From the NCBI RefSeq assembly GCF_009769385.1, contig NZ_VKAB01000027.1, forward strand, positions 62,001-126,000: DNA of 64,000 nucleotides, given 5' to 3'. Below, piece by piece: positions 1 through 64,000 of the stretch. The stretch is from Saccharothrix deserti. GTDB lineage: Bacteria > Actinomycetota > Actinomycetes > Mycobacteriales > Pseudonocardiaceae. Position numbers and translations under genes: made by a program. Within the stretch, counting starts at the first letter, position 1. Each line of letters begins with the position of its first letter. The notes under the pieces are model-generated. The model was not told where the DNA came from. It searched no databases and was given only the letters and a program-made list of their open reading frames with translations.

Positions 1-744
1 CCACGCGACGGTCAGGTCCGCCAACGACAGCCCGGTGCCGACGACGGCCCGGTGGATAGGCCCGATCCGCAGGTCGGGACCGGCCGTGACCAGCGCCAAC
101 AGCCCGGACAGCCCGGCCGACGCGGCCACCCGGTGGTTGCCGTCGGCCACCATCAACGGGTGCTCGCCGGCGGCGGCCAGCAGGGCGTCCTGGCGGTCGC
201 CCGGCCCCACCAGCCACAGCCAGTGCCGCCGCCCACCGGGATCGACCACGGACACGGCCGGCTCGTCGTCCACCTCCGCCACCAGCCGGGTCAGCCCGAC
301 CTCGCGGGCGACCGGCACGAGCATCGCCGCACTGGTCACGCAGCCGAGGCCGGACAGCACGCGGGCGCGTTCGGCGACCACGTCGGGGTAGACGTCCTCG
401 GTGTGCCCGACGGCCGCCGGGTCGACCATGCACAGCAGCCCGTACGCGGTGCCGTCCGGGCCGTCCACGCGGTACGGCGCAACGACGTCGCGCACCTCGC
501 GGTAGGCGTTGCGGCGCAGGTGGGCGAGTTCGGCGCGGGCGTGCGGCAGGGCGTCGAACAGGCTCGACCCGGCGGCCAGCGCGGCGGGCGTGCGGTGCGG
601 GTGCTGCACGGCGAGCAGCGTGCCGGGACGGGCGCGGGCCAGCGCGGCGACGATCCGCTCGGGCTCGGCGAACTCGTCCACGTCCGGTCCGGGCACGCGG
701 TCGCGGACCACCCATCCCCGGCTGATCGCCCCGACACGTCCCAT
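1..744 (-). CDS. DUF1015 family protein (3' end cut by window edge)
   Basis: The gene reads from an ATG at 744 leftward off the window edge, giving 248 codons with no stop. The protein starts MGRVGAISRGWVVRD. It carries the sequence VADGNHRVAA at about residues 199-208, which matches the ADGHHR-type signature of the DUF1015 family. Family members are about 400 residues long, so roughly the last third is missing. The biochemical role of the family is unknown to me, and I infer none. The gene is divergent from the antiporter pair starting at 766, with only about 20 bp between the start codons, so the two promoters must overlap. Family assignment rests on this motif and overall look; it is fairly firm. 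Confidence 0.75.
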   Translation of the reverse strand, partial: MGRVGAISRGWVVRDRVPGPDVDEFAEPERIVAALARARPGTLLAVQHPHRTPAALAAGSSLFDALPHARAELAHLRRNAYREVRDVVAPYRVDGPDGTAYGLLCMVDPAAVGHTEDVYPDVVAERARVLSGLGCVTSAAMLVPVAREVGLTRLVAEVDDEPAVSVVDPGGRRHWLWLVGPGDRQDALLAAAGEHPLMVADGNHRVAASAGLSGLLALVTAGPDLRIGPIHRAVVGTGLSLADLTVAW

Positions 745-765
745 CACCCGATTATGATCGGGTGG

Positions 766-1248
766 ATGAACGTCGAGGTGACGCCGCTTCCGGGGATCGG
801 CACCCGCCAGGACTTCATGATCCGAGCAGGCCGTCGGATCGGGGTGATCACGCACCGCGACGGCAAGTTCGACCTGATCGTCTCGCACCCGGACGACCCG
901 GACGACTGCGTGGCGTCGATAGCGCTGACGCCCGCCGAGGCGAGCACCCTGGCGGGCCTGCTCGGCGCGCCGCAGCTGGTCGCGCTGCTCGAAGAGCAGC
1001 ACCGGGACGTCGCGGGCATCTCGACCAGGCAGTTCCCGATCGTGCCCGGCTCCCGGTTCGACAGCGCCGCGCTGGCCGCGACCGAGCTGCGCACCCGCAC
1101 CGGCGCGTCCATCGTGGCCGTCGTGCGCGGCGGCGCGGTGCACCCGTCGCCGCGGCCGGACTTCGTCTTCGCGGGCGGCGACCTCGTCGTCGTGGTCGGC
1201 ACCACGTCCGGTCTCGCCGAGGCGGGCGAGCTGCTGGGCGGTGGCTGA
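766..1248 (+). CDS. Cation:proton antiporter regulatory subunit, TrkA-C domain (KhtT-like)
   Basis: A 160-residue soluble protein. The C-terminal half (about residues 80-155, ending FAGGDLVVVVGTTSGLAEAGELL) has the beta-rich look and the GD-L/V-VVVG ending of a TrkA-C (RCK C-terminal) ligand-binding domain. In KhtT proteins this domain gates a partner CPA2 antiporter in response to a nucleotide and pH. The downstream gene is such an antiporter and starts 5 bp after this stop, so they form a two-gene operon. I chose the ATG at 766 (MNVEVTPLPGIG); an in-frame ATG at 754 would add MIGW and lies closer to the divergent gene. The substrate ion (K+ or Na+) cannot be read from the sequence. Confidence 0.8.
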   Translation: MNVEVTPLPGIGTRQDFMIRAGRRIGVITHRDGKFDLIVSHPDDPDDCVASIALTPAEASTLAGLLGAPQLVALLEEQHRDVAGISTRQFPIVPGSRFDSAALAATELRTRTGASIVAVVRGGAVHPSPRPDFVFAGGDLVVVVGTTSGLAEAGELLGGG

Positions 1249-1253
1249 GCACC

Positions 1254-2438
1254 TTGCACAACACCGCAATCGCACTCATCCAATTGGGCGCGGTCTTCTT
1301 CGGGCTGGGCCTGCTCGGCAAGATGGCGTGGCGGATCGGCATCTCCCCGATCCCGCTCTACCTGATCGGCGGCCTGGCGTTCGGCCAGGGCGGCCTGGTG
1401 CCGTTGCACGGCATCGAGGACTTCACCCACATCTCCAGCGAGATCGGCGTGATCCTGCTGCTGCTCCTGCTCGGCCTGGAGTACTCGGCCGCCGAGCTGG
1501 TGACCGGCCTCAAGCGGTCGTGGACGGCCGGTGTGGTGGACATCGTGCTGAACGCGACGCCGGGCGTGATCGCCGGGCTGATCCTGGGCTGGGGTCCGGT
1601 CGGCGCGCTGGCGATGGGCGGCGTCACCTACATCTCGTCGTCCGGGATCATCGCGAAGGTGCTCGGCGACCTGGGCCGGCTGGGCAACCGGGAGACGCCG
1701 GTGGTGTTGTCGATCCTGGTGTTCGAGGACCTGGCGATGGCGGTCTACCTGCCGATCCTGACCGCCCTGCTGGCGGGCGTGAGCTTCCTCGGCGGGTTGA
1801 GCGCGGTGGGCATCTCGTTGGCCGCGATCACCGTCGTGTTGATCATCGCGCTCAAGTTCGGCCGGTACGTGTCGGCGCTGGTGGACAGCCCGGACCCGGA
1901 GGTGTTCCTGCTCAAGGTGCTCGGCGCGGCGTTGCTGGTCGCGGGTGTGGCGTCGCAGTTGCAGGTGTCCGCGGCGGTCGGCGCGTTCCTGCTGGGCATC
2001 GCGATCTCGGGGTCGACGGCGGAGAACGCCACCCGGATGCTGGAGCCGCTGCGCGACCTGTTCGCGGCGATGTTCTTCGTGGTGTTCGGCCTGAACACGG
2101 ATCCGGCGTCGATCCCGCCCGTGCTGGGGCTGGCGGTGGCGCTGGCCGTGGTCACGACGTTGACGAAGGTGGCCACCGGGTGGTGGGCCGCACGGCGGCA
2201 GGGCGTCGGGCGGATGGGCCGGGCGCGGGCGGGCGCGGCGCTGGTGGCGCGTGGCGAGTTCTCCATCGTGATCGCGTCGCTCACCGTGGCGTCCGGCGCG
2301 GTGGACGGGCGGTTGGCGGCCCTGGCGACGGCGTACGTGCTCCTGATGGCGGTTCTCGGGCCGGTCGCGGCACGGGTGGTGGAACCGGTGGCGAGAAAGT
2401 TCACTCGAAAGCGTGGTGCCGAGCCTGCGGCGGCCTGA
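1254..2438 (+). CDS. CPA2-family cation:proton antiporter (KhtU-like)
   Basis: A polytopic membrane protein of about 394 residues with a dozen hydrophobic segments, starting near HNTAIALIQLGAVFFGLGLL. GLAFGQGGLVPL near the N-terminus and the LLLLLLGLEYS stretch are typical of the CPA2 Na+/H+ exchanger fold. It would exchange K+ or Na+ for protons across the cytoplasmic membrane under control of the TrkA-C protein encoded immediately upstream. No ATG or GTG fits the 5' end in this frame; TTG at 1254 is the best start, and a CTG at 1245 would overlap the upstream stop. The RBS is therefore unclear and the two genes are probably translationally coupled. Confidence 0.8.
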   Translation: MHNTAIALIQLGAVFFGLGLLGKMAWRIGISPIPLYLIGGLAFGQGGLVPLHGIEDFTHISSEIGVILLLLLLGLEYSAAELVTGLKRSWTAGVVDIVLNATPGVIAGLILGWGPVGALAMGGVTYISSSGIIAKVLGDLGRLGNRETPVVLSILVFEDLAMAVYLPILTALLAGVSFLGGLSAVGISLAAITVVLIIALKFGRYVSALVDSPDPEVFLLKVLGAALLVAGVASQLQVSAAVGAFLLGIAISGSTAENATRMLEPLRDLFAAMFFVVFGLNTDPASIPPVLGLAVALAVVTTLTKVATGWWAARRQGVGRMGRARAGAALVARGEFSIVIASLTVASGAVDGRLAALATAYVLLMAVLGPVAARVVEPVARKFTRKRGAEPAAA

Positions 2439-2578
2439 CCTGTATCTCTTCGCCGTTCGGAGCCTCCACTAGGCATACGAACCACGTTCGACTCACGCGG
2501 CCAACTCTTACGGCCGATTGAGCACGAGCGTGATCCGGGGTTACACCTGACTGTCGTCCAACCCCGAAGGGGACCGTC

Positions 2579-3781
2579 ATGTCACAACCAACGGGCGCCG
2601 AGACCACTGGCCGCTATCTCGTGCTCCTCGAGGACAAGTCCGTCGCGGCGGGCGCGCGGGAGATGAACCGGGTCGCCGGGATCAACGCCGCCAGCACCGC
2701 GGACGCCGCCAGCACCGAAGAGCTCGCCGCGGCCGATGGCCTGATCTTCCAGGACCTGGGCATCGCCGTGGTCGACGCGACACCGGACCAGGTCGCGCAG
2801 CTGACCCAGGCCGCCGAGTCGCCGGGCCCGATCTCCGTGGTCGAGGCCGAGCGGATCGTGCACGCCTACTCCGCGCCGCCGGACACGGGCACCGACGAGG
2901 CCGCGGCGCCCGCCGTGGACGAGTCCGTGTTCACCTGGGGCCTCCAGGCCGTGGGCGCGAACCTCAGCAAGTCCACCGGCAAGGGTGTGCGCGTCGCCGT
3001 GCTCGACACCGGTTTCACCGTCGCGCACCCGGACTTCGCGGGCCGCGTCGTGATGACGCAGTCGTTCATCACCGGCGAGTCGGTGGACGACGCGCACGGT
3101 CACGGCACGCACTGCATCGGTTCCGCCGCGGGTCCGCGTCAGGCGGCCAGCGGCGGTCCGGGATACGGCGTCGCCTACGAGGCCGAGATCTACGCGGGCA
3201 AGGTGCTGTCCAACAAGGGCAGCGGCACGGACAGCGGCATCCTGGCCGGTATCGAGTGGGCCATCGCCAACGGCTGCGCGGTCATCTCGATGTCGCTGGG
3301 CGCGGCCGTGCGGGCGGGCACGCCGCACTCGCAGATCTTCGAGCAGGCCGCCACGCGTGCGATGGGCAAGGGTTCGTTGATCGTCGCGGCCGCGGGCAAC
3401 GAGAGCGACCGGCCGGGCAAGCTCGCGCCGGTGGGCCACCCGGCCAACTGCCCGTCGATCCTCTCCGTCGGCGCGGTGGACGTGCAGCGGGCGATCGCGT
3501 TCTTCTCCTGCGGGACCGTCGACACCATCGGCCAGATCGACCTCGTCGGCCCGGGTGTGGACATCTACTCCAGCTGGAACAAGGAGGACGGCGGCCTCGG
3601 CATGCACAAGCGCATCCAGGGCACCAGCATGGCGACGCCGCACGTCGCGGGCATCGCCGCGCTCATCGCGGAGAAGTACGGCTCGCGCGGGTGGGAGCTG
3701 TGGGCGAGGTTGTCGCAGTCCGCCCGTCGGCTGGGCTTGCCTTCCACGGATGTGGGTGCAGGATTGGTGCAAGCTCCCTAG
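2579..3781 (+). CDS. S8 family serine peptidase (subtilisin-like), apparently without signal peptide
   Basis: A 400-residue subtilase. The catalytic triad is visible as D143 in VAVLDTG, H175 in HGHGTHC and S350 in GTSMATPHVAG; the oxyanion Asn is N274 in AAAGNES. Residues about 10-95 look like an inhibitor-I9-type propeptide (RYLVLLEDKS at the start). No signal peptide, Tat motif or membrane segment is seen, which is unusual for a family that is mostly secreted; the enzyme may act in the cytoplasm or leave by another route. The start is the ATG at 2579, preceded by a GAAGGGGA ribosome binding site that lies inside a small CCCC-GAA-GGGG hairpin. The following gene encodes a free-standing propeptide-like protein. 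Confidence 0.9.
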   Translation: MSQPTGAETTGRYLVLLEDKSVAAGAREMNRVAGINAASTADAASTEELAAADGLIFQDLGIAVVDATPDQVAQLTQAAESPGPISVVEAERIVHAYSAPPDTGTDEAAAPAVDESVFTWGLQAVGANLSKSTGKGVRVAVLDTGFTVAHPDFAGRVVMTQSFITGESVDDAHGHGTHCIGSAAGPRQAASGGPGYGVAYEAEIYAGKVLSNKGSGTDSGILAGIEWAIANGCAVISMSLGAAVRAGTPHSQIFEQAATRAMGKGSLIVAAAGNESDRPGKLAPVGHPANCPSILSVGAVDVQRAIAFFSCGTVDTIGQIDLVGPGVDIYSSWNKEDGGLGMHKRIQGTSMATPHVAGIAALIAEKYGSRGWELWARLSQSARRLGLPSTDVGAGLVQAP

Positions 3782-3815
3782 TGCACCGAGGAGCCGGATC
3801 ACCGACGGAGGCGCC

Positions 3816-4043
3816 GTGGACAAGGTCGTGGTCTCGGTAGCCGACGACAACCTGGCCGACCTGCCCACCGTGGTGTCCGCGCTGCGCGACGCCGGGATGG
3901 TGGTGGAGAACGTGCTGGAGACGCTGGGCGTGGTGACCGGGCGGGTCGCTCCCGAGGTGGGCGACCTGCTCGGCGCCGTGCCCGGCGTCTCGCACGTCGA
4001 GGTGGACCGCACCGTGCGGCTGCCGCCGACCCCCGAGGTTTGA
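3816..4043 (+). CDS. Small free-standing I9/propeptide-like protein, likely partner of the upstream peptidase
   Basis: A 75-residue protein starting at GTG 3816 behind a strong ACGGAGG site at 3804-3810. It begins DKVVVSVADD and ends with GVSHVEVDRTVRL. The order of strand, helix, strand-strand, helix, strand, with the GVxxVExD ending, is what I9 subtilisin propeptides look like, and the S8 peptidase sits 34 bp upstream on the same strand. I infer a trans-acting inhibitor or folding chaperone for that protease. Database names such as ketohydroxyglutarate aldolase are sometimes attached to short proteins of this type; nothing here supports an aldolase. The gene is too small for a firm family call. 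Confidence 0.65.
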   Translation: MDKVVVSVADDNLADLPTVVSALRDAGMVVENVLETLGVVTGRVAPEVGDLLGAVPGVSHVEVDRTVRLPPTPEV

Positions 4044-4085
4044 CCCGACCACATCGGGTAACCGGTTTGGCAGAGACGAACCGGT
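4043..4085 (+). promoter_or_regulatory. Two adjacent small hairpins upstream of the channel-like gene
   Basis: ACCCGA/TCGGGT (4043-4059) and ACCGGTT/AACCGGT (4061-4085) are two perfect short inverted repeats in a row between the propeptide-like gene and the next start at 4107. They could end the upstream transcript or act as an operator. No U-run follows, so the function is open. Confidence 0.35.
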
Positions 4086-4106
4086 CGTCCGAGGAGGTCG
4101 AAGACG

Positions 4107-4994
4107 ATGAAAGCCCTGCTCGCCGTGCAGACGGTGCAGGCTCAAGGCATCGGTGACGCCGCCGGTGACGCCCTGCGCTCCGTGGTGACCTTCCTGCCGA
4201 AGCTCGCCGGGTTCCTCGTCGTGCTGCTCATCGGGTGGATCGTCGCCCGGGTGCTGCGCTCCGCGGTGAACAAGGTGCTGGAGCGCGTGCACTTCCACCG
4301 CGCCGTGCAGCGCGGTGGCATCAACGAAGCGTTGGAGCGTTCGAAGTTCGACGCCTCGGGGCTGGTCGCGCAGCTCGTGTACTACGCGGTGCTGCTGATC
4401 GCGCTGCAGATCGCGTTCGGGCTGTTCGGGGCGAACCCGGTGAGCGACCTGCTGAACCAGATCGTGGCCTGGCTGCCGCGGGCGATCGTCGCGATCGTCA
4501 TCATCGTGGTCGCCGCCGCCATCGCGCGGGCCGTGCAGGACATCGCGACGCGTGCGCTCGGTGGGCTCACCTACGGTCCGACGCTCGGCAAGATCGCCTC
4601 GTGGTTCATCATCGCTCTCGGTGTGATCGCGGCGCTGAACCAGATCGGTGTCGCCACCACCGTCACCACGCCGATCCTGATCACCATCCTCGCGACGATC
4701 GGCGGTATCGCGGTCGTCGGCGTCGGCGGTGGCCTGATCAGGCCCATGCAGCAGCGCTGGGACGGCTGGCTGACGAGGGCCGAGAACGAGGTGCCGCAGG
4801 CCAAGGCGCAGGCCGAGGCCTACCAGCGCGGCCGTGAGGACGTGCAGCGGACGCAGGTCGCGCCGACGGCGGCCGGCGAGCAGACGACCCGGGTCACCGA
4901 GACCCCGGCACACGCGGCGAACATGCCGACCCCGCCGGTCGGCCAACCGGTCCAGCCGCAGCCGGGCCAGTACCCGCCGGGTGAGCAGCGGTAA
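4107..4994 (+). CDS. Mechanosensitive-channel-like membrane protein with conserved TM-helix repeats
   Basis: A 295-residue protein. Residues about 25-215 hold four to five hydrophobic helices, including the motif LPKLAGFLVVLLIGWIVARV and a related later copy, which fits the conserved TM-helix repeat family found in small mechanosensitive-channel relatives. The canonical MscS beta domain is absent; instead a basic, then Pro/Gln-rich cytoplasmic tail (about 230-295, PPVGQPVQPQPGQYPPGEQR) follows. A GAGGAGG site at 4091-4097 supports the ATG at 4107. A terminator-bearing repeat follows at 5050, so the gene is probably monocistronic. Function as a tension-gated channel is inference from family resemblance. 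Confidence 0.75.
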   Translation: MKALLAVQTVQAQGIGDAAGDALRSVVTFLPKLAGFLVVLLIGWIVARVLRSAVNKVLERVHFHRAVQRGGINEALERSKFDASGLVAQLVYYAVLLIALQIAFGLFGANPVSDLLNQIVAWLPRAIVAIVIIVVAAAIARAVQDIATRALGGLTYGPTLGKIASWFIIALGVIAALNQIGVATTVTTPILITILATIGGIAVVGVGGGLIRPMQQRWDGWLTRAENEVPQAKAQAEAYQRGREDVQRTQVAPTAAGEQTTRVTETPAHAANMPTPPVGQPVQPQPGQYPPGEQR

Positions 4995-5049
4995 CCGCAT
5001 TCGGCAACCGCACGCGGTAGAACACACGCCAGATCGGATCGAACGCTTC

Positions 5050-5111
5050 GCAGGGGTCCTCGCCAAGGGGACCCCTGCTTTTATTCTGCCCGAGGGGTCC
5101 GACAATTCCGG
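5050..5111 (+). terminator. Rho-independent terminator inside a repeated element (copy 1)
   Basis: GCAGGGGTCC (5050-5059) pairs perfectly with GGACCCCTGC (5069-5078) around the loop TCGCCAAGG and is followed by TTTTATT. It terminates the channel-like gene. Stem, loop and part of the downstream flank (CTGCC, then CCGACAA..CCGG) recur at 9283-9344, so this is a repeated module rather than a unique hairpin. Confidence 0.85.
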
Positions 5112-5170
5112 TTGCCGAGCACGCTGTGACGCGACGTCCGGTCGGTCGGCCGGTGCGACGACGCCGCGAC

Positions 5171-5518
5171 CTAGGCCTCGAGGGCCGGCTCGTCGCGGCG
5201 GGCCAGGTGGCAGACGGCGGCGAGTCTCAGCGTCGTCCAGTCCGCGTTCGCCCAGTCCACGATCGACGGCGGCGCCCAGCCCTGCGCCGTCGCCTCGTCC
5301 AGCACGCCCTTGGCGTAGCCGGCGAGCAGCACCACACCCGCCACCGCCGCCGCGGGCACGCCGAACGCGAGGATGTCGCGCACCGCCGCACCGTGCTGGT
5401 CGACGACGGCCAGCACACCGGGCGCCAACACGCCGGGCGTCAAGACCGCCGCGATACCCATTTCGTCGCTCAGCCGGTCCAAGAACCGGCGAGCGGAGAA
5501 GTCCCTCCAACCGCTCAC
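5171..5518 (-). CDS. DUF6401-like small protein
   Basis: A 115-residue protein starting MSGWRDFSARRFLDRL (GTG at 5518). It contains AVVDQHGAAVRDIL near the middle and LAGYAKGVLDEA..GWAPPS..DWANADW in the C-terminal half. This fits my memory of DUF6401, a family of small actinobacterial proteins sometimes annotated as natural-product associated; no biosynthetic cluster is visible here, so I attach no such role. It faces the DUF6319 gene at 5621, and a LexA-like palindrome lies between the two starts (about 40 bp upstream of each). Co-regulation with the DNA-damage response is therefore possible. Confidence 0.6.
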   Translation of the reverse strand: MSGWRDFSARRFLDRLSDEMGIAAVLTPGVLAPGVLAVVDQHGAAVRDILAFGVPAAAVAGVVLLAGYAKGVLDEATAQGWAPPSIVDWANADWTTLRLAAVCHLARRDEPALEA

Positions 5519-5555
5519 AAGCTCGACACCCTACGCTGTGCGGGGCGATCGACCC

Positions 5556-5579
5556 ATCATCGAACACGTGTTCTATGAT
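5556..5579. promoter_or_regulatory. LexA (SOS) box-like palindrome between divergent genes
   Basis: The core TCGAACACGTGTTCTA (5560-5575) matches the actinobacterial LexA consensus TCGAAC-N4-GTTCGA at all but one position. The symmetry extends outward (ATCAT / ATGAT), giving a 24-bp palindrome with a single mismatched pair. It lies between the DUF6401-like gene and the DUF6319 gene. Confidence 0.6.
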
Positions 5580-5620
5580 CACGCCGGGTCGAGCCGGATG
5601 CGCAGAGAGGAAACGAGAAC

Positions 5621-6037
5621 GTGGAGGCGGACACGCTCGTGGAGCAGGAAGAGAAGGTGGACGCCGAGGCGCCCGCCGCACCCGTGCAGCAGGAGGTCGC
5701 ACCCGTGCCGCAGGAAGAGACCGAGGCCAAGCCCGCGACGAAGCGGCCCAAGTCGACGGCCAAGAAGACCCGCACGGTCGAGCTCACGCTGACCGTCACC
5801 GGGACCGCCGACGGCGAGTGGCAGGCCGACCTGGTGCACGGCACCAAGCGGGTCGTGCAGGGTCTCGTCATCTCGGCGGCGGCGGTGTCGCGGGCGGCCA
5901 AGGAGCTGCACGACGACATCGCCGGCGGTATCGACGAGGTCATCGAGGCAGCCCGTACCCAGCACCGCACGCGGATGGAAGAGCTGGAGGCCGAGCTCGC
6001 GAAGGTCAAGGCCGCACTGGCCGAACTGAGCGACTGA
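5621..6037 (+). CDS. DUF6319 family protein (short form)
   Basis: A 138-residue protein with two parts. Residues 1-45 are acidic then Lys-rich and low in complexity (EEKVDAEAPAAPVQQEV, then KRPKSTAKKTR). Residues about 50-138 are a conserved domain beginning VELTLTVTGTADGEWQADL and ending in a predicted coiled coil (MEELEAELAKVKAALAEL). The same domain occurs in the protein at 54722-55411, so the two are paralogues. The start is the GTG at 5621. The role of the family is unknown; the Lys/Ala/Pro-rich segment resembles nucleic-acid-binding tails of actinobacterial proteins, which is only a suggestion. A LexA-like palindrome lies about 45 bp upstream. Confidence 0.7.
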   Translation: MEADTLVEQEEKVDAEAPAAPVQQEVAPVPQEETEAKPATKRPKSTAKKTRTVELTLTVTGTADGEWQADLVHGTKRVVQGLVISAAAVSRAAKELHDDIAGGIDEVIEAARTQHRTRMEELEAELAKVKAALAELSD

Positions 6038-6054
6038 CCGACCGGACATCCGGG

Positions 6055-6089
6055 AACGGGGGCCACCCGATCGACGAGCGGCCCCCGTT
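6055..6089. terminator. Bidirectional hairpin terminator between convergent genes
   Basis: AACGGGGGCC (6055-6064) pairs with GGCCCCCGTT (6080-6089) around a 15-nt loop. It lies just after the DUF6319 stop and before the end of the opposing oxidoreductase gene. Confidence 0.75.
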
Positions 6090-6093
6090 TCCG

Positions 6094-6132
6094 CGACGCC
6101 TCAGCGCGATACCTCAGCGCGACGCCTCAGCG
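6094..6132. repeat. 13-bp unit repeated three times across a stop codon
   Basis: Three head-to-tail copies of a 13-mer, CGACGCCTCAGCG, CGATACCTCAGCG and CGACGCCTCAGCG. The last copy contains the TGA stop (6127-6129, minus strand) of the oxidoreductase gene. Confidence 0.9.
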
Positions 6133-7080
6133 TGACGGGTCCAGCACCAGCTTGCCGGTGGTGCGGCGGGCCCGCAGGTCCTTGTGCGCCTTGCGCACCT
6201 CGGACAGCCCGTACTCGCCGCCCGGCACGGCACGCAGGTCACCCGCCAGGACCAGGTCGAACAGCTCGGCCATGGCCCGGTGCACGACGCGACCGGGCAG
6301 CTTGAACGCGTGCGGCAGCCACATGCCCGCGATGGCCGTCGAGTGCGACAGCAGCCGGCCGGGGTCGACCGGGGTCGGCCTCTGCCGGCTGGCCATGCCG
6401 TAGAACGCGAGCCGCCCGAACGGCGCGAGCGCGGCCACGCTCTGGTCGGTGACGGCGCCGCCGGTCATGTCCAGCACGACGTCGACCCGCCGCCCGCCGT
6501 TGGCCTCGCGCAGCACGTCGGTCATGTTCTCCGCGGTGGAGTCGACGGCGACGTCCGCGCCCAGGTCCAGCGCGAGCTTGCGCTTGTCCTCGGTGCTCGC
6601 GGTGGCGATGACGCGTCCCGCGCCCCACTTCTTCGCCAGCTGCACGGCCAGCGACCCGACCCCGCCCGCGGCGGCGTGCACGACGACGGTCTCACCCGGC
6701 TCCATGTGCGCGCTGCGGCGCAGCAGCAGCCACGCGGTCGCGCCCTGCACGACCATGCTCAACGCGGTGAGGTCGTCCACGCCTTCGGGCACGTCGAACG
6801 CGGTCGCCTCGGGCACGACGGCCTTCTGCGCGTACCCGCCGTGGTTGGTCAGGCCGACCACGCGGCGGTCGCCCGCCGTGCCGACGACCTCGCCGCCGGG
6901 CACCATCGGCAGTTGCATCTTGGCCAGGTAGGAGTTCTCGGCCTGGTGGGTGTCGGCGTAGTTGAGGCCCGCGCGGCTGACCTCGACGAGCAGTTCGCCG
7001 GGCCCCGCGACGGGATCGGGGAGTTCGACCTCGTTGAGGACTTCCGGTCCGCCGAACTCGGTGATCTGGATGGCGCGCAC
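6127..7080 (-). CDS. Zinc-independent MDR oxidoreductase, quinone oxidoreductase type
   Basis: A 317-residue medium-chain dehydrogenase/reductase. It has an N-terminal GroES-like domain (RAIQITEFGGPEVL) and a Rossmann NADPH-binding domain with VVHAAAGGVGSLAVQLAKKWGA at about residues 145-165. No structural-zinc cysteine cluster is present, as expected for the quinone oxidoreductase branch. It would reduce a quinone or an activated C=C bond with NADPH in the cytoplasm. The GTG start at 7080 lies 5 bp after the SDR stop, and the GAGGAG at the 3' end of the SDR gene serves as its ribosome binding site, so the two are one operon. Alternative start codons were not needed. Confidence 0.85.
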   Translation of the reverse strand: MRAIQITEFGGPEVLNEVELPDPVAGPGELLVEVSRAGLNYADTHQAENSYLAKMQLPMVPGGEVVGTAGDRRVVGLTNHGGYAQKAVVPEATAFDVPEGVDDLTALSMVVQGATAWLLLRRSAHMEPGETVVVHAAAGGVGSLAVQLAKKWGAGRVIATASTEDKRKLALDLGADVAVDSTAENMTDVLREANGGRRVDVVLDMTGGAVTDQSVAALAPFGRLAFYGMASRQRPTPVDPGRLLSHSTAIAGMWLPHAFKLPGRVVHRAMAELFDLVLAGDLRAVPGGEYGLSEVRKAHKDLRARRTTGKLVLDPSR

Positions 7081-7085
7081 GGGTG

Positions 7086-7904
7086 TCAGTTCTCCTCGGT
7101 GGTGATCGGGTCGGTGGTGATCGGGTCGGTGATCGGGTCGTGGTCGATGGAGACGCGCTCGCCGGTGGCGGTGCGCGGGCCGGGCGGGTTGGGGAAGGTG
7201 AACGGCGCGCTGGGACGTCCGGCCTGCACGAACCAGCATTCGCCTGGCTTGCCGTCGCGCAACACGGCGACGAACGCGTCGACCACGTCGTCCACGCTCA
7301 TCACCGGCATGCCGGAGGACACCAGTGCGGATTTGAAGCCGGAGATGATCGCGGTGTCGGCGAACGACGGGCACACGGCGTTGACGGTGACGCCGTCGGT
7401 GGCGAGCACCGGTCCCAGGCCGCGGACGAGCCCGACGACGGCGGCCTTGTTCGCGCCGTACAGGGGGTCCATGGGCATCGCCATCAGGCCGGCCATGCTG
7501 GCGGTGGCGACGATGCGCCCGCCGCGCTTCTTCAGCTCGGGCAACGCCGCGTGCACGCCGTACACCACGCCGTCGAAGTTGATCCCCATGACCTTGCGGT
7601 ACCGCTCGGGGTCGAAGTCGTCGCCGAGGCCGAACCCGGTGCCGATGCCCGCGTTCAGGACCGCGATGTCGAGCCCGCCGAACCGCTCCACGGCCGTCGT
7701 CACCGCCGCTTCGCCGTGCCGGGGATCGCTGACGTCGCAGTGCACGAACACGCCGTCCACCTCGTCGGCGACGGCTTTGCCCCGATCGTCGTCCACGTCG
7801 GCGACGACGACGGACGCGCCGGCGGCGGCCAGTCTGCGCGCCACCCCCGCCCCGATGCCGTTCGCGGCTCCGGTGACCAGTGCGACCTTGCCCGAGAACT
7901 CCAC
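7086..7904 (-). CDS. SDR family oxidoreductase
   Basis: A 272-residue short-chain dehydrogenase. The cofactor motif is TGAANGIG (residues 11-18), NAGIG follows, and YGANK carries the catalytic Tyr and Lys. I place the start at GTG 7904 (VEFSGKV) because AGGAGG lies 5 nt upstream; an ATG at 7925 would put that ribosome binding site inside the gene. The C-terminus is odd: DHDPITDPITTDPITTEEN comes from a short in-frame DNA repeat (GTGATCGGGTCG units at 7099-7140), so the tail probably grew by slippage. It is the first gene of an operon with the oxidoreductase downstream. Substrate unknown. Confidence 0.85.
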   Translation of the reverse strand: MEFSGKVALVTGAANGIGAGVARRLAAAGASVVVADVDDDRGKAVADEVDGVFVHCDVSDPRHGEAAVTTAVERFGGLDIAVLNAGIGTGFGLGDDFDPERYRKVMGINFDGVVYGVHAALPELKKRGGRIVATASMAGLMAMPMDPLYGANKAAVVGLVRGLGPVLATDGVTVNAVCPSFADTAIISGFKSALVSSGMPVMSVDDVVDAFVAVLRDGKPGECWFVQAGRPSAPFTFPNPPGPRTATGERVSIDHDPITDPITTDPITTEEN

Positions 7905-7926
7905 CGCGCCTCCTCTGGCTGACATT

Positions 7927-7938
7927 CCGACCAGTCGG
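7927..7938. promoter_or_regulatory. TetR-type operator candidate
   Basis: CCGAC-CA-GTCGG is a perfect 5+5 inverted repeat about 22 bp upstream of the SDR start. It resembles the CCGAC/GTCGG-type sites of TetR repressors of fatty-acid genes; which regulator binds is unknown. Confidence 0.45.
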
Positions 7939-7990
7939 TATGGTTCTCCTGACGCGCTCTGGCGTCAAGGCGACCCTGCCAGGTAGGTTA

Positions 7991-8006
7991 CTAAGCGGTT
8001 GCTTAG
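7991..8006. promoter_or_regulatory. Operator CTAAGC-GGTT-GCTTAG upstream of fabG-maoC
   Basis: A perfect 6-4-6 palindrome ending 11 bp before the AAGGAGG site of the FabG gene. The same 16-mer occurs at 16173-16188 next to the TetR gene, so this is very probably a site for that TetR. Confidence 0.75.
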
Positions 8007-8031
8007 GCCCGCAGATCAAGGAGGACTGACC

Positions 8032-8793
8032 GTGGCCGAGACGGACGCACGGGTGGCCATCGTCACCGGTGCCGCACGCGGCATCGGCGCCGCCGTAGCC
8101 ACGCGGCTCGCGCAGGACGGCCTGGCCGTCGCGCTGCTCGACCTCGACGAGGGCAGCTGTGCCGACGCCGTGGAGAAGATCAAGGCCTCCGGCGGGACGG
8201 CCATCGCGGTGGGTGTCGACGTCAGCGACAGCGCGGCGGTCGACGCGGCGGTGCAGCGGGTCGCCGACGAGTTGGGCGCGCCGACCGTCCTGGTCAACAA
8301 CGCGGGCATCCTGCGGGACAACCTGCTGTTCAAGATGACCGACGACGACTGGGACGCGGTGATCAACGTGCACCTGCGCGGCTCGTTCCTGATGAGCCGG
8401 GCGGTGCAGAAGTTCCAGACGGCGGCGAAGTGGGGCCGCATCGTCAACATGTCGAGCACGTCGGCGCTGGGCAACCGGGGTCAGGCGAACTACTCGGCGG
8501 CCAAGGCGGGCCTGCAGGGGTTCACCAAGACGTTGGCGATCGAGCTGGGCAAGTTCAACGTGACCGTGAACGCGATCGCGCCGGGGTTCATCGCGACCGA
8601 CATGACCGCCGCGACGGCGGCGCGGGTCGGCGTCGACTTCGAGGACTTCAAGAAGGGCGCGGCGGCGATGATCCCGGTCGGCCGCGTCGGCACGCCGGAG
8701 GACATCGCGCACACGGCGTCGTTCCTGGTCAGCGAGGGCGCCGGGTTCGTGTCCGGTCAGGTCGTCTACGTCGCCGGCGGACCGAAGGACTGA
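8032..8793 (+). CDS. fabG: 3-oxoacyl-ACP/CoA reductase-type SDR (FabG family)
   Basis: A 253-residue SDR of the FabG type. TGAARGIG binds NADP(H); the NNAG motif is at 89-92; the catalytic residues are S141 or S142, Y154 and K158 (YSAAK). It would reduce 3-oxoacyl thioesters. The start is GTG 8032 with AAGGAGGA 7 nt upstream; the longer reading from 7999 would run through the operator. It is followed after 1 bp by a MaoC-type hydratase, so the pair catalyses consecutive steps on acyl-CoA or acyl-ACP substrates (reduction and hydration/dehydration). The CTAAGC-type palindrome just upstream links the operon to the TetR at 16244. Confidence 0.88.
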   Translation: MAETDARVAIVTGAARGIGAAVATRLAQDGLAVALLDLDEGSCADAVEKIKASGGTAIAVGVDVSDSAAVDAAVQRVADELGAPTVLVNNAGILRDNLLFKMTDDDWDAVINVHLRGSFLMSRAVQKFQTAAKWGRIVNMSSTSALGNRGQANYSAAKAGLQGFTKTLAIELGKFNVTVNAIAPGFIATDMTAATAARVGVDFEDFKKGAAAMIPVGRVGTPEDIAHTASFLVSEGAGFVSGQVVYVAGGPKD

Positions 8794-8794
8794 C

Positions 8795-9247
8795 ATGCGG
8801 GTATTCGCGAACCTCGACGAGTTGGCGGCGGCCAAGGGCGAGCACCTCGGTCACGGCGGGTGGCACGAGATCACGCAGGCCGAGATCAACCTGTTCGCCG
8901 ACGCCACGGGCGACCACCAGTGGATCCACGTGGACCTGGAGAAGGCCGCACGCGGTCCGTTCGGCGCGCCGGTCGCGCACGGGTACCTGACGTTGTCGCT
9001 GATCCCGATGCTGGTGCGGGACATCTACACGGTGCAGGGCCTGTCCATGGGCGTGAACTACGGGCTGAACAAGGTGCGCTTCCCGAGCCCGGTCGTCGTC
9101 GGGTCGCGGGTGCGGGCCGGCGCGGAGTTGGCGGAGATCACCGACGTGCCGCAGGGCAAGCAGGCGGTGGTGAAGGTGACCGTGGAGATCGAGGGCAACC
9201 CGAAGCCCGGGTGCGTAGCGGAGACCGTCGTCCTGCTGGTCCCCTGA
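8795..9247 (+). CDS. MaoC family (R)-specific enoyl hydratase/dehydratase
   Basis: A 150-residue hot-dog-fold protein. The hydratase signature is present as INLFADATGDHQWIHVD (about residues 27-43), with the catalytic Asp and His in D-x4-H, followed by GPFGAPVAHGYLTLSL. The enzyme hydrates enoyl-CoA or dehydrates 3-hydroxyacyl-CoA. Its ATG follows the FabG stop by 1 bp, which implies coupling, and a strong terminator follows at 9283. The partnership with FabG suggests a route for (R)-3-hydroxyacyl thioesters; whether it serves degradation or synthesis is not visible, though shared operators with an acyl-CoA dehydrogenase and a carboxylase favour acyl-CoA metabolism. Confidence 0.9.
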   Translation: MRVFANLDELAAAKGEHLGHGGWHEITQAEINLFADATGDHQWIHVDLEKAARGPFGAPVAHGYLTLSLIPMLVRDIYTVQGLSMGVNYGLNKVRFPSPVVVGSRVRAGAELAEITDVPQGKQAVVKVTVEIEGNPKPGCVAETVVLLVP

Positions 9248-9282
9248 CCCACCGGCCCACGGGGTCCACCGCCACCGGCTGC

Positions 9283-9344
9283 GCAGGGGTCCTCGCCAAG
9301 GGGACCCCTGCTTTCAGCCTGCCACAAGGGACCGACAAAGCCGG
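9283..9344 (+). terminator. Hairpin terminator inside repeated element (copy 2)
   Basis: GCAGGGGTCC (9283-9292) pairs with GGACCCCTGC (9302-9311) and is followed by TTT. Stem and loop are identical to the copy at 5050, and the flank keeps CTGCC and CCGACAA..CCGG. It ends the FabG-MaoC operon. Confidence 0.85.
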
Positions 9345-9436
9345 GCGAGGAAGCGCGGGCTGTGGACAAGTGCTGCAGGTGCTGGCTTTCGCCCGCTGCC
9401 CACCACGCCACTGGGTGCGGGCGTTGTGCGCGACGG

Positions 9437-10009
9437 TCAGGCGTTGGCCTCGCGGGCTACGCGTTCCAGGTTGGCCCGGTACTGCTCCCACCACGTGGCG
9501 TCGACCGGGGCGAGGTTGTCGGCGTCCGGGCGGAGGCCCGCTGTGCCGTCGATGAGTTCGCGGACGATGTCGGCGTGTCCGGCGTGGCGGTTGGTTTCCG
9601 CGATCATGTGGACCAGGACGACGTGGAGGGTGATCGCCTCACGCTCCTTCGGCCACCACGGCACCGTGCCGGGTGAGTCGAGGTCGAGCGCGTCGATCGT
9701 CTCGTCCGCGTGCGCGCAGGCCCGCTGGTAGAGGGCAACGATGTCCTCGCGCGACTCGTCGGCCGTGGCCCACATGTCGGCGTTCGGCTCCGCATCGTCG
9801 CTCATCCACGGCAACGGCTCGGCGAACGGTCGGCCGAACGTGTCGCCGAAGTACCCCACCTCGACCCCGGCCAGGTGCTTGACCAGGCCCAACAGGTTCG
9901 TGCCCGTCGGCGTCAACGGTCGCCGCACGTCGTATTCCGACAGGCCGTCCAGCTTCCACAGCAGCGCCTCACGCGCGGTCCGGAGGTAGCGGTGCAGGTG
10001 AGACTTCAC
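9437..10009 (-). CDS. DinB family protein (DUF664-type)
   Basis: A 190-residue helical protein starting VKSHLHRYLRTAREALLWKLDGLSEYDVRRPLTPTGTNLLGLVKHL. The spacing of GLVKHLAGVE and of HVVLVHMIAETNRHAGHADIVRE places three histidines where DinB-fold proteins bind a metal. Many such proteins are mycothiol- or bacillithiol-dependent transferases or detoxification enzymes in actinobacteria; the actual substrate is unknown. GTG at 10009 overlaps the TGA of the TetR gene by four bases (GTGA), so it is translated in step with that regulator. In-frame reading upstream of 10009 would run through the regulator in another frame and is rejected. Confidence 0.82.
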   Translation of the reverse strand: MKSHLHRYLRTAREALLWKLDGLSEYDVRRPLTPTGTNLLGLVKHLAGVEVGYFGDTFGRPFAEPLPWMSDDAEPNADMWATADESREDIVALYQRACAHADETIDALDLDSPGTVPWWPKEREAITLHVVLVHMIAETNRHAGHADIVRELIDGTAGLRPDADNLAPVDATWWEQYRANLERVAREANA

Positions 10010-10590
10010 GACGAGCCCTCCACGGGACGCAACGACGCCAGCAGCAGGTCGGCGAAGTGACGGCCCACCTGTTTCGCCGACAACGGCCCGTCGGCGCTGT
10101 ACCACTGGCCGAGGTGGTGGACCGTGCCGAAGAAGTAGTGCACGGTCAGGTCCGCCGGCACGTCGGTCCGGAACACGCCCGCCGCCTGCCCTTCCTCCAC
10201 GAGCGACCGGAACCGCTCGTGGTAGCGCCGCCGCTCCGCCCGCATCTCCCGCCGCTTGTCCTCGGCCAGGTGGTCGGCCGAACGGAAGTACACGCGCGCC
10301 TGGTCGAAGTTGTCCACCGACGTCACCACGACGTCGACCGCCGCCGCGTGCAGCCGCTCGGCCACCGGCGCCGACCCGGACGCGAAGTGCTCCAGCCGCT
10401 CCGTCTGCATCCGCAGCAGGCTGCCGTAGATCTCGTGCAGCAGGTCGTCCTTGGACCCGAAGTAGTGGTACATGGCGCCCTTGGTGACGCCCGCCAGGTC
10501 CACGATCTCCTGCACCGCGACCCGGTCGAAGCCCTTGGCGGCGAACAACCGCGTCGCGGCGTCGATCAACCGCTCCGGTACCGATGCCAT
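10006..10590 (-). CDS. TetR/AcrR family transcriptional regulator
   Basis: A 194-residue TetR. The N-terminal HTH is clear: RLIDAATRLFAAKGFDRVAVQEIVDLAGVTKGAMYHYFGSKDDLL split over residues 6-50. The C-terminal ligand domain is all helical (VHYFFGTVHHLGQW). The start is the ATG at 10590. It heads a two-gene operon with the DinB protein, which it presumably controls together with itself. An inverted repeat GCCATG-N7-CATGGC at 10586-10604 overlaps the start codon and may be its operator. The ligand cannot be deduced. Confidence 0.9.
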   Translation of the reverse strand: MASVPERLIDAATRLFAAKGFDRVAVQEIVDLAGVTKGAMYHYFGSKDDLLHEIYGSLLRMQTERLEHFASGSAPVAERLHAAAVDVVVTSVDNFDQARVYFRSADHLAEDKRREMRAERRRYHERFRSLVEEGQAAGVFRTDVPADLTVHYFFGTVHHLGQWYSADGPLSAKQVGRHFADLLLASLRPVEGSS

Positions 10591-10604
10591 GGGCCAAGCA
10601 TGGC
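10586..10604. promoter_or_regulatory. Inverted repeat overlapping the TetR start, possible autoregulatory site
   Basis: GCCATG (10586-10591) and CATGGC (10599-10604) are perfect arms around a 7-bp spacer. One arm includes the start codon, and the site lies between TetR and the end of the gene upstream. Confidence 0.35.
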
Positions 10605-10612
10605 ACGCCCGA

Positions 10613-11371
10613 TCACTGGAACATGGCGATCGGCCGGATGACCAGGTGCCCTTCCTCCGCCTTCCACGCCTGCACCCGCCCCAGGCAGCGAGCGTTGAAC
10701 GCGCCTTCGGGCACCAGCTCGTCACGCAGGCCGGCGCTGTTGCACGCGATTCTCATCTGCGGGCCCTCCTCCGGGTTGTCCTGGGCGCCGAACGCGGCCA
10801 GGAACACGGTCGTGCCGTCGCGCTCGGAGTCCATCCGGAACGTGCCCTTCACGGACACGTACGAATCGATCCACCGCAGCCTGGCCGAGATGGGCGGGCC
10901 GTCCAGGGAACGCAGGTGCTGCTCCAGCGCTGTGTTGCGGCGCAGGGTGAGCCGGCGCAGGTCCACGTGCACCACCCCGTCGGCGGACTCCAGCGCGGCC
11001 ATCAGCACGCCGATCACCGCGATCGGCTCGTGCGTCTCCATGTAGGTCTTGATCACCTCGTGGCTGTGGGCCGCCCCGGCGGCCGCATCGAGGCCCGGCA
11101 GCGCGATCTTGCCGTCCTTGGTGTAGCCGACCCGCTGGATGACCTCCTTGGTGATGGCGTCACCGAACCGGCCCACCTGGTAGATGCCGATGACCGCCTT
11201 GTCATCGAGGTAGATGGGCACGCCCGGCACCTCGCCCGGGAGGTAGCGGCGCCTGACCCGCCACGCCCACACGGCCACCCCGACCGCCACGACCAGTGCC
11301 AGCGCGGTGGCGATCCACAAGACCGCCCACGGCCACCACACCGACCACCAGAGTTCCCTATCGACAGCCAC
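10613..11371 (-). CDS. Membrane-anchored protein of unknown family, third gene of the binding-protein/VWA operon
   Basis: A 252-residue protein. It has one strong N-terminal membrane helix (WWPWAVLWIATALALVVAVG, about residues 12-31) followed by a basic WRVRRRY stop-transfer patch, so the remaining 210 residues are probably cytoplasmic. I do not recognise a family. Its start (GTG 11371) lies 14 bp inside the end of the VWA lipoprotein gene, so it belongs to that operon. Visible features of the soluble part are AHSHEVIKTYMETHEP and a C-terminal beta-rich segment (VSVKGTFRMDSERDGTTVFLAAFG). It may receive or pass on a signal from the two extracytoplasmic partners; that is inference from context. 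Confidence 0.65.
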   Translation of the reverse strand: MAVDRELWWSVWWPWAVLWIATALALVVAVGVAVWAWRVRRRYLPGEVPGVPIYLDDKAVIGIYQVGRFGDAITKEVIQRVGYTKDGKIALPGLDAAAGAAHSHEVIKTYMETHEPIAVIGVLMAALESADGVVHVDLRRLTLRRNTALEQHLRSLDGPPISARLRWIDSYVSVKGTFRMDSERDGTTVFLAAFGAQDNPEEGPQMRIACNSAGLRDELVPEGAFNARCLGRVQAWKAEEGHLVIRPIAMFQ

Positions 11372-12836
11372 GGATCTCCCTCAGCGCCTCCAACAGCGAC
11401 CCCGCACCGGCGTCCACCACCCGCCCACCGGTCGCCCGTGCCACCCGGTCCAGTTCCACCGGGTCGGCCTCGCCGAACCGGATCGCGTACGTGCGCGCCG
11501 GCGGGTCCGGCCACGCGGCCAGGAACTCGTCCGCGCTCATCCCGGCGTTGTTCTCGCCGTCGGTCATCAGCACCACCGTGCCGTCACCGACGATCCGGTA
11601 GGCGTGGTCCAGCGCCGACCAGATCGCGGTGCCGTCGTCCGCCAGCCCGGCCGACGCCAGCGCACCGGCCAGCGCCTCCAGGTCCGCCACCCCTTGGACC
11701 ACGACGCTGCGCTCCTCCATGACGGTCCCCGCGAACCGCACGAGCACGACCGTCTCCCCCACCCGGAACCGGTCGAACCCGCCCGCCCGGCTCAGCGTCG
11801 CGAACGCCTCCCGCAGCCCGGCGATCCGCCCGCCCGCCATGGACGTCGAGTGGTCCAGCACGAACACCACCCGCCCCGGCGCGCCGGCCCGGTCGTAGGC
11901 GGCGAGCAGGATGTCCACGACCTCCTGCGTGCCCGGGAAGTACAGCGCGGTGCCGATGGGCTCACGCAGCTTCTCCGTGCGCTCGACCTGCGGGTCCACC
12001 GGCCGGCGCCACGTGCGTTCCATGATCGCCCGCTGGGCGGACGGCGACCGCAGCCACTGCGCAACCCGGTCGTACGCGGCGCGCTTGTCGGGTTCGAGCA
12101 GCATCAACGGATAGTCGGAGAGCACGATCCCATCCCGCGGGTACACGACCTCCAACGGTTCGCGCAGCTGCCCGGACGCGTTCAGCGACAGCACCGTCGA
12201 CTCGTACGCGACCACGGCGTCCACCTCGTCCTGCCGCTTCACGTACTCGTCCACGACCTCGGCCGCGCCGGCCGCGCCGAACACCCGTCCGGTGAGGAAG
12301 CCCTGGAGCTTGTCGCAGGTCACGTCCTCGGGACGCAGCGCGGCACCCGTCCCGGCGGCGGCCGTCGCCACCCCGATCAACGCCGCCATCCCGCTACCGG
12401 ACACCCTCGGGTCCGCCATGCCGAACCGCAGCTCCCCCGCCGCCGCACGACCCGCGACATCCGCCCACGACGCCCCGTGCAACACCCCCGCCTTGCCCGC
12501 CTTCACGCCCAGCACCAGCGGCGACAGCATCGTGGTGGTGGACAGCGGCAGGTCCGCGTTCTTCAGCTGCAGGTACCGGTTCGTGGCCAACCACGCGAGG
12601 TCGTGGTCGACGCCCACCGCCAGCTCCTCGCCGGCCCGCACGGTGCCCCGGTAGTCGAGCTCCAGCTCCACCCCGGTGTCGCGGCGCAGGTCGGCCAGCA
12701 CCGGCGCGAGGTCCGCCAGCTCCGAACTGGCCAGCACGGTCAACGTGGTCGACTCCGGCGTGCCGGACGTGCACCCGCCCAGCACCGCCACCGACAAAAG
12801 GACCGCCACCGACAAGAGGACCGCCGTCAGCCTCAT
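11358..12836 (-). CDS. Lipoprotein with substrate-binding domain fused to a VWA domain
   Basis: A 492-residue protein. A signal peptide with lipobox (SVAVLGGC, Cys22) tethers it outside the membrane. Residues about 30-290 look like a type-2 periplasmic binding domain (TLTVLASSELADLAPVLADL, then VDAVVAYEST). Residues about 310-490 form a von Willebrand A domain with the MIDAS motif DHSTS in VVFVLDHSTSMAGGRI and a second acidic motif in VVLMTDGENNAG. It probably binds a small ligand and, through metal, a protein partner. It overlaps the upstream gene by 4 bp (ATGA) and the downstream gene by 14 bp, so all three are made together. Ligand and pathway are unknown. Confidence 0.8.
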   Translation of the reverse strand: MRLTAVLLSVAVLLSVAVLGGCTSGTPESTTLTVLASSELADLAPVLADLRRDTGVELELDYRGTVRAGEELAVGVDHDLAWLATNRYLQLKNADLPLSTTTMLSPLVLGVKAGKAGVLHGASWADVAGRAAAGELRFGMADPRVSGSGMAALIGVATAAAGTGAALRPEDVTCDKLQGFLTGRVFGAAGAAEVVDEYVKRQDEVDAVVAYESTVLSLNASGQLREPLEVVYPRDGIVLSDYPLMLLEPDKRAAYDRVAQWLRSPSAQRAIMERTWRRPVDPQVERTEKLREPIGTALYFPGTQEVVDILLAAYDRAGAPGRVVFVLDHSTSMAGGRIAGLREAFATLSRAGGFDRFRVGETVVLVRFAGTVMEERSVVVQGVADLEALAGALASAGLADDGTAIWSALDHAYRIVGDGTVVLMTDGENNAGMSADEFLAAWPDPPARTYAIRFGEADPVELDRVARATGGRVVDAGAGSLLEALREIRGCR

Positions 12837-14038
12837 ATCGGCACCTGGATCTCAGGGCAGCGGCCGACCTCCCTGATCATCGCCTCCAGGTCCGGCGGCT
12901 TGGGCAGGAACCCTTCCGTGCTGCTCAGCACCGGCTCCGGCAGACCGCGCTCGTTGAGCAGACCGTTGAGCGCGGTCGAATCCTGGTTGTCCAGCCGGAA
13001 CCCGAGTTCGAGGGCGCGGCGGCGCAGGCCGGGGTCGTTGCGGATCAGGTCGCCGACCCGCTCGCCCGCCGGGCTGAACGCGATAAGCCACGGCTCGGTG
13101 CGGTGGTTCGTGTCGGGGTAGAGCAGCACGCGTTCGTAGTCCGGCTTGCCGGTCCGCGCCACCGTGTCGAGCTGGTGCGCCAAGTACTGGTGCTCGTACA
13201 TGACGCCGACCGGGGCGGCGGTGCGGCCGTCGGGGTGGAAGAACGCGGTGCCGATCGCCGAGGCGTGCAGGCCCTCGATCTCGAACACCGGTTTGATCCG
13301 CTCCGCCACGGCCAGGGCGGTCTGCTCTTTCGGGACGACGAAATTGTTCTCGGCGAACGCGACCAGGCCCAGCCAGGCCGAACCCGAGTAGGAGACGCAC
13401 GGGCTCGGCGTCTGCGCGACGATCTGGTTGCGGTTGTCGACGGGCTTCTTCAACCCGTCCCAGGTCGCCGCCGACGATCTCCCGTCCGCAGGCAAAGACA
13501 GCTTGACGAACCGGCCCATGTCGAGGGTGTAGTAGAGGTTGTCTTCCCCGCTCTTCTGCGGTTCCGCGATTCCCTCGCTCTCCAGGGCTTCCGCGTACTC
13601 CCTGAACGCGCCCAGCACCAGCGGGCTGGAGAACGGGAAGTACACCCGGCCGCCGAACCGGTCCCGGATCAACTCGCCGGCGACCTGGCCGGAGGGCATC
13701 ACGAAGTCGAACTCGCGGACCCGGTTCTGCCTGTCCCTGATGAGCTCCCGTGAACCACCCGAGTCGGTGACCCGCACCTCGATGCGGTTGGCCATCAGGA
13801 TCCGGCGGACCTCGGTGTCCTGGAAGAACACCGACTTGGATGCCATCATCGCCCGCACGACGGTGATCTCCTGGAACGGCAGCGCGACCGTTCCCGAAAC
13901 GAACAACGCGATGGCACCCGCCGACGCGACGCCCGCCGATATGCCGAACGGCAGCAGGAAGCGCTTGCGGCGGAAAATGGATCTGGGCGGCTCGGTGACG
14001 GTGAAGGTCGGTTCTTCGGCAGAGCTCTTCGCGACCAC
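12833..14038 (-). CDS. Membrane-anchored extracytoplasmic binding protein
   Basis: A 401-residue protein starting at GTG 14038 behind GGGGGAG. After a basic segment (FRRKRFLLPFG) one membrane helix follows (ISAGVASAGAIALFVSGTVA, about residues 37-56) and the rest should lie outside the cell. That part resembles a binding-protein fold: FFQDTEVRRILMANRIEVRV opens it, EFDFVMPSGQ and the two lobes around YYTLDMGRFVKLSLP follow. It is not cleaved or lipidated, unlike its partner downstream. First gene of a tightly overlapping three-gene operon. A nested palindrome lies at 14056-14091 just upstream. Solute specificity cannot be read from the sequence. Confidence 0.7.
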   Translation of the reverse strand: MVAKSSAEEPTFTVTEPPRSIFRRKRFLLPFGISAGVASAGAIALFVSGTVALPFQEITVVRAMMASKSVFFQDTEVRRILMANRIEVRVTDSGGSRELIRDRQNRVREFDFVMPSGQVAGELIRDRFGGRVYFPFSSPLVLGAFREYAEALESEGIAEPQKSGEDNLYYTLDMGRFVKLSLPADGRSSAATWDGLKKPVDNRNQIVAQTPSPCVSYSGSAWLGLVAFAENNFVVPKEQTALAVAERIKPVFEIEGLHASAIGTAFFHPDGRTAAPVGVMYEHQYLAHQLDTVARTGKPDYERVLLYPDTNHRTEPWLIAFSPAGERVGDLIRNDPGLRRRALELGFRLDNQDSTALNGLLNERGLPEPVLSSTEGFLPKPPDLEAMIREVGRCPEIQVPI

Positions 14039-14055
14039 GCCACTCCCCCGTGCGG

Positions 14056-14091
14056 ACGGCGATCTCCCCTGGTACCAGGCTAGATCGCCGT
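14056..14091. promoter_or_regulatory. Nested palindrome upstream of the binding-protein/VWA operon
   Basis: Outer arms ACGGCGATCT (14056-14065) and AGATCGCCGT (14082-14091) are perfect. Between them sits a second perfect palindrome, CCTGGTACCAGG (14068-14079). It lies 18 bp upstream of the operon start and 45 bp after the SDR stop; it may be an operator, or a terminator for the SDR gene. Confidence 0.6.
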
Positions 14092-14136
14092 GCCGCCGGA
14101 GTGGGTTACAAGTCGGGGAATCACCCCCAGCGGGGA

Positions 14137-14898
14137 TCAGCTCCCGATCGTCGCACCGCCGTCGACCACGAACGTCGCGCCGGTGGTGTAACCGCCTGCC
14201 GCCGAAGCGAGGAACACGACCGCCGCCGCCAGCTCCTCCGGATCGCCCACCCGGCCCATCGGCAGCCGCGAGATGTGCGATTCGAGGTAGCCCTCGGGGT
14301 ACTGGTCGGTCATCTCGGAGGCGAAGTAGCCGGGCGCGAGCGCGTTGACCCGGATGCGCTTGCGGCCGGTCCACTGCTGCGCCAGGTCGCGGGTCAGACC
14401 GAGCAGACCGGCCTTCGACGCCGAGTACGCGGCCTGCGGCAGACCACCGGAGACGAGGCCGAGCACGCTGGACACGTTGATGATCGACCCGCCGTCGGTC
14501 ATCACGGCCGCCGCCGCCTGCGCCATCCAGTACGCGCCGTTGAGGTTCACGTCCATGACGCCCAGGAACTGCTCGGGCGTCTCACGGGACGCGGGCACCG
14601 CCGACGCCACGCCCGCGTTGTTCACCAGCACGTGCACCGGGCCGAACTCGGCGGCGGCACGCGCGACCTCGCGGCAGTCGTCCGGCTGCGCCACGTCGGC
14701 CCGCACGATCAGCGCGCGCCGTCCGGCGTTCTCGACCAGTTGCGCGGTCTCCTTGAGCTTGTCGACCCGCCGGGCGGCGAGCACGACGTCCGCGCCGGCC
14801 TCGGCCAGGCCCTTGGCGAACGCCACGCCCAGGCCGGAGGACGCGCCGGTGACGATCGCGACCTGCCCGTCCAGCCGGAACTTGTCCAGGATTCCCAT
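14137..14898 (-). CDS. SDR family oxidoreductase
   Basis: A 253-residue short-chain dehydrogenase starting MGILDKFRLDGQVAIVTGASSGLG. The NAD(P) motif TGASSGLG, VNNAGVA, the Ser in NVSSV and YSASK with catalytic Tyr and Lys are all in place. It lies downstream of the acyl-CoA dehydrogenase on the same strand, separated by 112 bp that hold a structured repeat element. Together with that dehydrogenase it may act in acyl-CoA or alcohol oxidation, but the substrate is unknown. The ATG at 14898 is the only sensible start; an antisense reading of similar length on the plus strand is a codon-bias shadow. Confidence 0.88.
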   Translation of the reverse strand: MGILDKFRLDGQVAIVTGASSGLGVAFAKGLAEAGADVVLAARRVDKLKETAQLVENAGRRALIVRADVAQPDDCREVARAAAEFGPVHVLVNNAGVASAVPASRETPEQFLGVMDVNLNGAYWMAQAAAAVMTDGGSIINVSSVLGLVSGGLPQAAYSASKAGLLGLTRDLAQQWTGRKRIRVNALAPGYFASEMTDQYPEGYLESHISRLPMGRVGDPEELAAAVVFLASAAGGYTTGATFVVDGGATIGS

Positions 14899-14916
14899 CA
14901 GATCCGCTCTCTGTGT

Positions 14917-14987
14917 GAATTGCCGCTGCTCCGCAGACGGCGGGCTCGGTCGCCTGGAAGTCGGTCACGAACGACCGACGCGACCTC
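14917..14987 (-). repeat. Structured intergenic element, copy A
   Basis: Read on the minus strand it forms GGTCGC/GCGACC (14985-14980 with 14953-14948), an inner stem GTCGGTC/GACCGAC with a 6-nt loop, a conserved one-sided bulge TTCCAG, and then a second hairpin GCCGTCTGCGGAGCAGCGGC (14941-14922) followed by AATTC. It ends 19 bp before the SDR start. Copies B and C are at 41551 and 55476. Confidence 0.7.
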
Positions 14988-15010
14988 GCGTGGTGGTTGT
15001 TCGGACACGA

Positions 15011-16156
15011 TCACAGGCCCAGGTCGCGGCCGATGAGTTCCTTCATGATCTCGTTGGAACCGGCCCAGATCTTGGTCACCCGCGCGTCCATCCAGGCACG
15101 GGCCACGCGGTACTCGGTCATGTAGCCGTAGCCGCCGTGCAGCTGCACGCACGCGTCGATGACGTCGTTCTGCACGTCCGCGCTCCAGTACTTGGCCTTG
15201 GCCGCGTCCACGGCGCTCAGCTCGCGCCGGGTGTGCGCGTCGGTGCACTGGTCCAGGAACGCCTGCGTCACGTCGATCTTGGTGACCAGCTCGGCGAGGG
15301 TGAACTTGTTGTACTGGAACGAGCCGATGGCCTGCCCGAACGCCTTGCGCTCCTTCACGTAGGCGATCGTCTCGACCAGGACCTGCCTGGCGTGTGCCAG
15401 GTTGGAGATCGCGCCGCCGAGGCGTTCCTGCGGCAGGCGTTCCATCATGTAGATGAAGCCCTGGTCGACCTCGCCGATGACGTTCTCCGCCGGGATCCGG
15501 ACGTCCTCGAAGAACAGCTCGGCGGTGTCGGACTCGGGCTGGCCGACCTTGTCCAGCTTGCGACCGCGCTCGAAGCCCTTCATGCCGGTCTCGACCGCGA
15601 ACAGGGTGATGCCCCTGGCCTTCTTCTCCGGGCTGGTGCGCGCGGCGACCACGATCATGTCGGCGGAGAAGCCGTTGGTGATGAACGTCTTGGAGCCGTT
15701 GAGGATCCAGTCGTCGCCGTCCTTGACCGCGTTGCTCTTGAGCGCGGCCAGGTCGGAGCCGCCGGAGGGCTCGGTCATGCCGATGCCGGTCGTCATCTCG
15801 CCCGCGCAGAACCGGGGCAGCCAGCGCTGCTTCTGCTCCTCGGTGCACAGGTCGACCAGGTACGGGGCGACGACGTCGCTGTGGATGCCCAGGCAGGACG
15901 CCATGCCGGCGCTGGCCTTGGACACCTCCTCGCCGAGCACGGCGTTGAACCGGTAGTCGTTCGCGCCGCTGCCGCCGTACTCCTCGGGGACCTCCAGGCC
16001 GAGCAGACCCTGCTTGCCGGCCTCGAGCCACACGTCGCGGTCGATGTGGCGCTGCTCGACGAACTTCTCGTAGTTCGGCTTGAGGGTGCGGTCGACGAAC
16101 GCCTGCGCGGACTCGCGGAACGCTTCGTGGTCGGGTTCGAACAGCGTGCGGCGCAC
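15011..16156 (-). CDS. Acyl-CoA dehydrogenase, long-chain type
   Basis: A 381-residue flavoenzyme of the acyl-CoA dehydrogenase family. It has the FAD/substrate motif GIGMTEPSGGSD, a central beta domain and a C-terminal helical bundle ending TKIWAGSNEIMKELIGRDLGL. The WAGSNEIM ending without Glu is typical of the long-chain branch, where the catalytic Glu lies in the MERLPQERL helix, also present. It oxidises acyl-CoA to enoyl-CoA in the cytoplasm. I choose GTG 16156 (MRRTLFEPDHEAF) because GGAGGA lies 7 nt upstream; the ATG at 16171 would abut the operator. Divergent from TetR, with two operators between them. Confidence 0.88.
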   Translation of the reverse strand: MRRTLFEPDHEAFRESAQAFVDRTLKPNYEKFVEQRHIDRDVWLEAGKQGLLGLEVPEEYGGSGANDYRFNAVLGEEVSKASAGMASCLGIHSDVVAPYLVDLCTEEQKQRWLPRFCAGEMTTGIGMTEPSGGSDLAALKSNAVKDGDDWILNGSKTFITNGFSADMIVVAARTSPEKKARGITLFAVETGMKGFERGRKLDKVGQPESDTAELFFEDVRIPAENVIGEVDQGFIYMMERLPQERLGGAISNLAHARQVLVETIAYVKERKAFGQAIGSFQYNKFTLAELVTKIDVTQAFLDQCTDAHTRRELSAVDAAKAKYWSADVQNDVIDACVQLHGGYGYMTEYRVARAWMDARVTKIWAGSNEIMKELIGRDLGL

Positions 16157-16172
16157 TCTCACGTCCTCCATA

Positions 16173-16206
16173 CTAAGCGGTTGCTTAGATCTAAGCGTGT
16201 GCTTAG
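16173..16206. promoter_or_regulatory. Tandem TetR operators between acyl-CoA dehydrogenase and tetR
   Basis: Two palindromes, CTAAGC-GGTT-GCTTAG (16173-16188) and CTAAGC-GTGT-GCTTAG (16191-16206), lie 18 bp apart centre to centre. They sit between the two divergent starts and would control both genes. Confidence 0.85.
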
Positions 16207-16243
16207 CCTGCGGTATCGTTCGGGCTCGTGTCAAGGAGAGTGC

Positions 16244-16867
16244 ATGACTTCGACCCAGGGTGAGTTCGCGCTCCTGGATGAGACATGGTCCTCGGTCACG
16301 CCGCCGGCGGCCAGGCGGATGCTGATCGCCGCCGCCGCCGCGTTCTCGGTGCGCGGTTACCACGCCACCACGACGCGTGACATCGCGGCGCAGGCCGGCA
16401 TGTCGCCAGCCGCGGTGTACATCCACTACCGGTCCAAAGAGGAACTGCTGTTCCAGATCTCGCGGATCGGGCACGGGACGTCGTTGTCGGTGCTCACGGC
16501 CGTGTCGGAGGACGATCCGGCGGCCCGGCTGGCGGCTGCCGTGCGCGCTTTCGCGTCCTGGCACGCCGAGTTCCACACGACGGCGCGGGTCGTGCAGTAC
16601 GAGTTGAGCGCGTTGACGCCGGAGCACCTGGCCGAGGTGGTGGAGCTGCGCCGGCGGATCGAGGCGGCGGTGCGCGGGATGGTCGAGGACGGCGTGGCGG
16701 CGGGCGTGTTCGACGTGCCCGACGTGCGCGGGGCGACTCTCGCGGTGCTGTCGCTGTGCATCGACGTGGCCCGGTGGTACCAGCCCTCCGGCCGTCGCAC
16801 CCCCGCCGAGATCGGCGACCTCTACGCCGACCTGGTGCTGCGCATGGTCGGCACGGCGGGGCGTTAG
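16244..16867 (+). CDS. TetR family regulator, likely controller of the CTAAGC regulon
   Basis: A 207-residue TetR. After a 20-residue lead, the HTH runs from RMLIAAAAAFSVRGYHATTT to MSPAAVYIHYRSKEELLFQI, a typical DNA-binding domain for this family. The C-terminal domain would sense an acyl-CoA-like ligand, as in related repressors of fatty-acid genes. The ATG at 16244 has AAGGAGAG 5-6 nt upstream. Two CTAAGC-type palindromes lie in its own promoter, and the same motif precedes FabG-MaoC (7991) and the fused carboxylase (19598), so a regulon is likely. Its 3' end overlaps the opposing PIN-like gene by 4 bp. Confidence 0.9.
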   Translation: MTSTQGEFALLDETWSSVTPPAARRMLIAAAAAFSVRGYHATTTRDIAAQAGMSPAAVYIHYRSKEELLFQISRIGHGTSLSVLTAVSEDDPAARLAAAVRAFASWHAEFHTTARVVQYELSALTPEHLAEVVELRRRIEAAVRGMVEDGVAAGVFDVPDVRGATLAVLSLCIDVARWYQPSGRRTPAEIGDLYADLVLRMVGTAGR

Positions 16868-18129
16868 GCGGGCTGCTCGACCCAACCCTGCTCGTGGGCG
16901 AGTTCGGTGCCCGCCCAACCGTCCCCGGTCTGCCAGACGGTCGCGACGCCGACGTTGTCCAGGCCGTTGAGCAGCCCGTCGCCGCGCCGACCCGGGAGCA
17001 CGACCACGTCGTCGCTCCCCTCCTCCGCGTGCCGGCGCAGCACCCTGCGGATCCACTTCACGGCACCGGCCGGCGTCCCCAGCGGCGGGTTGACGACGAA
17101 GGCGCGGCACCGGTCACCCGCCTCGCCCGCCGACATGATCACGTAACCGTCCTTGTTCGCCGCGAGCACCGGCGTGAAGCCCCGCTTCCCGAAGACGTCG
17201 GTGAAGTCGACCGCGAGCATCTCCAGCGCCAGGGATTCGGGCTGGTTCCGGAGGGAGCGTTCGACGTCGTCGATGGACTCCCCCCGCACCGGGAGACCGA
17301 ACTGCTCCTTCGCGTGCCGGAGGAAGGTGTCCGGCCGCATCATGAACAACCTGACCCCGGCCACCGCCCGCATCTCCTCGTAGAGCTCCGGCCGCGGCCC
17401 TTTGGGGTTGTCGTTCTTGTCCAGGCGCCACCAGTCCTCCTCGGTGTCACCGGTGACGAGGAGGACGTCCTGCTTGCGCCGGGTCGCTTCCACCAGCAGC
17501 TGCTTCCACACCAGGTAGTCGCCGAACGCCCGACTGGCGGCCTCGGTCACCGCCGCCCGGTGCTCGTCCGGCGGCAGCGGGGCGCCGACGCGGCCGTAGA
17601 GCAGGCCGTCGAGGTCGGCGACGACCTGGTCCTCCTCGGTGTCCACCACGGTGACGAAGTCCTGCCTGGTGACCTCGGTCAGGCGCGTGACCACGTGCGC
17701 GTGCGCGTCCCGGAGGCCATGCTCCAGCGACGTCAGCTCCTCGGGTGCGAGCGACACCCGGTTCGCCCAGGCCCGCAGGCCTTGCAACGCCTGGGATTCC
17801 GCCTTCCGCAGGGCGGCCGTCGCCTGCCCGGTCGCCCTCTCGACGTCACCGAGCGCCGCTTCGCGGTCGCGCCAGAACTCGGCGAGCACCTGGTGCGGCA
17901 CCCACAGGCGGTCGCGGAGGCGTCTCAGTGCGTGGAGGAAGTCGGCGCGCGTGGCGGCGGTGCAGCGGTAGAAGTCGAGCAGGGTGGCGGTGTCGAGCAC
18001 GACCATCCCGCGTGCGAACAGGTCGCGGTAGTGGTCCGGCCTCGTGGTGCGGTAGGCGCCGAAGCCGTCGAGGATGCCACGCGGGGCCTCGGAACCGCTC
18101 GGGTCGTCGATGGAGGGCTCGTTGGCCAT
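16864..18129 (-). CDS. PIN-like domain protein (PIN_8 type), putative nuclease
   Basis: A 421-residue protein. The N-terminal half matches the PIN_8 pattern: D46 in MVVLDTATLLDFYR, E84 in LWVPHQVLAEFWRDRE, D203 in FGDYLVWKQ, and D227/D231 in LLVTGDTEEDWW. These acidic residues would bind the metal of an RNA-cutting site. The C-terminal 150 residues (from about FLRHAKEQFGLP on) are not recognised. PIN_8 proteins often occur in defence or stress contexts and can act alone; no antitoxin or defence partner is seen next to this gene, so its role is open. Start ATG 18129. It is convergent with and overlaps the TetR gene. Confidence 0.75.
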   Translation of the reverse strand: MANEPSIDDPSGSEAPRGILDGFGAYRTTRPDHYRDLFARGMVVLDTATLLDFYRCTAATRADFLHALRRLRDRLWVPHQVLAEFWRDREAALGDVERATGQATAALRKAESQALQGLRAWANRVSLAPEELTSLEHGLRDAHAHVVTRLTEVTRQDFVTVVDTEEDQVVADLDGLLYGRVGAPLPPDEHRAAVTEAASRAFGDYLVWKQLLVEATRRKQDVLLVTGDTEEDWWRLDKNDNPKGPRPELYEEMRAVAGVRLFMMRPDTFLRHAKEQFGLPVRGESIDDVERSLRNQPESLALEMLAVDFTDVFGKRGFTPVLAANKDGYVIMSAGEAGDRCRAFVVNPPLGTPAGAVKWIRRVLRRHAEEGSDDVVVLPGRRGDGLLNGLDNVGVATVWQTGDGWAGTELAHEQGWVEQPA

Positions 18130-18164
18130 ACCTGTGATCCTTCCTCACTTTTCCCGCGGACGGC

Positions 18165-18198
18165 ACAGGGCCTCCCGGAACGTTCCGGGAGGCCCTGT
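18165..18198. terminator. Perfect 34-bp palindromic terminator
   Basis: A perfect 17+17 inverted repeat centred on AACGTT, with the arm ACAGGGCCTCCCGGAA and its complement. It lies between the GlsB gene end (18214) and the PIN-like gene start (18129), so it terminates GlsB transcription. Confidence 0.8.
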
Positions 18199-18213
18199 TG
18201 GTCCGGTCGGGGG

Positions 18214-18486
18214 CTAGCGGATGGATTTCTTGCCGTAGAACCCCGCGACGAGGCTGACGCCGACAGCGGCGATCACCACCTGCGCGATGATCTCGATCCA
18301 GTCGATGCCGGGCGTGTCCTCCACGCCGAGAGCCCGAGCCACGAACGTGCCCAGGAACGCCGCCACGATGCCGACCACGATGGTCAGCCAGATGGGAATG
18401 GCCTGCTTGCCCGGCGCCACGAGCTTGCCCAGCAAACCGATGATGAGGCCGACGATCAGAGCACTGATCACACCGCCGATGCCCAC
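18214..18486 (-). CDS. GlsB/YeaQ/YmgE family stress-response membrane protein
   Basis: A 90-residue, Gly-rich membrane protein with three hydrophobic helices. It starts MGIGGVISALIVGLIIGLLG, and IPIWLTIVVGIVAAFLGTF follows; both segments are typical of the transglycosylase-associated (GlsB/YeaQ/YmgE) family. Members are induced by envelope or acid stress; the molecular role is unknown. The gene follows Spo0M on the same strand with a 15-bp gap, so they probably share a transcript, and a perfect terminator lies downstream. The usual C-terminal Gly/Arg tail is short here (AGFYGKKSIR). Confidence 0.88.
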   Translation of the reverse strand: MGIGGVISALIVGLIIGLLGKLVAPGKQAIPIWLTIVVGIVAAFLGTFVARALGVEDTPGIDWIEIIAQVVIAAVGVSLVAGFYGKKSIR

Positions 18487-18501
18487 TGTGCCTCCTGAAG
18501 G

Positions 18502-19467
18502 TTAGTCGCCTTCGAAGAAGTCCCCGATCTCGTCGAGGGCCTCGCCCATCATCATCCCACCGAACACGCCGGCCGCAGCTCCAGCGACCACACCACCGGC
18601 GCCGATTCCCCCGCCGTGGTGACCGCCGTGGTGGCCGCCGTGACCGCCGTGACCGCCGTGGTGACCGCCGTGCATGCCGTAACCGCCGGAGGATCGCCTG
18701 CCCGCGGCCTGGTCCATCCACTGGTGCAGCAGCGCCGCCCAGTCCGTGCGGATCACCTCATCGTGCGACATGGCGAAGTGCCCGAACGAGTCACCGCCCT
18801 GCCGGAACAACCCGCCGCGGCGGTCCGCCTCCAGCACCACGTACAGCCGGTGCGGGTCCGCCACGAACGTCAGCTCCAACTGGCTGATCTTGCCCAGGAA
18901 CTGCGCCGGCGGCAGGAACTCGATCTCCTGGTAGAACGGCAGCTGCTGCGGCACGCCGTGGATGCGCCCCGACTCGTTGTCGGCGCGCTGGAAGCGGAAC
19001 CCGAGGGCGCCGAACGCGTTCAGCACGTGCTCCTGCGACCCGATCGGGTGCACGGCCACCGGGTCGAGGTCACCGGGGTCGACCGCGCCGCGCACCTCCA
19101 GCTCGGTGCGCAGCCCCATCGTCATCCCGTGCAGCGGCTGCCCGTGCACGACGGTCAGCGGCGTCTCCAGCGGCACCGGGAACTGGAAGGGCAGCACCAG
19201 GTTCTGCCCCGCCGCGACGGCGATCCGCTGGCCGACGACGATCCGCGCGAACTCGACGTTGCGGTTGTGCTCGTTGTCGCCGCTCTCCACCTCGACCCGG
19301 GTGACGAGGGACAGCTTGACCTGGTCGATGTCGACCGGGTGGTCGCCGCCCGCGATGCGGACCTCACCGGTCAGCAGCTCGCCCGGCCGGACGTTCGGGT
19401 TGGCCAGCACCGTGTCCACCGAGGGACCGCCGACTCCGAACGCGCGCAACATCCTCTTGAAAACCAC
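18502..19467 (-). CDS. Spo0M-type (arrestin-fold) sporulation-control protein with His/Gly-rich insert
   Basis: A 321-residue protein. Residues 1-240 match the Spo0M family: VDTVLANPNVRPGELLTGEV at the start, an arrestin-like beta sandwich, then the domain with LTFVADPHRLYVVLEADRR. Residues about 266-290 are a run of GGHHGG and GGHGG repeats (13 or so histidines) encoded by a DNA repeat at 18610-18680; a Gly/Ala-rich segment and an acidic end (DEIGDFFEGD) follow. The His-rich part may bind metal. Spo0M acts in the cytoplasm in spore-formers and in stress; its role in this group is uncertain. A 130-bp gap with an operator separates it from the divergent carboxylase. Confidence 0.82.
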   Translation of the reverse strand: MVFKRMLRAFGVGGPSVDTVLANPNVRPGELLTGEVRIAGGDHPVDIDQVKLSLVTRVEVESGDNEHNRNVEFARIVVGQRIAVAAGQNLVLPFQFPVPLETPLTVVHGQPLHGMTMGLRTELEVRGAVDPGDLDPVAVHPIGSQEHVLNAFGALGFRFQRADNESGRIHGVPQQLPFYQEIEFLPPAQFLGKISQLELTFVADPHRLYVVLEADRRGGLFRQGGDSFGHFAMSHDEVIRTDWAALLHQWMDQAAGRRSSGGYGMHGGHHGGHGGHGGHHGGHHGGGIGAGGVVAGAAAGVFGGMMMGEALDEIGDFFEGD

Positions 19468-19597
19468 GGTGGTGCCTCCTGGCCTGCTTCTGGGTCACGC
19501 CCTTGGGCGGATTGTCCCAAGGACGCCTCGGTAGGTGGATCGGTTCCCTCTGGACGAACGCTAAGCGCAGATGCCAGTATGCGACGGCGGTCACATA

Positions 19598-19613
19598 CTA
19601 AGCGGTCGCTCAG
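19598..19613. promoter_or_regulatory. TetR operator upstream of the fused carboxylase
   Basis: CTAAGC-GGTC-GCTCAG matches the regulon palindrome with one mismatch. It directly abuts the GGAGG ribosome binding site of the carboxylase gene. A further half site, GCTAAGCGC, lies at 19560. Confidence 0.7.
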
Positions 19614-19623
19614 GAGGTTGAAG

Positions 19624-22593
19624 GTGCCCACGCTGCTCGTCGCCAACCGAGGAGAGATCGCCGTCCGGGTGCTCCGCGCCGCCGCCGACCTCGGCTGGCG
19701 CACCGTCGCCCTGGTCACGGACTCCGACGACGCGCACGGCCGGTTCGCCGACCGCGCGGTCCGGCTCCGGGGCTCCTACCTGGACGTGGACGCCGTGCTC
19801 GCCGCCGCGGACGGGTGCGATCTGGTGCACCCCGGCTACGGGTTCCTGGCCGAGAACGCCGGGTTCGCCCGGCGCTGCGCCGATGCCGGGCTCACGTTCG
19901 TCGGACCGCCACCCGAGGTGCTCGAACTGCTCGGCGACAAGAGCCGGGCACGCGCCCTCGCGGCGGAGGTCGGCGTGCCGGTGCTCGCGGGCGCCGAGAA
20001 CGGGTTCGAGGAGTTCTTCCGCGCGCACGGCGCGGTGGTGGTGAAGGCCGTCGCCGGTGGCGGCGGCAAGGGCGTGCGGGTGGTGCGGCGGCTCGCCGAC
20101 CTCTCCGGCGCGGTCGAGCGGTGCCGGGCCGAGGCGCTGGCCGCGTTCGGCGACGACACCGTGTTCGTGGAGGAACTGCTCGAACCGGCCCGGCACGTCG
20201 AGGTGCAGCTGGTCGGCACGACGGTGCTGGGCGACCGCGACTGCTCGTTGCAGGTCAGGCACCAGAAGCTGGTCGAGGTCGCGCCCGCGCCGGACCTCTC
20301 CCCCGACCTGCGCGCCGCGCTGCACGAGGCGGCGGCGACGATCGCGCGCGCCGTCCGGTACACCGGGCTTGGCACGGTGGAGTTCCTGGTCGCGCCGGAC
20401 GGCCGGTTCGCGTTCCTGGAGGCCAATCCCCGGCTCCAGGTCGAGCACACCGTCACCGAGCAGGTCACCGGGCTGGACCTGGTGCGCGCCCAACTGCTGC
20501 TGGCGACCGAGGTCGAGCCGGACCTGACGCACACGCCGCGCGGCAGCGCGCTGCAACTGCGCGTCAGCCTGACCTCGACGGGACGGCTGTCGGCGTTCGT
20601 GCCGCCGTCCGGACCGGGTGTCCGGGTCGACACGCACGCCTCGGTCGGCTACCGGGCGGGTCTCGGTTTCGACCCGTTGCTGGCGAAGGTCGTGGTGCAC
20701 GCCGACGACCTGGACACCGCACTGCGCCGCGCCCGCCGCGCGCTGGACGAGTTCATTGTGGACGGTGCGAAGACGAACATCGGCTTCCTGCGCGGGCTCC
20801 TGGACCACCCGGATGTCCTGAAGGCACACACGGGACTGGTGGACTCACTGCCGCGCGAGGACACCGGAGCGCGCGCTCCCGTGCAGGGCACCGTCGTGGC
20901 GATCGAGTCCGGCGCGGTCGTCGTGGAAGCGATGAAGATGCAGCACGTCGTGCCGATCGGCGACGCGCGGGTGCTGGTCGAGGTCGGCGACACGGTGGCG
21001 GAAGGCGCGTTGCTGGCCGAAGGGGTGGACGTCGCGGTGGAGGAGAAGGCCGTCGCGGTCGACCTGGACGACGTGCGGCCGGATCTCGCGGAGACGTTGG
21101 CACGGCACGACTTCTCCCGTCCCGAGGCGGAGGCGAAGCGGCACGCGGCCGGGCGGCGCACGGTCCGGGAGAACATCAGCGACCTGTGCACCGACTTCGT
21201 GGAGTACGGCGGGCTGGCCATCGCCGCGCAACGCCGCCGGCGGTCGTTGGACGAACTGGTCGAGCGCACGCCCGCGGACGGGCTGGTCGCGGGCGTCGGC
21301 ACGGTGAACGGCGGCCAGGTCGTCGCGATGTCCTACGACTACACGGTGCTCGCGGGCACCCAGGGTCTGCGCAACCACGCCAAGAAGGACCGGATGTTCG
21401 CGTTGGCCGAGCAGCGGCGGCTGCCCGTGGTGCTGTTCGCCGAGGGCGGCGGCGGTCGGCCGGGCGACACCGACCACGGCGGCGTCAGCGGGCTGGACTG
21501 CATGGCGTTCCACCTGTTTGCCAAGCTCTCCGGGCGGGTGCCGCTGGTGGGCATCGCGTCCGGCCGGTGCTTCGCCGGGAACGCCGTGCTGCTGGGCACG
21601 TGCGACGTCGTCATCGCGACCCGTGACGCGACCATCGGCATGGGCGGCCCGGCGATGGTCGAGGGCGGCGGGCTCGGCGTGTTCCGGCCCGAGGAGATCG
21701 GGCCGGTGGACGTACAGGTGCCCAACGGCGTGATCGACGTGCTCGTGTCCGACGAGGCCGAGGCCGTCGCGGTGGCCAAGAAGTACCTCTCGTACTTCCA
21801 GGGGCCTGCCAACAGGTGGTCGACCGACGGGTGGTCGACCGACGGCTGGGAGTGCGCCGACCAGCGGCTGCTGCGGCACCTCGTGCCGGAGAACCGGGTG
21901 CGCGCCTACGACGTGCGGACCGTGGTGGAGACGCTCGCCGACACCGGGTCGGTGCTGGAGCTGCGGCGGGAGTTCGGGCGCGGCATCGTCACCGCCCTGG
22001 TCCGGGTCGAGGGCCGGCCGCTGGGGCTGATCGCGAACGACCCCGGCCACCTCGGCGGGGCGATCGACGCCGACTCGGCGGACAAGGCGGCGCGGTTCCT
22101 CCGGCTGTGCGACGCGTTCGCCCTGCCGGTGCTGTCGCTGTGCGACACGCCGGGATTCATGGTCGGACCGGACGCCGAGCGCACCGCGACCGTGCGGCGC
22201 CTGACCGGGATGCTCGTGACCGCCGCGAACCTCGACGTGCCGTTCGGGTTCGTCGCGCTGCGCAAGGCGTACGGGTTGGGCGCGCAGGCGATGGCGGCGG
22301 GCAGCCTGAAGGTGCCGCTGTTCGCCGTGTCGTGGCCGAGCGGCGAGTTCGGCCCGATGGGCCTCGAAGGTGCGGTGCGGCTCGGGTACCGGCGCGAACT
22401 GGACGCCATCGACGACCCGGCGCAGCGCGAGGAGGCGTTCACGGCGATGGTGTCGGCCGCCTACGAACACGGCAAGGCCCTCAACGTGGCGTCCGCGTTC
22501 GAGATCGACGACGTGATCGACCCGGCGGACACCCGGCGCTGGATCACCACCCTCCTCACGACCAGGCCAGGGGAAAGCCGTCACGGTGAGTGA
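19624..22593 (+). CDS. Single-chain acyl-CoA carboxylase: biotin carboxylase + biotin carrier + carboxyltransferase
   Basis: A 989-residue fusion. Residues 1 to about 405 are biotin carboxylase (PTLLVANRGEIAVRVLRAA, then the ATP-grasp loop KAVAGGGGKGVRVV and the LEANPRLQVEHTVTE active-site motif). K438 in VEAMKMQHV is the biotin site. The carboxyltransferase follows from about 500 on (FAEGGGGRPGDTD, LCDTPGFMVGP, AYGLGAQAMA). The carrier domain is short: the usual segment between its first strand and the EAMKM turn is mostly missing. It would make a malonyl- or methylmalonyl-type CoA; the substrate is not certain. Start GTG 19624 behind GGAGG. A CTAAGC-type operator lies just upstream. The tract NRWSTDGWSTDGW (about 735) is a recent in-frame duplication. 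Confidence 0.88.
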   Translation: MPTLLVANRGEIAVRVLRAAADLGWRTVALVTDSDDAHGRFADRAVRLRGSYLDVDAVLAAADGCDLVHPGYGFLAENAGFARRCADAGLTFVGPPPEVLELLGDKSRARALAAEVGVPVLAGAENGFEEFFRAHGAVVVKAVAGGGGKGVRVVRRLADLSGAVERCRAEALAAFGDDTVFVEELLEPARHVEVQLVGTTVLGDRDCSLQVRHQKLVEVAPAPDLSPDLRAALHEAAATIARAVRYTGLGTVEFLVAPDGRFAFLEANPRLQVEHTVTEQVTGLDLVRAQLLLATEVEPDLTHTPRGSALQLRVSLTSTGRLSAFVPPSGPGVRVDTHASVGYRAGLGFDPLLAKVVVHADDLDTALRRARRALDEFIVDGAKTNIGFLRGLLDHPDVLKAHTGLVDSLPREDTGARAPVQGTVVAIESGAVVVEAMKMQHVVPIGDARVLVEVGDTVAEGALLAEGVDVAVEEKAVAVDLDDVRPDLAETLARHDFSRPEAEAKRHAAGRRTVRENISDLCTDFVEYGGLAIAAQRRRRSLDELVERTPADGLVAGVGTVNGGQVVAMSYDYTVLAGTQGLRNHAKKDRMFALAEQRRLPVVLFAEGGGGRPGDTDHGGVSGLDCMAFHLFAKLSGRVPLVGIASGRCFAGNAVLLGTCDVVIATRDATIGMGGPAMVEGGGLGVFRPEEIGPVDVQVPNGVIDVLVSDEAEAVAVAKKYLSYFQGPANRWSTDGWSTDGWECADQRLLRHLVPENRVRAYDVRTVVETLADTGSVLELRREFGRGIVTALVRVEGRPLGLIANDPGHLGGAIDADSADKAARFLRLCDAFALPVLSLCDTPGFMVGPDAERTATVRRLTGMLVTAANLDVPFGFVALRKAYGLGAQAMAAGSLKVPLFAVSWPSGEFGPMGLEGAVRLGYRRELDAIDDPAQREEAFTAMVSAAYEHGKALNVASAFEIDDVIDPADTRRWITTLLTTRPGESRHGE

Positions 22594-22628
22594 CGAGTCG
22601 CGGGGTAATCGTGAACTGTCAAACGGGT

Positions 22629-22662
22629 GACGTGCGGAACGTTGGGGACGTGCCGTACGTTG
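22629..22662 (+). repeat. Pair of 16-bp direct repeats upstream of secA2
   Basis: GACGTGCGGAACGTTG (22629-22644) and GACGTGCCGTACGTTG (22647-22662) agree at 13 of 16 positions with an 18-bp period. They end 7 bp before the secA2 start and may bind a regulator. Confidence 0.5.
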
Positions 22663-22669
22663 CCGGTCC

Positions 22670-24988
22670 GTGACGACTCTCCTGGGACGGTTCAAGCAGC
22701 GGCTGCGCCGGTTCGCGCAGAAGCCAGGCTCCGCCGACCTCACGCCCTACCGGAAGCTGCTCGACGAGGTCAACGAGCAGGCGGAGCGCGTGAAAGAGCT
22801 GAGCGACGAGGAGCTGACCGCCGCGGCCGCCAAGCTGCGCGAGAAGCCCGAGTTCGGCCGTCCCGAACTGGTGGAGGTCTGCGCGCTGGGCCGCGAGGCC
22901 GCCGACCGCGCGCTGGGCCTGCGCCCGTTCGACGTGCAGATCCTCGGTGCCCTGGGCCTCCTGGAGGGCCACGTGGTCGAGATGGCCACCGGTGAGGGCA
23001 AGACGCTCTCCGGCGCCATCGCCGCGGCCGGTTTCGCGCTGCGCGGCGACCAGGTGCACGTCGTCTCGGTCAACGACTACCTCGCCCAGCGCGACGCCCA
23101 GTGGATGGGCCCGCTCTACGAGCTGCTGGGCGTGAGCGTCGGCTGGATCGACCAGAGCTCCAAGCCCGAGGAGCGCCGCACCGCGTACCAGGCCGAGGTC
23201 ACCTACGCCTCGGTCTCCGAGATCGGCTTCGACGTGCTGCGCGACCGGCTGGCCACCGACGAGGCCGACATCATCGTGCCCAAGCCGCGCGTCGCGCTGG
23301 TGGACGAGGCCGACTCGGTCCTGGTCGACGAGGCGCGCGTGCCGCTGGTCCTGGCGGGCTCCACGGCGGGCCCGGCGGTCGACCCGGCGCTGGCCGACCT
23401 GGTCAAGCGGCTGCGCCGCGACCTGCACTTCGAGATCGACGACGAAGAGCGCAACGTCTACCTCACCGGCGCGGGCAGCGAGCTGGTCGAACGGTCGCTC
23501 GGCGGTATCGACCTGTACTCCGACGAGCACGTCTCGACCACGCTGAGCAAGGTCAACGTGGCCCTGCACGCGCAGGTCCTGCTGCACCGGGACGTGGACT
23601 ACATCGTCCGCGACGGCAAGGTGCACCTGATCAACGACACCCGCGGCCGGATCGCGAAGCTCCAGCGCTGGCCGGACGGCCTCCAGGCGGCGGTCGAGGC
23701 CAAGGAGAACGTGGCCACCACGGACGCGGGCGAGGTGCTGGACTCGATCACCGTCCAGGCGCTGCTCAGCCGCTACCCGTCGGTGTGCGGCATGACGGGC
23801 ACGGCGGTGGCCGTCGCCGAGCAGCTGCGCGACTTCTACCAGCTGGAAGTGCTGGTCATCCCGCCGAACGTGGAGACGATCCGGGAGGACGAGGCGCCCC
23901 GGCTGTACGCGACGCTGGAGCAGAAGGAAGCCGCGATCGTCGCCGAGATCAAGGAAGTGCACGAGACCGGCCGCCCGATCCTCGTCGGCACCCTCGACGT
24001 GGCCGAGTCCGAGCGCCTGTCCCGCAAGCTCGCCGAGGCCGGCTTGAGCTGCGTGGTGCTCAACGCGAAGAACGACGCCGAGGAAGCCTCGATCATCGCC
24101 GACGCGGGCTCGTTCGAGCGGATCACCGTGTCCACCCAGATGGCGGGCCGCGGCACGGACATCCGGCTCGGCGGGCACGACTCGACCGACCGGGAGCGCA
24201 TCGCCGAGCTCGGCGGCCTCTACGTGATCGGCACCGGCCGGCACTCCAGCAGCCGGCTGGACGACCAGCTGCGCGGTCGCGCGGGACGCCAGGGCGACCC
24301 GGGCGGCTCGGTGTTCTTCTCCTCGTTGCAGGACGAGCTGGTCACCCAGTACGTGCCGGACCACGACGAGCCGGCCGAGGTGGACGAGGACGGCCGGATC
24401 ACCGACGCGGGCACCCTGCACACCGTGGAGCACGCGCAGCGCATCGCCGAGGGCGTGCACCTGGAGATCCACCGCAACACCTGGCGCTACAACAAGCTGA
24501 TCGAGCACCAGCGCCAGCTGATGCTGGAGTACCGGGACAAGCTGGTGCGCACCGACCTGGCCTGGCAGGAGCTGTCCGAGCGCAAGCCGGACCGGGTGCA
24601 CGAGCTGGCGGACCTGGACGAGGAGATCAAGGTCTCCGCGGCCCGCCTGATCGCGCTGCACCACCTGGACCAGCGGTGGAGCGATCACCTGACGTTCCTG
24701 ACCGACCTGCGGGAGGGCATCCACCTGCGGGCGCTGGCACGGCAGAACCCGCTGGACGAGTTCCACCGCGAGGCCATCCCGGCCTACCACAAGATCATCC
24801 CGGACGCGTGGGACGAGGCCGAGGAGACCTTCGCCAAGGTGAAGATCGACGCCGACGGCGCGCACCTGGCCGAGGCGGGCGTGCAGCGCCCGAACACCAC
24901 CTGGACGTACCTGGTCAACGACAACCCGTTCTCCTCCGGCCTGGAGGAGACGTTCAAGGGGTTGGTGAAGCTCGTCCGCCGTCGCTAG
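22670..24988 (+). CDS. secA2: Accessory preprotein translocase ATPase SecA2
   Basis: A 772-residue SecA-type ATPase. Walker A is MATGEGKT (105-112, K111); the DEAD box is VDEADSVLVDEAR (about 212-224); the second helicase motif is visible in STQMAGRGTDIRLGG and GRAGRQGDPG. It is shorter than SecA1 (usually above 900 residues) and lacks the C-terminal Cys/His zinc tail, which marks the SecA2 branch of actinobacteria. SecA2 drives export of a subset of proteins through SecYEG from the cytoplasmic side. GTG 22670 is the start; no good SD is seen. A pair of 16-bp direct repeats lies directly upstream. The stop sits in a short tandem duplication. Confidence 0.93.
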   Translation: MTTLLGRFKQRLRRFAQKPGSADLTPYRKLLDEVNEQAERVKELSDEELTAAAAKLREKPEFGRPELVEVCALGREAADRALGLRPFDVQILGALGLLEGHVVEMATGEGKTLSGAIAAAGFALRGDQVHVVSVNDYLAQRDAQWMGPLYELLGVSVGWIDQSSKPEERRTAYQAEVTYASVSEIGFDVLRDRLATDEADIIVPKPRVALVDEADSVLVDEARVPLVLAGSTAGPAVDPALADLVKRLRRDLHFEIDDEERNVYLTGAGSELVERSLGGIDLYSDEHVSTTLSKVNVALHAQVLLHRDVDYIVRDGKVHLINDTRGRIAKLQRWPDGLQAAVEAKENVATTDAGEVLDSITVQALLSRYPSVCGMTGTAVAVAEQLRDFYQLEVLVIPPNVETIREDEAPRLYATLEQKEAAIVAEIKEVHETGRPILVGTLDVAESERLSRKLAEAGLSCVVLNAKNDAEEASIIADAGSFERITVSTQMAGRGTDIRLGGHDSTDRERIAELGGLYVIGTGRHSSSRLDDQLRGRAGRQGDPGGSVFFSSLQDELVTQYVPDHDEPAEVDEDGRITDAGTLHTVEHAQRIAEGVHLEIHRNTWRYNKLIEHQRQLMLEYRDKLVRTDLAWQELSERKPDRVHELADLDEEIKVSAARLIALHHLDQRWSDHLTFLTDLREGIHLRALARQNPLDEFHREAIPAYHKIIPDAWDEAEETFAKVKIDADGAHLAEAGVQRPNTTWTYLVNDNPFSSGLEETFKGLVKLVRRR

Positions 24989-25007
24989 TCGCCAGTCGCT
25001 AGTCGCC
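24981..25007. repeat. 14-bp tandem duplication across the secA2 stop
   Basis: GTCGCTAGTCGCCA (24981-24994) is followed by GTCGCTAGTCGCC (24995-25007), with further degenerate AGTCGCC units up to 25020. The first unit contains the TAG stop. Confidence 0.85.
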
Positions 25008-25045
25008 GTCGCCAGTCGCCAGGACCGCCGCGGTGCGGACTCCGT

Positions 25046-25072
25046 GCGGGCTGGGAGGCAGGCCCAGCCCGC
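25046..25072. terminator. Hairpin terminator between convergent genes
   Basis: GCGGGCTGGG (25046-25055) pairs with CCCAGCCCGC (25063-25072) around a 7-nt loop between secA2 and the opposing small gene. Confidence 0.75.
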
Positions 25073-25079
25073 GGCGGCG

Positions 25080-25370
25080 TCAACGGACGGGTGCGGAGAC
25101 CTTCTTGTCCTCGACCGGCTCCGCCTGGCGGGGCAGAGTCTTCGACGTCTTCGATCTCGGCATCCGCTGCGCCACCGCCTGCTCGGTGAGCGCACGGATC
25201 TCCGCCAGGATGTCCAGGTGCTGCTGGGACGGTGGCGGACCGACGAGGTTCGAATGGTCGAACGCGGTGCGTTCGGCTCGATGGGCGAGGTTTTGAATGC
25301 GCCGGATCAGGTCCCACTCCTGCTCGATGCGCGTAGAGCGCCGTTGCTCAGTCACCCCGGAAGCAGACAC
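25080..25370 (-). CDS. Hypothetical protein, 96 residues
   Basis: A small, charged, helical protein (TRIEQEWDLIRRIQNLAHRA, then SQQHLDILAEIRALTEQAVA) with a basic C-terminal tail rich in Lys, Thr and Pro. I do not recognise the family. GTG 25370 is the longest start; GTG 25355 is possible and would remove SASG. Its codon use (GC at third positions) looks like that of real genes here, and it has its own place between a convergent terminator and the depolymerase gene. The heptad-like pattern suggests a short coiled coil. Confidence 0.55.
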   Translation of the reverse strand: MSASGVTEQRRSTRIEQEWDLIRRIQNLAHRAERTAFDHSNLVGPPPSQQHLDILAEIRALTEQAVAQRMPRSKTSKTLPRQAEPVEDKKVSAPVR

Positions 25371-25468
25371 CTCACGGCGGGTGAACGTAAATCACCTGGC
25401 AGTGCGAACTTCGCTGGGGCAACTCAGCTACCCCTGCATGGACCCACAAAACACACCCGATCGTGGGA

Positions 25469-26416
25469 CTAAAGGTTCCACCGCTGGGCGAGGTACCACG
25501 CCGCACAGGCATTGACGTCCAGCACATACGCCGTCGCAGCCCCACATTGCTGCGGCCCCGTGCCGGGATCCACGGGTTGACCGTGCCCCATACCGGTGAC
25601 GGTGTGGGTTTCCACGACCGGTGACCCGACGCTGTTGCGATAGACCGCATGGGGGTAACCCGCCACGGTGTCGGTGACGTCCGCCGTGGCGTCGGCGCCG
25701 TGCACGTCGGTCCACTGATCGACGATCTCCCGCTGATTGGCCACCGCGACGGTGTAGTCCGCGGTGCCGTGCCACACGGTCATGGTCGGCCACGGACCCC
25801 GGTGGGCGCTCGCCGCGCGCACCTTGTCGCCCCACTGCCGGGCGGTCAGGTCCTTGCCCGGGTTCATGCAGCCGTAGGCGTCGATCATGGTCGTGGCGCA
25901 GCCGAACGGCAGCCCGGCCACCACACCGCCGCCCGCGAACACGTCCGGGTAAGTGGCGAGCAGCGCCGACGTCATCCCACCGCCCGCCGACAGGCCGGTC
26001 GCGTAGGTGGTGGACGTGCCGAAGTCGGTCTTCATCCGCGTCACCATCGACGCGATCGACGCGACCTCGCCCTGACCGCGGGTGGTGTCCGCGGCCTGGA
26101 ACCAGTTGAAGCACTTGCTGAAGTTGTTCGCGCTCTGCTGCTGCGGCAGCACGACGGCGAACCGGAGCCGTTCCGCCAGCGACACCCACCCGCTGGACGT
26201 GCCGTAGCCGACGTCCTGGGTGCAGCCGTGCAGCACGACCACCAGCGGCCGTCCGGCGGGCAGGCCGTCCGGCACGTAGCGGAACATCTTCAGGTTCCCG
26301 GGGTTCGACCCGAACGCCGGGACTTCGGTGACGCTCGCGGCGTGAGCCTGCGGCGTGATCGTCAACGCGGTCAACATCGCGGTCGTCAACAGGGCGACCA
26401 ACGTCGGTTTGCGCAT
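25469..26416 (-). CDS. Secreted PHB depolymerase-family esterase
   Basis: A 315-residue secreted alpha/beta hydrolase. The signal peptide is MRKPTLVALLTTAMLTALTI...AHA with a likely cut after residue 26. The fold motifs are VVLHGCTQD (oxyanion region), GLSAGGGM (nucleophile Ser in GxSxG), an Asp in the VWHGTADYTVAV loop and His in GMGHG. The family splits poly(3-hydroxybutyrate), acetylated polysaccharides or feruloyl esters. The start is ATG 26416 with a perfect AAGGAGGT. It diverges from another secreted esterase, and a 3-hydroxybutyrate dehydrogenase and transporter lie nearby, which favours a role in polyhydroxybutyrate use. Confidence 0.85.
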   Translation of the reverse strand: MRKPTLVALLTTAMLTALTITPQAHAASVTEVPAFGSNPGNLKMFRYVPDGLPAGRPLVVVLHGCTQDVGYGTSSGWVSLAERLRFAVVLPQQQSANNFSKCFNWFQAADTTRGQGEVASIASMVTRMKTDFGTSTTYATGLSAGGGMTSALLATYPDVFAGGGVVAGLPFGCATTMIDAYGCMNPGKDLTARQWGDKVRAASAHRGPWPTMTVWHGTADYTVAVANQREIVDQWTDVHGADATADVTDTVAGYPHAVYRNSVGSPVVETHTVTGMGHGQPVDPGTGPQQCGAATAYVLDVNACAAWYLAQRWNL

Positions 26417-26555
26417 GTGCGGACCTCCTTGTCCGCTTCTCGACCGTAGAAGGCCTTGTGGGGCGGCACGATGGCGCACCACACCACAACCGCGCGGCCC
26501 GGCATGGCGACCGGACCCATTACGCCGCAAGGCGGGCCGTCTTACCGTGCCACGG

Positions 26556-27851
26556 GTGAACATCGCCGTTCCGCTGATCGCAGCGCTCCTCGCGACGACG
26601 GCGCAGGCCGTTCCCGCGTCCGCCCAAGGATGCGGGCCCCTGCGCGTTCCCGGTGCCGCGCACCAGGAACTGACCCACGCCGACCTGTCCACCGCGGGCG
26701 GGCACACCGATCCCGCCGACTGGGCCGGCCTCACCCCGGCGGGCCTGCCCGCGCCGACCCCCGTGCCGGGGGTGCAGGTGGACGGCTACTTCCCCGACAC
26801 CTCGACCGGCAACACCAACCACGGTTGGGCGCACGACTCGCAGTTCGTGATCCGGCTGCCGGAGCGCTGGAACGGCGGCCTCGTCGTGGCGGGCTCCCCC
26901 GGTGTGCGGGAGCAGTACGCCAACGACCGCGCGATCAGCGATTTCGTGCTGGCCCGCGGGTACGCGTTCGCGTCGACCGACAAGGGCAACACCGGTGCGG
27001 CGTTCCACCGGGACGGCACGCGGCCCGGTGACGCGATCGTGGAGTGGAACCACCGGGTCACCCAGCTGACCCGCGCGGCGAAGGCCGTGGTGGCGCAGCG
27101 GTACTGCCGGCCGCCGTCCCGGACCCTGGCCACCGGCATCTCCAACGGCGGCTACCTGGTGCGGTGGCAGCTGGAGAACCACCCCGAGCTGTACGACGGC
27201 GGCGTGGACTGGGAGGGCACCCTGTGGACCGCGCGGGGCCCGAACCTGCTGACGTTCCTGCCGCCCGCGTTGACGGGGTACGCGACCGGTGACAAGGCGG
27301 CGGTGGCGGCGGCCGGGTTCCCCGCCGAGTCGGAGTTCCTGTGGCCGTTCCACCACCAGTACTACTGGGACCTCACCCAGCGGATCTACCGCGAGGAACT
27401 GGACCCGACCTGGGACGGCGCGCAGGAGGCGGGCACGCCGTTCTGCGCGCCCGGCACGCCGCTGTGCGACGCGGACTACGACTACTTCTCGCGACCGGAG
27501 GCGCAGCGGGCCGTCTCGCGGATCGCGTTGACCGGGCGGATCGGCAGGCCGCTGCTCACCCTGCACGGCACGTTGGACGTGTTGCTGCCCATCTCCCAGG
27601 ACTCCGACGTGTACGCGGACATGGTGCGCCGGGCCGGACGCGGCGCGCTGTTCCGCTACTACCGGATCGAGGGAGGCACGCACGTGGACTCGCTGTTCGA
27701 CGCGTTCCCGGACCGCCTCCGGCCGCTGACCCCGTGCCACCGCTCGGCGTTCACCGCGCTGGAGGGCTGGCTGTCGGGCACGCGACCACCCGCGTCGGCA
27801 ACCGTCCCCCGCCCGGCGGCGGTGAGCACGACGGAGTGCGCGCTGTCGTAA
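26556..27851 (+). CDS. Secreted tannase/feruloyl-esterase-like or hydroxybutyrate-oligomer hydrolase
   Basis: A 431-residue secreted hydrolase. The signal peptide NIAVPLIAALLATTAQA.. is cut near residue 25. The nucleophile motif is TGISNGGYLVRW; a catalytic Asp probably lies in TLHGTLDVLLPI and the His in EGGTHVDSLFD. Paired cysteines (CGPLR at the start, FCAPGTPLCD, LTPCH, TTECALS at the end) fit a protein folded outside the cell. It resembles tannase-like and hydroxybutyrate-oligomer hydrolases; which of the two is not settled. The neighbour on the other strand is a PHB depolymerase, so the pair may degrade the polymer and then its oligomers. GTG 26556 is the start; a terminator with 14-bp arms follows. 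Confidence 0.75.
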   Translation: MNIAVPLIAALLATTAQAVPASAQGCGPLRVPGAAHQELTHADLSTAGGHTDPADWAGLTPAGLPAPTPVPGVQVDGYFPDTSTGNTNHGWAHDSQFVIRLPERWNGGLVVAGSPGVREQYANDRAISDFVLARGYAFASTDKGNTGAAFHRDGTRPGDAIVEWNHRVTQLTRAAKAVVAQRYCRPPSRTLATGISNGGYLVRWQLENHPELYDGGVDWEGTLWTARGPNLLTFLPPALTGYATGDKAAVAAAGFPAESEFLWPFHHQYYWDLTQRIYREELDPTWDGAQEAGTPFCAPGTPLCDADYDYFSRPEAQRAVSRIALTGRIGRPLLTLHGTLDVLLPISQDSDVYADMVRRAGRGALFRYYRIEGGTHVDSLFDAFPDRLRPLTPCHRSAFTALEGWLSGTRPPASATVPRPAAVSTTECALS

Positions 27852-27858
27852 CCGCAGC

Positions 27859-27902
27859 GTCCCGCCGCTCGGTGTGCTCTGGGGGCGGCCGAGCGGCGGG
27901 AC
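27859..27902. terminator. Bidirectional terminator with perfect 14-bp stem
   Basis: GTCCCGCCGCTCGG (27859-27872) pairs with CCGAGCGGCGGGAC (27889-27902). It lies between the convergent esterase and GatB/YqeY genes. Confidence 0.85.
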
Positions 27903-27903
27903 C

Positions 27904-27937
27904 CGGAGTCGTCAAAGAACCGGAGTCGTCAAAGAAC
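27904..27937. repeat. 17-bp direct duplication at the yqeY stop
   Basis: CGGAGTCGTCAAAGAAC occurs twice head to tail (27904-27920, 27921-27937). The second copy carries the TGA stop of the GatB/YqeY gene (minus strand), the first lies just beyond it. Confidence 0.92.
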
Positions 27938-28288
27938 CGGTGGCAGGTACCGGCTCAGCACCTCGGCCTCGGCACGGAGTCGGTCGGCGAGGTCGGTGCG
28001 GCCGAGCCGGTCGTACTCCTCCGCGGCGACCGAGCGCTCCCGTATTTCGTTTTCGACGATCGACCGCAGATCGGCCTCGGTGAGGTGACGACGTTCCGCT
28101 TCTGCCGCACCCAGGCCGCTTGCCGCTCCCGCAACGTGTTCATTCCCCGTGACGCCGTCCAACGAGTGGTCGGTGGGGACGGCCTCGGCGTTGTCGATCG
28201 CCGCCAAGGCGGAACGGAGTGCGGTGATGGCGACGACGTTCCGGCCCTTGAGAGCCGCTTTCAGGTCGTCACGCAGGCTGGCGCGCAT
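27929..28288 (-). CDS. GatB/YqeY domain-containing protein
   Basis: A 119-residue protein. It begins MRASLRDDLKAALKGRNVVAITALRSALAAIDNAEAV and ends with a helical EVLSRYLPPVL; both regions match the YqeY family, which corresponds to the tRNA-binding tail of the GatB amidotransferase subunit. The start is the ATG at 28288. The family is short (about 150 residues), so this copy is at the small end. It lies alone between the secreted esterase and the GAF regulator, all transcribed against the esterase. Its role in tRNA-dependent amidation or translation is only inferred. Confidence 0.85.
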   Translation of the reverse strand: MRASLRDDLKAALKGRNVVAITALRSALAAIDNAEAVPTDHSLDGVTGNEHVAGAASGLGAAEAERRHLTEADLRSIVENEIRERSVAAEEYDRLGRTDLADRLRAEAEVLSRYLPPVL

Positions 28289-28454
28289 ATGTCGAGATCC
28301 CAATCCGAGTGGGGGGACATGGCATCGGGGCCGCCGTACCGGGTAGGACGACCGTAGCAATACGGCTGTACGATATCGGGGTCCCGCGGGTTGCCGATCA
28401 TGATCCGAAGTCGCGCTGGCCGATCCACACCAGTGCACGGTTGGACCAGCACCA

Positions 28455-30305
28455 TCACGAGCCCAGCACCTTCATCAGCCTGAGCGCGAGCTGGACCTCC
28501 AGCACCCGCTCCGGTGACTGCCAGTCCTCGCCCAGCAGGCTCGCCACCCGGTCCAGGCGCTGCACGACCGTGTTCACGTGCACGTGCAGCTCGTCCTTGG
28601 CACGGCTGAGGTTCGCGCCGCACGCGAAGTACGCGGTGATCGTGCGGACCAGTTCGGTGCCTCGGCTCGCGTCGTAGTCCAGCAGGGGGCCGAGGGTGGC
28701 GCGGACGTAGCCGGCGATGTCGGCCCGGTCGCCCAGCAGGACGCCGACGAACCCCAGGTCGGCCAACGTGCCGCCGGTGCCCTTGCGGTCCAGTTGGAGC
28801 AGCGCCTTGAGGCACCGCACGGCCTCGGCGTGCGCGGCGGCGACGCCTTCCGGGCCGTGCGCCGGTCCACCGGAACCGACGGTCACCGGCAGGCCGACCG
28901 CCTTGCCCAGCATCCGCGCCGCGTCCCTCGCCGCGCACGCCAGATCCGCGCCCGGGAGCACCAGCACGACGTGTTCGCCGTGCACGCCCGCCAGCCCACG
29001 ACCGGCGGACGCGTGGTGCGCGGCGGCGGCGAGCAGGCGGTCACGTGGGCCGTCCGCGACCAGCACCACGTGGTCGGCGGCCAGCTCGACGCCGACCCGG
29101 CGGGCACGGGCGCGCAACGCGACCGAATCCACCGCGGACGTCAACAGGTCGGTGATCAGCTCGCCGCGCACCTTGTTCTCCGCCTCCGCGACCGTGCGGC
29201 GCAGGAGCAGCAGCAGGGCGGTGACGACGCCCGCGCGTTCGAACAGCCTGCGGTCGGCGTCACCGAGATCCGGGCGGTCGGTGAGCGTGATGCTGCCCAG
29301 CAGCTCACGGCCCGCCAGCACGGCGCACACCCACGTGCCGTCCTGCGGGATGGCCCGGCCGCTGGCGCGGGAGGCGTTGACCGCGGTCCGCGGCGCGAGG
29401 GCGCGGGACGTGCCGATGCGGGCCAACTCGGCGCCGTCGTTGTCGTGCACCACGATCCCGCCGTCGAGCACCTTGGCCACGGCGGCGGCCACCTCGGGCA
29501 CGTCCGCGCCGCGCAGCACCAGGTCGGTGAGCCGGTCGTGGGCGTCCTCGGCGCGGCGCATGGCCTCGTTGTGCGCGCGGATCGTCTCGCCCGCGGCGCG
29601 GGTCTCCTCCAGCAGGTGCGCCGTGTCCAACGCGATGGCGGCGTGGTCGGCCAGCGACGACAGCAGCGCCACCTCGTCGGGCGGGAACTGGCGCGGCGAC
29701 CGGTTGGCCGCGTAGAGCACGCCGATGACCCGGCGGTCGAGCTTCAGCGGCACGCCGAGGATCGCGACCAGGCCCTCGTCACGCACCGCCGCGTCGATCG
29801 GGCCGGTGTGGTTGAACCGGTCGTCGGCGAAGTAGTCGGCGGTCACGTAAGGCTGCGCGGTCTGTGCCACCAGCCCACCGAGTCCCTCGCCCATACCGAG
29901 CCGGACTTGTTGGAACAGAGCGGAGATCGAGCCGTCCGTCACCCGCATGTACGTGCCGCGTTCGCCCGGTTCGTTCATGCTCAGATACGCGATGTCCGCA
30001 CCCAGCAGCAGCCGGGCGCGTCGGACGATCGACCGCAGCACGGCGTCCGGGTCGCGCACGCCGGCCAGGTCGTTCGCGGTATCGAAGAGCGCTTCCAGTT
30101 CGGCTTCACGGCGGCGGTGAGCGGTGAGCGTGCGGCGGATCCGCAACGCCCACTCCGTGGCGCGGGCGATGCGGTCCAACTCGCGATCCGGCACCCCCGC
30201 CGCACGCGCCGCGGGGAGCACCGCCGCCAGCCGCTCACTGCCCGCGTCGGTCGCGAGCAGGTCGAGCAACTCCAGCAGGTGCTCCACCGCGTCCGCCTCG
30301 CTCAT
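28455..30305 (-). CDS. GAF-domain / PucR-type helix-turn-helix transcription regulator
   Basis: A 616-residue regulator. After an N-terminal helical part a GAF domain spans about residues 80-230 (LLGADIAYLSMNEPGERG, VPLKLDRRVIGVLYAANRSPRQF). A helical linker and a middle GGDEF-like PucR part follow, and the C-terminal DNA-binding HTH is the PucR type (YFACGANLSRAKDELHVHVNTVVQRLDRV). It follows the transporter gene by 4 bp on the same strand. It therefore likely controls the 3-hydroxybutyrate transport and dehydrogenase genes upstream, responding to a small molecule bound to GAF. The ATG at 30305 is the start. Whether it activates or represses is not visible. Confidence 0.85.
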   Translation of the reverse strand: MSEADAVEHLLELLDLLATDAGSERLAAVLPAARAAGVPDRELDRIARATEWALRIRRTLTAHRRREAELEALFDTANDLAGVRDPDAVLRSIVRRARLLLGADIAYLSMNEPGERGTYMRVTDGSISALFQQVRLGMGEGLGGLVAQTAQPYVTADYFADDRFNHTGPIDAAVRDEGLVAILGVPLKLDRRVIGVLYAANRSPRQFPPDEVALLSSLADHAAIALDTAHLLEETRAAGETIRAHNEAMRRAEDAHDRLTDLVLRGADVPEVAAAVAKVLDGGIVVHDNDGAELARIGTSRALAPRTAVNASRASGRAIPQDGTWVCAVLAGRELLGSITLTDRPDLGDADRRLFERAGVVTALLLLLRRTVAEAENKVRGELITDLLTSAVDSVALRARARRVGVELAADHVVLVADGPRDRLLAAAAHHASAGRGLAGVHGEHVVLVLPGADLACAARDAARMLGKAVGLPVTVGSGGPAHGPEGVAAAHAEAVRCLKALLQLDRKGTGGTLADLGFVGVLLGDRADIAGYVRATLGPLLDYDASRGTELVRTITAYFACGANLSRAKDELHVHVNTVVQRLDRVASLLGEDWQSPERVLEVQLALRLMKVLGS

Positions 30306-30309
30306 GCCC

Positions 30310-31659
30310 TCATGCTGACACCGATGCCGGCTCGGTGACGGTTCGGTTCAACGACGTGCCCTTGGTTTCCTTCGCCGCCAAGACCGCGATCACGGTCAGC
30401 ACGCACATCCCGAGCACGTACAGCACGACCGGGAACGTGCTGTCGTAGGCGGAGAGCAGTGCGGTCGCGATCAGAGGTGCCACGGCGCCGGCCGCGATCG
30501 ACGCGAGCTGGTAGCCGATGGACGCGCCCGAGTAGCGGACCTTCGTGCCGAACAGCTCGGAGAAGAACGCCGCCTGCGGCCCGTACATCGCGCCGTGCAG
30601 CAGGAGTCCGACCGTCACGGCCAGCGTGATCGGCAGGAACGACCTGGTGTCCAGCAGCGCGAAGAACGCGAACATCCACAGGCCGATGCCGACCGCGCCG
30701 ATCAGGTACGTGGTGCGACGGCCGATGCGGTCGGACAGCGCGCCCCACAGCGGGATCGTCACCAGGTGCACGGCCGAGGCGATGAGCACCGCGTTCAGGC
30801 CGGTCGAACGCGACATGCCCAGCTCCGACGTGATGTAGACCAGGATGAACGCGGTGATCACGTAGTACGAGACGTTCTCCGCCATGCGCGCGCCCATCGC
30901 GATCAGCACCTCGCGCCAGTGGTCGCGCACCACCGACACGATCGGTGGCTTCTCCTGGATCTTCCCTGCCTCGACTTTCTTCTGCGCCTCGAGGAAAATC
31001 GGCGACTCCGACACGCTGAGCCGGATCCACAGTCCGATCAGGACGAGCACACCGGACAGCAGGAACGGCACGCGCCAGCCCCACGACAGGAACGCCTCGT
31101 CGCTCTGCACGCCGGCCAGCACCGCGAGCACGGCGGTGGCCAGCAGGTTGCCCATCGGCACACCCGCCTGCGGCCACGACGCCCAGAAACCGCGCCGTTC
31201 CGCGCTGCCGTGCTCGGACACGATGAGCACCGCGCCGCCCCACTCGCCGCCCAGCGCGAAGCCCTGCACCAGCCGCAGGAGCGTCAGCAGCAGCGGCGCC
31301 CCGACACCGATCGCGGCGTACGTGGGCAGCAGGCCCATGGCGAACGTCGCGCCGCCCATCAGCACCAGGCTGAGCACGAGCAGCTTCTTGCGGCCGAGCT
31401 TGTCGCCGAAGTGGCCGAACACCAGGCCGCCCAGCGGACGGGCCAGGAAGCCGATCGCGTAGGTGGTGAACGCGAGCAGGGTGCCGGTGAGCGGGTCCGC
31501 CGTGGGGAAGAACAGCTTGTTGAACACCAGGGCGGCGGCGGATCCGTAGAGGAAGAAGTCGTACCACTCGATGGTCGTGCCTATGAGGCTGGCTATGACG
31601 ACCTTGGCGAAGGTGGGTTTCGGCTGCGGAGGGGCGGCGTTGCTCATGTCGGTCACCAC
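30310..31659 (-). CDS. MHS-type MFS transporter (proton symporter), likely for 3-hydroxybutyrate or a related acid
   Basis: A 449-residue, 12-helix transporter. The N-terminus VVIASLIGTTIEWYDFFLYG and the motif FGHFGDKLGRKK, followed by RLVQGFALGGEWGGA, are the marks of the metabolite:H+ symporter (MHS) family of the major facilitator superfamily. It imports organic acids such as shikimate, citrate or alpha-ketoglutarate. Here it lies between a 3-hydroxybutyrate dehydrogenase gene and a GAF regulator on one strand, so uptake of 3-hydroxybutyrate is the natural inference. GTG 31659 and ATG 31647 are both possible starts; neither has a clear SD. Confidence 0.85.
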   Translation of the reverse strand: MVTDMSNAAPPQPKPTFAKVVIASLIGTTIEWYDFFLYGSAAALVFNKLFFPTADPLTGTLLAFTTYAIGFLARPLGGLVFGHFGDKLGRKKLLVLSLVLMGGATFAMGLLPTYAAIGVGAPLLLTLLRLVQGFALGGEWGGAVLIVSEHGSAERRGFWASWPQAGVPMGNLLATAVLAVLAGVQSDEAFLSWGWRVPFLLSGVLVLIGLWIRLSVSESPIFLEAQKKVEAGKIQEKPPIVSVVRDHWREVLIAMGARMAENVSYYVITAFILVYITSELGMSRSTGLNAVLIASAVHLVTIPLWGALSDRIGRRTTYLIGAVGIGLWMFAFFALLDTRSFLPITLAVTVGLLLHGAMYGPQAAFFSELFGTKVRYSGASIGYQLASIAAGAVAPLIATALLSAYDSTFPVVLYVLGMCVLTVIAVLAAKETKGTSLNRTVTEPASVSA

Positions 31660-31683
31660 TTCGTTGGGGGTGGGGGGACGAGG

Positions 31684-31707
31684 CTTACTGGGCGGCTTAC
31701 TGGGCGG
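31684..31707. repeat. 12-bp tandem duplication giving a second in-frame stop
   Basis: CTTACTGGGCGG is repeated (31684-31695 and 31696-31707). On the minus strand it produces TAA at the dehydrogenase end and a second in-frame TAA 12 nt later. Confidence 0.92.
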
Positions 31708-32464
31708 TCCAGCCGCCGTCGATCGTGAACGTCGAGCCGGTGACGTGGCCGGAGTGCGCGCCGCACAGCCACAGCACGACGGAGGCCACCTCGGCGGGTT
31801 CGACGAGTTGCTTGATGGCGTGCCGGGTGAGCATCACGTCGGCGAGCACCTGCTCGGGCTCGATGCCGTGCGCGCGGGCCTGGTCGGCGACCTGGTTCTC
31901 GACCAGCGGGGTGCGCACGTAGCCGGGGCTCACGCAGTTGCTGGTGACGCCGTGCGGCGCGCCTTCCAGGGCGATGACCTTGCTCAGCCCTTCCAGGCCG
32001 TGCTTGGCGGCGACGTAGGCGGATTTGAACGCGCTGGCACGGGAGCCGTGCACGCTGGAGACGTTCACCACCCGTCCCCAGCCGCGCTGGTACATGTGCG
32101 GCAGGACGTGCCGGGCGAGCAGGAACGGCGCGGTGACCATGACCCGCTGGAGGAGCGTGAACCTCTCGGGCGGGAACTCGTGGATCGGGGCGACGTGCTG
32201 CAGGCCCGCGTTGTTGACCAGGATGTCGACCTCGGTGGGCAGGTCCCGGGCGGGGTCTTCGGCGGCGAGGTCGACCACGTGCTCGGTGCCGCCGGTCTCG
32301 CGGGCCGCGTCGGCGACCGACTCGGCGTCGCGGTCGACGAGGTGCACTTTCGCCCCGGCCCGCGCGAGGGCGACCGCGCAGGCCCGCCCGATGCCGCTGC
32401 CGGCGCCGGTGACCAGGGCGGTGCGACCGGACAGGTCGTCGCTGTGACCGGTGACACTCGTCAT
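31697..32464 (-). CDS. 3-hydroxybutyrate dehydrogenase
   Basis: A 255-residue SDR. The cofactor motif is TGAGSGIG; the signature NNAGLQHVAPIHEFP, the IEPEQV stretch and the end STFTIDGGWTAQ match bacterial 3-hydroxybutyrate dehydrogenases, and YVAAKHG holds the catalytic Tyr/Lys. It oxidises (R)-3-hydroxybutyrate to acetoacetate with NAD+. The gene precedes the MHS transporter on the same strand (about 38 bp gap), and a depolymerase-like secreted esterase lies nearby, so the locus can break down, import and oxidise the monomer. Start ATG 32464. Substrate assignment is by family motif and is quite firm. Confidence 0.9.
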   Translation of the reverse strand: MTSVTGHSDDLSGRTALVTGAGSGIGRACAVALARAGAKVHLVDRDAESVADAARETGGTEHVVDLAAEDPARDLPTEVDILVNNAGLQHVAPIHEFPPERFTLLQRVMVTAPFLLARHVLPHMYQRGWGRVVNVSSVHGSRASAFKSAYVAAKHGLEGLSKVIALEGAPHGVTSNCVSPGYVRTPLVENQVADQARAHGIEPEQVLADVMLTRHAIKQLVEPAEVASVVLWLCGAHSGHVTGSTFTIDGGWTAQ

Positions 32465-32490
32465 GACCGGAAACGCTAGGTGACCTGCGG

Positions 32491-32507
32491 TTCACCGCCC
32501 ATGTGAG
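32491..32507. promoter_or_regulatory. Possible operator upstream of the hydroxybutyrate dehydrogenase
   Basis: TTCAC-N7-GTGAG is an inverted repeat with one mismatch, 27 bp upstream of the start. The GAF/PucR regulator of the same operon could bind here; this is a weak call. Confidence 0.25.
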
Positions 32508-32659
32508 CGGTCGCCACAACGTGTGGGCGGCAGGTGTGTTTAGCCAACAGTTAGCGCGGCGGTGATCCAGTTGTCGAATACCGGGTGAAGCGAGGGTGCG
32601 GCCATAGGTAGGCTGCTTTGGCCCGTTCGGGGGACGAACCACGTTTTGGGGGTTACCAA

Positions 32660-32827
32660 GTGTCACTCACGCCGATCTACGACGACCTGCTGCGCGAGTT
32701 CGAGGGGATCATCCTCGTCAGCGAGGCCGCCGAGGCAGTGCAGACCGCCACCGCGCAGACCGCCGCGGACAGCACGACCGAGGCCGCGACCGAGGCCGAG
32801 CAGCAGACCGGCCCCGCCGAGGACTGA
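32660..32827 (+). CDS. Small acidic Ala/Thr/Glu-rich protein, 55 residues
   Basis: Starts at GTG 32660 (SLTPIYDDLLREFEGIILVS) and ends AEQQTGPAED. The first 20 residues look folded or helical, the rest is rich in Ala, Thr and Glu and likely disordered. I do not recognise it. In-frame readings further upstream exist, but the GGGGG-TTACCAA just before 32660 is the only SD-like stretch. It has its own terminator with 12-bp arms (32838-32876) and a 195-bp promoter gap before it, which argues that it is a real gene. No neighbour suggests a function. Confidence 0.5.
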   Translation: MSLTPIYDDLLREFEGIILVSEAAEAVQTATAQTAADSTTEAATEAEQQTGPAED

Positions 32828-32837
32828 GACCACCAGG

Positions 32838-32876
32838 GCCGGCCGCGCGCGTGGGTCACCCTGCCGCGCGGCCGGC
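32838..32876. terminator. Hairpin terminator overlapping the end of a convergent tetR gene
   Basis: GCCGGCCGCGCG (32838-32849) pairs with CGCGCGGCCGGC (32865-32876). The right arm lies inside the last codons of the TetR gene, so both genes share it. Confidence 0.75.
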
Positions 32877-33578
32877 GATGAGGGCTTCGACGCCGTCCAG
32901 CATCAGCCGGAGCCCGAACTCGAACTTGTCCTCCGCGTACGGCGAGACGCCCGCCCGCACGGCCGCGACCAGCGCCGGGTAGGGCGCGAAGTCCACCAGC
33001 TCACCGAGCACGGCGTCGCGTTCGCGCACCTCGTCGGGGCTCGGCTCGGGGTGGTCGAGGCTCAGCCGGACCTGGCCGCGCACGTAGGCGTCGATCGACT
33101 CGATCACCGCCACCTTCTCGGCCTCGGTCAGCCCGACACCCTCCAGCACCCGCAACGCCGAGTCCAGCCACCGCAGCATGTTCGGGCCCGGCGCGCGGGC
33201 GGTGGCGACGACGTGCAGCATCCACGGGTGCTTGCGGTAGGTCTCGCGGTCGGTGCGGGCCCACGCCTCCAGCTTGTCGCGCCAGTCGCCCGGCCAGTCG
33301 TCCGGCAGCGGGTCGTCGGCGCCGATCGCCTCGACCATCAGGGCTTCCAGCTCGGCCTTGCCCGGCAGGTACGTGTAGAGCGACGCCGTGCCGACGCCCA
33401 ACTCGACCGCCACCCGACGCATGGACAGCGCGGCCAGACCCTCGGTCTCCGCCACCTGGATCGCGGCGGCCACGATCCGTTCCATCGTGAGGCCCCGTTG
33501 CGGGCCCCGGGCCGGGCGGCGGGGGTCCTTCCACAGCAGCTCCAGCACTCGCCGCTGCGCGTCTTCCTTTGCGTTCAT
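32856..33578 (-). CDS. TetR/AcrR family regulator of the divergent MFS exporter
   Basis: A 240-residue TetR. The N-terminal 25 residues are an extra arm (KEDAQRRVLELLWKDPRRPARGP). The HTH is TMERIVAAAIQVAETEGLAALSMRRVAVELGVGTASLYTYLPGK. The C-terminal domain is of the type seen with drug-exporter repressors (WRDKLEAWARTDRETYRKHPWMLHVV). It is divergent from an MFS transporter starting at 33639, and the palindrome CGTTCG-N8-CGAACG lies between them, so it probably represses the exporter until a toxic ligand binds. The start is the ATG at 33578. Ligand unknown. Confidence 0.88.
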   Translation of the reverse strand: MNAKEDAQRRVLELLWKDPRRPARGPQRGLTMERIVAAAIQVAETEGLAALSMRRVAVELGVGTASLYTYLPGKAELEALMVEAIGADDPLPDDWPGDWRDKLEAWARTDRETYRKHPWMLHVVATARAPGPNMLRWLDSALRVLEGVGLTEAEKVAVIESIDAYVRGQVRLSLDHPEPSPDEVRERDAVLGELVDFAPYPALVAAVRAGVSPYAEDKFEFGLRLMLDGVEALIAGRAAG

Positions 33579-33595
33579 GGTGAAACTCAGTATAC

Positions 33596-33615
33596 CGTTC
33601 GGAGTTGAACGAACG
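33596..33615. promoter_or_regulatory. Operator candidate between tetR and MFS genes
   Basis: CGTTCG-N8-CGAACG is a perfect 6+6 inverted repeat placed between the divergent start codons at 33578 and 33639. Confidence 0.55.
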
Positions 33616-33638
33616 ATGTTCGGGGTTTGGGGGACGAC

Positions 33639-34817
33639 GTGGGGGACGCGAAGACACCGGGGGTTCGACGGGAACGGCGCACGTTGACGGCGGCGACGCT
33701 GACCAACGGGCCGACCGAGCTGATCGACTTCGTGCTACCGCTGTGGGCGGGCGCGACCATCGGGCTGAGCGCGACCGAGGTCGGCGTGCTGATGGCGGTC
33801 GAGATGGCGTTGTCGGTGGTCGTGCGGCCGTTCGCGGGCGTGCTGGCGGACCGCTGGGAACGACGGCACACCGCCGCCATCGGCGCACTGCTCTACGCGT
33901 TGTCCTGCGCCGGGTACGCGCTGGCGCAGAGCGCACCGCTCGCGTACGGCGCGGCGGCGGTCGGCGGCGCTGGGGGCGCGCTGCTGTGGGTCGCCGTGCG
34001 GGCCATCGTCAGCGAACGGCTGGCCGAGGACTCGGCGGTGTTCCCGCGCCTGCTCTCCGCCCAGGAGACGGGGTCCTGGGTGGCGTTCGTGGTCGGGATG
34101 ACGGCCTTGGGCGTCATCGGTTTCGCGGGCGTGTTCTGGGCGTGCGCGGCGGCGTGCGTGACGGCGGCGGTGTTCCTGATGTCGGCGCCGCGCCGCCGGG
34201 AACGCACCGGTGAGGGCGTGGCGGCGGCCGGGCTCGGCGCGGTGGGCAAGCGGTTGCGGCCGATGCTGTTCGCGGTGGTGATGACCACGGCGGCGGAGGC
34301 GGCCGTCGGGTTGCTGCTGCTCCTGCACCTGCAACGCGGGTTCGGCCTCGAGGTGCAGGAGGTCGCGCTCGTGTTCCTGCCCGGCGCGATCGCGATGAGC
34401 GCCGCCGCCGAGTACCTGCACCGGTACGTGCTGCGGTTCGGCCGCCGCCGGGTGCTGACGGTCGCGTCACTGGCCAGCTGCGTGTTCGCGGCGAGCCTCG
34501 CGTGGGCGCCCAACCCGTACGTGATCGCGGCGCTGTGGGTGCTCAGCGGGCTGGCGTGGGCGGCGGTGATGCCGGTGCAGCAGGCCGTGATCGCCGAGGC
34601 GTCCGACGGTCGGGTCGGCCGGGCCATGGGCGTGTACGAGGCGGCGTGCCTGGTCGGCGCGCTGATCGGCAGCCTGGTGGCGGGCGCCCTGTACGACGGC
34701 GCGAACTGGTGGGTGGCGTGCGTGGTGGCCGCCGGGATGATCCTCGCGGGCGCGTTCGTCGTGCCACGGGCGGTGCGGCGGCTCGGCGTCGCCGACATCC
34801 CGGTCACCACGGCGTAG
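33639..34817 (+). CDS. MFS transporter, drug-exporter-like
   Basis: A 392-residue membrane protein with about 12 hydrophobic helices. The motif FAGVLADRWERRHTAAIGAL between helices 2 and 3 is the conserved MFS loop motif. It lies divergent to a TetR gene with an operator between them, the classical arrangement for a regulated exporter, but the substrate is unknown. I prefer GTG 33639 with GGGGGAC 5 nt upstream; TTG 33627 would add GDDV. The stop lies in a 12-bp tandem duplication that creates a second in-frame TAG, and a perfect 16-bp stem terminator follows. Confidence 0.85.
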   Translation: MGDAKTPGVRRERRTLTAATLTNGPTELIDFVLPLWAGATIGLSATEVGVLMAVEMALSVVVRPFAGVLADRWERRHTAAIGALLYALSCAGYALAQSAPLAYGAAAVGGAGGALLWVAVRAIVSERLAEDSAVFPRLLSAQETGSWVAFVVGMTALGVIGFAGVFWACAAACVTAAVFLMSAPRRRERTGEGVAAAGLGAVGKRLRPMLFAVVMTTAAEAAVGLLLLLHLQRGFGLEVQEVALVFLPGAIAMSAAAEYLHRYVLRFGRRRVLTVASLASCVFAASLAWAPNPYVIAALWVLSGLAWAAVMPVQQAVIAEASDGRVGRAMGVYEAACLVGALIGSLVAGALYDGANWWVACVVAAGMILAGAFVVPRAVRRLGVADIPVTTA

Positions 34818-34834
34818 AAAACGGCGTAGAAAAC
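34811..34834. repeat. 12-bp tandem duplication with two in-frame stops
   Basis: GGCGTAGAAAAC is repeated twice (34811-34822, 34823-34834). Each copy contains an in-frame TAG for the MFS gene. Confidence 0.92.
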
Positions 34835-34872
34835 GGTCGGGCCGCCGGGCGCGAGTGCCCGGCGGCCCGACC
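34835..34872. terminator. Bidirectional terminator with a perfect 16-bp stem
   Basis: GGTCGGGCCGCCGGGC (34835-34850) pairs with GCCCGGCGGCCCGACC (34857-34872) around GCGAGT. It sits between the convergent MFS and LCP genes. Confidence 0.9.
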
Positions 34873-34888
34873 TTCGACTGACTGTCCG

Positions 34889-36013
34889 CTACTTCGGCTG
34901 CGGGAGCAGGTCGGCCGGAACCGCCTCGTCCTTCTCCAGAGCGCCGAACAGGCGCAGCGCGTTCTCCCGGTCCCACTGCACGACCGACCCCGCGCCCGGC
35001 ACGGTCGGCGTGCCGCCCACCGGCACGGTGACCGTGTCCACTCCCCCGCCCATGGCGAACGCCATGCCCGCCAGGTTGTGCAGGTGGTCGTCGGAGTTCA
35101 CCGAGATCGAGTCCGTGCCCGCGAACAGCAGCGGGAACGCCTTGAACGGGTTGGCCAGCGTGCCGAAGCTCGTCGCCTTCTCCGACAGGGCGGCGAGGAA
35201 CTTGCGCTGGTTCTCCACCCGCTGGAGGTCGGCCGTGGCGAACGCCCGCGAGCGCACGAAGCCGAGCGCCTGCGCGCCGTCCAGCTCCTGGCAGCCCGTC
35301 TGGAGGTCGAGGCCCGCCAACGGGTCCTGCATCGGCTCCTCGATGCACATGTCCACGCCGCCGACCGCGTCCACGATCCCGGCGAACCCGCCGAAGCCGA
35401 TCTCCATGTAGTGGTCGATGCGGATGCCCGTGGCGCCCTCGACGGTCTGCACCAGCAAGGGCGCGCCGCCGAACGCGAACGCCGCGTTGATCTTGTTCTT
35501 GCCGTTGCCCGGGATGTCCACATAGGAGTCGCGCGGCACACTCACCAATGTGGAGTTCCCGGAGCCCTCCGGGATGTGCAGCAGCATGATGGTGTCCGTG
35601 CGCTGACCGCCCGCGTCACCTGTGGACAGTTCGGCCTTCTGCGCCTCGGTCAGGTCGTCACGCGCGTCCGACCCGACGAGCAGCCAGTTGGTGCCCGGTG
35701 TGTCGGCCGGCCTGTCCTCGTAGTCGGTCAGGGCGTCGATCCGGCGCAGCGAGGAGTCGACGTAGAACCACATGCCGACACCCAGCACCAGCAGCACGAC
35801 CAGGACGATCGAGATGATCCGCCCGATTCTGGGCTTGCGGCGCTTGACCGCCGGACGCGGTCCGGCCTGCTGCCGGTACCCGTCCTGCCGGTACCCACCC
35901 GGCTGAGGGCCGCGTTGCCGCGGACCGCCCTGCTGGTATCCGGCCTGTCGCGGTTGCCCGCCCTGTCGGTATCCGCCCTGCTGATACCCGCCCTGCTGGT
36001 ATCCGGCGCTCAT
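34889..36013 (-). CDS. LCP (LytR-CpsA-Psr) family cell-wall ligase
   Basis: A 374-residue protein. Residues 1-50 are a Gln/Gly/Tyr repeat region (YQQGGYQQGGYRQGG), one membrane helix follows (IGRIISIVLVVLLVLGVGMW, about 62-81), and the extracellular LCP domain runs from about residue 105 (NWLLVGSDARDD) on. The catalytic arginines and aspartates appear in GGQRTDTIMLLHI, VSVPRDSYVDIP and FVRSRAFATADLQRVENQRKF. Such enzymes link teichoic acid, arabinogalactan or other polymers to peptidoglycan, using polyprenyl-phosphate donors. The start is the ATG at 36013. The gene stands alone, with a strong terminator after it. Confidence 0.9.
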   Translation of the reverse strand: MSAGYQQGGYQQGGYRQGGQPRQAGYQQGGPRQRGPQPGGYRQDGYRQQAGPRPAVKRRKPRIGRIISIVLVVLLVLGVGMWFYVDSSLRRIDALTDYEDRPADTPGTNWLLVGSDARDDLTEAQKAELSTGDAGGQRTDTIMLLHIPEGSGNSTLVSVPRDSYVDIPGNGKNKINAAFAFGGAPLLVQTVEGATGIRIDHYMEIGFGGFAGIVDAVGGVDMCIEEPMQDPLAGLDLQTGCQELDGAQALGFVRSRAFATADLQRVENQRKFLAALSEKATSFGTLANPFKAFPLLFAGTDSISVNSDDHLHNLAGMAFAMGGGVDTVTVPVGGTPTVPGAGSVVQWDRENALRLFGALEKDEAVPADLLPQPK

Positions 36014-36083
36014 CAACGGCCCCGTCCGTGTGTCGGTCACTGCTCGCACCTAAAGACGCGGTGCGCGGCGAGAGGTTGCCACC

Positions 36084-36473
36084 TTAGTGCTCCAGAGGGA
36101 GCACGAGAACCGCCAGCAGACGGTTCAGCTCGGCCTCCGGATCTTCGGTGAGGCCGGTGTGCGTGGGCGAGGTCTGGATGATCGTGCTGCGCGGCGCGGT
36201 CAGCCAGCGGAACCGCTGCCCCGGCGACGTGCGCGACACCGGGCCCGCCGTCGGCGCGCCGTCGCACGACAACCCCAGGTGCTCCAGGTTCGCCCGCAGC
36301 ACCTCCACGTCCAGGAACGGGTCCAGTGCCAGCAACCGCGCCTCGTCCACGTGCACGCGGGCGCCGAGGAAGTCCAGCGCCGGGCAGTAGACCAGCACCC
36401 CGACGTTCACGAACTCGCCGCGCTCCTGCCGTGGCACGGCGCGCAGCACCGCGTACTCAAACACGTGCGGCAC
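36084..36473 (-). CDS. DUF3037 family protein, partner of the HipA-like kinase
   Basis: A 129-residue protein. It starts PHVFEYAVLRAVPRQERGEFVNVGVLVYC, which matches the DUF3037 family. The start is GTG 36473, which overlaps the kinase gene by 17 bp. The two families are commonly found next to each other, and the overlap says they are translated together. What DUF3037 does is unknown; the arrangement resembles a kinase with a small partner (inhibitor, substrate or targeting factor), which is inference. It ends with LNRLLAVLVLPLEH. Confidence 0.82.
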   Translation of the reverse strand: MPHVFEYAVLRAVPRQERGEFVNVGVLVYCPALDFLGARVHVDEARLLALDPFLDVEVLRANLEHLGLSCDGAPTAGPVSRTSPGQRFRWLTAPRSTIIQTSPTHTGLTEDPEAELNRLLAVLVLPLEH

Positions 36474-37263
36474 GGGCGGCCTCCAGCGCGTCGACCCACG
36501 TGCGCGGCGCGGCCAGGCGGGCGGTGAAGAACGACTCGTACGCCTCGCGCACGGCGGGCGGTGTGCCGAACGTCTCGTCCTGCGCGAGCCACTGGTCCGG
36601 CACCAGCGCCAGCACCTCGCGCACCAGCTCGGGTGTGACGCGGGCGGACAGCTCGGCGTCCACCTCGGCCAGGTCGCCCGCGAACGGCAGCATCAGGTGG
36701 TCGGCCGCGTCGAACCGGTAGCTCGCCGCCGGGAACCGGTCCGGCCGCCACGAGTGGTGGAAGTACAGCGAGGCGCCGTGGTCGATCAGCCACAGCTCCC
36801 GGTGCCACAGCAGGGTGTTCGGGTTGCGCCAGCTGCGGTCCACGTTGAGCGTGAGCGCGTCCAGCCACAGCAGCCGGGTGGCGAGATCGGCGGCGGGCTC
36901 GCGCACCACCGGGTTGTAGTCGAACGAGCCGGGCAGGTAGTCCAACCCCAGGTTCAGCCCGCCGCTGGCCTTCAGCAGCTCCTGCACCTCCTGGTCCGGT
37001 TCGGACCGGCCCATCTCGGGGTCGAGCTCGACCAGCACGATCTCCGGCACCTTGAAGCCGAGGCGGCGGGCCAGTTCGCCGACCACGATCTCGGCGATCA
37101 GCGCCTTCACGCCCTGGCCCGCGCCGCGGAACTTGAGCACGTACATGCCCAGGTCGTCGGCTTCGACCAGCCCGGGGAGCGAACCGCCCTCCCGGAAGGG
37201 CGTGACGTAGCGGGTGGCCGCGACTCGGCGCAGACCATTCGTGGAGTTCACGCCCCGCATCAT
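36457..37263 (-). CDS. HipA-like kinase
   Basis: A 268-residue protein of the HipA-kinase type, without the N-terminal subdomain of classical HipA. The ATP-binding lysine is probably in YVLKFRGAGQGVKALIAEIV; the catalytic loop is LDALTLNVDRSWRNPN and the metal-binding D-x-G motif is LIDHGASLYFHHS. It should phosphorylate a protein or small molecule in the cytoplasm. Unlike hipBA pairs there is no HTH antitoxin gene; the downstream partner is DUF3037, overlapping by 17 bp. Tandem ATGs at 37263 and 37260 are the best starts. Toxicity has not been shown by anything in the sequence. Confidence 0.78.
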   Translation of the reverse strand: MMRGVNSTNGLRRVAATRYVTPFREGGSLPGLVEADDLGMYVLKFRGAGQGVKALIAEIVVGELARRLGFKVPEIVLVELDPEMGRSEPDQEVQELLKASGGLNLGLDYLPGSFDYNPVVREPAADLATRLLWLDALTLNVDRSWRNPNTLLWHRELWLIDHGASLYFHHSWRPDRFPAASYRFDAADHLMLPFAGDLAEVDAELSARVTPELVREVLALVPDQWLAQDETFGTPPAVREAYESFFTARLAAPRTWVDALEAARAARV

Positions 37264-37293
37264 GGTCAATCGACGGCCGTGACCGCCAACCGG

Positions 37294-38034
37294 TTACCGG
37301 GCCGCCGCCGTCAACGCCGGGAGGTAGCCGGACTCGTGACCGGCCCGGTTCGGGTGGTAGGACCGGTCGACGGGGATCAGCACCAGGCCGTTCACCCACG
37401 GCTCGTCGGAGCACGCGCCGTGCCCGTCGAACGCCTTGCGCACGTCGGCGAACTCGAACCCGGCCGCACGTGCCCGCTTCCCGATCACCTCGGTCAGCAC
37501 GTCGGCCGCCCGGTTCACCGCCTCCCGCTTCTTCCCGCTCATCAGGCACCACGACTCGAACGAGAACAGCCGCGGGTAGCCGAGCACGACGACCTCGGCC
37601 GACGTCCGGCCGCGCACCGCGCCGTACAGCGCGTCCAGCCGGCCGGGCAGCTGGTCCCGGATGAACCGCTCGGCGGCGCCGACCCGGCTCACGCACTCGT
37701 CGTCGTCGCCGGTCGTGCAGGTCGTCATGACGTCGCGGAACCCGGCGTCGTTGCCGCCCGCGGTGATGGTGACCAGCGTGGTCGACGGCGTGATGCGCTC
37801 CGCCTGCCGCGCCACCGCGGCCGTGTCGGCCCCCGCGCAGGCGCTCATCACCAGCGACGCGCCGTTGCGCTGCGCCCACAGTCTCGGGTAGGCGTGCGGG
37901 CTCCGCCGGCAGTCGTCGATCGCCTCGTCGCCCGCGCCGGTGCCCGCCGCGTAGGAGTCACCCAACGCGACGAGCTCCGGCGCGGCCGGTGCGGGGGTCA
38001 GGGCCATCAGCAGTGCGAACGCCAGCATCCTCAT
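37294..38034 (-). CDS. Secreted SGNH/GDSL-type lipase or esterase
   Basis: A 246-residue secreted hydrolase. The signal peptide is short (MRMLAFALLMALTPAPAA). The SGNH blocks are visible: block I LVALGDSYAAGTGA with the nucleophile Ser, block III TITAGGNDAG with Gly and Asn, and block V DRSYHPNRAGH with catalytic Asp-x-x-His replaced in spacing by SYHPN. Six cysteines in pairs (DDCRRSP, SACAG, TTCTTGDDDEC, SWCLMS, GACSDE) fit the extracellular actinobacterial branch of this family. It probably hydrolyses lipid esters outside the cell. ATG 38034 follows GGGGGG; ATG 38046 is possible. Confidence 0.85.
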   Translation of the reverse strand: MRMLAFALLMALTPAPAAPELVALGDSYAAGTGAGDEAIDDCRRSPHAYPRLWAQRNGASLVMSACAGADTAAVARQAERITPSTTLVTITAGGNDAGFRDVMTTCTTGDDDECVSRVGAAERFIRDQLPGRLDALYGAVRGRTSAEVVVLGYPRLFSFESWCLMSGKKREAVNRAADVLTEVIGKRARAAGFEFADVRKAFDGHGACSDEPWVNGLVLIPVDRSYHPNRAGHESGYLPALTAAAR

Positions 38035-38090
38035 GCCCCCCGGCATACCACTGTGGACGGTGCGCCAGGCCGAAGTTAACCCGTCGGGAG

Positions 38091-39230
38091 TTACCCCTTC
38101 AGTGCGACGCACACCGGGATCGGCGCGTCGACAGTGCCGACCGGACGCAGCTTCCCGGTCGTCCGGTCGACCGCGAACGTGGTGATGTCGTCCGAGTTCT
38201 GGTTGGCCGCGAGCAGGAACCGCCCGGCCGCGTCGAGCGTGATGTGCCGGGGGAACTTCCCGCCGACCGGCGCCGCCTCCACCAGCCGCAACGCCGCGCC
38301 GCCGCGTTCGACGGCGAACACGGCCACGCTGTCGTGGCCCCGGTTGGACAGGTAGACGAACCGACCGTCCGCCGACACGAGGATCTCGGCCGGGTAGTTG
38401 CGCGGCGTGGTCGGCGCGCCGGCGGGCAGCGTGCTCACCTTCGGGCCGGGCTTGAGCACACCCCGGTCGTAGGTCGCCACCACGATCGTGGAGTCGAGTT
38501 CGTTGGCGATGTAGGCGAACCTGCCGGACGGGTGGAACGCCAGGTGCCTCGGTCCCGCGCCTGGGTGCACGCGGGCGGTGCCGGCGAGGGTGAGCCCGCC
38601 CCGGTCGCCCAGCCGGTAGCTGTAGACCGAATCGGTGCCCAGGTCGACCGCCAGCACGAACTCGCCGGCCGGGTCGGGCAGCACCTGGTGCGCGTGCGGC
38701 CCCTCCTGCCGTTCCGGGTCCGGCCCGCTGCCCCGGTGCACCGCGAGGTCGGTGCGCTCGCCCAGCCCACCGTCGGGTCGCACCGGGTGCACGGCCACGC
38801 TGCCCGAGCTGTAGTTAGCCGACAGCAGGAAACCCTTGTGCAGAGCCAGGTGGCACGGGTCCGCGCCGCCGGTGCTCTGGCTGTTGATCACCTTGGGCAC
38901 GCCGTCCGGACCGACCGCCAGCGCGGTGACCTCGCCGTCGGACTGCTCGTTGACCGCGTACACCCGCCGTCCCGCGCCGATCACGAACGACGGGTTGGGC
39001 ACGTCCTCCACCACGCCGGTGACGCGCAGCCCGCCGGTCGCGGTGTCGTACAGACCGAGCCCGATGCCCGTGCCACCGCCCGGCCACGACGTGTAGGTGC
39101 CCAGGTAGACGCGGACCTCCGCGCGTGACCCGTCCGCTCCACCCTCGTCCGCTCGAGCGACACCCTCGGTCATCAACAACCCCGCTCCCACGCCGACAGC
39201 CCCCAGGAACCGCCGCCTGTCCACCACCAC
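38091..39230 (-). CDS. Tat-exported lactonase-family beta-propeller protein
   Basis: A 379-residue seven-bladed propeller of the YbhE/6-phosphogluconolactonase type. A twin-arginine signal is visible at the start (DRRRFLGAVGVGAGLLMTEG), so it should leave the cell folded. The blades repeat patterns such as VYLGTYTS, HLAFHPSGRFAYIANELDSTI, and FVYLSNRGHDSVAVFAV. Lactonases of this type hydrolyse sugar lactones, but many exported members have no proven reaction. The start is near 39230. A pair of GCGCAAC repeats lies about 70 bp upstream and also occurs upstream of rocD. Confidence 0.85.
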   Translation of the reverse strand: MVVDRRRFLGAVGVGAGLLMTEGVARADEGGADGSRAEVRVYLGTYTSWPGGGTGIGLGLYDTATGGLRVTGVVEDVPNPSFVIGAGRRVYAVNEQSDGEVTALAVGPDGVPKVINSQSTGGADPCHLALHKGFLLSANYSSGSVAVHPVRPDGGLGERTDLAVHRGSGPDPERQEGPHAHQVLPDPAGEFVLAVDLGTDSVYSYRLGDRGGLTLAGTARVHPGAGPRHLAFHPSGRFAYIANELDSTIVVATYDRGVLKPGPKVSTLPAGAPTTPRNYPAEILVSADGRFVYLSNRGHDSVAVFAVERGGAALRLVEAAPVGGKFPRHITLDAAGRFLLAANQNSDDITTFAVDRTTGKLRPVGTVDAPIPVCVALKG

Positions 39231-39298
39231 ACCGAACCTCCGCTCGACCGCCCACGGCGGGTCCCACAGTGGCCTGGACCATCACACGGAAGCAAGAG

Positions 39299-39326
39299 GC
39301 GCAACGAAGATTGCATTTAGCGCAAC
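39299..39326. promoter_or_regulatory. Direct repeat GCGCAACGAAGA...GCGCAAC, copy 1
   Basis: GCGCAACGAAGA (39299-39310) and GCGCAAC (39320-39326) are 21 bp apart. The pair lies upstream of the lactonase gene and touches the 3' end of ppk2. The same arrangement is at 40256-40282. Confidence 0.45.
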
Positions 39327-40186
39327 GGGTCGGATTCCCGGAGCCGGGCCAACTCGACGCCCGGATCGTAGGAGGGCCCCGGGTACTCGGGCGCGAGGTC
39401 GCGCAGCGTCTCCAGCAGCAGCCGGGCGACCACCCAGTTCCGGTACCACTTGCGGTCCGACGGCACGACGAACCACGGCGCGTCCGACGTCGCGCACTTG
39501 ACCAGCGCGTCCTGGTAGGCCAACTGGTAGCGGGAGAACTTGGCCCGCGCCTGGAGGTCCTGCGGGTTGTACTTCCACTGCTTGAGCGGGTCCTCCAGGC
39601 GGGCGATGAGCCGTTCGCGCTGCCGTTCCGGCGAGATGTGCAGGAAGCACTTGACCGTCGTCACGCCCTGCCCGGCCAGTTCCGCCTCGAACGCGTTGAT
39701 CTGCCGGTACCGGCGACGCCACTCGGCCGCCGGCACGAGGTTGTCCACCCGCGTGACCAGCACGTCCTCGTAGTGCGAGCGGTCGAACACGCCGATGTAG
39801 CCGGGCAGCGGCACCTGGCGGCGGATGCGCCACAGGAAGTCGTGCCGCATCTCGGCGCGGGTCGGCTTCTTGAACGAGGCGATGTGCAGGCCCTGCGGGT
39901 TGACCAGGCCCGCGACGTGCCGGATCGTGCCGCCCTTGCCGGAGGTGTCCATGCCCTGGAGCACCAGCAGCACCCGCCGACGCCCGCCGCCCACGCCCTC
40001 CGCGTACAGCGCCTCCTGGAGCCGGTCCAGCTCGTCCCCGATCGCCGCCACGTCATCGGCGGCCTCGACCTTCGACTGCGGACCGACCGTGGTCGCGGCC
40101 GGGTCGACCTTCGCCAGGTCGAACTCCTCCGGGTTCACCCGGAAAGCCTCCGATATCGACTGGACCTGCGCGGACTTCTTGGCCAT
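39317..40186 (-). CDS. ppk2: Polyphosphate kinase 2 (PPK2)
   Basis: A 289-residue PPK2 protein. Walker A is GMDTSGKGG (78-86, K84), followed by TIRHVAGLVNPQG; Walker B-type Asp is in GVFDRSHYEDVLV; the lid region is in ISPERQRERLIARLEDPLKQWKY. It transfers phosphate between polyphosphate and nucleotides, most often making GTP/ATP from GDP/ADP. The length and the presence of a 60-residue lead before Walker A fit the single-domain class I branch. ATG 40186 is the start; no clear SD is seen. It is transcribed away from rocD, and a motif shared with the lactonase gene region lies between them. Confidence 0.93.
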   Translation of the reverse strand: MAKKSAQVQSISEAFRVNPEEFDLAKVDPAATTVGPQSKVEAADDVAAIGDELDRLQEALYAEGVGGGRRRVLLVLQGMDTSGKGGTIRHVAGLVNPQGLHIASFKKPTRAEMRHDFLWRIRRQVPLPGYIGVFDRSHYEDVLVTRVDNLVPAAEWRRRYRQINAFEAELAGQGVTTVKCFLHISPERQRERLIARLEDPLKQWKYNPQDLQARAKFSRYQLAYQDALVKCATSDAPWFVVPSDRKWYRNWVVARLLLETLRDLAPEYPGPSYDPGVELARLRESDPLR

Positions 40187-40255
40187 CGTCGGAGGGTAAC
40201 CGGCTGGTCGTCGCCGTACGCGCCGCACAACGGATCGCCGCGAAACAGATCGATT

Positions 40256-40282
40256 GCGCAACGAAGACCCCGGACGCGCAAC
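40256..40282. promoter_or_regulatory. Direct repeat GCGCAACGAAGA...GCGCAAC, copy 2, upstream of rocD
   Basis: GCGCAACGAAGA (40256-40267) and GCGCAAC (40276-40282) are 20 bp apart. The first includes the palindrome TTGCGCAA, the type of half-site used by Lrp/AsnC regulators. Confidence 0.45.
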
Positions 40283-40327
40283 AGCTGACGGATGAAATCG
40301 CTGGCGCAGGCCCCTTAGCCTGGTGAC

Positions 40328-41542
40328 ATGACCGCCACCGTCGCTCCCACCTCCCAGCAGTTCATCGCGCTCGACGAGGAATGGAGCACGCACAACTACC
40401 ACCCGCTGCCGGTCGTGATCTCCCACGGCGAGGGCTCGTGGGTCACCGACGTCGAGGGACGCCGGTACCTGGACTTCCTGTCCGGCTACTCGTCGCTGAA
40501 CTTCGGGCACCGCCACCCGGACCTGGTGGCCGCCGCGGTGGAGCAGTTGGGCCGGGTCACGCTGACCAGCCGCGCGTTCCACCACGACCAGTTCGGCCTG
40601 TTCTGCCGCGAGCTGGCGGAGCTGACCGGCACCGAGATGGTGCTCGCGATGAACTCCGGCGCGGAGGCCGTCGAATCGGCGATCAAGGTGGCCCGCAAGT
40701 GGGCGTACCGGGTGAAGGGCGTGCCGGACGGCACCGCCGAGATCGTGGTCGCCGGGTCGAACTTCCACGGCCGCACCACCACGATCGTGTCGTTCTCCAC
40801 CGACGCCGTCGCGCGCAACGACTACGGCCCGTTCACGCCGGGGTTCAAGATCGTCGACTACGGGTCGCTGGACGCGCTGCGGGACGCGATCACCGAGCGG
40901 ACGGCGGCCGTGCTGCTGGAGCCGATCCAGGGTGAGGCGGGCGTGGTCGTGCCGCCGGCGGGCTACCTGGCGGGGGCGCGGGCGCTGTGCGACGAGCACA
41001 ACGTGCTGCTGATCGCGGACGAGATCCAGTCCGGCCTCGGTCGCACCGGCGACCTGCTGGCGCTGGACCACGACGGCGTGCGGGCCGACCTGTACACGTT
41101 GGGCAAGGCGTTGGGCGGCGGGATCATGCCGGTGTCCGCGGTGGTCGGCAGCCGCGCGGTGCTGGGCGTGCTGCGGCCCGGTGAGCACGGGTCGACGTTC
41201 GGCGGCAACCCGCTGGCCTGCGCGGTCGGCCGGGCGGTGGTGCGGCTGCTGGCGACCGGCGAGTTCCAGGAGCGGTCCCGCGAACTGGGCGACCACCTGC
41301 ACGCCCGGCTCGGCGAGCTGATCGGGCACGGTGTCGCCGAGGTGCGCGGGCGCGGGCTGTGGGCCGGCGTGGAGATCGCGCCCGGCGGGCCGCGCGGACG
41401 TGAGGCGTCGGAGGCGCTGGCCGGGCTCGGCGTGCTGTGCAAGGAGACCCAGGACACCACCCTGCGCGTCGCTCCCCCGCTCGTGATCACGCGTGAGGAG
41501 TTGGACCAGGGCCTGGACGCGATCGCTAAGGTGCTCGGGTGA
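40328..41542 (+). CDS. rocD: Ornithine--oxo-acid aminotransferase
   Basis: A 404-residue class-III PLP aminotransferase. The cofactor residues are D231 in IADEIQSG and the Schiff-base lysine K260 in YTLGKALGGG; NSGAEAVESAIK and EPIQGEAGV are further family motifs, and HGSTFGGNPLACA binds the phosphate. The N-terminal NYHPLPVV stretch and overall sequence agree with ornithine aminotransferase, which makes glutamate semialdehyde from ornithine in arginine breakdown. ATG 40328. The usual neighbour, a dimethylargininase gene, is not present. An Lrp-like motif pair lies about 50-70 bp upstream; a long imperfect inverted repeat follows the gene. Confidence 0.92.
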   Translation: MTATVAPTSQQFIALDEEWSTHNYHPLPVVISHGEGSWVTDVEGRRYLDFLSGYSSLNFGHRHPDLVAAAVEQLGRVTLTSRAFHHDQFGLFCRELAELTGTEMVLAMNSGAEAVESAIKVARKWAYRVKGVPDGTAEIVVAGSNFHGRTTTIVSFSTDAVARNDYGPFTPGFKIVDYGSLDALRDAITERTAAVLLEPIQGEAGVVVPPAGYLAGARALCDEHNVLLIADEIQSGLGRTGDLLALDHDGVRADLYTLGKALGGGIMPVSAVVGSRAVLGVLRPGEHGSTFGGNPLACAVGRAVVRLLATGEFQERSRELGDHLHARLGELIGHGVAEVRGRGLWAGVEIAPGGPRGREASEALAGLGVLCKETQDTTLRVAPPLVITREELDQGLDAIAKVLG

Positions 41543-41550
41543 ACCCCTGC

Positions 41551-41668
41551 GAGGCCGCGTCGGTAGGTCGAGACTCGTTTTCCGGCGATCACGCTTTTCG
41601 ATCGTCGGAAAATCAGGCTCGAACTGCCGACTTCCAGGCGGCCTCGCCGCCGTCTGCGGAGCAGCGGC
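41551..41668 (+). repeat. Structured intergenic element, copy B, with long inverted-repeat arm
   Basis: GAGGCCGC (41551-41558) pairs with GCGGCCTC (41638-41645). Inside it, GTCGG (41559-41563) opens a long imperfect stem whose partner ends CCGAC (41627-41631); it includes TCGAG/CTCGA and TTTTCCG/CGGAAAA. The unpaired TTCCAG (41632-41637) is conserved with copy A. A second hairpin, GCCGTCTGCGGAGCAGCGGC (41649-41668), ends one base before the ATG of the DUF2252 gene. Confidence 0.75.
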
Positions 41669-41669
41669 C

Positions 41670-43040
41670 ATGAAACCGAAGCGGGCCGAAGCGGCTGTCG
41701 CGCTGGGACAGTGGGCGGAACCTGGAGAAGTCCTGGCGCGCGGCCGCGAGCTGCGGGCGGCGGTGAGCCACGAGGCGCACCGCAAGATGCCGCTCGCGCC
41801 GGACCGGCCGACCGTGGTCGAGTTCATGGGCACGTCGAACGCCGGCCGGCTGCCGGAGCTGGTGCCGCTGCGGACCGGCCGGATGCTCGCCTCGCCGTTC
41901 GCGTTCTTCCGGGGCAGCGCCGGGCTCATGGCGGGCGATCTCGCCGTCGGCGCGCGCAGCGGGCTGGACGCGCAGCTGTGCGGTGACGCGCACGCGGCGA
42001 ACTTCGGCCTCTACGGCACGCCCGAGGGCAAGATCGTGATGGACATCAACGATTTCGACGAGACGCTGCCCGGCCCGTGGGAGTGGGACCTCAAGCGGTT
42101 GGCGACGTCGCTGGTGCTGGCGGGCCGGGAAGGCGGCGTGTCCGAGAAGGGCTGCCGCGACGCGGCGTCCGACGCGGTGCGCGCTTACCGGGACGCGGCA
42201 CGGCACCTGGCCGAGATCCCGTTCCTGGACTCGTGGAGCGCGCTGTTCGACGAGTCGGTGCTGACCAAGACCAAGGCCGACGACCTGCTGGACAACTTCA
42301 GCAAGGCCGCGTCCAAGGCGCGCAAGAACACCAGCGCCCGGGTGGCGGCGAAGTGGACCCGGCGCGAGGGCGAGCACATCCGGTTCGTCTCCGATCCCCC
42401 GGTGCTGACCCGGATCTCCCCGGACGTCGCGCAATCCGTCGTCGACGCGTTGCCGTCCTATGTGGACACGCTGCGCGAGTCGCGGTTCAACCTGATCATG
42501 CGCTACGGCGTGTCGGACGTGGCGTTCCGCGTGGTCGGCACCGGCAGCGTCGGCTGGCGCAACTACCTGATCCTGTTGCACGGCAACGGTGACGAGGCAC
42601 TGGTCCTCCAGGCCAAGGAGGCGCGACCGTCGACGCTGGCCCCGTTCCTCGACGCACCGGCGGTGAAGCACGAGGGCAAGCGGATCGTGCACGGCGCGCG
42701 GCTCGTGCAGGCGGAGACCGACATCCTGCTCGGCTGGACCACGATCGAGGGACGCCCGTTCATCGTCCGCCAGTTCCGCAACCGCAAGGGCGAGATCGAC
42801 GCGACCACGTTGAAGCGGGACGACCTGGACGACTACGGCCGGCTCGCGGGCGCGCTGCTGGCCCGCGCGCACAGCCGGTCGGTGGACCCCCGGCTGCTCG
42901 CCGGGTACTGCGAGGACGGCGAGGACCTGGACGACGCGATCGCCCGGTACGCGCTGGACTACGCCGACCAGACCAGTGCCGACCACGAGGCGCTGGCGGC
43001 GGCGGTCAGGTCCGGTCGGCTGCCTGCTGAAATCGAATGA
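41670..43040 (+). CDS. DUF2252 family protein
   Basis: A 456-residue protein of the DUF2252 family, with remote similarity to protein kinase-like folds. Typical sections are PFAFFRGSAGLMAGDL (about 72-87), AQLCGDAHAANFGLYGTPEGKIVMDINDFDE (GDAH and the later ND-DE acidic pair) and PWEWDLKRLATSLVLAGR. The role is unknown. ATG 41670 lies directly behind a conserved hairpin; an internal start such as ATG 41788 would remove family-conserved sequence. It is convergent with the ceramidase-like gene and overlaps it by 35 bp. The 5' leader is the copy-B structured element, which may regulate it. Confidence 0.88.
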   Translation: MKPKRAEAAVALGQWAEPGEVLARGRELRAAVSHEAHRKMPLAPDRPTVVEFMGTSNAGRLPELVPLRTGRMLASPFAFFRGSAGLMAGDLAVGARSGLDAQLCGDAHAANFGLYGTPEGKIVMDINDFDETLPGPWEWDLKRLATSLVLAGREGGVSEKGCRDAASDAVRAYRDAARHLAEIPFLDSWSALFDESVLTKTKADDLLDNFSKAASKARKNTSARVAAKWTRREGEHIRFVSDPPVLTRISPDVAQSVVDALPSYVDTLRESRFNLIMRYGVSDVAFRVVGTGSVGWRNYLILLHGNGDEALVLQAKEARPSTLAPFLDAPAVKHEGKRIVHGARLVQAETDILLGWTTIEGRPFIVRQFRNRKGEIDATTLKRDDLDDYGRLAGALLARAHSRSVDPRLLAGYCEDGEDLDDAIARYALDYADQTSADHEALAAAVRSGRLPAEIE

Positions 43041-43641
43041 CCTGCCGGGCCACCAGGAACAGCACCACCGCGTTGAACAGGTGCCAGAAGTAGTGCGTGC
43101 CGCTCGGCCACGCCCCGCACAGGGGCTGGTCGAGCGTCCGCAGGGTCACCGACACCACGAACACGCCCGCCGCCCGCGCCAGGTCGTGCCACGGCAGGCC
43201 GCGCGCCCACGCGATCACCGCGATGATCAGCAGTGACAGGAACGGCGCCAGGTAGATGCCCGAACCGCCGGGGACGACCGAGGTGAGCGGACCGGTGGCC
43301 ACCGCCAGGACGACGAACGCCGGCGCGGCCAACCACGCGAGCACCCACCGGGCGTTCAGGTAGTAGTGCGCGAACACGATCAGGTACCAGATCACGTAGA
43401 CCGCGATGAAGCCGACGTCGAACCAGTTGGTGAGCGTGTCGGCCACCGTGTGGAAGCTCAGGCTGCCCAACCCGACCAGGGCGAGCAGCACCGGCAGCGC
43501 CCGCAGGCTCTTGGGCCGCGGCCGGTGGCGCCACCACAGCAGTGCCGCGGCGATCAGGAAGGCGGCGTTGCTCACGGCGTTGAGCGGTTCGGCCCAGAGC
43601 CCCGGCGCAAGGCGCTCGCAGTACGCGTCCACGTGGTCCAC
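43006..43641 (-). CDS. Ceramidase-domain membrane protein
   Basis: A 211-residue protein with seven predicted helices. Its conserved residues fit the alkaline-ceramidase superfamily: YCERLAPGLWAEPLNAVSN near the start, GSLSFHTVADTLTNWFDVGF with His and Asp, and GTHYFWHLFNA with two histidines near the C-terminus. These would hold a catalytic metal in the membrane. The physiological substrate in bacteria is unclear; ceramide itself is rare in this group. ATG 43641. It overlaps the opposing DUF2252 gene by 35 bp and diverges from a histidine phosphatase with a 74-bp gap. Confidence 0.8.
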   Translation of the reverse strand: MDHVDAYCERLAPGLWAEPLNAVSNAAFLIAAALLWWRHRPRPKSLRALPVLLALVGLGSLSFHTVADTLTNWFDVGFIAVYVIWYLIVFAHYYLNARWVLAWLAAPAFVVLAVATGPLTSVVPGGSGIYLAPFLSLLIIAVIAWARGLPWHDLARAAGVFVVSVTLRTLDQPLCGAWPSGTHYFWHLFNAVVLFLVARQVIRFQQAADRT

Positions 43642-43715
43642 GGACGCAAGTTCTACCGCTCCGAGGTGAACGCCAGGGAGTGCCCGAGCGGCGCCGTGCG
43701 GCTAAGTTGGCTGGG

Positions 43716-44435
43716 GTGGATTCTCTTGGGGTGGACTGGATAGGGCTGATCAGGCACGGCGAGAGCAGCGGCAACGTGGCGTGGCACGCCGCGGAGGCGG
43801 CCGGGCACGAGATGATCGACATCCCGCTGCGCGACGCGGACGTGCCGCTGTCCCCCGAAGGCGAGCGGCAGGGCCGGGCGCTGGGGCGGTGGTTCGCCAC
43901 GATGCCCCGCGAGCAGTGGCCGGACCTGGTGGTGTCCTCGCCGTACCGGCGGACCATCGACACCGCGCGGCTCGCCCTGCGCGGGCACCCGCGGACGCTG
44001 GTGGACGAGCGGCTGCGCGACCGCGAACTGGGCGTGCTGGACCTGCTGACCACCCACGGCGTGGCCAAGCGGTACCCGGAGGAGTCGGCGCGCGAGCGGC
44101 GGCTCGGCAAGTTCTACTACCGGCCGCCCGGCGGCGAGTCGTGGGCGGACGTGGCGTTGCGGCTGCGGTCGCTGCTGCGGGACCTGGACGGTCGGCGGGT
44201 GCTGCTGTTCGGGCACGAGATCACCGCGTACCTGCTGCGCTACCTGCTGGAGTGCCTGCCGGAGCGGGACATCGCGGCGTTCGCGCGCAACTCGGTGGTG
44301 CCCAACGGGTCGCTGACGTCGTGGCGGCGCGAGGAGGGGCTGTGGGTGCTGGAGCGGGAATTCGAAGCCGCTCACCTGGTCGAGCAAGGCGCCGAGCCGA
44401 CGACGTCCGAGGACACCGCGACCCGCACGGCCTGA
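43716..44435 (+). CDS. Histidine phosphatase family protein
   Basis: A 239-residue protein of the phosphoglycerate-mutase-like superfamily. The phospho-acceptor is H14 in GLIRHGESSGN; the second histidine is in LLFGHEITAYLL, and arginines lie in SSPYRRTIDTA. It removes phosphate from a metabolite or protein; the target is not readable. GTG 43716 is the chosen start (DSLGVDWIGLIRHG); GTG 43731 would still keep the motif. The gene ends 4 bp before the end of the convergent ABC-F gene. Confidence 0.87.
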   Translation: MDSLGVDWIGLIRHGESSGNVAWHAAEAAGHEMIDIPLRDADVPLSPEGERQGRALGRWFATMPREQWPDLVVSSPYRRTIDTARLALRGHPRTLVDERLRDRELGVLDLLTTHGVAKRYPEESARERRLGKFYYRPPGGESWADVALRLRSLLRDLDGRRVLLFGHEITAYLLRYLLECLPERDIAAFARNSVVPNGSLTSWRREEGLWVLEREFEAAHLVEQGAEPTTSEDTATRTA

Positions 44436-44439
44436 GCGC

Positions 44440-46077
44440 TCACCGGGCCCGCTTCACCCGCGCCTCGTCCCACACCGGCTCGTCCACCTCGACCACCTCG
44501 CCGTCCGACCGGAACAGCAGGAACCGGTCGAACCCGCGGGCGAACCACCGGTCGTGCGTGACCGCGACGACGGTGCCGGTGAACCCCTCCAGGGCGTCCT
44601 GCAACGCCTCGGCCGAGTTCAGGTCGAGGTTGTCGGTCGGCTCGTCGAGCAGCAGCAGCGTCGCGCCGGACAGCTCCAGCAGCAGCACCTGGAACCGCGC
44701 CTGCTGCCCGCCGGACAGCGTCTCGAACCGCTGGTCGCCCTGCTTGCCCAGGCCGTAGCGGCTGAGCACCGCCATCGCCGCGCCCCGGTCGCGTCCCGCG
44801 CGGCCGTCCGAGCCGTGCCACAGGATGTCGACCAGCGTGCGGCCGATCCACTCCGGGTGCTGGTGGGTCTGCGCGAACAGGCCCGGCACCACGCGCGCGC
44901 CCAGGCGGCACACGCCCGTGTGTGCGACGTCGCCGCCGCCGAGCAGCCGCAGGAAGTGGCTCTTGCCCGAGCCGTTCGAGCCGAGCACGGCGACCCGGTC
45001 CTCGAAGAAGATCTCCGTGTCGAACGGCTTCATCAGCCCGGTCAGCTCGAGGTTCTGGCAGGTGATCGCGCGCACGCCGGTGCGACCGCCGCGCAGCCGG
45101 GGCGTCACCTTCTCGTCGGTCGGCAGCTCCGGCGGCGGGCCCGCCTCCTCGAACCGCTCCAGCTTGGCCCGCATGACCCGGTACTTGGCGGCCATCACCT
45201 CGCTGATCCGGGCCTGGATCTGCAGGGTGCGGACGAGTTCCTTGAGGTGCTCGTGCTCCTCGTTCCAGCGGCGGTGCAGCTCGGCGAGGCGTTCGATGCG
45301 GGACGCGCGGGCGGCGTGCCAGGTGCCGAACGAACCGGCGTGCGTCCACGCGGAGTGCGCCTCGACCGTGACGACGTGGGTGGCGGCGATGTCGAGCAGT
45401 TCCCGGTCGTGGCTGACCAGCAGCACTGCCTTGCCGGTCTCGCCCAGCCGTTCCTCCAGCCACCGCTTGCCCGGCACGTCCAGGTAGTTGTCCGGCTCGT
45501 CGAGCAGCAGCACCTGTTCCGGCCCGCGCAGCAGCGCTTCGAGGACCAGGCGTTTCTGCTCGCCGCCGGAGAGGGTGCGGACCTCGCGGAACCGGGCCCG
45601 GTCGAACGGGACGCCCAGCGCGGCCACCGTGACCGTGTCCCACAGCACCTCGGCGTCGTAGCCGCCGACCTCGCCCCACGCGGTGATCGCGTCGGCGTAG
45701 CGCATCTGGGTCGGCTCGTCGTCGGTCTCCATGAGCTGGAGTTCGACGGCGTCCAGTTCCGCGGCGGCGGCCCGCAGCGGCGCGGGTGACGCGGCCAGCA
45801 GCAGGTCGCGGACGGTGCTCTCGTCCCGGACGGAGCCGACGAACTGCGGCATCACGCCCAGGCCGCCCTGCACGCGGACGCTGCCCGCGGTGGGCACCAA
45901 CTCGTTCGACAGGATGCGCAACAACGTGGTCTTGCCGACGCCGTTGGCGCCGACCAACGCCACCACGCTGTTCGTGCCGACCTTGAACGACACGTCGCGG
46001 AACAGCTCACGGCCGTCCGGCAGTCGGAAGGCGAGGCCGTTGGCGTCCAGGTATCCCACCCGCGCATGGTGGGGCAT
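44440..46077 (-). CDS. ABC-F family ribosome-associated ATPase
   Basis: A 545-residue protein with two ATPase domains and no membrane helices. Domain 1 has GANGVGKTT and LSGGEQKR with LLLDEPDNYLD; domain 2 has GSNGSGKSH and LSGGQQARF with LLLDEPTDNLD. A charged linker lies between (about residues 255-310). ABC-F proteins act on ribosomes, some as antibiotic-protection factors, others as translation factors. Which branch this is cannot be settled here. I choose ATG 46077 because GAGG lies 7 nt upstream; GTG 46083 would be too close to it. Confidence 0.9.
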   Translation of the reverse strand: MPHHARVGYLDANGLAFRLPDGRELFRDVSFKVGTNSVVALVGANGVGKTTLLRILSNELVPTAGSVRVQGGLGVMPQFVGSVRDESTVRDLLLAASPAPLRAAAAELDAVELQLMETDDEPTQMRYADAITAWGEVGGYDAEVLWDTVTVAALGVPFDRARFREVRTLSGGEQKRLVLEALLRGPEQVLLLDEPDNYLDVPGKRWLEERLGETGKAVLLVSHDRELLDIAATHVVTVEAHSAWTHAGSFGTWHAARASRIERLAELHRRWNEEHEHLKELVRTLQIQARISEVMAAKYRVMRAKLERFEEAGPPPELPTDEKVTPRLRGGRTGVRAITCQNLELTGLMKPFDTEIFFEDRVAVLGSNGSGKSHFLRLLGGGDVAHTGVCRLGARVVPGLFAQTHQHPEWIGRTLVDILWHGSDGRAGRDRGAAMAVLSRYGLGKQGDQRFETLSGGQQARFQVLLLELSGATLLLLDEPTDNLDLNSAEALQDALEGFTGTVVAVTHDRWFARGFDRFLLFRSDGEVVEVDEPVWDEARVKRAR

Positions 46078-46171
46078 GGCCACGCCTCATGGCCAACTGA
46101 TTTGGCGGTATCGGCGAAGTGTGACGCGGGTCCCTGGTCACCGGTCGCCTGCGGATGAGCGCGCCGCGACC

Positions 46172-46195
46172 CGGTGCCCGGAGGACCGGGCACCG
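46172..46195 (-). terminator. Hairpin terminator after the DUF3040 gene
   Basis: CGGTGCCCGG-AGGA-CCGGGCACCG is a perfect 10-bp stem with a tetraloop. It begins one base after the stop of the DUF3040 gene on the minus strand. Confidence 0.8.
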
Positions 46196-46196
46196 C

Positions 46197-46439
46197 TCAA
46201 CGCCACGTGTAGCCGCGCATCAAGACGAGGATCGCGCCGAACCCCAACGAGGCCAGCGCGGGACCGAACGCTCCAAGGAACAGCAACAGCACGCCCAGGC
46301 CGGTGAACGTGGCCACGAGGGCGTAGCTGAGCACCGGGTGCCGGGGTTTCCCGGCGACGAGTGCCGAGGCCAGGCCCGGCTCCTCGTCCGCGAGTCTGCT
46401 CTCGATCTCACTCAGGGTGCGGCGTTCCGCTTCGCTCAT
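46197..46439 (-). CDS. DUF3040 family small membrane protein
   Basis: An 80-residue protein. The start MSEAERRTLSEIESRLADEEPGLA is the typical cytoplasmic lead of the DUF3040 family; two membrane helices follow (VLSYALVATFTGLGVLLLFL and ALASLGFGAILVLM). Function unknown. ATG 46439. It is downstream of zapE on the same strand, with about 80 bp between them, and has its own terminator. In many actinobacteria DUF3040 genes lie near cell-division genes; the zapE neighbour is consistent with that. Confidence 0.85.
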   Translation of the reverse strand: MSEAERRTLSEIESRLADEEPGLASALVAGKPRHPVLSYALVATFTGLGVLLLFLGAFGPALASLGFGAILVLMRGYTWR

Positions 46440-46519
46440 CACGGCCGTGGGATACCCGGCGCCAAAACCGCAAAACCACCGCTGAACGGGGGTTTCGTCC
46501 GGCAAACGCGGCGAATGGC

Positions 46520-47530
46520 TCAACGGGACAGCGCGACGAGCCGGGACACCGCCCGCAGGTACTTCTTGCGGTAGCCGCCGCGCAGCATCTCGGCCGTGAA
46601 CAGCTCGGACAGCGGATCACCGGACACCGCCACCGGGATGTCCCGGTCGTAGAGGCGGTCGCCGAACGCCACCAGCCGCAACGCCACCGCCTGATCGGGC
46701 GCGGGCCGGACGTGGCGCAGGTGCACCGCGGTCACCCCGTCCACCAGCCGGCCGTAGCTCGACGGGTGGATCCTGGCCAGGGCCGCGCACAGGTCGGCGA
46801 AATCGTCCAGCGTGCTGCCCGGCGTGCTCTCGGACTTGGCCACCAGGTCCTCGTCGGCCATGGGCGGCGGCGCGTCCGGCAGGCCGCGGTGGCGGTAGTC
46901 GGGCCCGTCGACCCGGACCACGGTGAACTTCGCCGACATCGACTGGATCTCGCGCAGGAAGTCCGCGGCGGCGAACCGGCCCTCGCCGAGCTTGTCCGGC
47001 AGCGTGTTCGACGTCGCCGCGACCGACACGCCCGCACCGGTCAGCTCCTTGATCAGGCGGGTGACCAGCATCGTGTCGCCCGGGTCGTCCAGCTCGAACT
47101 CGTCGATCGCGAGCAGCTTGTGCGACGACAGCCGGCGCACCGTCTCGGCGAAGCCGAGCGCGCCGACCAGGTTCGTCAGCTCCACGAACGTGCCGTACGC
47201 CTTCGGGCCGGGCACGGCGTGCCAGATCGAGGCCAGCAGGTGGGTCTTGCCCACGCCGAACCCGCCGTCCAGGTACAGGCCGGGCTTGGCGTCGTCGTCG
47301 TTGGACCGCTTGAACAGCTGACCGAGCCAGCCCCGGCTGCCGCCCTCGGACACGCGTTCGGCGAACTCCCGGCACGCCCGCACGGCCGCCGACTGGCTCG
47401 GCTCCTCGGGGTTCGGCAGGTAGGTGTCGAAGCGCACGCCGTCGAACCGGGGCGGCGGCACCATGGCGTCCACCAGTTCGTCCGCGGCTACGTGCGGGAT
47501 CCGGTCGGACAGGCGCGGAGGGGCGGACAT
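46520..47530 (-). CDS. zapE: Cell division protein ZapE (AFG1-like ATPase)
   Basis: A 336-residue P-loop ATPase of the AFG1/ZapE family. Walker A is LYLDGGFGVGKTHLL, Walker B is LLAIDEFELDDPGD, and ATSNTLPDKLGEGRF carries the sensor region. ZapE acts with the Z-ring at division in other bacteria; the eukaryotic relatives work in mitochondrial protein quality control. ATG 47530. It is divergent from the RibD-like reductase with a gap of 33 bp. Family assignment is firm; the division role is inherited from the family. Confidence 0.88.
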   Translation of the reverse strand: MSAPPRLSDRIPHVAADELVDAMVPPPRFDGVRFDTYLPNPEEPSQSAAVRACREFAERVSEGGSRGWLGQLFKRSNDDDAKPGLYLDGGFGVGKTHLLASIWHAVPGPKAYGTFVELTNLVGALGFAETVRRLSSHKLLAIDEFELDDPGDTMLVTRLIKELTGAGVSVAATSNTLPDKLGEGRFAAADFLREIQSMSAKFTVVRVDGPDYRHRGLPDAPPPMADEDLVAKSESTPGSTLDDFADLCAALARIHPSSYGRLVDGVTAVHLRHVRPAPDQAVALRLVAFGDRLYDRDIPVAVSGDPLSELFTAEMLRGGYRKKYLRAVSRLVALSR

Positions 47531-47563
47531 GCTCGGATGGTAACGGCGTGTTGGGATGTGGTC

Positions 47564-48337
47564 GTGCGGATGTTGTGGCCACCACGCGGTGACGAGATCA
47601 CCGACACAGAGCTGGAACGCCTCTACGACTACCCCGACGGACTGGACCGGCCGTGGGTGCAGGTGAACTTCGTGTCCAGCTTGGACGGTGCGGTGTCGGT
47701 GGCCGGCAAGTCCGGCGGCCTGGGCAACGAGGCCGACCGCAAGGTGTTCATGCTCGGCCGCGACCTGTGCGACGTGGTGCTGGTCGGCGCGGGCACGGCC
47801 CTGATCGAGGGCTACCACGGGGTCAAGGCGGGCGAGGTCCGCGCGTCGCGGCGGGCCCGGCTGGGGCTCGCGCCGGTGCCGCCGATCGCCGTGGTCACCG
47901 CGCGGTGCTCGATCCTGCCGACGTCCACGCTGCTGACCAGCACGTCCGTGCCGCCGATCATCCTCACCACGCACGTCGCGCCGGTCGAACGGCGCGACGC
48001 GCTCGCGGCGGCGGGCGCGGACGTGGTCGTCGCCGGTGACGAGACCGTGGACATGGGCTTGGCGTTGGCGGCGCTCGACGAGCGCGGGCTGCGCCGGGTC
48101 GACTGCGAGGGCGGGCCGACGGTGTTCGGCGCGCTGATCGAGGCGGACCTGGTGGACGTGCTGTGCGTGACGTTCGCCCCGCTGCTCGCCGGTGGTGACG
48201 CCGGGCGGATCTCGGCCGGGCCGCTGCCGCCGACACCGCGGTCGATGGAACTGGAGTCCGTGCTGCACCACGAAAGCGCGCTGCTGCTGCGTTATCGCAA
48301 GGCCGGGTTGCCGCAGGTCCGACCTGAAACCCGGTGA
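47564..48337 (+). CDS. RibD C-terminal-type pyrimidine reductase family protein
   Basis: A 257-residue protein of the dihydrofolate-reductase-like fold used in riboflavin synthesis. The segments VQVNFVSSLDGAVSVAGKSG, DVVLVGAGTALIEGYHG and VDCEGGPTVFGALIEADLVD match the RibD reductase family. It may reduce the pyrimidine intermediate of riboflavin, or be a related reductase; no other riboflavin gene is close. GTG 47564 is taken as the start; ATG 47570 and GTG 47558 are possible. The stop is duplicated in frame 15 bp later by a short tandem repeat. Confidence 0.82.
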   Translation: MRMLWPPRGDEITDTELERLYDYPDGLDRPWVQVNFVSSLDGAVSVAGKSGGLGNEADRKVFMLGRDLCDVVLVGAGTALIEGYHGVKAGEVRASRRARLGLAPVPPIAVVTARCSILPTSTLLTSTSVPPIILTTHVAPVERRDALAAAGADVVVAGDETVDMGLALAALDERGLRRVDCEGGPTVFGALIEADLVDVLCVTFAPLLAGGDAGRISAGPLPPTPRSMELESVLHHESALLLRYRKAGLPQVRPETR

Positions 48338-48355
48338 CGCCTGATCCGGTGACGC
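48331..48355 (+). repeat. 15-bp tandem duplication with two in-frame stops
   Basis: CCGGTGACGC-CTGAT is followed by CCGGTGACGC. Both copies have TGA in the frame of the reductase gene (48335-48337 and 48350-48352). Confidence 0.85.
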
Positions 48356-48429
48356 GCGCCACATCCACGTCCTGACCCGGATACGGTCCGCATCCGAACG
48401 TGCACGCGACGATTCGGAAAGGACTTCCC

Positions 48430-48876
48430 ATGGCGCAGACCACCGCCGTCAAGCCCGAGAACGTCCCCGCCCGCCTGGCCGACGACACCGCGCAGGGCAG
48501 GACCACGATCGCCTCGTCGGTCGTGCAGAAGGTCGCGGGCATCGCGGCGCGGGAGATCTCCGGCGTGCACGCCCTGGGCGGCGGCGTGTCGCGGGCGTTC
48601 GGCGCCCTGCGCGAGCGGATCCCCGGCGCGGGCACCGCGAACACCGCGGGCGTCGCCGTCGAGGTCGGCGAGAAGCAGGCCGCGATCGACCTGGACATCG
48701 TGGTCGAGTACGGCGCGGGCATCGTCGACCTGGCGCGCGCCGTGCGGCGCAACGTGATCACCGCCGTGGAGCGGATCACCGGGCTGGAGGTCATCGAGGT
48801 CAACATCGCGGTCAACGACATCCACCTGCCCGAGGATGACGAGGAGACCGAGTCGGCGCAGGCCCGGGTCGAGTGA
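48430..48876 (+). CDS. Asp23/Gls24 family envelope stress protein (first)
   Basis: A 148-residue protein of the Asp23/Gls24 family. Typical elements are TTIASSVVQKVAGIAAREISGVHALGGG, DLDIVVEYGAGIVDLARAVRRNVITAVERITGLEVIEVNI. These proteins form a network under the membrane tied to a membrane anchor and respond to alkaline or envelope stress. The C-terminus is acidic (EDDEETESAQ). ATG 48430 with GGAAAGGA upstream. The gene starts a compact run of six reading frames with overlaps of 1-4 bp, the Asp23 operon, ending with DUF6286. Confidence 0.88.
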   Translation: MAQTTAVKPENVPARLADDTAQGRTTIASSVVQKVAGIAAREISGVHALGGGVSRAFGALRERIPGAGTANTAGVAVEVGEKQAAIDLDIVVEYGAGIVDLARAVRRNVITAVERITGLEVIEVNIAVNDIHLPEDDEETESAQARVE

Positions 48877-49142
48877 TGCACGTCTCCGAGGACGTCGAGG
48901 CCGCCCTGCTCGCGCACCCGGCCGTGGCCCGGCTCGACGGCGTGTTCGCCTCCTACCTGCCGGGACGGCACGTGGTCGGGGTGCGGGTCGAGGAACGGGT
49001 GGAGGTCGCGGTGGTGCTGCGGCTGGGCCGCCCGATCACCGAGGTGGTGGCGGAACTGCGGGCGAAGGTGGCCCAGGTCGCCGGACCGGTGCCGGTGGAC
49101 GTCGTGGTGTCCGACCTCGTCGACCCCGAGGAGGAGAGCTGA
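48876..49142 (+). CDS. Small protein of the Asp23 operon
   Basis: An 88-residue protein starting MHVSEDVEAALLAHPAVARLDG. The pattern of helix, strand and VVVLRLGRPITEVVAELRAKVAQVAGPVPVDVVVSDL resembles a shortened Asp23-like fold, though I cannot assign it firmly. The ATG overlaps the preceding stop by one base (TGATG), and its own stop overlaps the next ATG in the same way, so it is translated in step with its neighbours. No membrane segment is seen. Likely a soluble partner of the Asp23 assembly. Confidence 0.65.
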   Translation: MHVSEDVEAALLAHPAVARLDGVFASYLPGRHVVGVRVEERVEVAVVLRLGRPITEVVAELRAKVAQVAGPVPVDVVVSDLVDPEEES

Positions 49143-49240
49143 TGAGCGCGACGCAGACCGGACTGCTCGCCGGCCTGGTCCTGGGCCTGGCCGCGACCAG
49201 CGGTTTCACCGCCTTCCTGGTGACCCTGGCGGTGGGGTGA
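49142..49240 (+). CDS. DUF2273-like small membrane protein, 5' part (frame 1)
   Basis: A 32-residue peptide, MSATQTGLLAGLVLGLAATS followed by GFTAFLVTLAVG, that is a single hydrophobic hairpin and stops at TGA 49238-49240. DUF2273 proteins are about 60 residues with a second half that reads like VIGLVAGRVLDGEIDLADLL. That half is here, but in the -1 frame, starting with a GTG at 49237. The gene may be split (4-bp GTGA overlap), may use -1 slippage on the GGGG run at 49234-49237, or may contain a sequencing error. As part of the Asp23 operon it would be a membrane member. Confidence 0.6.
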   Translation: MSATQTGLLAGLVLGLAATSGFTAFLVTLAVG

Positions 49241-49317
49241 TCGGGCTGGTCGCCGGCCGGGTGCTGGACGGCGAGATCGACCTCGCCGATCTGCTCGGCC
49301 GGGGCCGCGACAAGTGA
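49237..49317 (+). CDS. DUF2273-like small membrane protein, 3' part (frame -1)
   Basis: A 26-residue reading frame beginning VIGLVAGRVLDGEIDLADLL and ending GRGRDK, too short for normal gene calling. It starts at GTG 49237, which overlaps the TGA of the preceding frame by four bases (GTGA), and its TGA (49315-49317) overlaps the next gene's GTG in the same way. Joined to the preceding part it gives 58 residues, the normal length for DUF2273. I think the two parts are one function; see findings. Confidence 0.55.
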   Translation: MIGLVAGRVLDGEIDLADLLGRGRDK

Positions 49318-49607
49318 GGGGCACCCTGGAGATCCACCCGTCCGTCGTGCGGAAGGTGGTCGCGCACGCGGTCCGCCTGGTGCCGGGGACCCGGCCGGGC
49401 GCGTCGGTGAAGGTCGACGGGTCGGGCGGTGACGTGGCGGTCGCGGTGAAGGTGGCGCTGCGCTACCCGGCGCCGGTCCGCACGGCCGCCGCGGACGTGC
49501 GGCGCAGCGTCACCGAGGAGGTCGAGCGGATCACCGGGTACCGGGTCCGGTCGGTCGCCGTGACGGTGTCCGCGCTGCGCGCCGAGACCCGGCCGCGAGT
49601 GGAGTAG
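49314..49607 (+). CDS. Asp23/Gls24 family protein (second)
   Basis: A 97-residue protein, RGTLEIHPSVVRKVVAHAVR at the start and VTEEVERITGYRVRSVAVTV near the end, that matches the core Asp23/Gls24 fold without extensions. The GTG at 49314 overlaps the preceding TGA (GTGA). It is the second Asp23-like protein in the operon; paired long and short forms are usual in actinobacteria. It would work with the membrane-anchored DUF6286 protein directly downstream to hold the complex at the envelope. Confidence 0.85.
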   Translation: MRGTLEIHPSVVRKVVAHAVRLVPGTRPGASVKVDGSGGDVAVAVKVALRYPAPVRTAAADVRRSVTEEVERITGYRVRSVAVTVSALRAETRPRVE

Positions 49608-49610
49608 GCG

Positions 49611-50219
49611 ATGCGGGTTCTGCTGCGGGTGCTGTCGCCGTTCCTCGGGCTGGCGGTGGCCGGTGCCGGGGCGCTGGTGGTCGGCGCGGTCGGGTGGCAC
49701 TGGTCCGGCCGGCGGTGGCCGGTGCCGGAGTGGTCCTGGGTGGACCGCCCGGTGCTCGACCCGGTCGCGCTCGACTGGGCGCGCCGGCACCTGCTGCCCG
49801 TCCGGATCGGGCTGATCGTGCCGGGTCTGCTGGTCGTGTTCCTCGGGCTGCGGTGGGCGTGGCGCGCGGTGCGCCCGGAACGGCATCCCGACCTGCTCCT
49901 GGAGCACGACGTGGTGCTCACCGCCAAGGCGTTGGCGGCGGCGGTGAAGGCGGACGCCGAGCAGGTCTCCGGGGTGGGCGGGGCGAAGGTGTCCGTGGTC
50001 GGCACGCCCGCGTTGCGGCTGCGGTTGACGTTGCGGCAGGGCGCGGACGTCCGGCGGGTGTGGCGTGAACTGGACGAGCGGGTGCTGTCGCGGGCGCGGA
50101 CCGCGCTGGGTGTCGACGTGCTGCCCGCGGTGGTGCGGCTCGATCTTGCGAAGAGGGAGCGTCAACGCGTGCGCCGGGCCGGTTCACCCGGCAGGATGGC
50201 CGGGTGGCGCTCCCGTTGA
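49611..50219 (+). CDS. DUF6286-type membrane protein of the Asp23 operon (AmaP-like anchor)
   Basis: A 202-residue protein. Two membrane helices are visible, LLRVLSPFLGLAVAGAGALV (about 4-24) and VRIGLIVPGLLVVFLGLRWAW (about 64-84), followed by a soluble domain with strand-helix pattern (HPDLLLEHDVVLTAKALAAAVKADAEQVSGV) and a basic C-terminus. The architecture equals that of alkaline-shock membrane anchors that hold Asp23 at the membrane. ATG 49611, 3 bp after the preceding stop. The last 16 bases overlap the start of the DNA ligase gene, so the ligase is translated from the same message. Confidence 0.8.
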   Translation: MRVLLRVLSPFLGLAVAGAGALVVGAVGWHWSGRRWPVPEWSWVDRPVLDPVALDWARRHLLPVRIGLIVPGLLVVFLGLRWAWRAVRPERHPDLLLEHDVVLTAKALAAAVKADAEQVSGVGGAKVSVVGTPALRLRLTLRQGADVRRVWRELDERVLSRARTALGVDVLPAVVRLDLAKRERQRVRRAGSPGRMAGWRSR

Positions 50220-51277
50220 CCCCTCCCGTGCAGCCGATGCTGGCCAACTCGGTCGACCGCATCCCGACCGGCGTCGACCTGGTGTTCGAGCCGAAGTGGG
50301 ACGGCTACCGCTGCCTGGTGTTCCGCGACGGCGACGAGGTGTTCCTGCAGTCACGCAGCGGCAAGCCGCTCAACCGGTACTTCCCGGAGGCGGAGGCCGC
50401 GCTGCTGCGCACCCTGCCGCCGCGGATCGTGGTCGACGGCGAGCTGGTCGTGGCGAAGGACGACAAGCTGGACTTCGACGCCCTGTCCGAGCGCATCCAC
50501 CCGGCCGAGAGCCGCGTGAGGCTGCTGGCCGAGCAGACACCGGCGAGCTTCGTGGCGTTCGACGTGCTGGCGGTGGGCGACGACGTGCTGCTGGACGAGC
50601 CGTGCACGAGCCGGCGGTCGACGTTGGAAGGCCTGGTCACGCCCGGCGACGGCCTGTACCTCACGCCCGCGACCACCGACGCCGACCTGGCGCTGCAGTG
50701 GTTCGAGCTGTTCGAGGGCGCGGGCCTGGACGGCGTCATCGGCAAGCCCGCGGCCGGCGAGTACACGCCCGGCAAGCGCAGCATGATCAAGGTGAAGCAC
50801 GCCCGCACCGCCGACTGCGTGGTGGCCGGGCTGCGCTGGCACAAGGACACCGAGCCGGGCACGGCGGTCGGCTCGCTGCTGCTGGGCCTGCACGACGACG
50901 CCGGCGTCCTCCACCACGTGGGCGTGGTCGGCTCCTTCAAGGCGGACGAACGGCGTGCGCTGGCGCAGGAGTTCAAGGACCTGATCACGTCCGGCGACCA
51001 CCCGTGGCTGGTGGAGCCGGACGGCCGCCGCCTGCCCGGCGAGATCAACCGGTGGCGCGGCAAGCAGGCCGACTGGGTGCCGTTGCGGCCCGAACGCGTG
51101 CTGGAGATCGCGTACACGCAGACCGAGGGCGTCGCCCCGGCCCGGCTGCGCCACAACGGCCAGTTCCGCCGCTGGCGGCCGGACCGCGAGCCCGAGTCGT
51201 GCCGCTACGACCAGCTCGACCAGCCCGCGCGCTACGACGTGGAATCCGTGCTGCGAGGCGAAGTTCGCCCCGCGTGA
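50204..51277 (+). CDS. ligC: ATP-dependent DNA ligase, LigC type
   Basis: A 357-residue ATP-dependent ligase. The adenylated lysine is K31 in EPKWDGYRCLVF (motif I); motif III is VAFDVLAVGDDVL, motif IV is GVIGKPAAG and motif V is MIKVKHARTADCVV; the OB domain ends with EIAYTQTEG. LigC seals nicks and can serve in repair beside LigD. The GTG at 50204 overlaps the preceding gene by 16 bp, so the ligase is tied to the Asp23 operon for translation, which is an odd link. A LigD polymerase-type gene lies 9 kb to the right. Confidence 0.9.
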   Translation: MALPLTPPVQPMLANSVDRIPTGVDLVFEPKWDGYRCLVFRDGDEVFLQSRSGKPLNRYFPEAEAALLRTLPPRIVVDGELVVAKDDKLDFDALSERIHPAESRVRLLAEQTPASFVAFDVLAVGDDVLLDEPCTSRRSTLEGLVTPGDGLYLTPATTDADLALQWFELFEGAGLDGVIGKPAAGEYTPGKRSMIKVKHARTADCVVAGLRWHKDTEPGTAVGSLLLGLHDDAGVLHHVGVVGSFKADERRALAQEFKDLITSGDHPWLVEPDGRRLPGEINRWRGKQADWVPLRPERVLEIAYTQTEGVAPARLRHNGQFRRWRPDREPESCRYDQLDQPARYDVESVLRGEVRPA

Positions 51278-51304
51278 CGCCGCGAGTGAGTACCGTGACG
51301 GATT

Positions 51305-51784
51305 GTGGCTGACGTTGAGGCGCTCATCCAGGAACTCGACGACCGCATGCGGCTCGACTGCCGCCGGCTGTCGCAGTGGCGGGTCGTTCACCGGACGACC
51401 GGGCTGCTCTACACCGTGGTATTGATCTTCGTGCCCGCCGTGCTGGCGGTGGGTTTCACCTCGTCCGAGACGGTGCTGGGCAAGGTGCTGCTGCTCACGG
51501 CGGCGGTGGTGGGCGGCTTGAACGTGACGTTCAAGCCCTACCTGCACAGCCAGAGCCGGCGCGCGGCCGTGAACACCATGCGCCGGTTGAGGGACGAGTT
51601 CCGGGCCGAGGTGGTCGGGACGGGCGACGGTGACCTGCTGGCCGTCTACCGCAAGTACTCGACGACCTACGCGACGATCTTCGAGCAGCGCGGCGGGGAA
51701 CTGGTCGACGGGCGGCTGAGCGTCGAGGAACCCCCGCCGAAGTCCGCGGAACTCCCGGTGAAGGCCGGCGAGGTACCGACCTAA
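51305..51784 (+). CDS. Small two-helix membrane protein (DUF4231/SLATT-like)
   Basis: A 159-residue protein. A charged N-terminal helix (MADVEALIQELDDRMRLDCR) is followed by two membrane helices (LLYTVVLIFVPAVLAVGF and LGKVLLLTAAVVGGLNVTF) and a cytoplasmic part (MRRLRDEFRAEVVGTG..). This helix-TM-TM-helix layout recalls DUF4231 and SLATT proteins, the latter being predicted membrane effectors of nucleotide-signalled defence systems. No nucleotide cyclase or NucC-like partner lies next to it, so a defence role is unsupported. GTG 51305 begins 27 bp after the ligase gene. Confidence 0.6.
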   Translation: MADVEALIQELDDRMRLDCRRLSQWRVVHRTTGLLYTVVLIFVPAVLAVGFTSSETVLGKVLLLTAAVVGGLNVTFKPYLHSQSRRAAVNTMRRLRDEFRAEVVGTGDGDLLAVYRKYSTTYATIFEQRGGELVDGRLSVEEPPPKSAELPVKAGEVPT

Positions 51785-51790
51785 GGCCGC

Positions 51791-52696
51791 TCACACCTCG
51801 GGTCTCGCCGTCCGGGTCGCCCCGATCGACGCCAGGACCACGCAGAAGACCGCGGCCCACTGCGCCGGGTGCAGCGACTCGTGCAGCACGATCAACCCGG
51901 CCAGCGCCGCGACCCCCGGCTCCAGGCTCATCAGGATGCCGAACACGCGCGGCGGGATGCGGCGCAGCGCCTCCAGTTCCAGCGAGTACGGGATCACCGA
52001 CGACAGCAGCGCCACCGCCGCGCCCGCGATCAGCACCACCGGGTCGAGCAGCATCGAGCCCGCCTCGGCCACGCCGAACGGCAGCGCCACCGCCGCGCCG
52101 AACACCATCGCCAACGCCAGCCCCTTGCCGTCCGACGTGCGGCTGCCCAGCGCCGCCGTCAGCAGGATGTACCCGGCCCAGCACACGGCCGCGGCCAGCG
52201 CGAACAGCACGCCCGGCAGCGCCAGCCCACCGTCGGCCCTGGTCAGCAGCAGCACACCGGCCGCCGCGAGCAGCGCCCACAGCCCGTCCAGCCAGCGCCG
52301 CGACCCGAACACGGCCACCGCCAGCGGCCCCAGGAACTCGATGGTGACCGCCGCGCCCAGCGGGATGTGCTTGATCGACTGGTAGAAGGTCAGGTTCATG
52401 ACGCCGAGCACCAGCCCGTACCCCGCGATGACCAGGTACGTGCGCCGGTCCAGCCGCAGCGACGGCCGCCACACCACGAGCAGCACGACGGCGGCCAGCA
52501 CGAGCCGCAACGTCACCGTGCCCGCGGCACCCGCCAGGGTGAACAACTGCTTCGCCACCACCGCGCCGACCTGGACGCTGATCACGCCCAGCAGCACCAG
52601 CGCGGGCGGCGGGATCGCGCCGAACGCCTTGGCGGCCGGCGCGAACGGCCCCGAGCGGTGGTACCGGCGTTCGGGAATGCCTTCGACGTGCACCAT
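51791..52696 (-). CDS. EamA/DMT-family transporter, RhtA-like
   Basis: A 301-residue protein with ten hydrophobic helices in two EamA repeats. The segment FTLAGAAGTVTLRLVLAAVVLLVVW (repeat 1) and LEALRRIPPRVFGILMSLEPGVAALAGLIVLHE (repeat 2) are typical of the RhtA branch, which exports amino acids such as threonine or homoserine. The first 30 residues are hydrophilic. ATG 52696. It is convergent with the small membrane protein gene (6-bp gap) and divergent from the hydrolase-like lipoprotein. Substrate unknown. Confidence 0.85.
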   Translation of the reverse strand: MVHVEGIPERRYHRSGPFAPAAKAFGAIPPPALVLLGVISVQVGAVVAKQLFTLAGAAGTVTLRLVLAAVVLLVVWRPSLRLDRRTYLVIAGYGLVLGVMNLTFYQSIKHIPLGAAVTIEFLGPLAVAVFGSRRWLDGLWALLAAAGVLLLTRADGGLALPGVLFALAAAVCWAGYILLTAALGSRTSDGKGLALAMVFGAAVALPFGVAEAGSMLLDPVVLIAGAAVALLSSVIPYSLELEALRRIPPRVFGILMSLEPGVAALAGLIVLHESLHPAQWAAVFCVVLASIGATRTARPEV

Positions 52697-52813
52697 GACC
52701 ACCCGGCCATCCTCCCCCAGCCCGCTCACCGAAGTCTCACCTGGACTGTGTGAGGCTCTACACCAGCCCCTTCGGGCAGACCGAACGGTGTGTGGAGAGA
52801 GCGAGGGACCGCT

Positions 52814-54361
52814 GTGCCGCGTCGGCGTCACGCCACCTTGATCCTGGTGGCTCTGAGCGCGCTGGCCGCGTGCAGCGCGGGTCCGTCGACCCGTCCGGTG
52901 ATCGCCGTGCACGGTGACGGCGAGGAGCCGTCGACCGCCACCGTCCCGGCCGGTCCCCGCGAGGTGCCGCCGCTGGCGAACTACGAGTCGCCCGGCCTGT
53001 CCTGGTCGACGTGCACCGACTCCACCAGGGCACGGATGGGTGACACGGTTCCGGCCGGCGGCTGGGACTACGAGTGCGCGCGGCTGACCGTGCGGCTGGA
53101 CCTGCCGAGCCGTCCCGGCCGGGGCAGCCTGGGCATGTCGCTGCTGCGCGTCGGCACCGGCGGCAGCCCGCTGGTGGTGGTCGGCGAAGCGGGTGGCGAG
53201 CCGGGCACGCTGAAGGCGGCACGGCTGGCCGCGAGCCTCCCGCCGCAGGTGCTGAGCACGTTCACGCTGATCGGCGTCGACCGGCGGGGCACCGGCAAGT
53301 CGGACGGCGTGCAGTGCGTGCCGGACGCGGCGCGGGTGGGGATCGTGGAGGCCGATCCGGGCGAGGAGTCGCACGAGGAGTTGGCGGATGCCTACACGCT
53401 GGCCAGCCGGGAGTGCGTGCTCGACCTGGAGAACCGGCTGCCCGCGGTGGACTCGTGGCGTGCGGCGGCGGACCTCGAGCAGCTGCGCGAGGAGCTGGGC
53501 GTGCCGCACCTGAACGCCATCGGCATCGGTGACGGTTCGAAGGTGCTGACGGTGTACGCCAGCCGTTACCCGGACCGGATCGGGCGGATGGTGTTCGACG
53601 GCGCGCCGGACCCGACGCTGGACGTGCCGGGCGTGGCGGAGACGCGCGCGGTGGCGGCGGAGGAGACGTTCTCGGAGTTCCAGAAGGACTGCGTGATCCG
53701 GGGCTGCCCGCTGGGCGCGGCGGCGACGGACCGGTTCAAGGCGTTGCTGGGGTCGTTGCGGGACCGGCCGTTGCGCGGCGGTGACTTCGACCTGACGCCG
53801 GGCACGGCGACGGTGGCGGTGCTGGCGGGTCTGGCGGACCGGTCGCGGTGGCCTGCCCTGGCCGACGCCCTGGTGGCCGCGGAGGCCGGCGACGAGACCA
53901 AGCTGAGCGCGTTCGTCGAGCCGCTCCTGGTCGGTCGGGACGAGGACGACCCGCCGTGGCTGGACGCGGAGATCATCACCAGCTGCAACGACACCACGAC
54001 CCGGATCCCGCCCGAGCGGGTGGCCGGGATGGCCGCGGACTGGCGGACCAAGCACCCGCTGTTCGGCGCCTACTTCGCCCGCGAGCTGCTGGCCTGCGGT
54101 CCGTTCCCGGTGCCGCAGCCCGCGAAGGTGCCGAGGCTGGTCGGCGCGCCCCCGATCCTGGTCCTCACCACGGCCGCCGACCCGGTGACGCCGCAGGCGG
54201 GCAGTGAACGGGCGGCGCAGGCGTTGCCGGCCGGCATCGTGATCGGCTGGCAGGGCGCCGGGCACGGCGCGCTCGGGCAGTCGGCGTGCGCGACGGCGGC
54301 GTCCCAGGAGTTCCTGGTCAACGCGAAGGTGCCGACCAGCGGCACCGTCTGCCCGCCCTGA
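52814..54361 (+). CDS. Lipoprotein of the TAP-like alpha/beta-hydrolase family, nucleophile serine missing
   Basis: A 515-residue secreted lipoprotein with lipobox LAAC (Cys20). It matches the tripeptidyl-aminopeptidase-like family: GVDRRGTGKSD, then the nucleophile elbow, YPDRIGRMVFDGAPDP, and a C-terminal TAP domain with LTTAADPVTP (Asp) and GAGHGALG (His). The nucleophile elbow, normally G-x-S-x-G, reads G237-I-G239-D-G241, so the catalytic serine is replaced by glycine; S242 lies out of register. The protein is therefore probably inactive as a peptidase. GTG 52814. Several TGA codons follow in frame after the stop (within 20 bp). Confidence 0.85.
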   Translation: MPRRRHATLILVALSALAACSAGPSTRPVIAVHGDGEEPSTATVPAGPREVPPLANYESPGLSWSTCTDSTRARMGDTVPAGGWDYECARLTVRLDLPSRPGRGSLGMSLLRVGTGGSPLVVVGEAGGEPGTLKAARLAASLPPQVLSTFTLIGVDRRGTGKSDGVQCVPDAARVGIVEADPGEESHEELADAYTLASRECVLDLENRLPAVDSWRAAADLEQLREELGVPHLNAIGIGDGSKVLTVYASRYPDRIGRMVFDGAPDPTLDVPGVAETRAVAAEETFSEFQKDCVIRGCPLGAAATDRFKALLGSLRDRPLRGGDFDLTPGTATVAVLAGLADRSRWPALADALVAAEAGDETKLSAFVEPLLVGRDEDDPPWLDAEIITSCNDTTTRIPPERVAGMAADWRTKHPLFGAYFARELLACGPFPVPQPAKVPRLVGAPPILVLTTAADPVTPQAGSERAAQALPAGIVIGWQGAGHGALGQSACATAASQEFLVNAKVPTSGTVCPP

Positions 54362-54394
54362 GCCTGACCCTGCCCCTGACCCGCGAGCACACCG

Positions 54395-54427
54395 CGGCCC
54401 CGGCGCGCTGGGGCGCGGCCGGGGCCG
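54395..54427. terminator. GC-rich hairpin terminator
   Basis: CGGCCCCGG (54395-54403) pairs with CCGGGGCCG (54419-54427). It lies between the end of the hydrolase-like gene and the end of the opposing Cys-rich peptide gene and serves both. Confidence 0.65.
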
Positions 54428-54460
54428 GGAACTTCCCGTTCACGACATAACAGTCACGGC

Positions 54461-54562
54461 CTAACAGCTGGAGCAACACCCGCAGCCGGGGCCGGTGCAG
54501 CCGTTGCAGCAACCGCAGCCGTCGAGCTGGACCTGCTCCGCCGTCGTGCTCTCTACCACCAT
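54461..54562 (-). CDS. 33-residue Cys-rich peptide with two CxCCxxC motifs (RiPP precursor or metallothionein-like)
   Basis: Not in the usual gene range, but well supported. The ATG at 54562 has GGGGAG 7 nt upstream. The peptide starts MVVESTTAEQVQLDG and ends CGCCNGCTGPGCGCCSSC, then TAG. Eight cysteines sit at 16, 18, 19, 22, 27, 29, 30 and 33, so the C-terminal 18 residues are two CxCCxxC motifs separated by TGPG. The front half is acidic/polar without Cys, like a leader. Two readings are possible: a precursor of a modified peptide with leader and core, or a small metal-binding protein. No modification enzyme is next to it. A 160-bp promoter region with two pairs of direct repeats precedes it. 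Confidence 0.7.
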   Translation of the reverse strand: MVVESTTAEQVQLDGCGCCNGCTGPGCGCCSSC

Positions 54563-54598
54563 CGTTGACTCCCCTGGATCGAGCGGACCTCCTGGCGA

Positions 54599-54619
54599 CC
54601 GAAGGTAGGTCCGAAGGTA
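54599..54619 (-). promoter_or_regulatory. Direct repeat CCGAAGGTA x2 upstream of the Cys-rich peptide
   Basis: CCGAAGGTA occurs at 54599-54607 and 54611-54619, 12 bp apart, 37-57 bp upstream of the peptide start. It may be a regulator site. Confidence 0.45.
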
Positions 54620-54691
54620 TTTCGACCTCACCGTCCAGCCCTACCGCCGGCCAGGGGAAGTCCCCTCACCCGATCGCGGAACGCCAATCAT

Positions 54692-54709
54692 CAATACGTT
54701 GCAATACGT
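54692..54709 (-). promoter_or_regulatory. Direct repeat CAATACGT x2, one helical turn apart
   Basis: CAATACGT occurs at 54692-54699 and 54702-54709, exactly 10 bp apart, between the DUF6319 stop and the peptide promoter. The spacing suits a response-regulator-type dimer. Confidence 0.4.
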
Positions 54710-54721
54710 GTTCGCATTCCG

Positions 54722-55411
54722 TCAGCCGGTCAGGTCGTCCAACGCCCGCTGCGCCGCCTCCAGCTCCGCCCGCAGCTGCTCCACGCGGGCGAGATGACGT
54801 TCCCGCGCCGCGCTGAGCACGCTCTCCACCGCCTCGTCGACCTCCGCGGGCAGCAGTTTCGCCGCCTGCGACACCGCCGACGCGGCCACCGGCGCGGCCT
54901 TCAACGTGCGCTTCGAACCCCACTGCACGTCGACCGTCCACTCGCCGTCGGCGGTCGACACCAGCGTCACCGTCACCTCGGCCGGCTTCGCCTGCTTGCG
55001 CGCCGGGGGCTTGCGCTCGGCGGGCTTGCGCTCGGCGGCCGGAGGTGCGGGCGCGGGAGCGGGCTTCGGGGGCGGCGGCGCGGGCGTGTAGATGTGCTCG
55101 ACCGGCGCGGGCGCCTCGGGTTCGGCCGCCTTCGCCGCGACGGGCGCGGGCGCACGTCTGCGCGGAGCTGGTTTCTCCACCGTCAGCTCGGCCGGGGAGA
55201 ACGACAGCTCGTCCTTCTCCCCCGTCGGCCGCACCTGGATGTAGTCGCCCTCGGCGGGTTCGGTGAACGCCACCACCTTCGCCGACCGCCCGGCCTCCAC
55301 CCCGACCGCGGCGGAGGTGAACCAGACCGCGGGCGGGCGGCCGGCGGCCAGTTCCGCGCGCAAGTGGTCGATGTCCTGGGGGGACAACGAGCTCTGCTTC
55401 GCCTTCGCCAT
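54722..55411 (-). CDS. DUF6319 family protein (long form)
   Basis: A 229-residue paralogue of the protein at 5621-6037. Residues 1-70 are an N-terminal domain absent from the short form (LSPQDIDHLRAELAAGRPPA, then AVGVEAGRSAKVVAF and GDYIQVRP). Residues about 75-145 are a Pro/Ala/Lys-rich linker with APAPAPPA and ERKPAERKPPARKQ repeats. Residues about 146-229 are the shared domain (VTVTLVSTADGEWTVDVQWG, then a C-terminal coiled coil VEQLRAELEAAQRALDDL). ATG 55411 with GGAGG. Function unknown; the linker resembles those of nucleoid proteins. The 5' leader carries the copy-C hairpin. Confidence 0.75.
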   Translation of the reverse strand: MAKAKQSSLSPQDIDHLRAELAAGRPPAVWFTSAAVGVEAGRSAKVVAFTEPAEGDYIQVRPTGEKDELSFSPAELTVEKPAPRRRAPAPVAAKAAEPEAPAPVEHIYTPAPPPPKPAPAPAPPAAERKPAERKPPARKQAKPAEVTVTLVSTADGEWTVDVQWGSKRTLKAAPVAASAVSQAAKLLPAEVDEAVESVLSAARERHLARVEQLRAELEAAQRALDDLTG

Positions 55412-55475
55412 CGGTACCTCCACGACTTGCACAAGACCTGTCGGGTGCAGCTTGCCCTACCGCACCGACAGTTTT

Positions 55476-55506
55476 GAATTGCCGCTGCTCCGCAGACGGC
55501 GACCTC
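55476..55506 (-). repeat. Structured intergenic element, copy C (second hairpin only)
   Basis: On the minus strand GAGGTCGC runs straight into the hairpin GCCGTCTGCGGAGCAGCGGC (55500-55481) followed by AATTC. The first double stem seen in copies A and B is missing. It ends 64 bp before the DUF6319 start, in the same orientation. Confidence 0.65.
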
Positions 55507-55570
55507 GCACGGGGGCGGGTTTCTTGCTTACAGGCGTGGTACAGCAGTTCGTGGTGGCGCGGTGGGCTGG

Positions 55571-58324
55571 TCAGGAACCGAACGTGATCCAGTTGACGTT
55601 GACGAAGTTCGCGGGCTGGCCGCTGGTGAAGGTGACGTACACGTCGTGCTTGCCGGTGAGGCCGCTGATGTTGGCGGGCACGGTGCGCCAGCTCTGCCAG
55701 CCGCCGGTGTCGGCGACGGCGAAGCTGCCGACCGGCGTGGCCGTGGGGCTGCCGATCCGGACCTCCACCAGACCGCTGACACCGCCGGCCGCGCCACTGG
55801 CGACGCGGGCGACGAACTGCCGCCCGGTGCGGGTGCCGAAGTCGACGCCCCGGTAGAGCGCCCAGTCGCCATTGGCGACGGCGGCGATGTTCTGGCCGCC
55901 ACCGGTGTCCGTGGTGGTCTCCTTGACCAGGCCGTTGTGCTGGTCGTAGGACTCGGCCTGGATGGTGCCGAAGGCGTCACGGCTGGGCGGCGGGGCCGTC
56001 GTGGTCGTCGTCGTGGTGGACGTGGTCGTAGTAGTAGTGGGGTTCACACCACCCGATCCGGAGTCCACGCCGCTGCCCGCCGGCCCGCGCCACGCGGTGG
56101 ACGACGCCGGCACGGACAGGGTCTGCCCGTCGGAGAACGTCACGGTGGTCGCCGCCGTGCCGGGGTTGTAGGCCACGTACGTGCGGGCGCCGTTCTTGCT
56201 CAGCACGGCGTGCGTCGGCACGTTCGCCGTGACGGAAAGATCGGGTGTGCCGTAGGTGTCGAGCGACGTGACCCAGTGGTAGGCGTGTGCCCGTGAGTCG
56301 CCGTCCTCCGGGGTCAGGCCGCCGCCGTAGTTGGCCAGTGCCTGCGCCGGGTCGGCGATCGCCAGGAACTGGGTGATGACGTCCTTCCACTCGACCTCGG
56401 TGCCGCCGTTGTTGGCGCGCAGTTCGTTGACGTTGGCGATGATGTCGGCCTTGTAGTCCGCGTGGTACAGCGAGCCGCCGGTGATCGGCAGCATGTTGAT
56501 GCCGTGGATCTCCTCCGGGTTCGCCGTCCACCACGTGCTGTAGCTGCCGCCCGCGCCCCACACGATGCCGAGCGTGTCGTGGCCGAAGGACGACGGGAAC
56601 ACCGCGTTGTCCTTGTCGAACCAGTACTGGCCGATCGTGGTCTCCTGCGTGGTGTGCAGGTAGATGCCCGCGTCGCGCAGCGCGGTGTCCCCGGTGGCCT
56701 GGCCGAACAGCACCGCGGCGGTGGCGAACATCATCGCCTCGGACGACGACTCCTCGTTGTTGCCGTGCGCGAACCCGGCGTGGCCGGACGCCCAGCCGTG
56801 CCCCGCGTACGCGTCGAAGTTGCGCAGGAACGGGAAGCGCGTCTCCGCGCGGTCGTAGTTGTTCGCGTCCTTGACCAGCAGCTTGACCATGCCGCCGTAA
56901 CGGGAGTCGGACGCCCACGCCGGGTCGTGCTGCGCGAGCACGGCGGCGGCGAGCACGTAGTAGCCGTAGTGGAAGTGGTGGTCGTTCAGCTCGGCGTCGC
57001 TGCCGAAGCCCGCGCGGTAGCCGATCAGCGTGCCCCACGTCGCGTCGTAGGCGAAGTGCTTGTCGGCCTCGCCGGGCGTCGCGGTGAGCCAGTCGGTGAG
57101 CCGGTCGCGGACCAGCGCCAGCAGCCGGTCGCGGCCCGCCGTGTACCCGATCTGGTTCGCCACCCGCGCGAGTGCCGCCAGGCGCCACAGGGCCTTGCCG
57201 GTCCAGTAGGTGTCGGCCGCGCCCTTCCACGGGTCGGCGGCGTTCAGCTCCTGGTCGATCTCGGCCCGCAGCCGGTTCCGGTCGGCTGCCGAGGACAGGG
57301 GAAGCGCCGGCAGGACGCCGTTGAACGTGCTGCGGGTCGTGAACGACGAGCCCTCGCGCAACCGCATCTCACCGCGCGGCGAGGTGTAGCGGTGGGCGGT
57401 GACGCTGTCGGCGGAGTTGAGCCACTGGTGCCGGTAGAGGGCCTGCAGGGTGCCCGTCTGGGTGCCCTGGCGGGCCGTGGTCGCGGCCGTGTAGGTGGCG
57501 CTGAGCTGGGCGTTCGCCGAGTCGTACGTCCAGTTGACCTTGGTATCGGTGACGAAGGAGAACGCGTAGCGCTGGAACAGGGGCAGCGCGTCGCGGTTCG
57601 GCAGCACGGCCACCGAGAAGAAGCCGGCCGACGCCGTGGCCTCGGCGGCGCCGACGACCGACCAGGCGCTCGGCGCGAACAACGCGTAGTCGCGGCCGTT
57701 GACCGTGACGCCGAGCGTGGTGCCGGTGTTGCTCCAGATCGTGGTGGCGCCGTTGAACCCGACCCTGGCCGCGCCGCCGGTCGCCTCCGCGTACACGTAC
57801 GGCGAGCCGTGGCCGATGGTGGTGCGCAGGGTGCGCGCGCCGTCGGTCCACAGTGGAGTGACGGTCCAGTCGGACCAGCCGTCGACCTCGGTGCGCGGCG
57901 CGTTGAGGCCGCTGACGCCGACGAACAGGTCGTCCTGGTGCATGAACTCGTAGAACCTGCCGTCGGAGGTGACGTTCGGGCTGGTCGGGTAGCCGACACC
58001 CAGGCCTTGCGCCGCCGCGTGGAAGGTCAGCGGGTGGGCGTACATGTTCTCGGAGTAGGGGTTGCCCGCGTAGCGCTGGAAGGCCAGTGACGACCACCAG
58101 TCGTTGGTCGGGACCGGGCGGCCGGCCATCCGGGCGGTGACCTTCGGCGTCACGGCCGCGCCGTCCGAGTTCGACGGGCCGACCGCGCCCGCCGGGCGGG
58201 TGGTGGCGTAGCTGCCCGCGCCGACCGTCACGGCGCCGGCCGTTCCGGGCAGGGCGAGGGGGATCGCGGCAGCCGCGGCCACGGCGACCGCAGCGGCCGC
58301 CAGGTGGGGGCGGATTGAACGCAC
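55571..58324 (-). CDS. Secreted GH81 endo-beta-1,3-glucanase with C-terminal CBM6
   Basis: A 917-residue secreted enzyme. The signal peptide (RSIRPHLAAAAVAVAAAAAI..) is cut near AGAVTVG. The GH81 catalytic domain spans about residues 40-720: PVPTNDWWSSLAFQRY at its start, the conserved DDHHFHYGYYV-like stretch (NDHHFHYGYYVLAAAV) and NNEESSSEAMMF with the catalytic Glu. A Thr-rich linker (about 770-785, TTTTTTSTTTTTT) leads to a CBM6-type sugar-binding domain (IQAESYDQHNGL, NGDWALYRGVDFG). It cuts beta-1,3-glucans such as those in fungal walls. GTG 58324 with GGAGG. A LacI-type operator lies 31 bp upstream. Confidence 0.92.
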   Translation of the reverse strand: MRSIRPHLAAAAVAVAAAAAIPLALPGTAGAVTVGAGSYATTRPAGAVGPSNSDGAAVTPKVTARMAGRPVPTNDWWSSLAFQRYAGNPYSENMYAHPLTFHAAAQGLGVGYPTSPNVTSDGRFYEFMHQDDLFVGVSGLNAPRTEVDGWSDWTVTPLWTDGARTLRTTIGHGSPYVYAEATGGAARVGFNGATTIWSNTGTTLGVTVNGRDYALFAPSAWSVVGAAEATASAGFFSVAVLPNRDALPLFQRYAFSFVTDTKVNWTYDSANAQLSATYTAATTARQGTQTGTLQALYRHQWLNSADSVTAHRYTSPRGEMRLREGSSFTTRSTFNGVLPALPLSSAADRNRLRAEIDQELNAADPWKGAADTYWTGKALWRLAALARVANQIGYTAGRDRLLALVRDRLTDWLTATPGEADKHFAYDATWGTLIGYRAGFGSDAELNDHHFHYGYYVLAAAVLAQHDPAWASDSRYGGMVKLLVKDANNYDRAETRFPFLRNFDAYAGHGWASGHAGFAHGNNEESSSEAMMFATAAVLFGQATGDTALRDAGIYLHTTQETTIGQYWFDKDNAVFPSSFGHDTLGIVWGAGGSYSTWWTANPEEIHGINMLPITGGSLYHADYKADIIANVNELRANNGGTEVEWKDVITQFLAIADPAQALANYGGGLTPEDGDSRAHAYHWVTSLDTYGTPDLSVTANVPTHAVLSKNGARTYVAYNPGTAATTVTFSDGQTLSVPASSTAWRGPAGSGVDSGSGGVNPTTTTTTSTTTTTTTAPPPSRDAFGTIQAESYDQHNGLVKETTTDTGGGQNIAAVANGDWALYRGVDFGTRTGRQFVARVASGAAGGVSGLVEVRIGSPTATPVGSFAVADTGGWQSWRTVPANISGLTGKHDVYVTFTSGQPANFVNVNWITFGS

Positions 58325-58354
58325 GGGGACCTCCAGCAGGGGACTCACAGCACT

Positions 58355-58370
58355 GTGAGAGCGCTCTCAC
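58355..58370. promoter_or_regulatory. LacI-type operator upstream of the glucanase
   Basis: GTGAGAGCGCTCTCAC is a perfect 16-bp palindrome with the central CG typical of LacI-family sites (compare the CebR-like core GAGCGCTC). It would mediate sugar-responsive control of the GH81 gene. Confidence 0.75.
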
Positions 58371-58453
58371 GCATCGCAAACGGTAAACCCGTGGTTGCTG
58401 TCTGTCTACGGCCGACCGTTCTGACCCTGTCAAGAGCCGGGGGGCGCCTGGCG

Positions 58454-58651
58454 CTATTCCTCGACCCGGAGGCGGTACTCGCAGCCGTACTCGACGGCGT
58501 ACTGGAGGTCGTAGTGGTGCACGATCTTGGGACCGCCGTGCAGGTGAACGTGGGTGACGGTCTGCTTCGGCGACTCGGGCGGCTTGGCGTGCGAGTCGAC
58601 CCGGCCGTCCAGAGGGCCGCCGACGAACCGCACCACATACGCATGCGTCAT
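58454..58651 (-). CDS. Hypothetical protein, 65 residues
   Basis: A small protein, MTHAYVVRFVGGPLDGRVDS at the start and YDLQYAVEYGCEYRLRVEE at the end. GGPLDG near the N-terminus and the alternating hydrophobic pattern suggest a small beta-rich fold. ATG 58651 has GGGAGG 9 nt upstream, so the gene is real. Family not recognised; the HVHLHGGPKIVHHYD stretch is His-rich (five His in 12). It lies upstream of the glucanase on the same strand with 130 bp between, so it is probably separate from it. Confidence 0.65.
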   Translation of the reverse strand: MTHAYVVRFVGGPLDGRVDSHAKPPESPKQTVTHVHLHGGPKIVHHYDLQYAVEYGCEYRLRVEE

Positions 58652-58749
58652 CGACTTGCCTCCCTCTCTTCGGCGTTGCCGTCCATCGTACGAGAGGACC
58701 AGTCGGATCGCGGCTGAACCGAGGCCGGAAACAGCCGGTTGGCGCAAAG

Positions 58750-59637
58750 TCAGTGCCCGAACCAGCGGTCCGCCAACTCGTCCAGGGTCTTGGCCCGGGT
58801 CGGCACCTCGCGCAGGTACCAGGGCAGGTTCGAGTAGACGTGCAGCAGCGTGTAGGCGAGCACCTTGCGCGGGTCGACCGTGCGGCCGTACCCGTCGTGC
58901 AACGCCCGGTTGGCCTTCCGGTCACCGCGAGTGAGGAAGACGCCGGTGGCGACGAACTCGTACTCGCGGGCGGCGCGCATGGCGGGCTCGAAGTCGAACA
59001 GGCCGCTGAGCCGTCCGTCGGCGATGAGCAGGTGGGCGCTCATCACCTCGGTGTGCGCCAGCACCAACTCGGGTCGCCCCAGGTCCACACCGTCCAGGAA
59101 GTCGGGGATCTGCTCCAACCACTCCGCCCCGAGCTCCCGCCTCCGCTGCCGTTCGACGCACCCGTCCCGCTGGACCCGCACGAACTCGGCCCAGTCGCCC
59201 GGCTCCAACTCCGGCGGCGTGACGTCGTGCAGCGCGGCCAACGCCTCACCGACCTGCCGTGACACGTCCTGCCGCGCGTCCTCGTCCAGTCGCGGCCACA
59301 CGTCCTTCAGGCTCTCGCCGTGCAGGCGTTCCATGAGGACATAACCCCACCCACCGAACTCACCGGCCGCGTACAACCCGGGCGTCGGCACCGGCAACCG
59401 CCCCCGCACGGCTTCCAACACGTCCCGCTCGATCGCCACCTCGTCCAGGTGGACGGTGGGGAACAACTTGAGCACATGCCCATCCCCCACCGCGTAAACC
59501 GGCAACGACCCGTCCACGAACCGCTCGACGTCACCGGACACCCCGAGGTGGGCGCACAACGCCCCCACACCGGGCCGCAACGCCTCGTCGTCGAGCGCGT
59601 CGAACTGCTCTTCGGTAACCGCCGCCGGGAAGCTCAC
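58750..59637 (-). CDS. Phosphotransferase (APH/choline-kinase-like fold) with altered catalytic loop
   Basis: A 295-residue kinase-like protein. The N-lobe contains VLKLFP (ATP-binding Lys) and AIERDVLEAVRGRLPVPTP, and LMERLHGESL forms the hinge. The catalytic loop, usually H-x-D-x4-N, reads LAHTEVMSAHLLI, so Asp is Glu and Asn is His. The metal-binding motif is LFDFEPAM. This may be a branch with shifted chemistry or a weak enzyme; I recall similar HTEVM-type loops in other actinobacterial proteins but cannot check. Substrate unknown. GTG 59637. Upstream, a 49-bp gap separates it from LigD on the same strand. Confidence 0.75.
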   Translation of the reverse strand: MSFPAAVTEEQFDALDDEALRPGVGALCAHLGVSGDVERFVDGSLPVYAVGDGHVLKLFPTVHLDEVAIERDVLEAVRGRLPVPTPGLYAAGEFGGWGYVLMERLHGESLKDVWPRLDEDARQDVSRQVGEALAALHDVTPPELEPGDWAEFVRVQRDGCVERQRRRELGAEWLEQIPDFLDGVDLGRPELVLAHTEVMSAHLLIADGRLSGLFDFEPAMRAAREYEFVATGVFLTRGDRKANRALHDGYGRTVDPRKVLAYTLLHVYSNLPWYLREVPTRAKTLDELADRWFGH

Positions 59638-59686
59638 GCGCGGGACGCTAGATCGCCTCCCCGATCCGGCGCGAGCGAATATCGGG

Positions 59687-60682
59687 TCAGTCGGCCTTCT
59701 TACGCGACGGCTGCACCCGCATCGGCTCGCCGGGCATCTTGGGGTAGTCCGGCGGGTACGGCATTTCGCCTCGGTCGTCGGCCTCGTACCACTCCAGCAG
59801 GGTCTCGATGCCGAACGCCTCGTCGTCCAGGCCCGCATGCGGATCGCCGTTGTCCGCCAAGTACTTCGGCACGGTGAACACGTCGAACTCGTCCGGGTCC
59901 ACAGTGGACAGGCGCTCCCACGTCACCGGAGTCGACACGGTGGCGCGCGGGGTGCCGCGGACGGACCAGGCGGACGCGATGGTGCGGTCCCGGGCGGCCT
60001 GGTTGAAGTCCAGGAACACGCGTTCGCCGCGTTCCTCCTTCCACCACGACGTGGTCGCCTTGTCCGGCGCCCGCCGCTCCACCTCGCGCGCCAGCGCGAT
60101 CACGGCGTGCCGCACGTCCACGAAATCCCACTCCGGCCGGATGCGCACGGCCACGTGGACGCCCCGACCGCCGGACGTCTTGGGGTACCCGGTGAACCCC
60201 AGCTCGTCCAGCACCTCCCGCAGCACCATCGCGACCTCGACCGCGTCCCGGAAGTCCGTGCCCGGCTGCGGGTCGAGGTCGACGCGCAGCTCGTCCGGTC
60301 GATCGGTGTCCGACCGCCGCACGGGCCACGGGTGGAAGTCGAACGTCCCCAGGTTCGCCGCCCACGCCAGCACCGCGGGCTCGGTCGGGCACACCTCGTC
60401 CGCCGGCCGCCCGGACGGGAACTTGACGCGCGCCGTCTCGACCCACTCGGGCGCCCCCTTGGGCAGCCGCTTCTGGTAGAACGCCTCCCCGGTCACCCCG
60501 TCGACGAACCGCTTCAACGTGGTCGGCCGGTCGCGCAGCACGCGCAGCAGCGGTTCGGCGACAGCCAGGTAGTACTCGACCACCTGCAGCTTGCTGATCC
60601 CGCGCTCGGGGAAGTAGACCTTGCCCGGGTTCGACACCCGCACCACGCGTTCGCCGACGTTCAGTTCCACAGCCTGGGCCAC
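59687..60682 (-). CDS. LigD-type polymerase domain protein (non-homologous end joining)
   Basis: A 331-residue protein of the LigD polymerase (primase-like) family. It starts with VRVSNPGKVYFPERGISKLQVVEYY, the standard entry of this domain; the catalytic acids are in LRVDLDPQPG, and a His/Arg set is in KTSGGRGVHVAV. It adds nucleotides or ribonucleotides at broken DNA ends with Ku. Here it stands alone without the ligase or nuclease parts. No ku gene is in the window, and the nearest ligase is LigC at 50204. GTG 60682; the next gene to the right is a TetR on the same strand (30-bp gap). Confidence 0.88.
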   Translation of the reverse strand: MAQAVELNVGERVVRVSNPGKVYFPERGISKLQVVEYYLAVAEPLLRVLRDRPTTLKRFVDGVTGEAFYQKRLPKGAPEWVETARVKFPSGRPADEVCPTEPAVLAWAANLGTFDFHPWPVRRSDTDRPDELRVDLDPQPGTDFRDAVEVAMVLREVLDELGFTGYPKTSGGRGVHVAVRIRPEWDFVDVRHAVIALAREVERRAPDKATTSWWKEERGERVFLDFNQAARDRTIASAWSVRGTPRATVSTPVTWERLSTVDPDEFDVFTVPKYLADNGDPHAGLDDEAFGIETLLEWYEADDRGEMPYPPDYPKMPGEPMRVQPSRKKAD

Positions 60683-60712
60683 GTGGGCGAGCCTAACCAA
60701 CGAACCACCGAC

Positions 60713-61327
60713 TCACCCAGGCACTCGCGCCGCCAGCCCGGTGACGAACGCGTTCAGCGCCAACTCGAAGCTGTCGTGGTCCAGTTCCCGCGCCACGGAC
60801 GTCAGCAGGTGGGCCTTGTCCAGGTTCGGGTACCGGTCCCGGTAGAACGCCTGGTCCTCGGAGAACCCGCTGGAGAACGACGTGAGCGCGGCGCCGAACA
60901 CCAGGTACAGCAACGACGCCGCGATCATGGTCGCCTCCCGCCGCGACCACCCCGCCGACACCAGCCCGCCGTGCACCACGTCCAGCCGGCGCAGCGACGC
61001 CTCGCGGTGCGCCGGCCCGTACGCCAGGAACGGCACGATGTTGGGGTGCTCGGCCAGCGCCGCCCGGTAGGAACGGGCGCAGCTGAGCAGGCCCTGCCGC
61101 CAGTCGCCGCTCTCGAACCCGGACACGTCGACCTTCTCCAGGATCCCGGCCGCCACCTCGTGCAGCAGATCGTCCTTCGTGCTCACGTGCCCGTACAGCG
61201 ACGCGGCCTGAACACCCAGCTCGGCGGCGAGTTTGCGCATCGACAGGCCGTCGAGCCCGTCCCGGTCGATGATGTGGAGTGCGGCGGTCCGGATGCGCGA
61301 GGCACTCAGGATGGGGTTCCTCGGCAT
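60713..61327 (-). CDS. TetR family regulator of the adjacent acyl-CoA dehydrogenases
   Basis: A 204-residue TetR. The HTH is RIRTAALHIIDRDGLDGLSMRKLAAELGVQAASLYGHVSTKDDLL. The C-terminal domain is typical of TetR proteins of the AcrR branch (HPNIVPFLAYGPAHREASLRRLDVV). ATG 61327. It is divergent from the two acyl-CoA dehydrogenase genes, and two overlapping palindromes lie between (61362-61393). It is thus the probable repressor of the dehydrogenase operon, perhaps released by an acyl-CoA. It differs from the CTAAGC regulator in both sequence and site. Confidence 0.88.
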   Translation of the reverse strand: MPRNPILSASRIRTAALHIIDRDGLDGLSMRKLAAELGVQAASLYGHVSTKDDLLHEVAAGILEKVDVSGFESGDWRQGLLSCARSYRAALAEHPNIVPFLAYGPAHREASLRRLDVVHGGLVSAGWSRREATMIAASLLYLVFGAALTSFSSGFSEDQAFYRDRYPNLDKAHLLTSVARELDHDSFELALNAFVTGLAARVPG

Positions 61328-61361
61328 GTCCGCTCCCCTTGCCTGTGGTCGTCTCCGCGCC

Positions 61362-61393
61362 TAGGTTAGATAACCTAACACCGTTCGGTTAGG
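61362..61393. promoter_or_regulatory. Two overlapping TetR-type palindromes upstream of the acyl-CoA dehydrogenase operon
   Basis: TAGGTTA-GA-TAACCTA (61362-61377) is a perfect palindrome. CCTAAC-N8-GTTAGG (61374-61393) overlaps it by four bases and runs into the AGGAGG site of the first dehydrogenase. Confidence 0.75.
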
Positions 61394-61403
61394 AGGCCAC
61401 CCG

Positions 61404-62555
61404 GTGGATCTGCGCATCTCCGACGAACACAGGCAGCTCAAGGAGCTCGCCCACCGGTTCACCGAGGAGCGGATCGTCCCGCACGCCACGCGCTGGGACC
61501 GGGACGAGGCCATCGACCGCGAGCTGGTGCCCGCCCTCGGCGAGGTCGGCTTCCTCGGCCTGGGCATCGACGAGGAGCACGGCGGCTCCGGCGGCGACAA
61601 CCTGGCCTACTGCCTGGTGTTGGAGGAGATCGCCCGAGGCGACTCGGCGGTGCGCGGCATCATCTCCGTCTCCCTCGGCCTGGTCGCCAAGACCATCTTC
61701 AAACACGGCACCGACCAGCAGAAACAACGCTGGCTGCCCGGCCTGTGCGCGGGCCGTCGACTGGGCTGCTTCGGCCTGACCGAACCCGGCACCGGCTCCG
61801 ACGCCGCGTCCCTGGCCACCAAAGCCGTCCGCGACGGCGACGACTGGCTGATCACCGGCCGGAAGGTGTTCATCACCAACGGGACGTGGGCCGACGTGGC
61901 GTTGGTCTTCGCCCGCACCGGCGGCCCCGGCCCGAAGGGCATCACCGCGTTCCTCGTGCCGACCGACTCGCCCGGCTTCCGGGCCACCGAGATCCACGGC
62001 AAGCTCGGCATGCGCGGCCAGGCCACCGCCGAACTCACCCTCGACCAGGTCCGGGTCCCCGACGAGAACCGCCTCGGCGACGAGGGCGCGGGCTTCAAGC
62101 TGGCCATGGCGTCCCTCGACCGTGGCCGGATGTCCGTCGCCGCAGGCTGCGTCGGCGCCGCGCGCGGTGCACTGGAGGCGAGCCTCGAGTACGCCAAGGA
62201 ACGCGAGCAGTTCGGCAAGCCCATCGCGGGCTTCCAGCTCGTGCAGGAACTCCTGGCCGACATGGCGGTGGAAACCGACGCCGCCCGGCTGCTCACGTGG
62301 CGGTGCGCGGACCTCGCCGACCGGGGCGAACCCTTCGGCACGGAGGCGTCCATGGCGAAGCTCTACGCCAGCGAAGCCGCCGTCCGGGTGGCGAACAACG
62401 CCATCCAGGTCTTCGGCGGGTACGGCTACATCGACGAGTACCCGGTGGGCAAGTACCTGCGCGACACGAGGGTCACGACCCTCTACGAGGGCACCAGCCA
62501 GATCCAGAAATTGCTCATCGGCCGGGCGCTGACCGGCATCAACGCGTTCGCATAG
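61404..62555 (+). CDS. Acyl-CoA dehydrogenase (short/medium-chain type)
   Basis: A 383-residue acyl-CoA dehydrogenase. The FAD motif CFGLTEPGTGSDAASLATK and ITGRKVFITNG are present; the catalytic Glu is in the C-terminal TLYEGTSQIQKLLIGRAL, as in the medium-chain branch. It makes trans-2-enoyl-CoA. GTG 61404 has AGGAGG 7 nt upstream. It is the first gene of an operon with a second dehydrogenase (11-bp gap), both presumably repressed by the divergent TetR. Paired genes of this type can encode a mixed enzyme, but this one has complete active-site motifs. Confidence 0.92.
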   Translation: MDLRISDEHRQLKELAHRFTEERIVPHATRWDRDEAIDRELVPALGEVGFLGLGIDEEHGGSGGDNLAYCLVLEEIARGDSAVRGIISVSLGLVAKTIFKHGTDQQKQRWLPGLCAGRRLGCFGLTEPGTGSDAASLATKAVRDGDDWLITGRKVFITNGTWADVALVFARTGGPGPKGITAFLVPTDSPGFRATEIHGKLGMRGQATAELTLDQVRVPDENRLGDEGAGFKLAMASLDRGRMSVAAGCVGAARGALEASLEYAKEREQFGKPIAGFQLVQELLADMAVETDAARLLTWRCADLADRGEPFGTEASMAKLYASEAAVRVANNAIQVFGGYGYIDEYPVGKYLRDTRVTTLYEGTSQIQKLLIGRALTGINAFA

Positions 62556-62566
62556 AGGAGGACTGC

Positions 62567-63736
62567 ATGGACTTCACGCTCGACGAGGAGCAGAAGGAGA
62601 TCCGCGACTGGGTGCGGACCTTCGTGCGCAAGGAGGTGGCGCCGCTGGAACCGGAGGTGCTGCGCCGCGAGCGCTTGGGACAGCCCGGTCTGACCCGTGA
62701 CGAGCTGAAGGAACTCCAGGACAAGGCCAAGGCGGCGGGCTTCTTCGGCGTGCTCACGCCCCAGGAGTACGGCGGCATGGGCCTCGGCGCGCTGATGACG
62801 GCGCTCCTGGAGGCCGAACTGGGCCGCACGTTCGTCCCGTTCCGCTTCGGCGGCTACGCGGACAACATCCTGTTCCACGCCAACGAGGAGCAGAAGCAGC
62901 GCTACCTGCTGCCCACCATCTCCGGTGAGCGCGTGTCGTGCTTCGCGATCACCGAGCCCGGCGCGGGCTCGGACGCGAAGGCCATCCGCACCTCCGCCCG
63001 CAAGGAGGGCGGCGAGTGGGTGATCAACGGCGAGAAGACGTTCATCACCCAGGGCAACGAAGCCGACTTCGTGATGGTGTTCGCGGTGACCGACCGCGAG
63101 AAGGGCGCGGACGGCGGCGTCACGTGCTTCCTGGTCGACCGGGACATGGGCTGGAAGTCCGAGCCGATCCCGACCATGGGCCAGTGGGGTCCGGCCGCGC
63201 TCGTGTTCGACAACGTCCGCGTGCCCGAGGAGAACGTGCTGGGCGAGGTCGGTCGCGGTTTCCACCTGGCCATGCAGTGGATCGGCCAGGGCCGCTACCT
63301 GCTGCCCGCACGTGCGCTGGGCACGTGCGAACGGCTGGTGGAGATGGCCATCGAGCAGGCCAAGAACCGGGTGACGTTCGGTCAGCCCATCGCCGAGTAC
63401 CAGGCCATCCAGTGGATGATCGCCGACTCGGCGGTGGAGATCGAGGCGCTGCGGTGGCTCGTGCTGCACGCCGCGTGGCTGGTCGACCAGAAGGCCGACT
63501 CGCGGCAGGCGCAGAGCATGGCCAAGCTCTACGGCGGCATCAAGGCCAACGAGATCGTCGACCGGGTCCTCCAGATCCACGGCGGCATGGGCTACACGCG
63601 TGAACTGCCGATCGAGCGCTGGTACCGGGAACTGCGGCTGCTGCGCATCTACGAGGGCACGGACGAGATCCAGCGCCGCACCATCGCCCGCAACCTGCTC
63701 AAGGGCCACGCGAAGGTGACCGGGACACTCGGCTGA
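62567..63736 (+). CDS. Acyl-CoA dehydrogenase
   Basis: A 389-residue acyl-CoA dehydrogenase. CFAITEPGAGSDAKAIRTSA and WVINGEKTFITQGNEADFVMVFA form the FAD and substrate region; the catalytic Glu is in LRIYEGTDEIQRRTIARNLL. Only about a third of its residues look alike with the first gene, so it is not a recent duplication. GGTFVPFRFGG-like residues around 95-105 are unusual for the family. ATG 62567 with GAGGAGGA. Second gene of the operon. Confidence 0.92.
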   Translation: MDFTLDEEQKEIRDWVRTFVRKEVAPLEPEVLRRERLGQPGLTRDELKELQDKAKAAGFFGVLTPQEYGGMGLGALMTALLEAELGRTFVPFRFGGYADNILFHANEEQKQRYLLPTISGERVSCFAITEPGAGSDAKAIRTSARKEGGEWVINGEKTFITQGNEADFVMVFAVTDREKGADGGVTCFLVDRDMGWKSEPIPTMGQWGPAALVFDNVRVPEENVLGEVGRGFHLAMQWIGQGRYLLPARALGTCERLVEMAIEQAKNRVTFGQPIAEYQAIQWMIADSAVEIEALRWLVLHAAWLVDQKADSRQAQSMAKLYGGIKANEIVDRVLQIHGGMGYTRELPIERWYRELRLLRIYEGTDEIQRRTIARNLLKGHAKVTGTLG

Positions 63737-63812
63737 GGGTAGGGCTGCCCCCACCCGCCCTCCGGGAGCGCACACCAGGGACTGACCGCGACCGTCCGAG
63801 CACGATGAGTGC

Positions 63813-64000
63813 ATGCGATCACGACCCGCGCTCTTCGAGTCCGACCTGACGCGTCGCCGCATCACGACCCCGGCAGGCACGTTCGACGCCATCGCGACCG
63901 GTCCCGCGGCCGGTCGCAAGGTGCTGCTCCTGCACGGTGTGCCGGAGTGCGGGATCGAGTGGTCACACCAGCTGCGGGCGTTGGCCGCCCACGGGTACCG
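63813..64000 (+). CDS. Alpha/beta hydrolase (5' part only, cut by window edge)
   Basis: About 62 codons from ATG 63813 to the window end without a stop. The protein begins MRSRPALFESDLTRRRITTPAGTFD, with the oxyanion motif LLLHGVPECGIEWSHQL followed by RALAAHGY, as in epoxide-hydrolase-like alpha/beta hydrolases. The catalytic triad lies outside the window. The gene follows the dehydrogenase operon by 76 bp. Confidence 0.75.
   Translation, partial: MRSRPALFESDLTRRRITTPAGTFDAIATGPAAGRKVLLLHGVPECGIEWSHQLRALAAHGY

Follow-up and report, generated by a model that had tools for sequence, protein, structure and literature searches.

Promoters of the sigma-H and sigma-E classes in Corynebacterium glutamicum are described, in the available text of that study, by the consensus GGAAC-N17-18-cGTT, the sigma-E form of which equals the mycobacterial sigma-E consensus; GGAAC is read there by both factors, and the targets of its Table 2 include dnaK and cseE (PMC10012870). 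For Mycobacterium tuberculosis, the SigH consensus is given as GGAAYR-N17(-18)-GTT, and SigE is reported to prefer a pyrimidine at the sixth position of the -35 element (PMC4803200). The sigma-E factor of Streptomyces coelicolor is likewise of the ECF type and acts in cell-envelope stress, with AAC in the -35 element of its promoters, a spacer of 16-17 bp and a -10 element that was sought as TC (PMC6767563). In mycobacteria, about a quarter of transcripts are described as leaderless, starting at the start codon, and either ATG or GTG suffices for such a start; the associated motif is of the ANNNT housekeeping type (PMC6448022).

We analyzed the region preceding secA2 in Saccharothrix deserti, which lies within a 64-kb stretch of DNA (the window) and in which an earlier note had drawn attention to a pair of direct repeats. 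The site embedded in these repeats, GGAACG-N17-GTT when read from the hexamer, fits both the C. glutamicum and the M. tuberculosis consensus. Its motif and spacing are the same as those of the C. glutamicum sigma-H/sigma-E promoters, from which it differs in its target, secA2 (the string 'seca' is absent from the main text of PMC10012870), and in having an added invariant block upstream. It likewise fits the M. tuberculosis SigH arrangement of GGAAYR-N17-GTT with spacers of 17-18 nt, and its sixth base, G, suits SigH better than the pyrimidine preference described for SigE (PMC4803200); among the 108 motif-bearing loci discussed below this base is G in 59, T in 23, C in 21 and A in 5. In contrast to the TC sought for S. 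coelicolor sigma-E, the secA2 site has GTT (PMC6767563), and whereas the motif of mycobacterial leaderless mRNAs is of the housekeeping type, an ECF promoter is proposed for secA2 (PMC6448022).

Neither secA nor Rv1821 occurs in the main text of the M. tuberculosis SigH paper (PMC4803200), 'secA2' has 0 occurrences in the available text of the S. coelicolor sigma-E regulon paper (PMC6767563), and in that of PMC6448022 it is confined to the reference list. The available texts of PMC6448022, PMC6244158, PMC11508509, PMC3022926, PMC10012870 and PMC4803200 contain no tie between secA2 and sigma-E or sigma-H. A search confined to the open-licence PMC literature, as far as its text was available, returned no report of secA2 together with either factor and no account of the trigger that switches on the accessory SecA2 pathway. 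The promoter type is known, and secA2 is apparently unreported as one of its targets.

Repeats and predicted promoter elements upstream of secA2

The features of the region are listed here with their coordinates in the window; negative positions in the text are counted from the GTG start codon.

22611-22641, + strand: genus-specific invariant block that includes the -35 element, a possible operator (28 of 31 columns invariant, 26 of 26 rows)
22628-22630, + strand: in-frame stop codon TGA, present at -42 in 26 of 26 rows, so that secA2 cannot start farther upstream
22629-22644, + strand: repeat copy 1, GACGTGCGGAACGTTG, as given in the earlier note
22636-22640, + strand: predicted -35 element GGAAC of the ECF sigma-E/sigma-H type, within copy 1 (invariant in 26 of 26 rows; published consensus)
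22642-22650, + strand: variable part of the spacer, which as a whole spans 22641-22657 (none of the nine columns, -28 to -20, is invariant in the 26 rows)
22647-22662, + strand: repeat copy 2, GACGTGCCGTACGTTG, as given in the earlier note
22658-22661, + strand: predicted -10 element CGTT, within CGTACGTT (22654-22661) and within copy 2 (columns -16 to -7 invariant)
22670-22672, + strand: GTG start codon and predicted transcript start (published -31 numbering, gap of 8-9 nt, no Shine-Dalgarno sequence)
22670-24988, + strand: secA2, accessory Sec translocase ATPase of 772 aa (TIGR04221; Pfam SecA domains)

The product of secA2 scores 1121.9 bits against the NCBIfam model TIGR04221 (SecA2_Mycobac; cut-off 725), and it is a SecA2 of the actinobacterial type whose nearest named relatives are from Saccharothrix. 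GTG 22670 is the first possible ATG, GTG or TTG start in its frame. In an alignment of 26 rows, comprising 25 same-genus genomes and the locus L063, the start is GTG in every row, and between the TGA and this GTG no other in-frame start occurs in 25 of the 26, the exception being L021, which has a GTG at -24. The gene upstream (19588-22593) encodes a fused biotin carboxylase and carboxyltransferase-like protein, which falls below the cut-off of every NCBIfam model among the 25 matches listed.

As the earlier note had it, the repeats have a period of 18 bp and the second copy ends 7 nt before GTG 22670; both positions are borne out by the sequence. The two 16-mers are also present as described, except that they agree at 14 of 16 positions rather than at the 13 that had been claimed (GACGTGCGGAACGTTG vs GACGTGCCGTACGTTG). 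When the 76-nt intergenic region was shuffled 2000 times with its dinucleotides preserved, a pair agreeing at 14 or more of 16 positions arose once. Of 1683 tiles of this length taken across the 64-kb window, 22 (1.3%) also contained such a pair, so that the repeat alone is only mildly unusual, and a repeat search of the window at default settings did not list the pair at 22629-22662.

Comparison with relatives, for which the earlier note had called, gives a divided picture, and the lack of conservation in close relatives that would speak against the repeats is seen in part. Of the 25 genus genomes, 21 have an identical copy 1 and 21 keep the repeat core TGCnGnACGTTG (10 of 12 positions). In L023-L025, three genomes of the same genus, however, the copies agree with each other at only 7 of 16 positions, and in Lentzea at 7-10 of 16; in both groups GGAAC and CGTACGTT are unchanged in their mutual distance and in their distance to the GTG. 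The direct repeat as a functional unit was therefore rejected, since it decays where GGAAC and CGTACGTT persist, and it is the arrangement GGAAC-N17-CGTT-N8-GTG that looks like the selected unit. The expectation of a functional element at the gene start is thus supported, and the identification of that element with the repeat is not.

The pattern of variation among the 26 rows follows promoter logic: two fixed boxes are separated by a free spacer. Columns -59 to -29 are invariant except for -54, -53 and -47, and columns -19 to -7 except for -17, while positions -6 to -3 vary; neither the -35 region (-34 to -29) nor the -10 region (-16 to -7) has a variable column. GTGAA stands at -59 in 26 of 26 rows, from which it follows that no insertion or deletion is seen between it and the start codon. 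GGAAC and CGTT are separated by 17 nt at the window site, and the variable part of this spacer contains the drifting ends of the repeats, TTG at the end of copy 1 and GACG at the start of copy 2.

We consider it highly probable that the repeats represent the -35 and -10 elements of an ECF stress-sigma promoter that would give rise to a leaderless secA2 mRNA. The earlier note had proposed instead that they bind a regulator or form part of the translation start, and a tandem site of a dedicated regulator, or a translation-start element, would account for the identity of copy 1 and the retention of the TGCnGnACGTTG core in most of the genus. The sigma-factor promoter predicts the same core, and the promoter elements persist in the three genus genomes that have lost the repeat and in Lentzea, where it has decayed; moreover, what the repeats contain beyond GGAAC and CGTACGTT falls in part within the variable spacer. 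We therefore regard the repeats as very unlikely to constitute a regulator site or translation-start element. A regulator site may lie instead in the invariant block upstream (22611-22641).

The promoter element belongs to secA2 rather than to the gene before it, because the upstream neighbor differs in most of the genus (21 of 25 genomes). A carboxylase match within 1500 nt upstream of secA2 is present in 4 of 25 genus genomes (L001, L002, L018 and L020), and in L002 this match comprises 32 residues only, approximately 1400 nt from secA2. As the block is nevertheless found in 25 of 25 genomes, we rejected the idea that its conservation spills over from the carboxylase gene, whose 3′ end lies before it.

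Predicted leaderless start and choice of sigma factor

In the mechanism we propose, RNA polymerase carrying an ECF factor of the sigma-E/sigma-H type would read GGAAC at 22636-22640 together with CGTT at 22658-22661, and transcription would begin on the GTG itself (22670-22671), yielding a secA2 mRNA without a 5′ leader. Such an mRNA would need no Shine-Dalgarno sequence, as the ribosome would start on its 5′-terminal GTG. The placement of the transcript start derives from the published numbering, according to which the C of GGAAC is -31 in the available text of PMC10012870; applied to the window, this numbering predicts +1 at 22671, plus or minus 1, on the secA2 GTG. The observed gap between CGTT and GTG is 8 nt, and none of the Shine-Dalgarno-like 4-mers GGAG, GAGG, AGGA or GGGG occurs at -18 to -4 in any of the 26 rows. 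The earlier note had rightly remarked that the repeats fill the position of a ribosome binding site that is otherwise missing, and the absence of this site would be explained by a leaderless mRNA arising from a promoter at the start codon.

An ECF arrangement of this kind has precedents. Two C. glutamicum promoters, whose -10 element is AGTT rather than CGTT, are listed at distances of 0 and 1 nt to the start codon (PMC10012870, available text), and 3 of 25 newly mapped SigH-dependent starts of M. tuberculosis fall within 5 bp of a start codon (PMC4803200, available text). Among the matches listed, CGTT lies 8-9 nt before a possible in-frame ATG or GTG start in 14 genera; the motif occurs at least once in 18 further genera, where the likely start is mostly 25 nt or farther away, a few nearer in-frame codons excepted. 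The most likely reading of these distances is that secA2 mRNA is leaderless and starts on the GTG. The locus would then be an example of an ECF promoter and a leaderless start that have apparently been kept together across orders, with a fixed gap of 8-9 nt, and the long-leader versions of secA2 in other genera provide a comparison for the leaderless form.

The sequence TACGTT at the -10 position also fits the TANNNT element of the housekeeping sigma factor, which raises the question of whether the promoter is leaderless but of the housekeeping type, with GGAAC having no role. Two further genera of the same order, g47 and g49, lend this explanation some weight. The GGAAC motif is absent from both (0 of 8 and 0 of 9 loci), and all 17 of their loci (L206-L210, L230-L241) carry the TANNNT-like sequence GTACCGT, followed after a gap of 6 nt by an in-frame GTG (8 loci) or after one of 8 nt by an in-frame ATG (9 loci). 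The arrangement in these two genera resembles that of a leaderless gene whose -10 element is of the housekeeping type, the position being unchanged and the sigma class possibly swapped. For secA2 of the window, a housekeeping promoter is nonetheless very unlikely: in 30 of the 43 genera examined, most loci keep GGAAC and CGTT at a spacing of exactly 17 or 18 nt, among them loci, for example those of Nonomuraea, that have CGTT without TANNNT. A simple scan for sigma-70-type promoters, which does not cover TANNNT-only promoters, also found none. A terminator scan gave no match.

Occurrence of the motif across genera and within the genome

The ECF promoter reading draws on the breadth of its motif. 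GGAAC-N17/18-CGTT lies no more than about 200 nt before secA2 in 108 of 150 loci, with N17 in 78 and N18 in 30. In 30 of 43 genera most loci have it; the number of genera expected is 0.09 when the sequences are shuffled and 0.02 when other segments of these loci serve as the control. The choice of motif followed inspection of the alignment, although the motif equals a consensus published independently from other organisms. Motif-bearing genera include Saccharothrix, Lentzea, Nonomuraea, Streptosporangium, Microbispora, Thermobifida and Kribbella. In the remaining 13 genera it does not occur in most loci: it is present in 2 of 4 loci of g24 and 1 of 2 of g44, and in none of the loci examined in 11 genera (Streptomonospora, g19, g20, g23, g34, g39, g41, g43, g46, g47 and g49). 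For the motif-free rows in g23, g34 and g43, homology begins inside the protein or the start is uncertain, such that a motif farther upstream could escape; conversely, the matches in g4 and g28 sit 164-200 nt upstream and may have no relation to the start.

The 150 loci exclude L026, which lies on a duplicate contig, and L174, an inner part of the gene. Of the 32 SecA2-bearing genera of one genome search, g3, g17, g33 and g40 lie outside the set, as do 17 SecA2 places of that search in all. Of 80 further loci, 44 were counted, and 36 of the same family were omitted against double counting; L230-L241 were added as new rows, and L226, L229 and places without a locus were left out.

Within the genome of the window (G000), GGAAC-N17-CGTTG occurs 38 times, and in a second genome (G013) it occurs 23 times. 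Seventeen of the 38 entries are collinear with a G013 site, or 16 distinct sites when the duplicate copy of secA2 is discounted. A control pattern with an N23 spacer gave 23 and 9 matches in the two genomes and 0 collinear pairs. The other 21 of the 38 entries have no collinear partner in G013, and a single motif site is consequently weak evidence by itself.

The downstream proteins were scanned for 11 of the 16 conserved sites, L244, L245, L257, L269 and L300 lying outside the scan, and 11 of the 16 have a downstream gene named by a model, secA2 included. According to family models above their cut-offs, conserved sites precede sigE (NF007229, 352 bits, cut-off 265), htpX, dnaK, ftsH, rpmE and yidD, as well as pspA, rbpA, a Bax-inhibitor-like gene and an MFS transporter gene. 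Some of these are less secure than others. The site before yidD (L270) is 71 nt from the gene and inside a longer open frame, and is not a clear promoter; the site before the MFS gene (L297) is doubtful, since it is paired with three G013 loci and lies 181 nt from the gene. No gene was identified downstream of L257. Genes for Hsp20 (L256), GreA (L264) and a rhodanese (L271) follow motif matches that lack a G013 partner and were not counted. The individual sites L267 (G000:C15:96608-96634), L243, L251, L252, L255, L258 and L266 precede sigE, pspA, htpX, rbpA, dnaK, ftsH and the Bax-inhibitor-like gene.

Genes of the envelope and of protein quality control are prominent among these targets, and the conserved sites make up a predicted sigma-E/sigma-H regulon. 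Published accounts, as far as their text is available, describe sigE and pspA as induced by detergent stress, in agreement with the predicted target set. From the shared motif we infer that envelope or protein-folding stress would free the sigma factor and that secA2 would then be induced along with sigE, pspA, htpX, ftsH, dnaK and rbpA. This suggests that SecA2, an accessory export motor, is produced on demand in stress. Should secA2 belong to the sigma-E/sigma-H regulon, its export route would be one component of the response to membrane damage and protein misfolding.

As to the particular factor, either sigma-E or sigma-H may read the secA2 site. The genome's own sigH gene has GGAAT-N17-CGTT upstream instead of GGAAC, a type of site that matches the sigma-H-only class of C. 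glutamicum (PMC10012870, available text). In addition, 28 stretches in this genome match SigH_actino, some of them parts of one gene, and other ECF factors encoded here may also be able to read the GGAAC motif.

The invariant block reaching upstream of the predicted -35 element

The invariant block starts at -59, the first G of GGAAC (-34) following 25 nt later, and may hold an operator. It contains an imperfect palindrome, GTCA-N6-TGAC (22618-22631), centered at -45.5 from the GTG, in which 5 (in the window) or 6 of 7 pairs match; taken alone the palindrome is weak, and its position is one that an activator could occupy.

A different account of the block treats it as a coding sequence, namely an upstream ORF of 20 codons that runs from GTG 22611 to the TGA at 22671-22673 and is translationally coupled to secA2 through GTGA. 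In each of the 26 rows a GTG stands at -59 and the frame stays open as far as GTGA, an overlap that arises because secA2 starts with GTG-A. The variable columns of this ORF number 7, 4 and 6 by codon position and so exhibit no third-position bias, as against 23, 18 and 48 for codons 2-61 of secA2, and its aligned start is absent in Lentzea. The upstream ORF was rejected on the grounds that its codon-position pattern is not coding-like, and we consider its existence extremely improbable.

The preferred ECF promoter reading can be placed in a wider setting, which we offer tentatively as a possibility that falls short of an even chance. SecA2 would be an ancestral member of the sigma-E/sigma-H regulon, with its leaderless ECF promoter kept across several orders and exchanged for a housekeeping-like one in some sister genera; Saccharothrix and Actinosynnema would have gained a dedicated operator, within 22611-22635 and with the half-sites GTCA and TGAC, for a putative gating regulator.

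A 21-base core of the block, searched in the genome with up to 2 mismatches, is found at secA2 and at its copy on the duplicate contig only, both times as a perfect match. At 3 mismatches the core adds two matches, equal to the control count of 2, and a regulon defined by the block was therefore rejected. The second copy of secA2 lies on contig C22, the window being on C21; a comparison of 5001 bases around secA2 showed the two contigs to be identical there, and one match to the N23 pattern occurs on both at an equal offset from the gene. C22 looks like a redundant assembly copy of part of C21.
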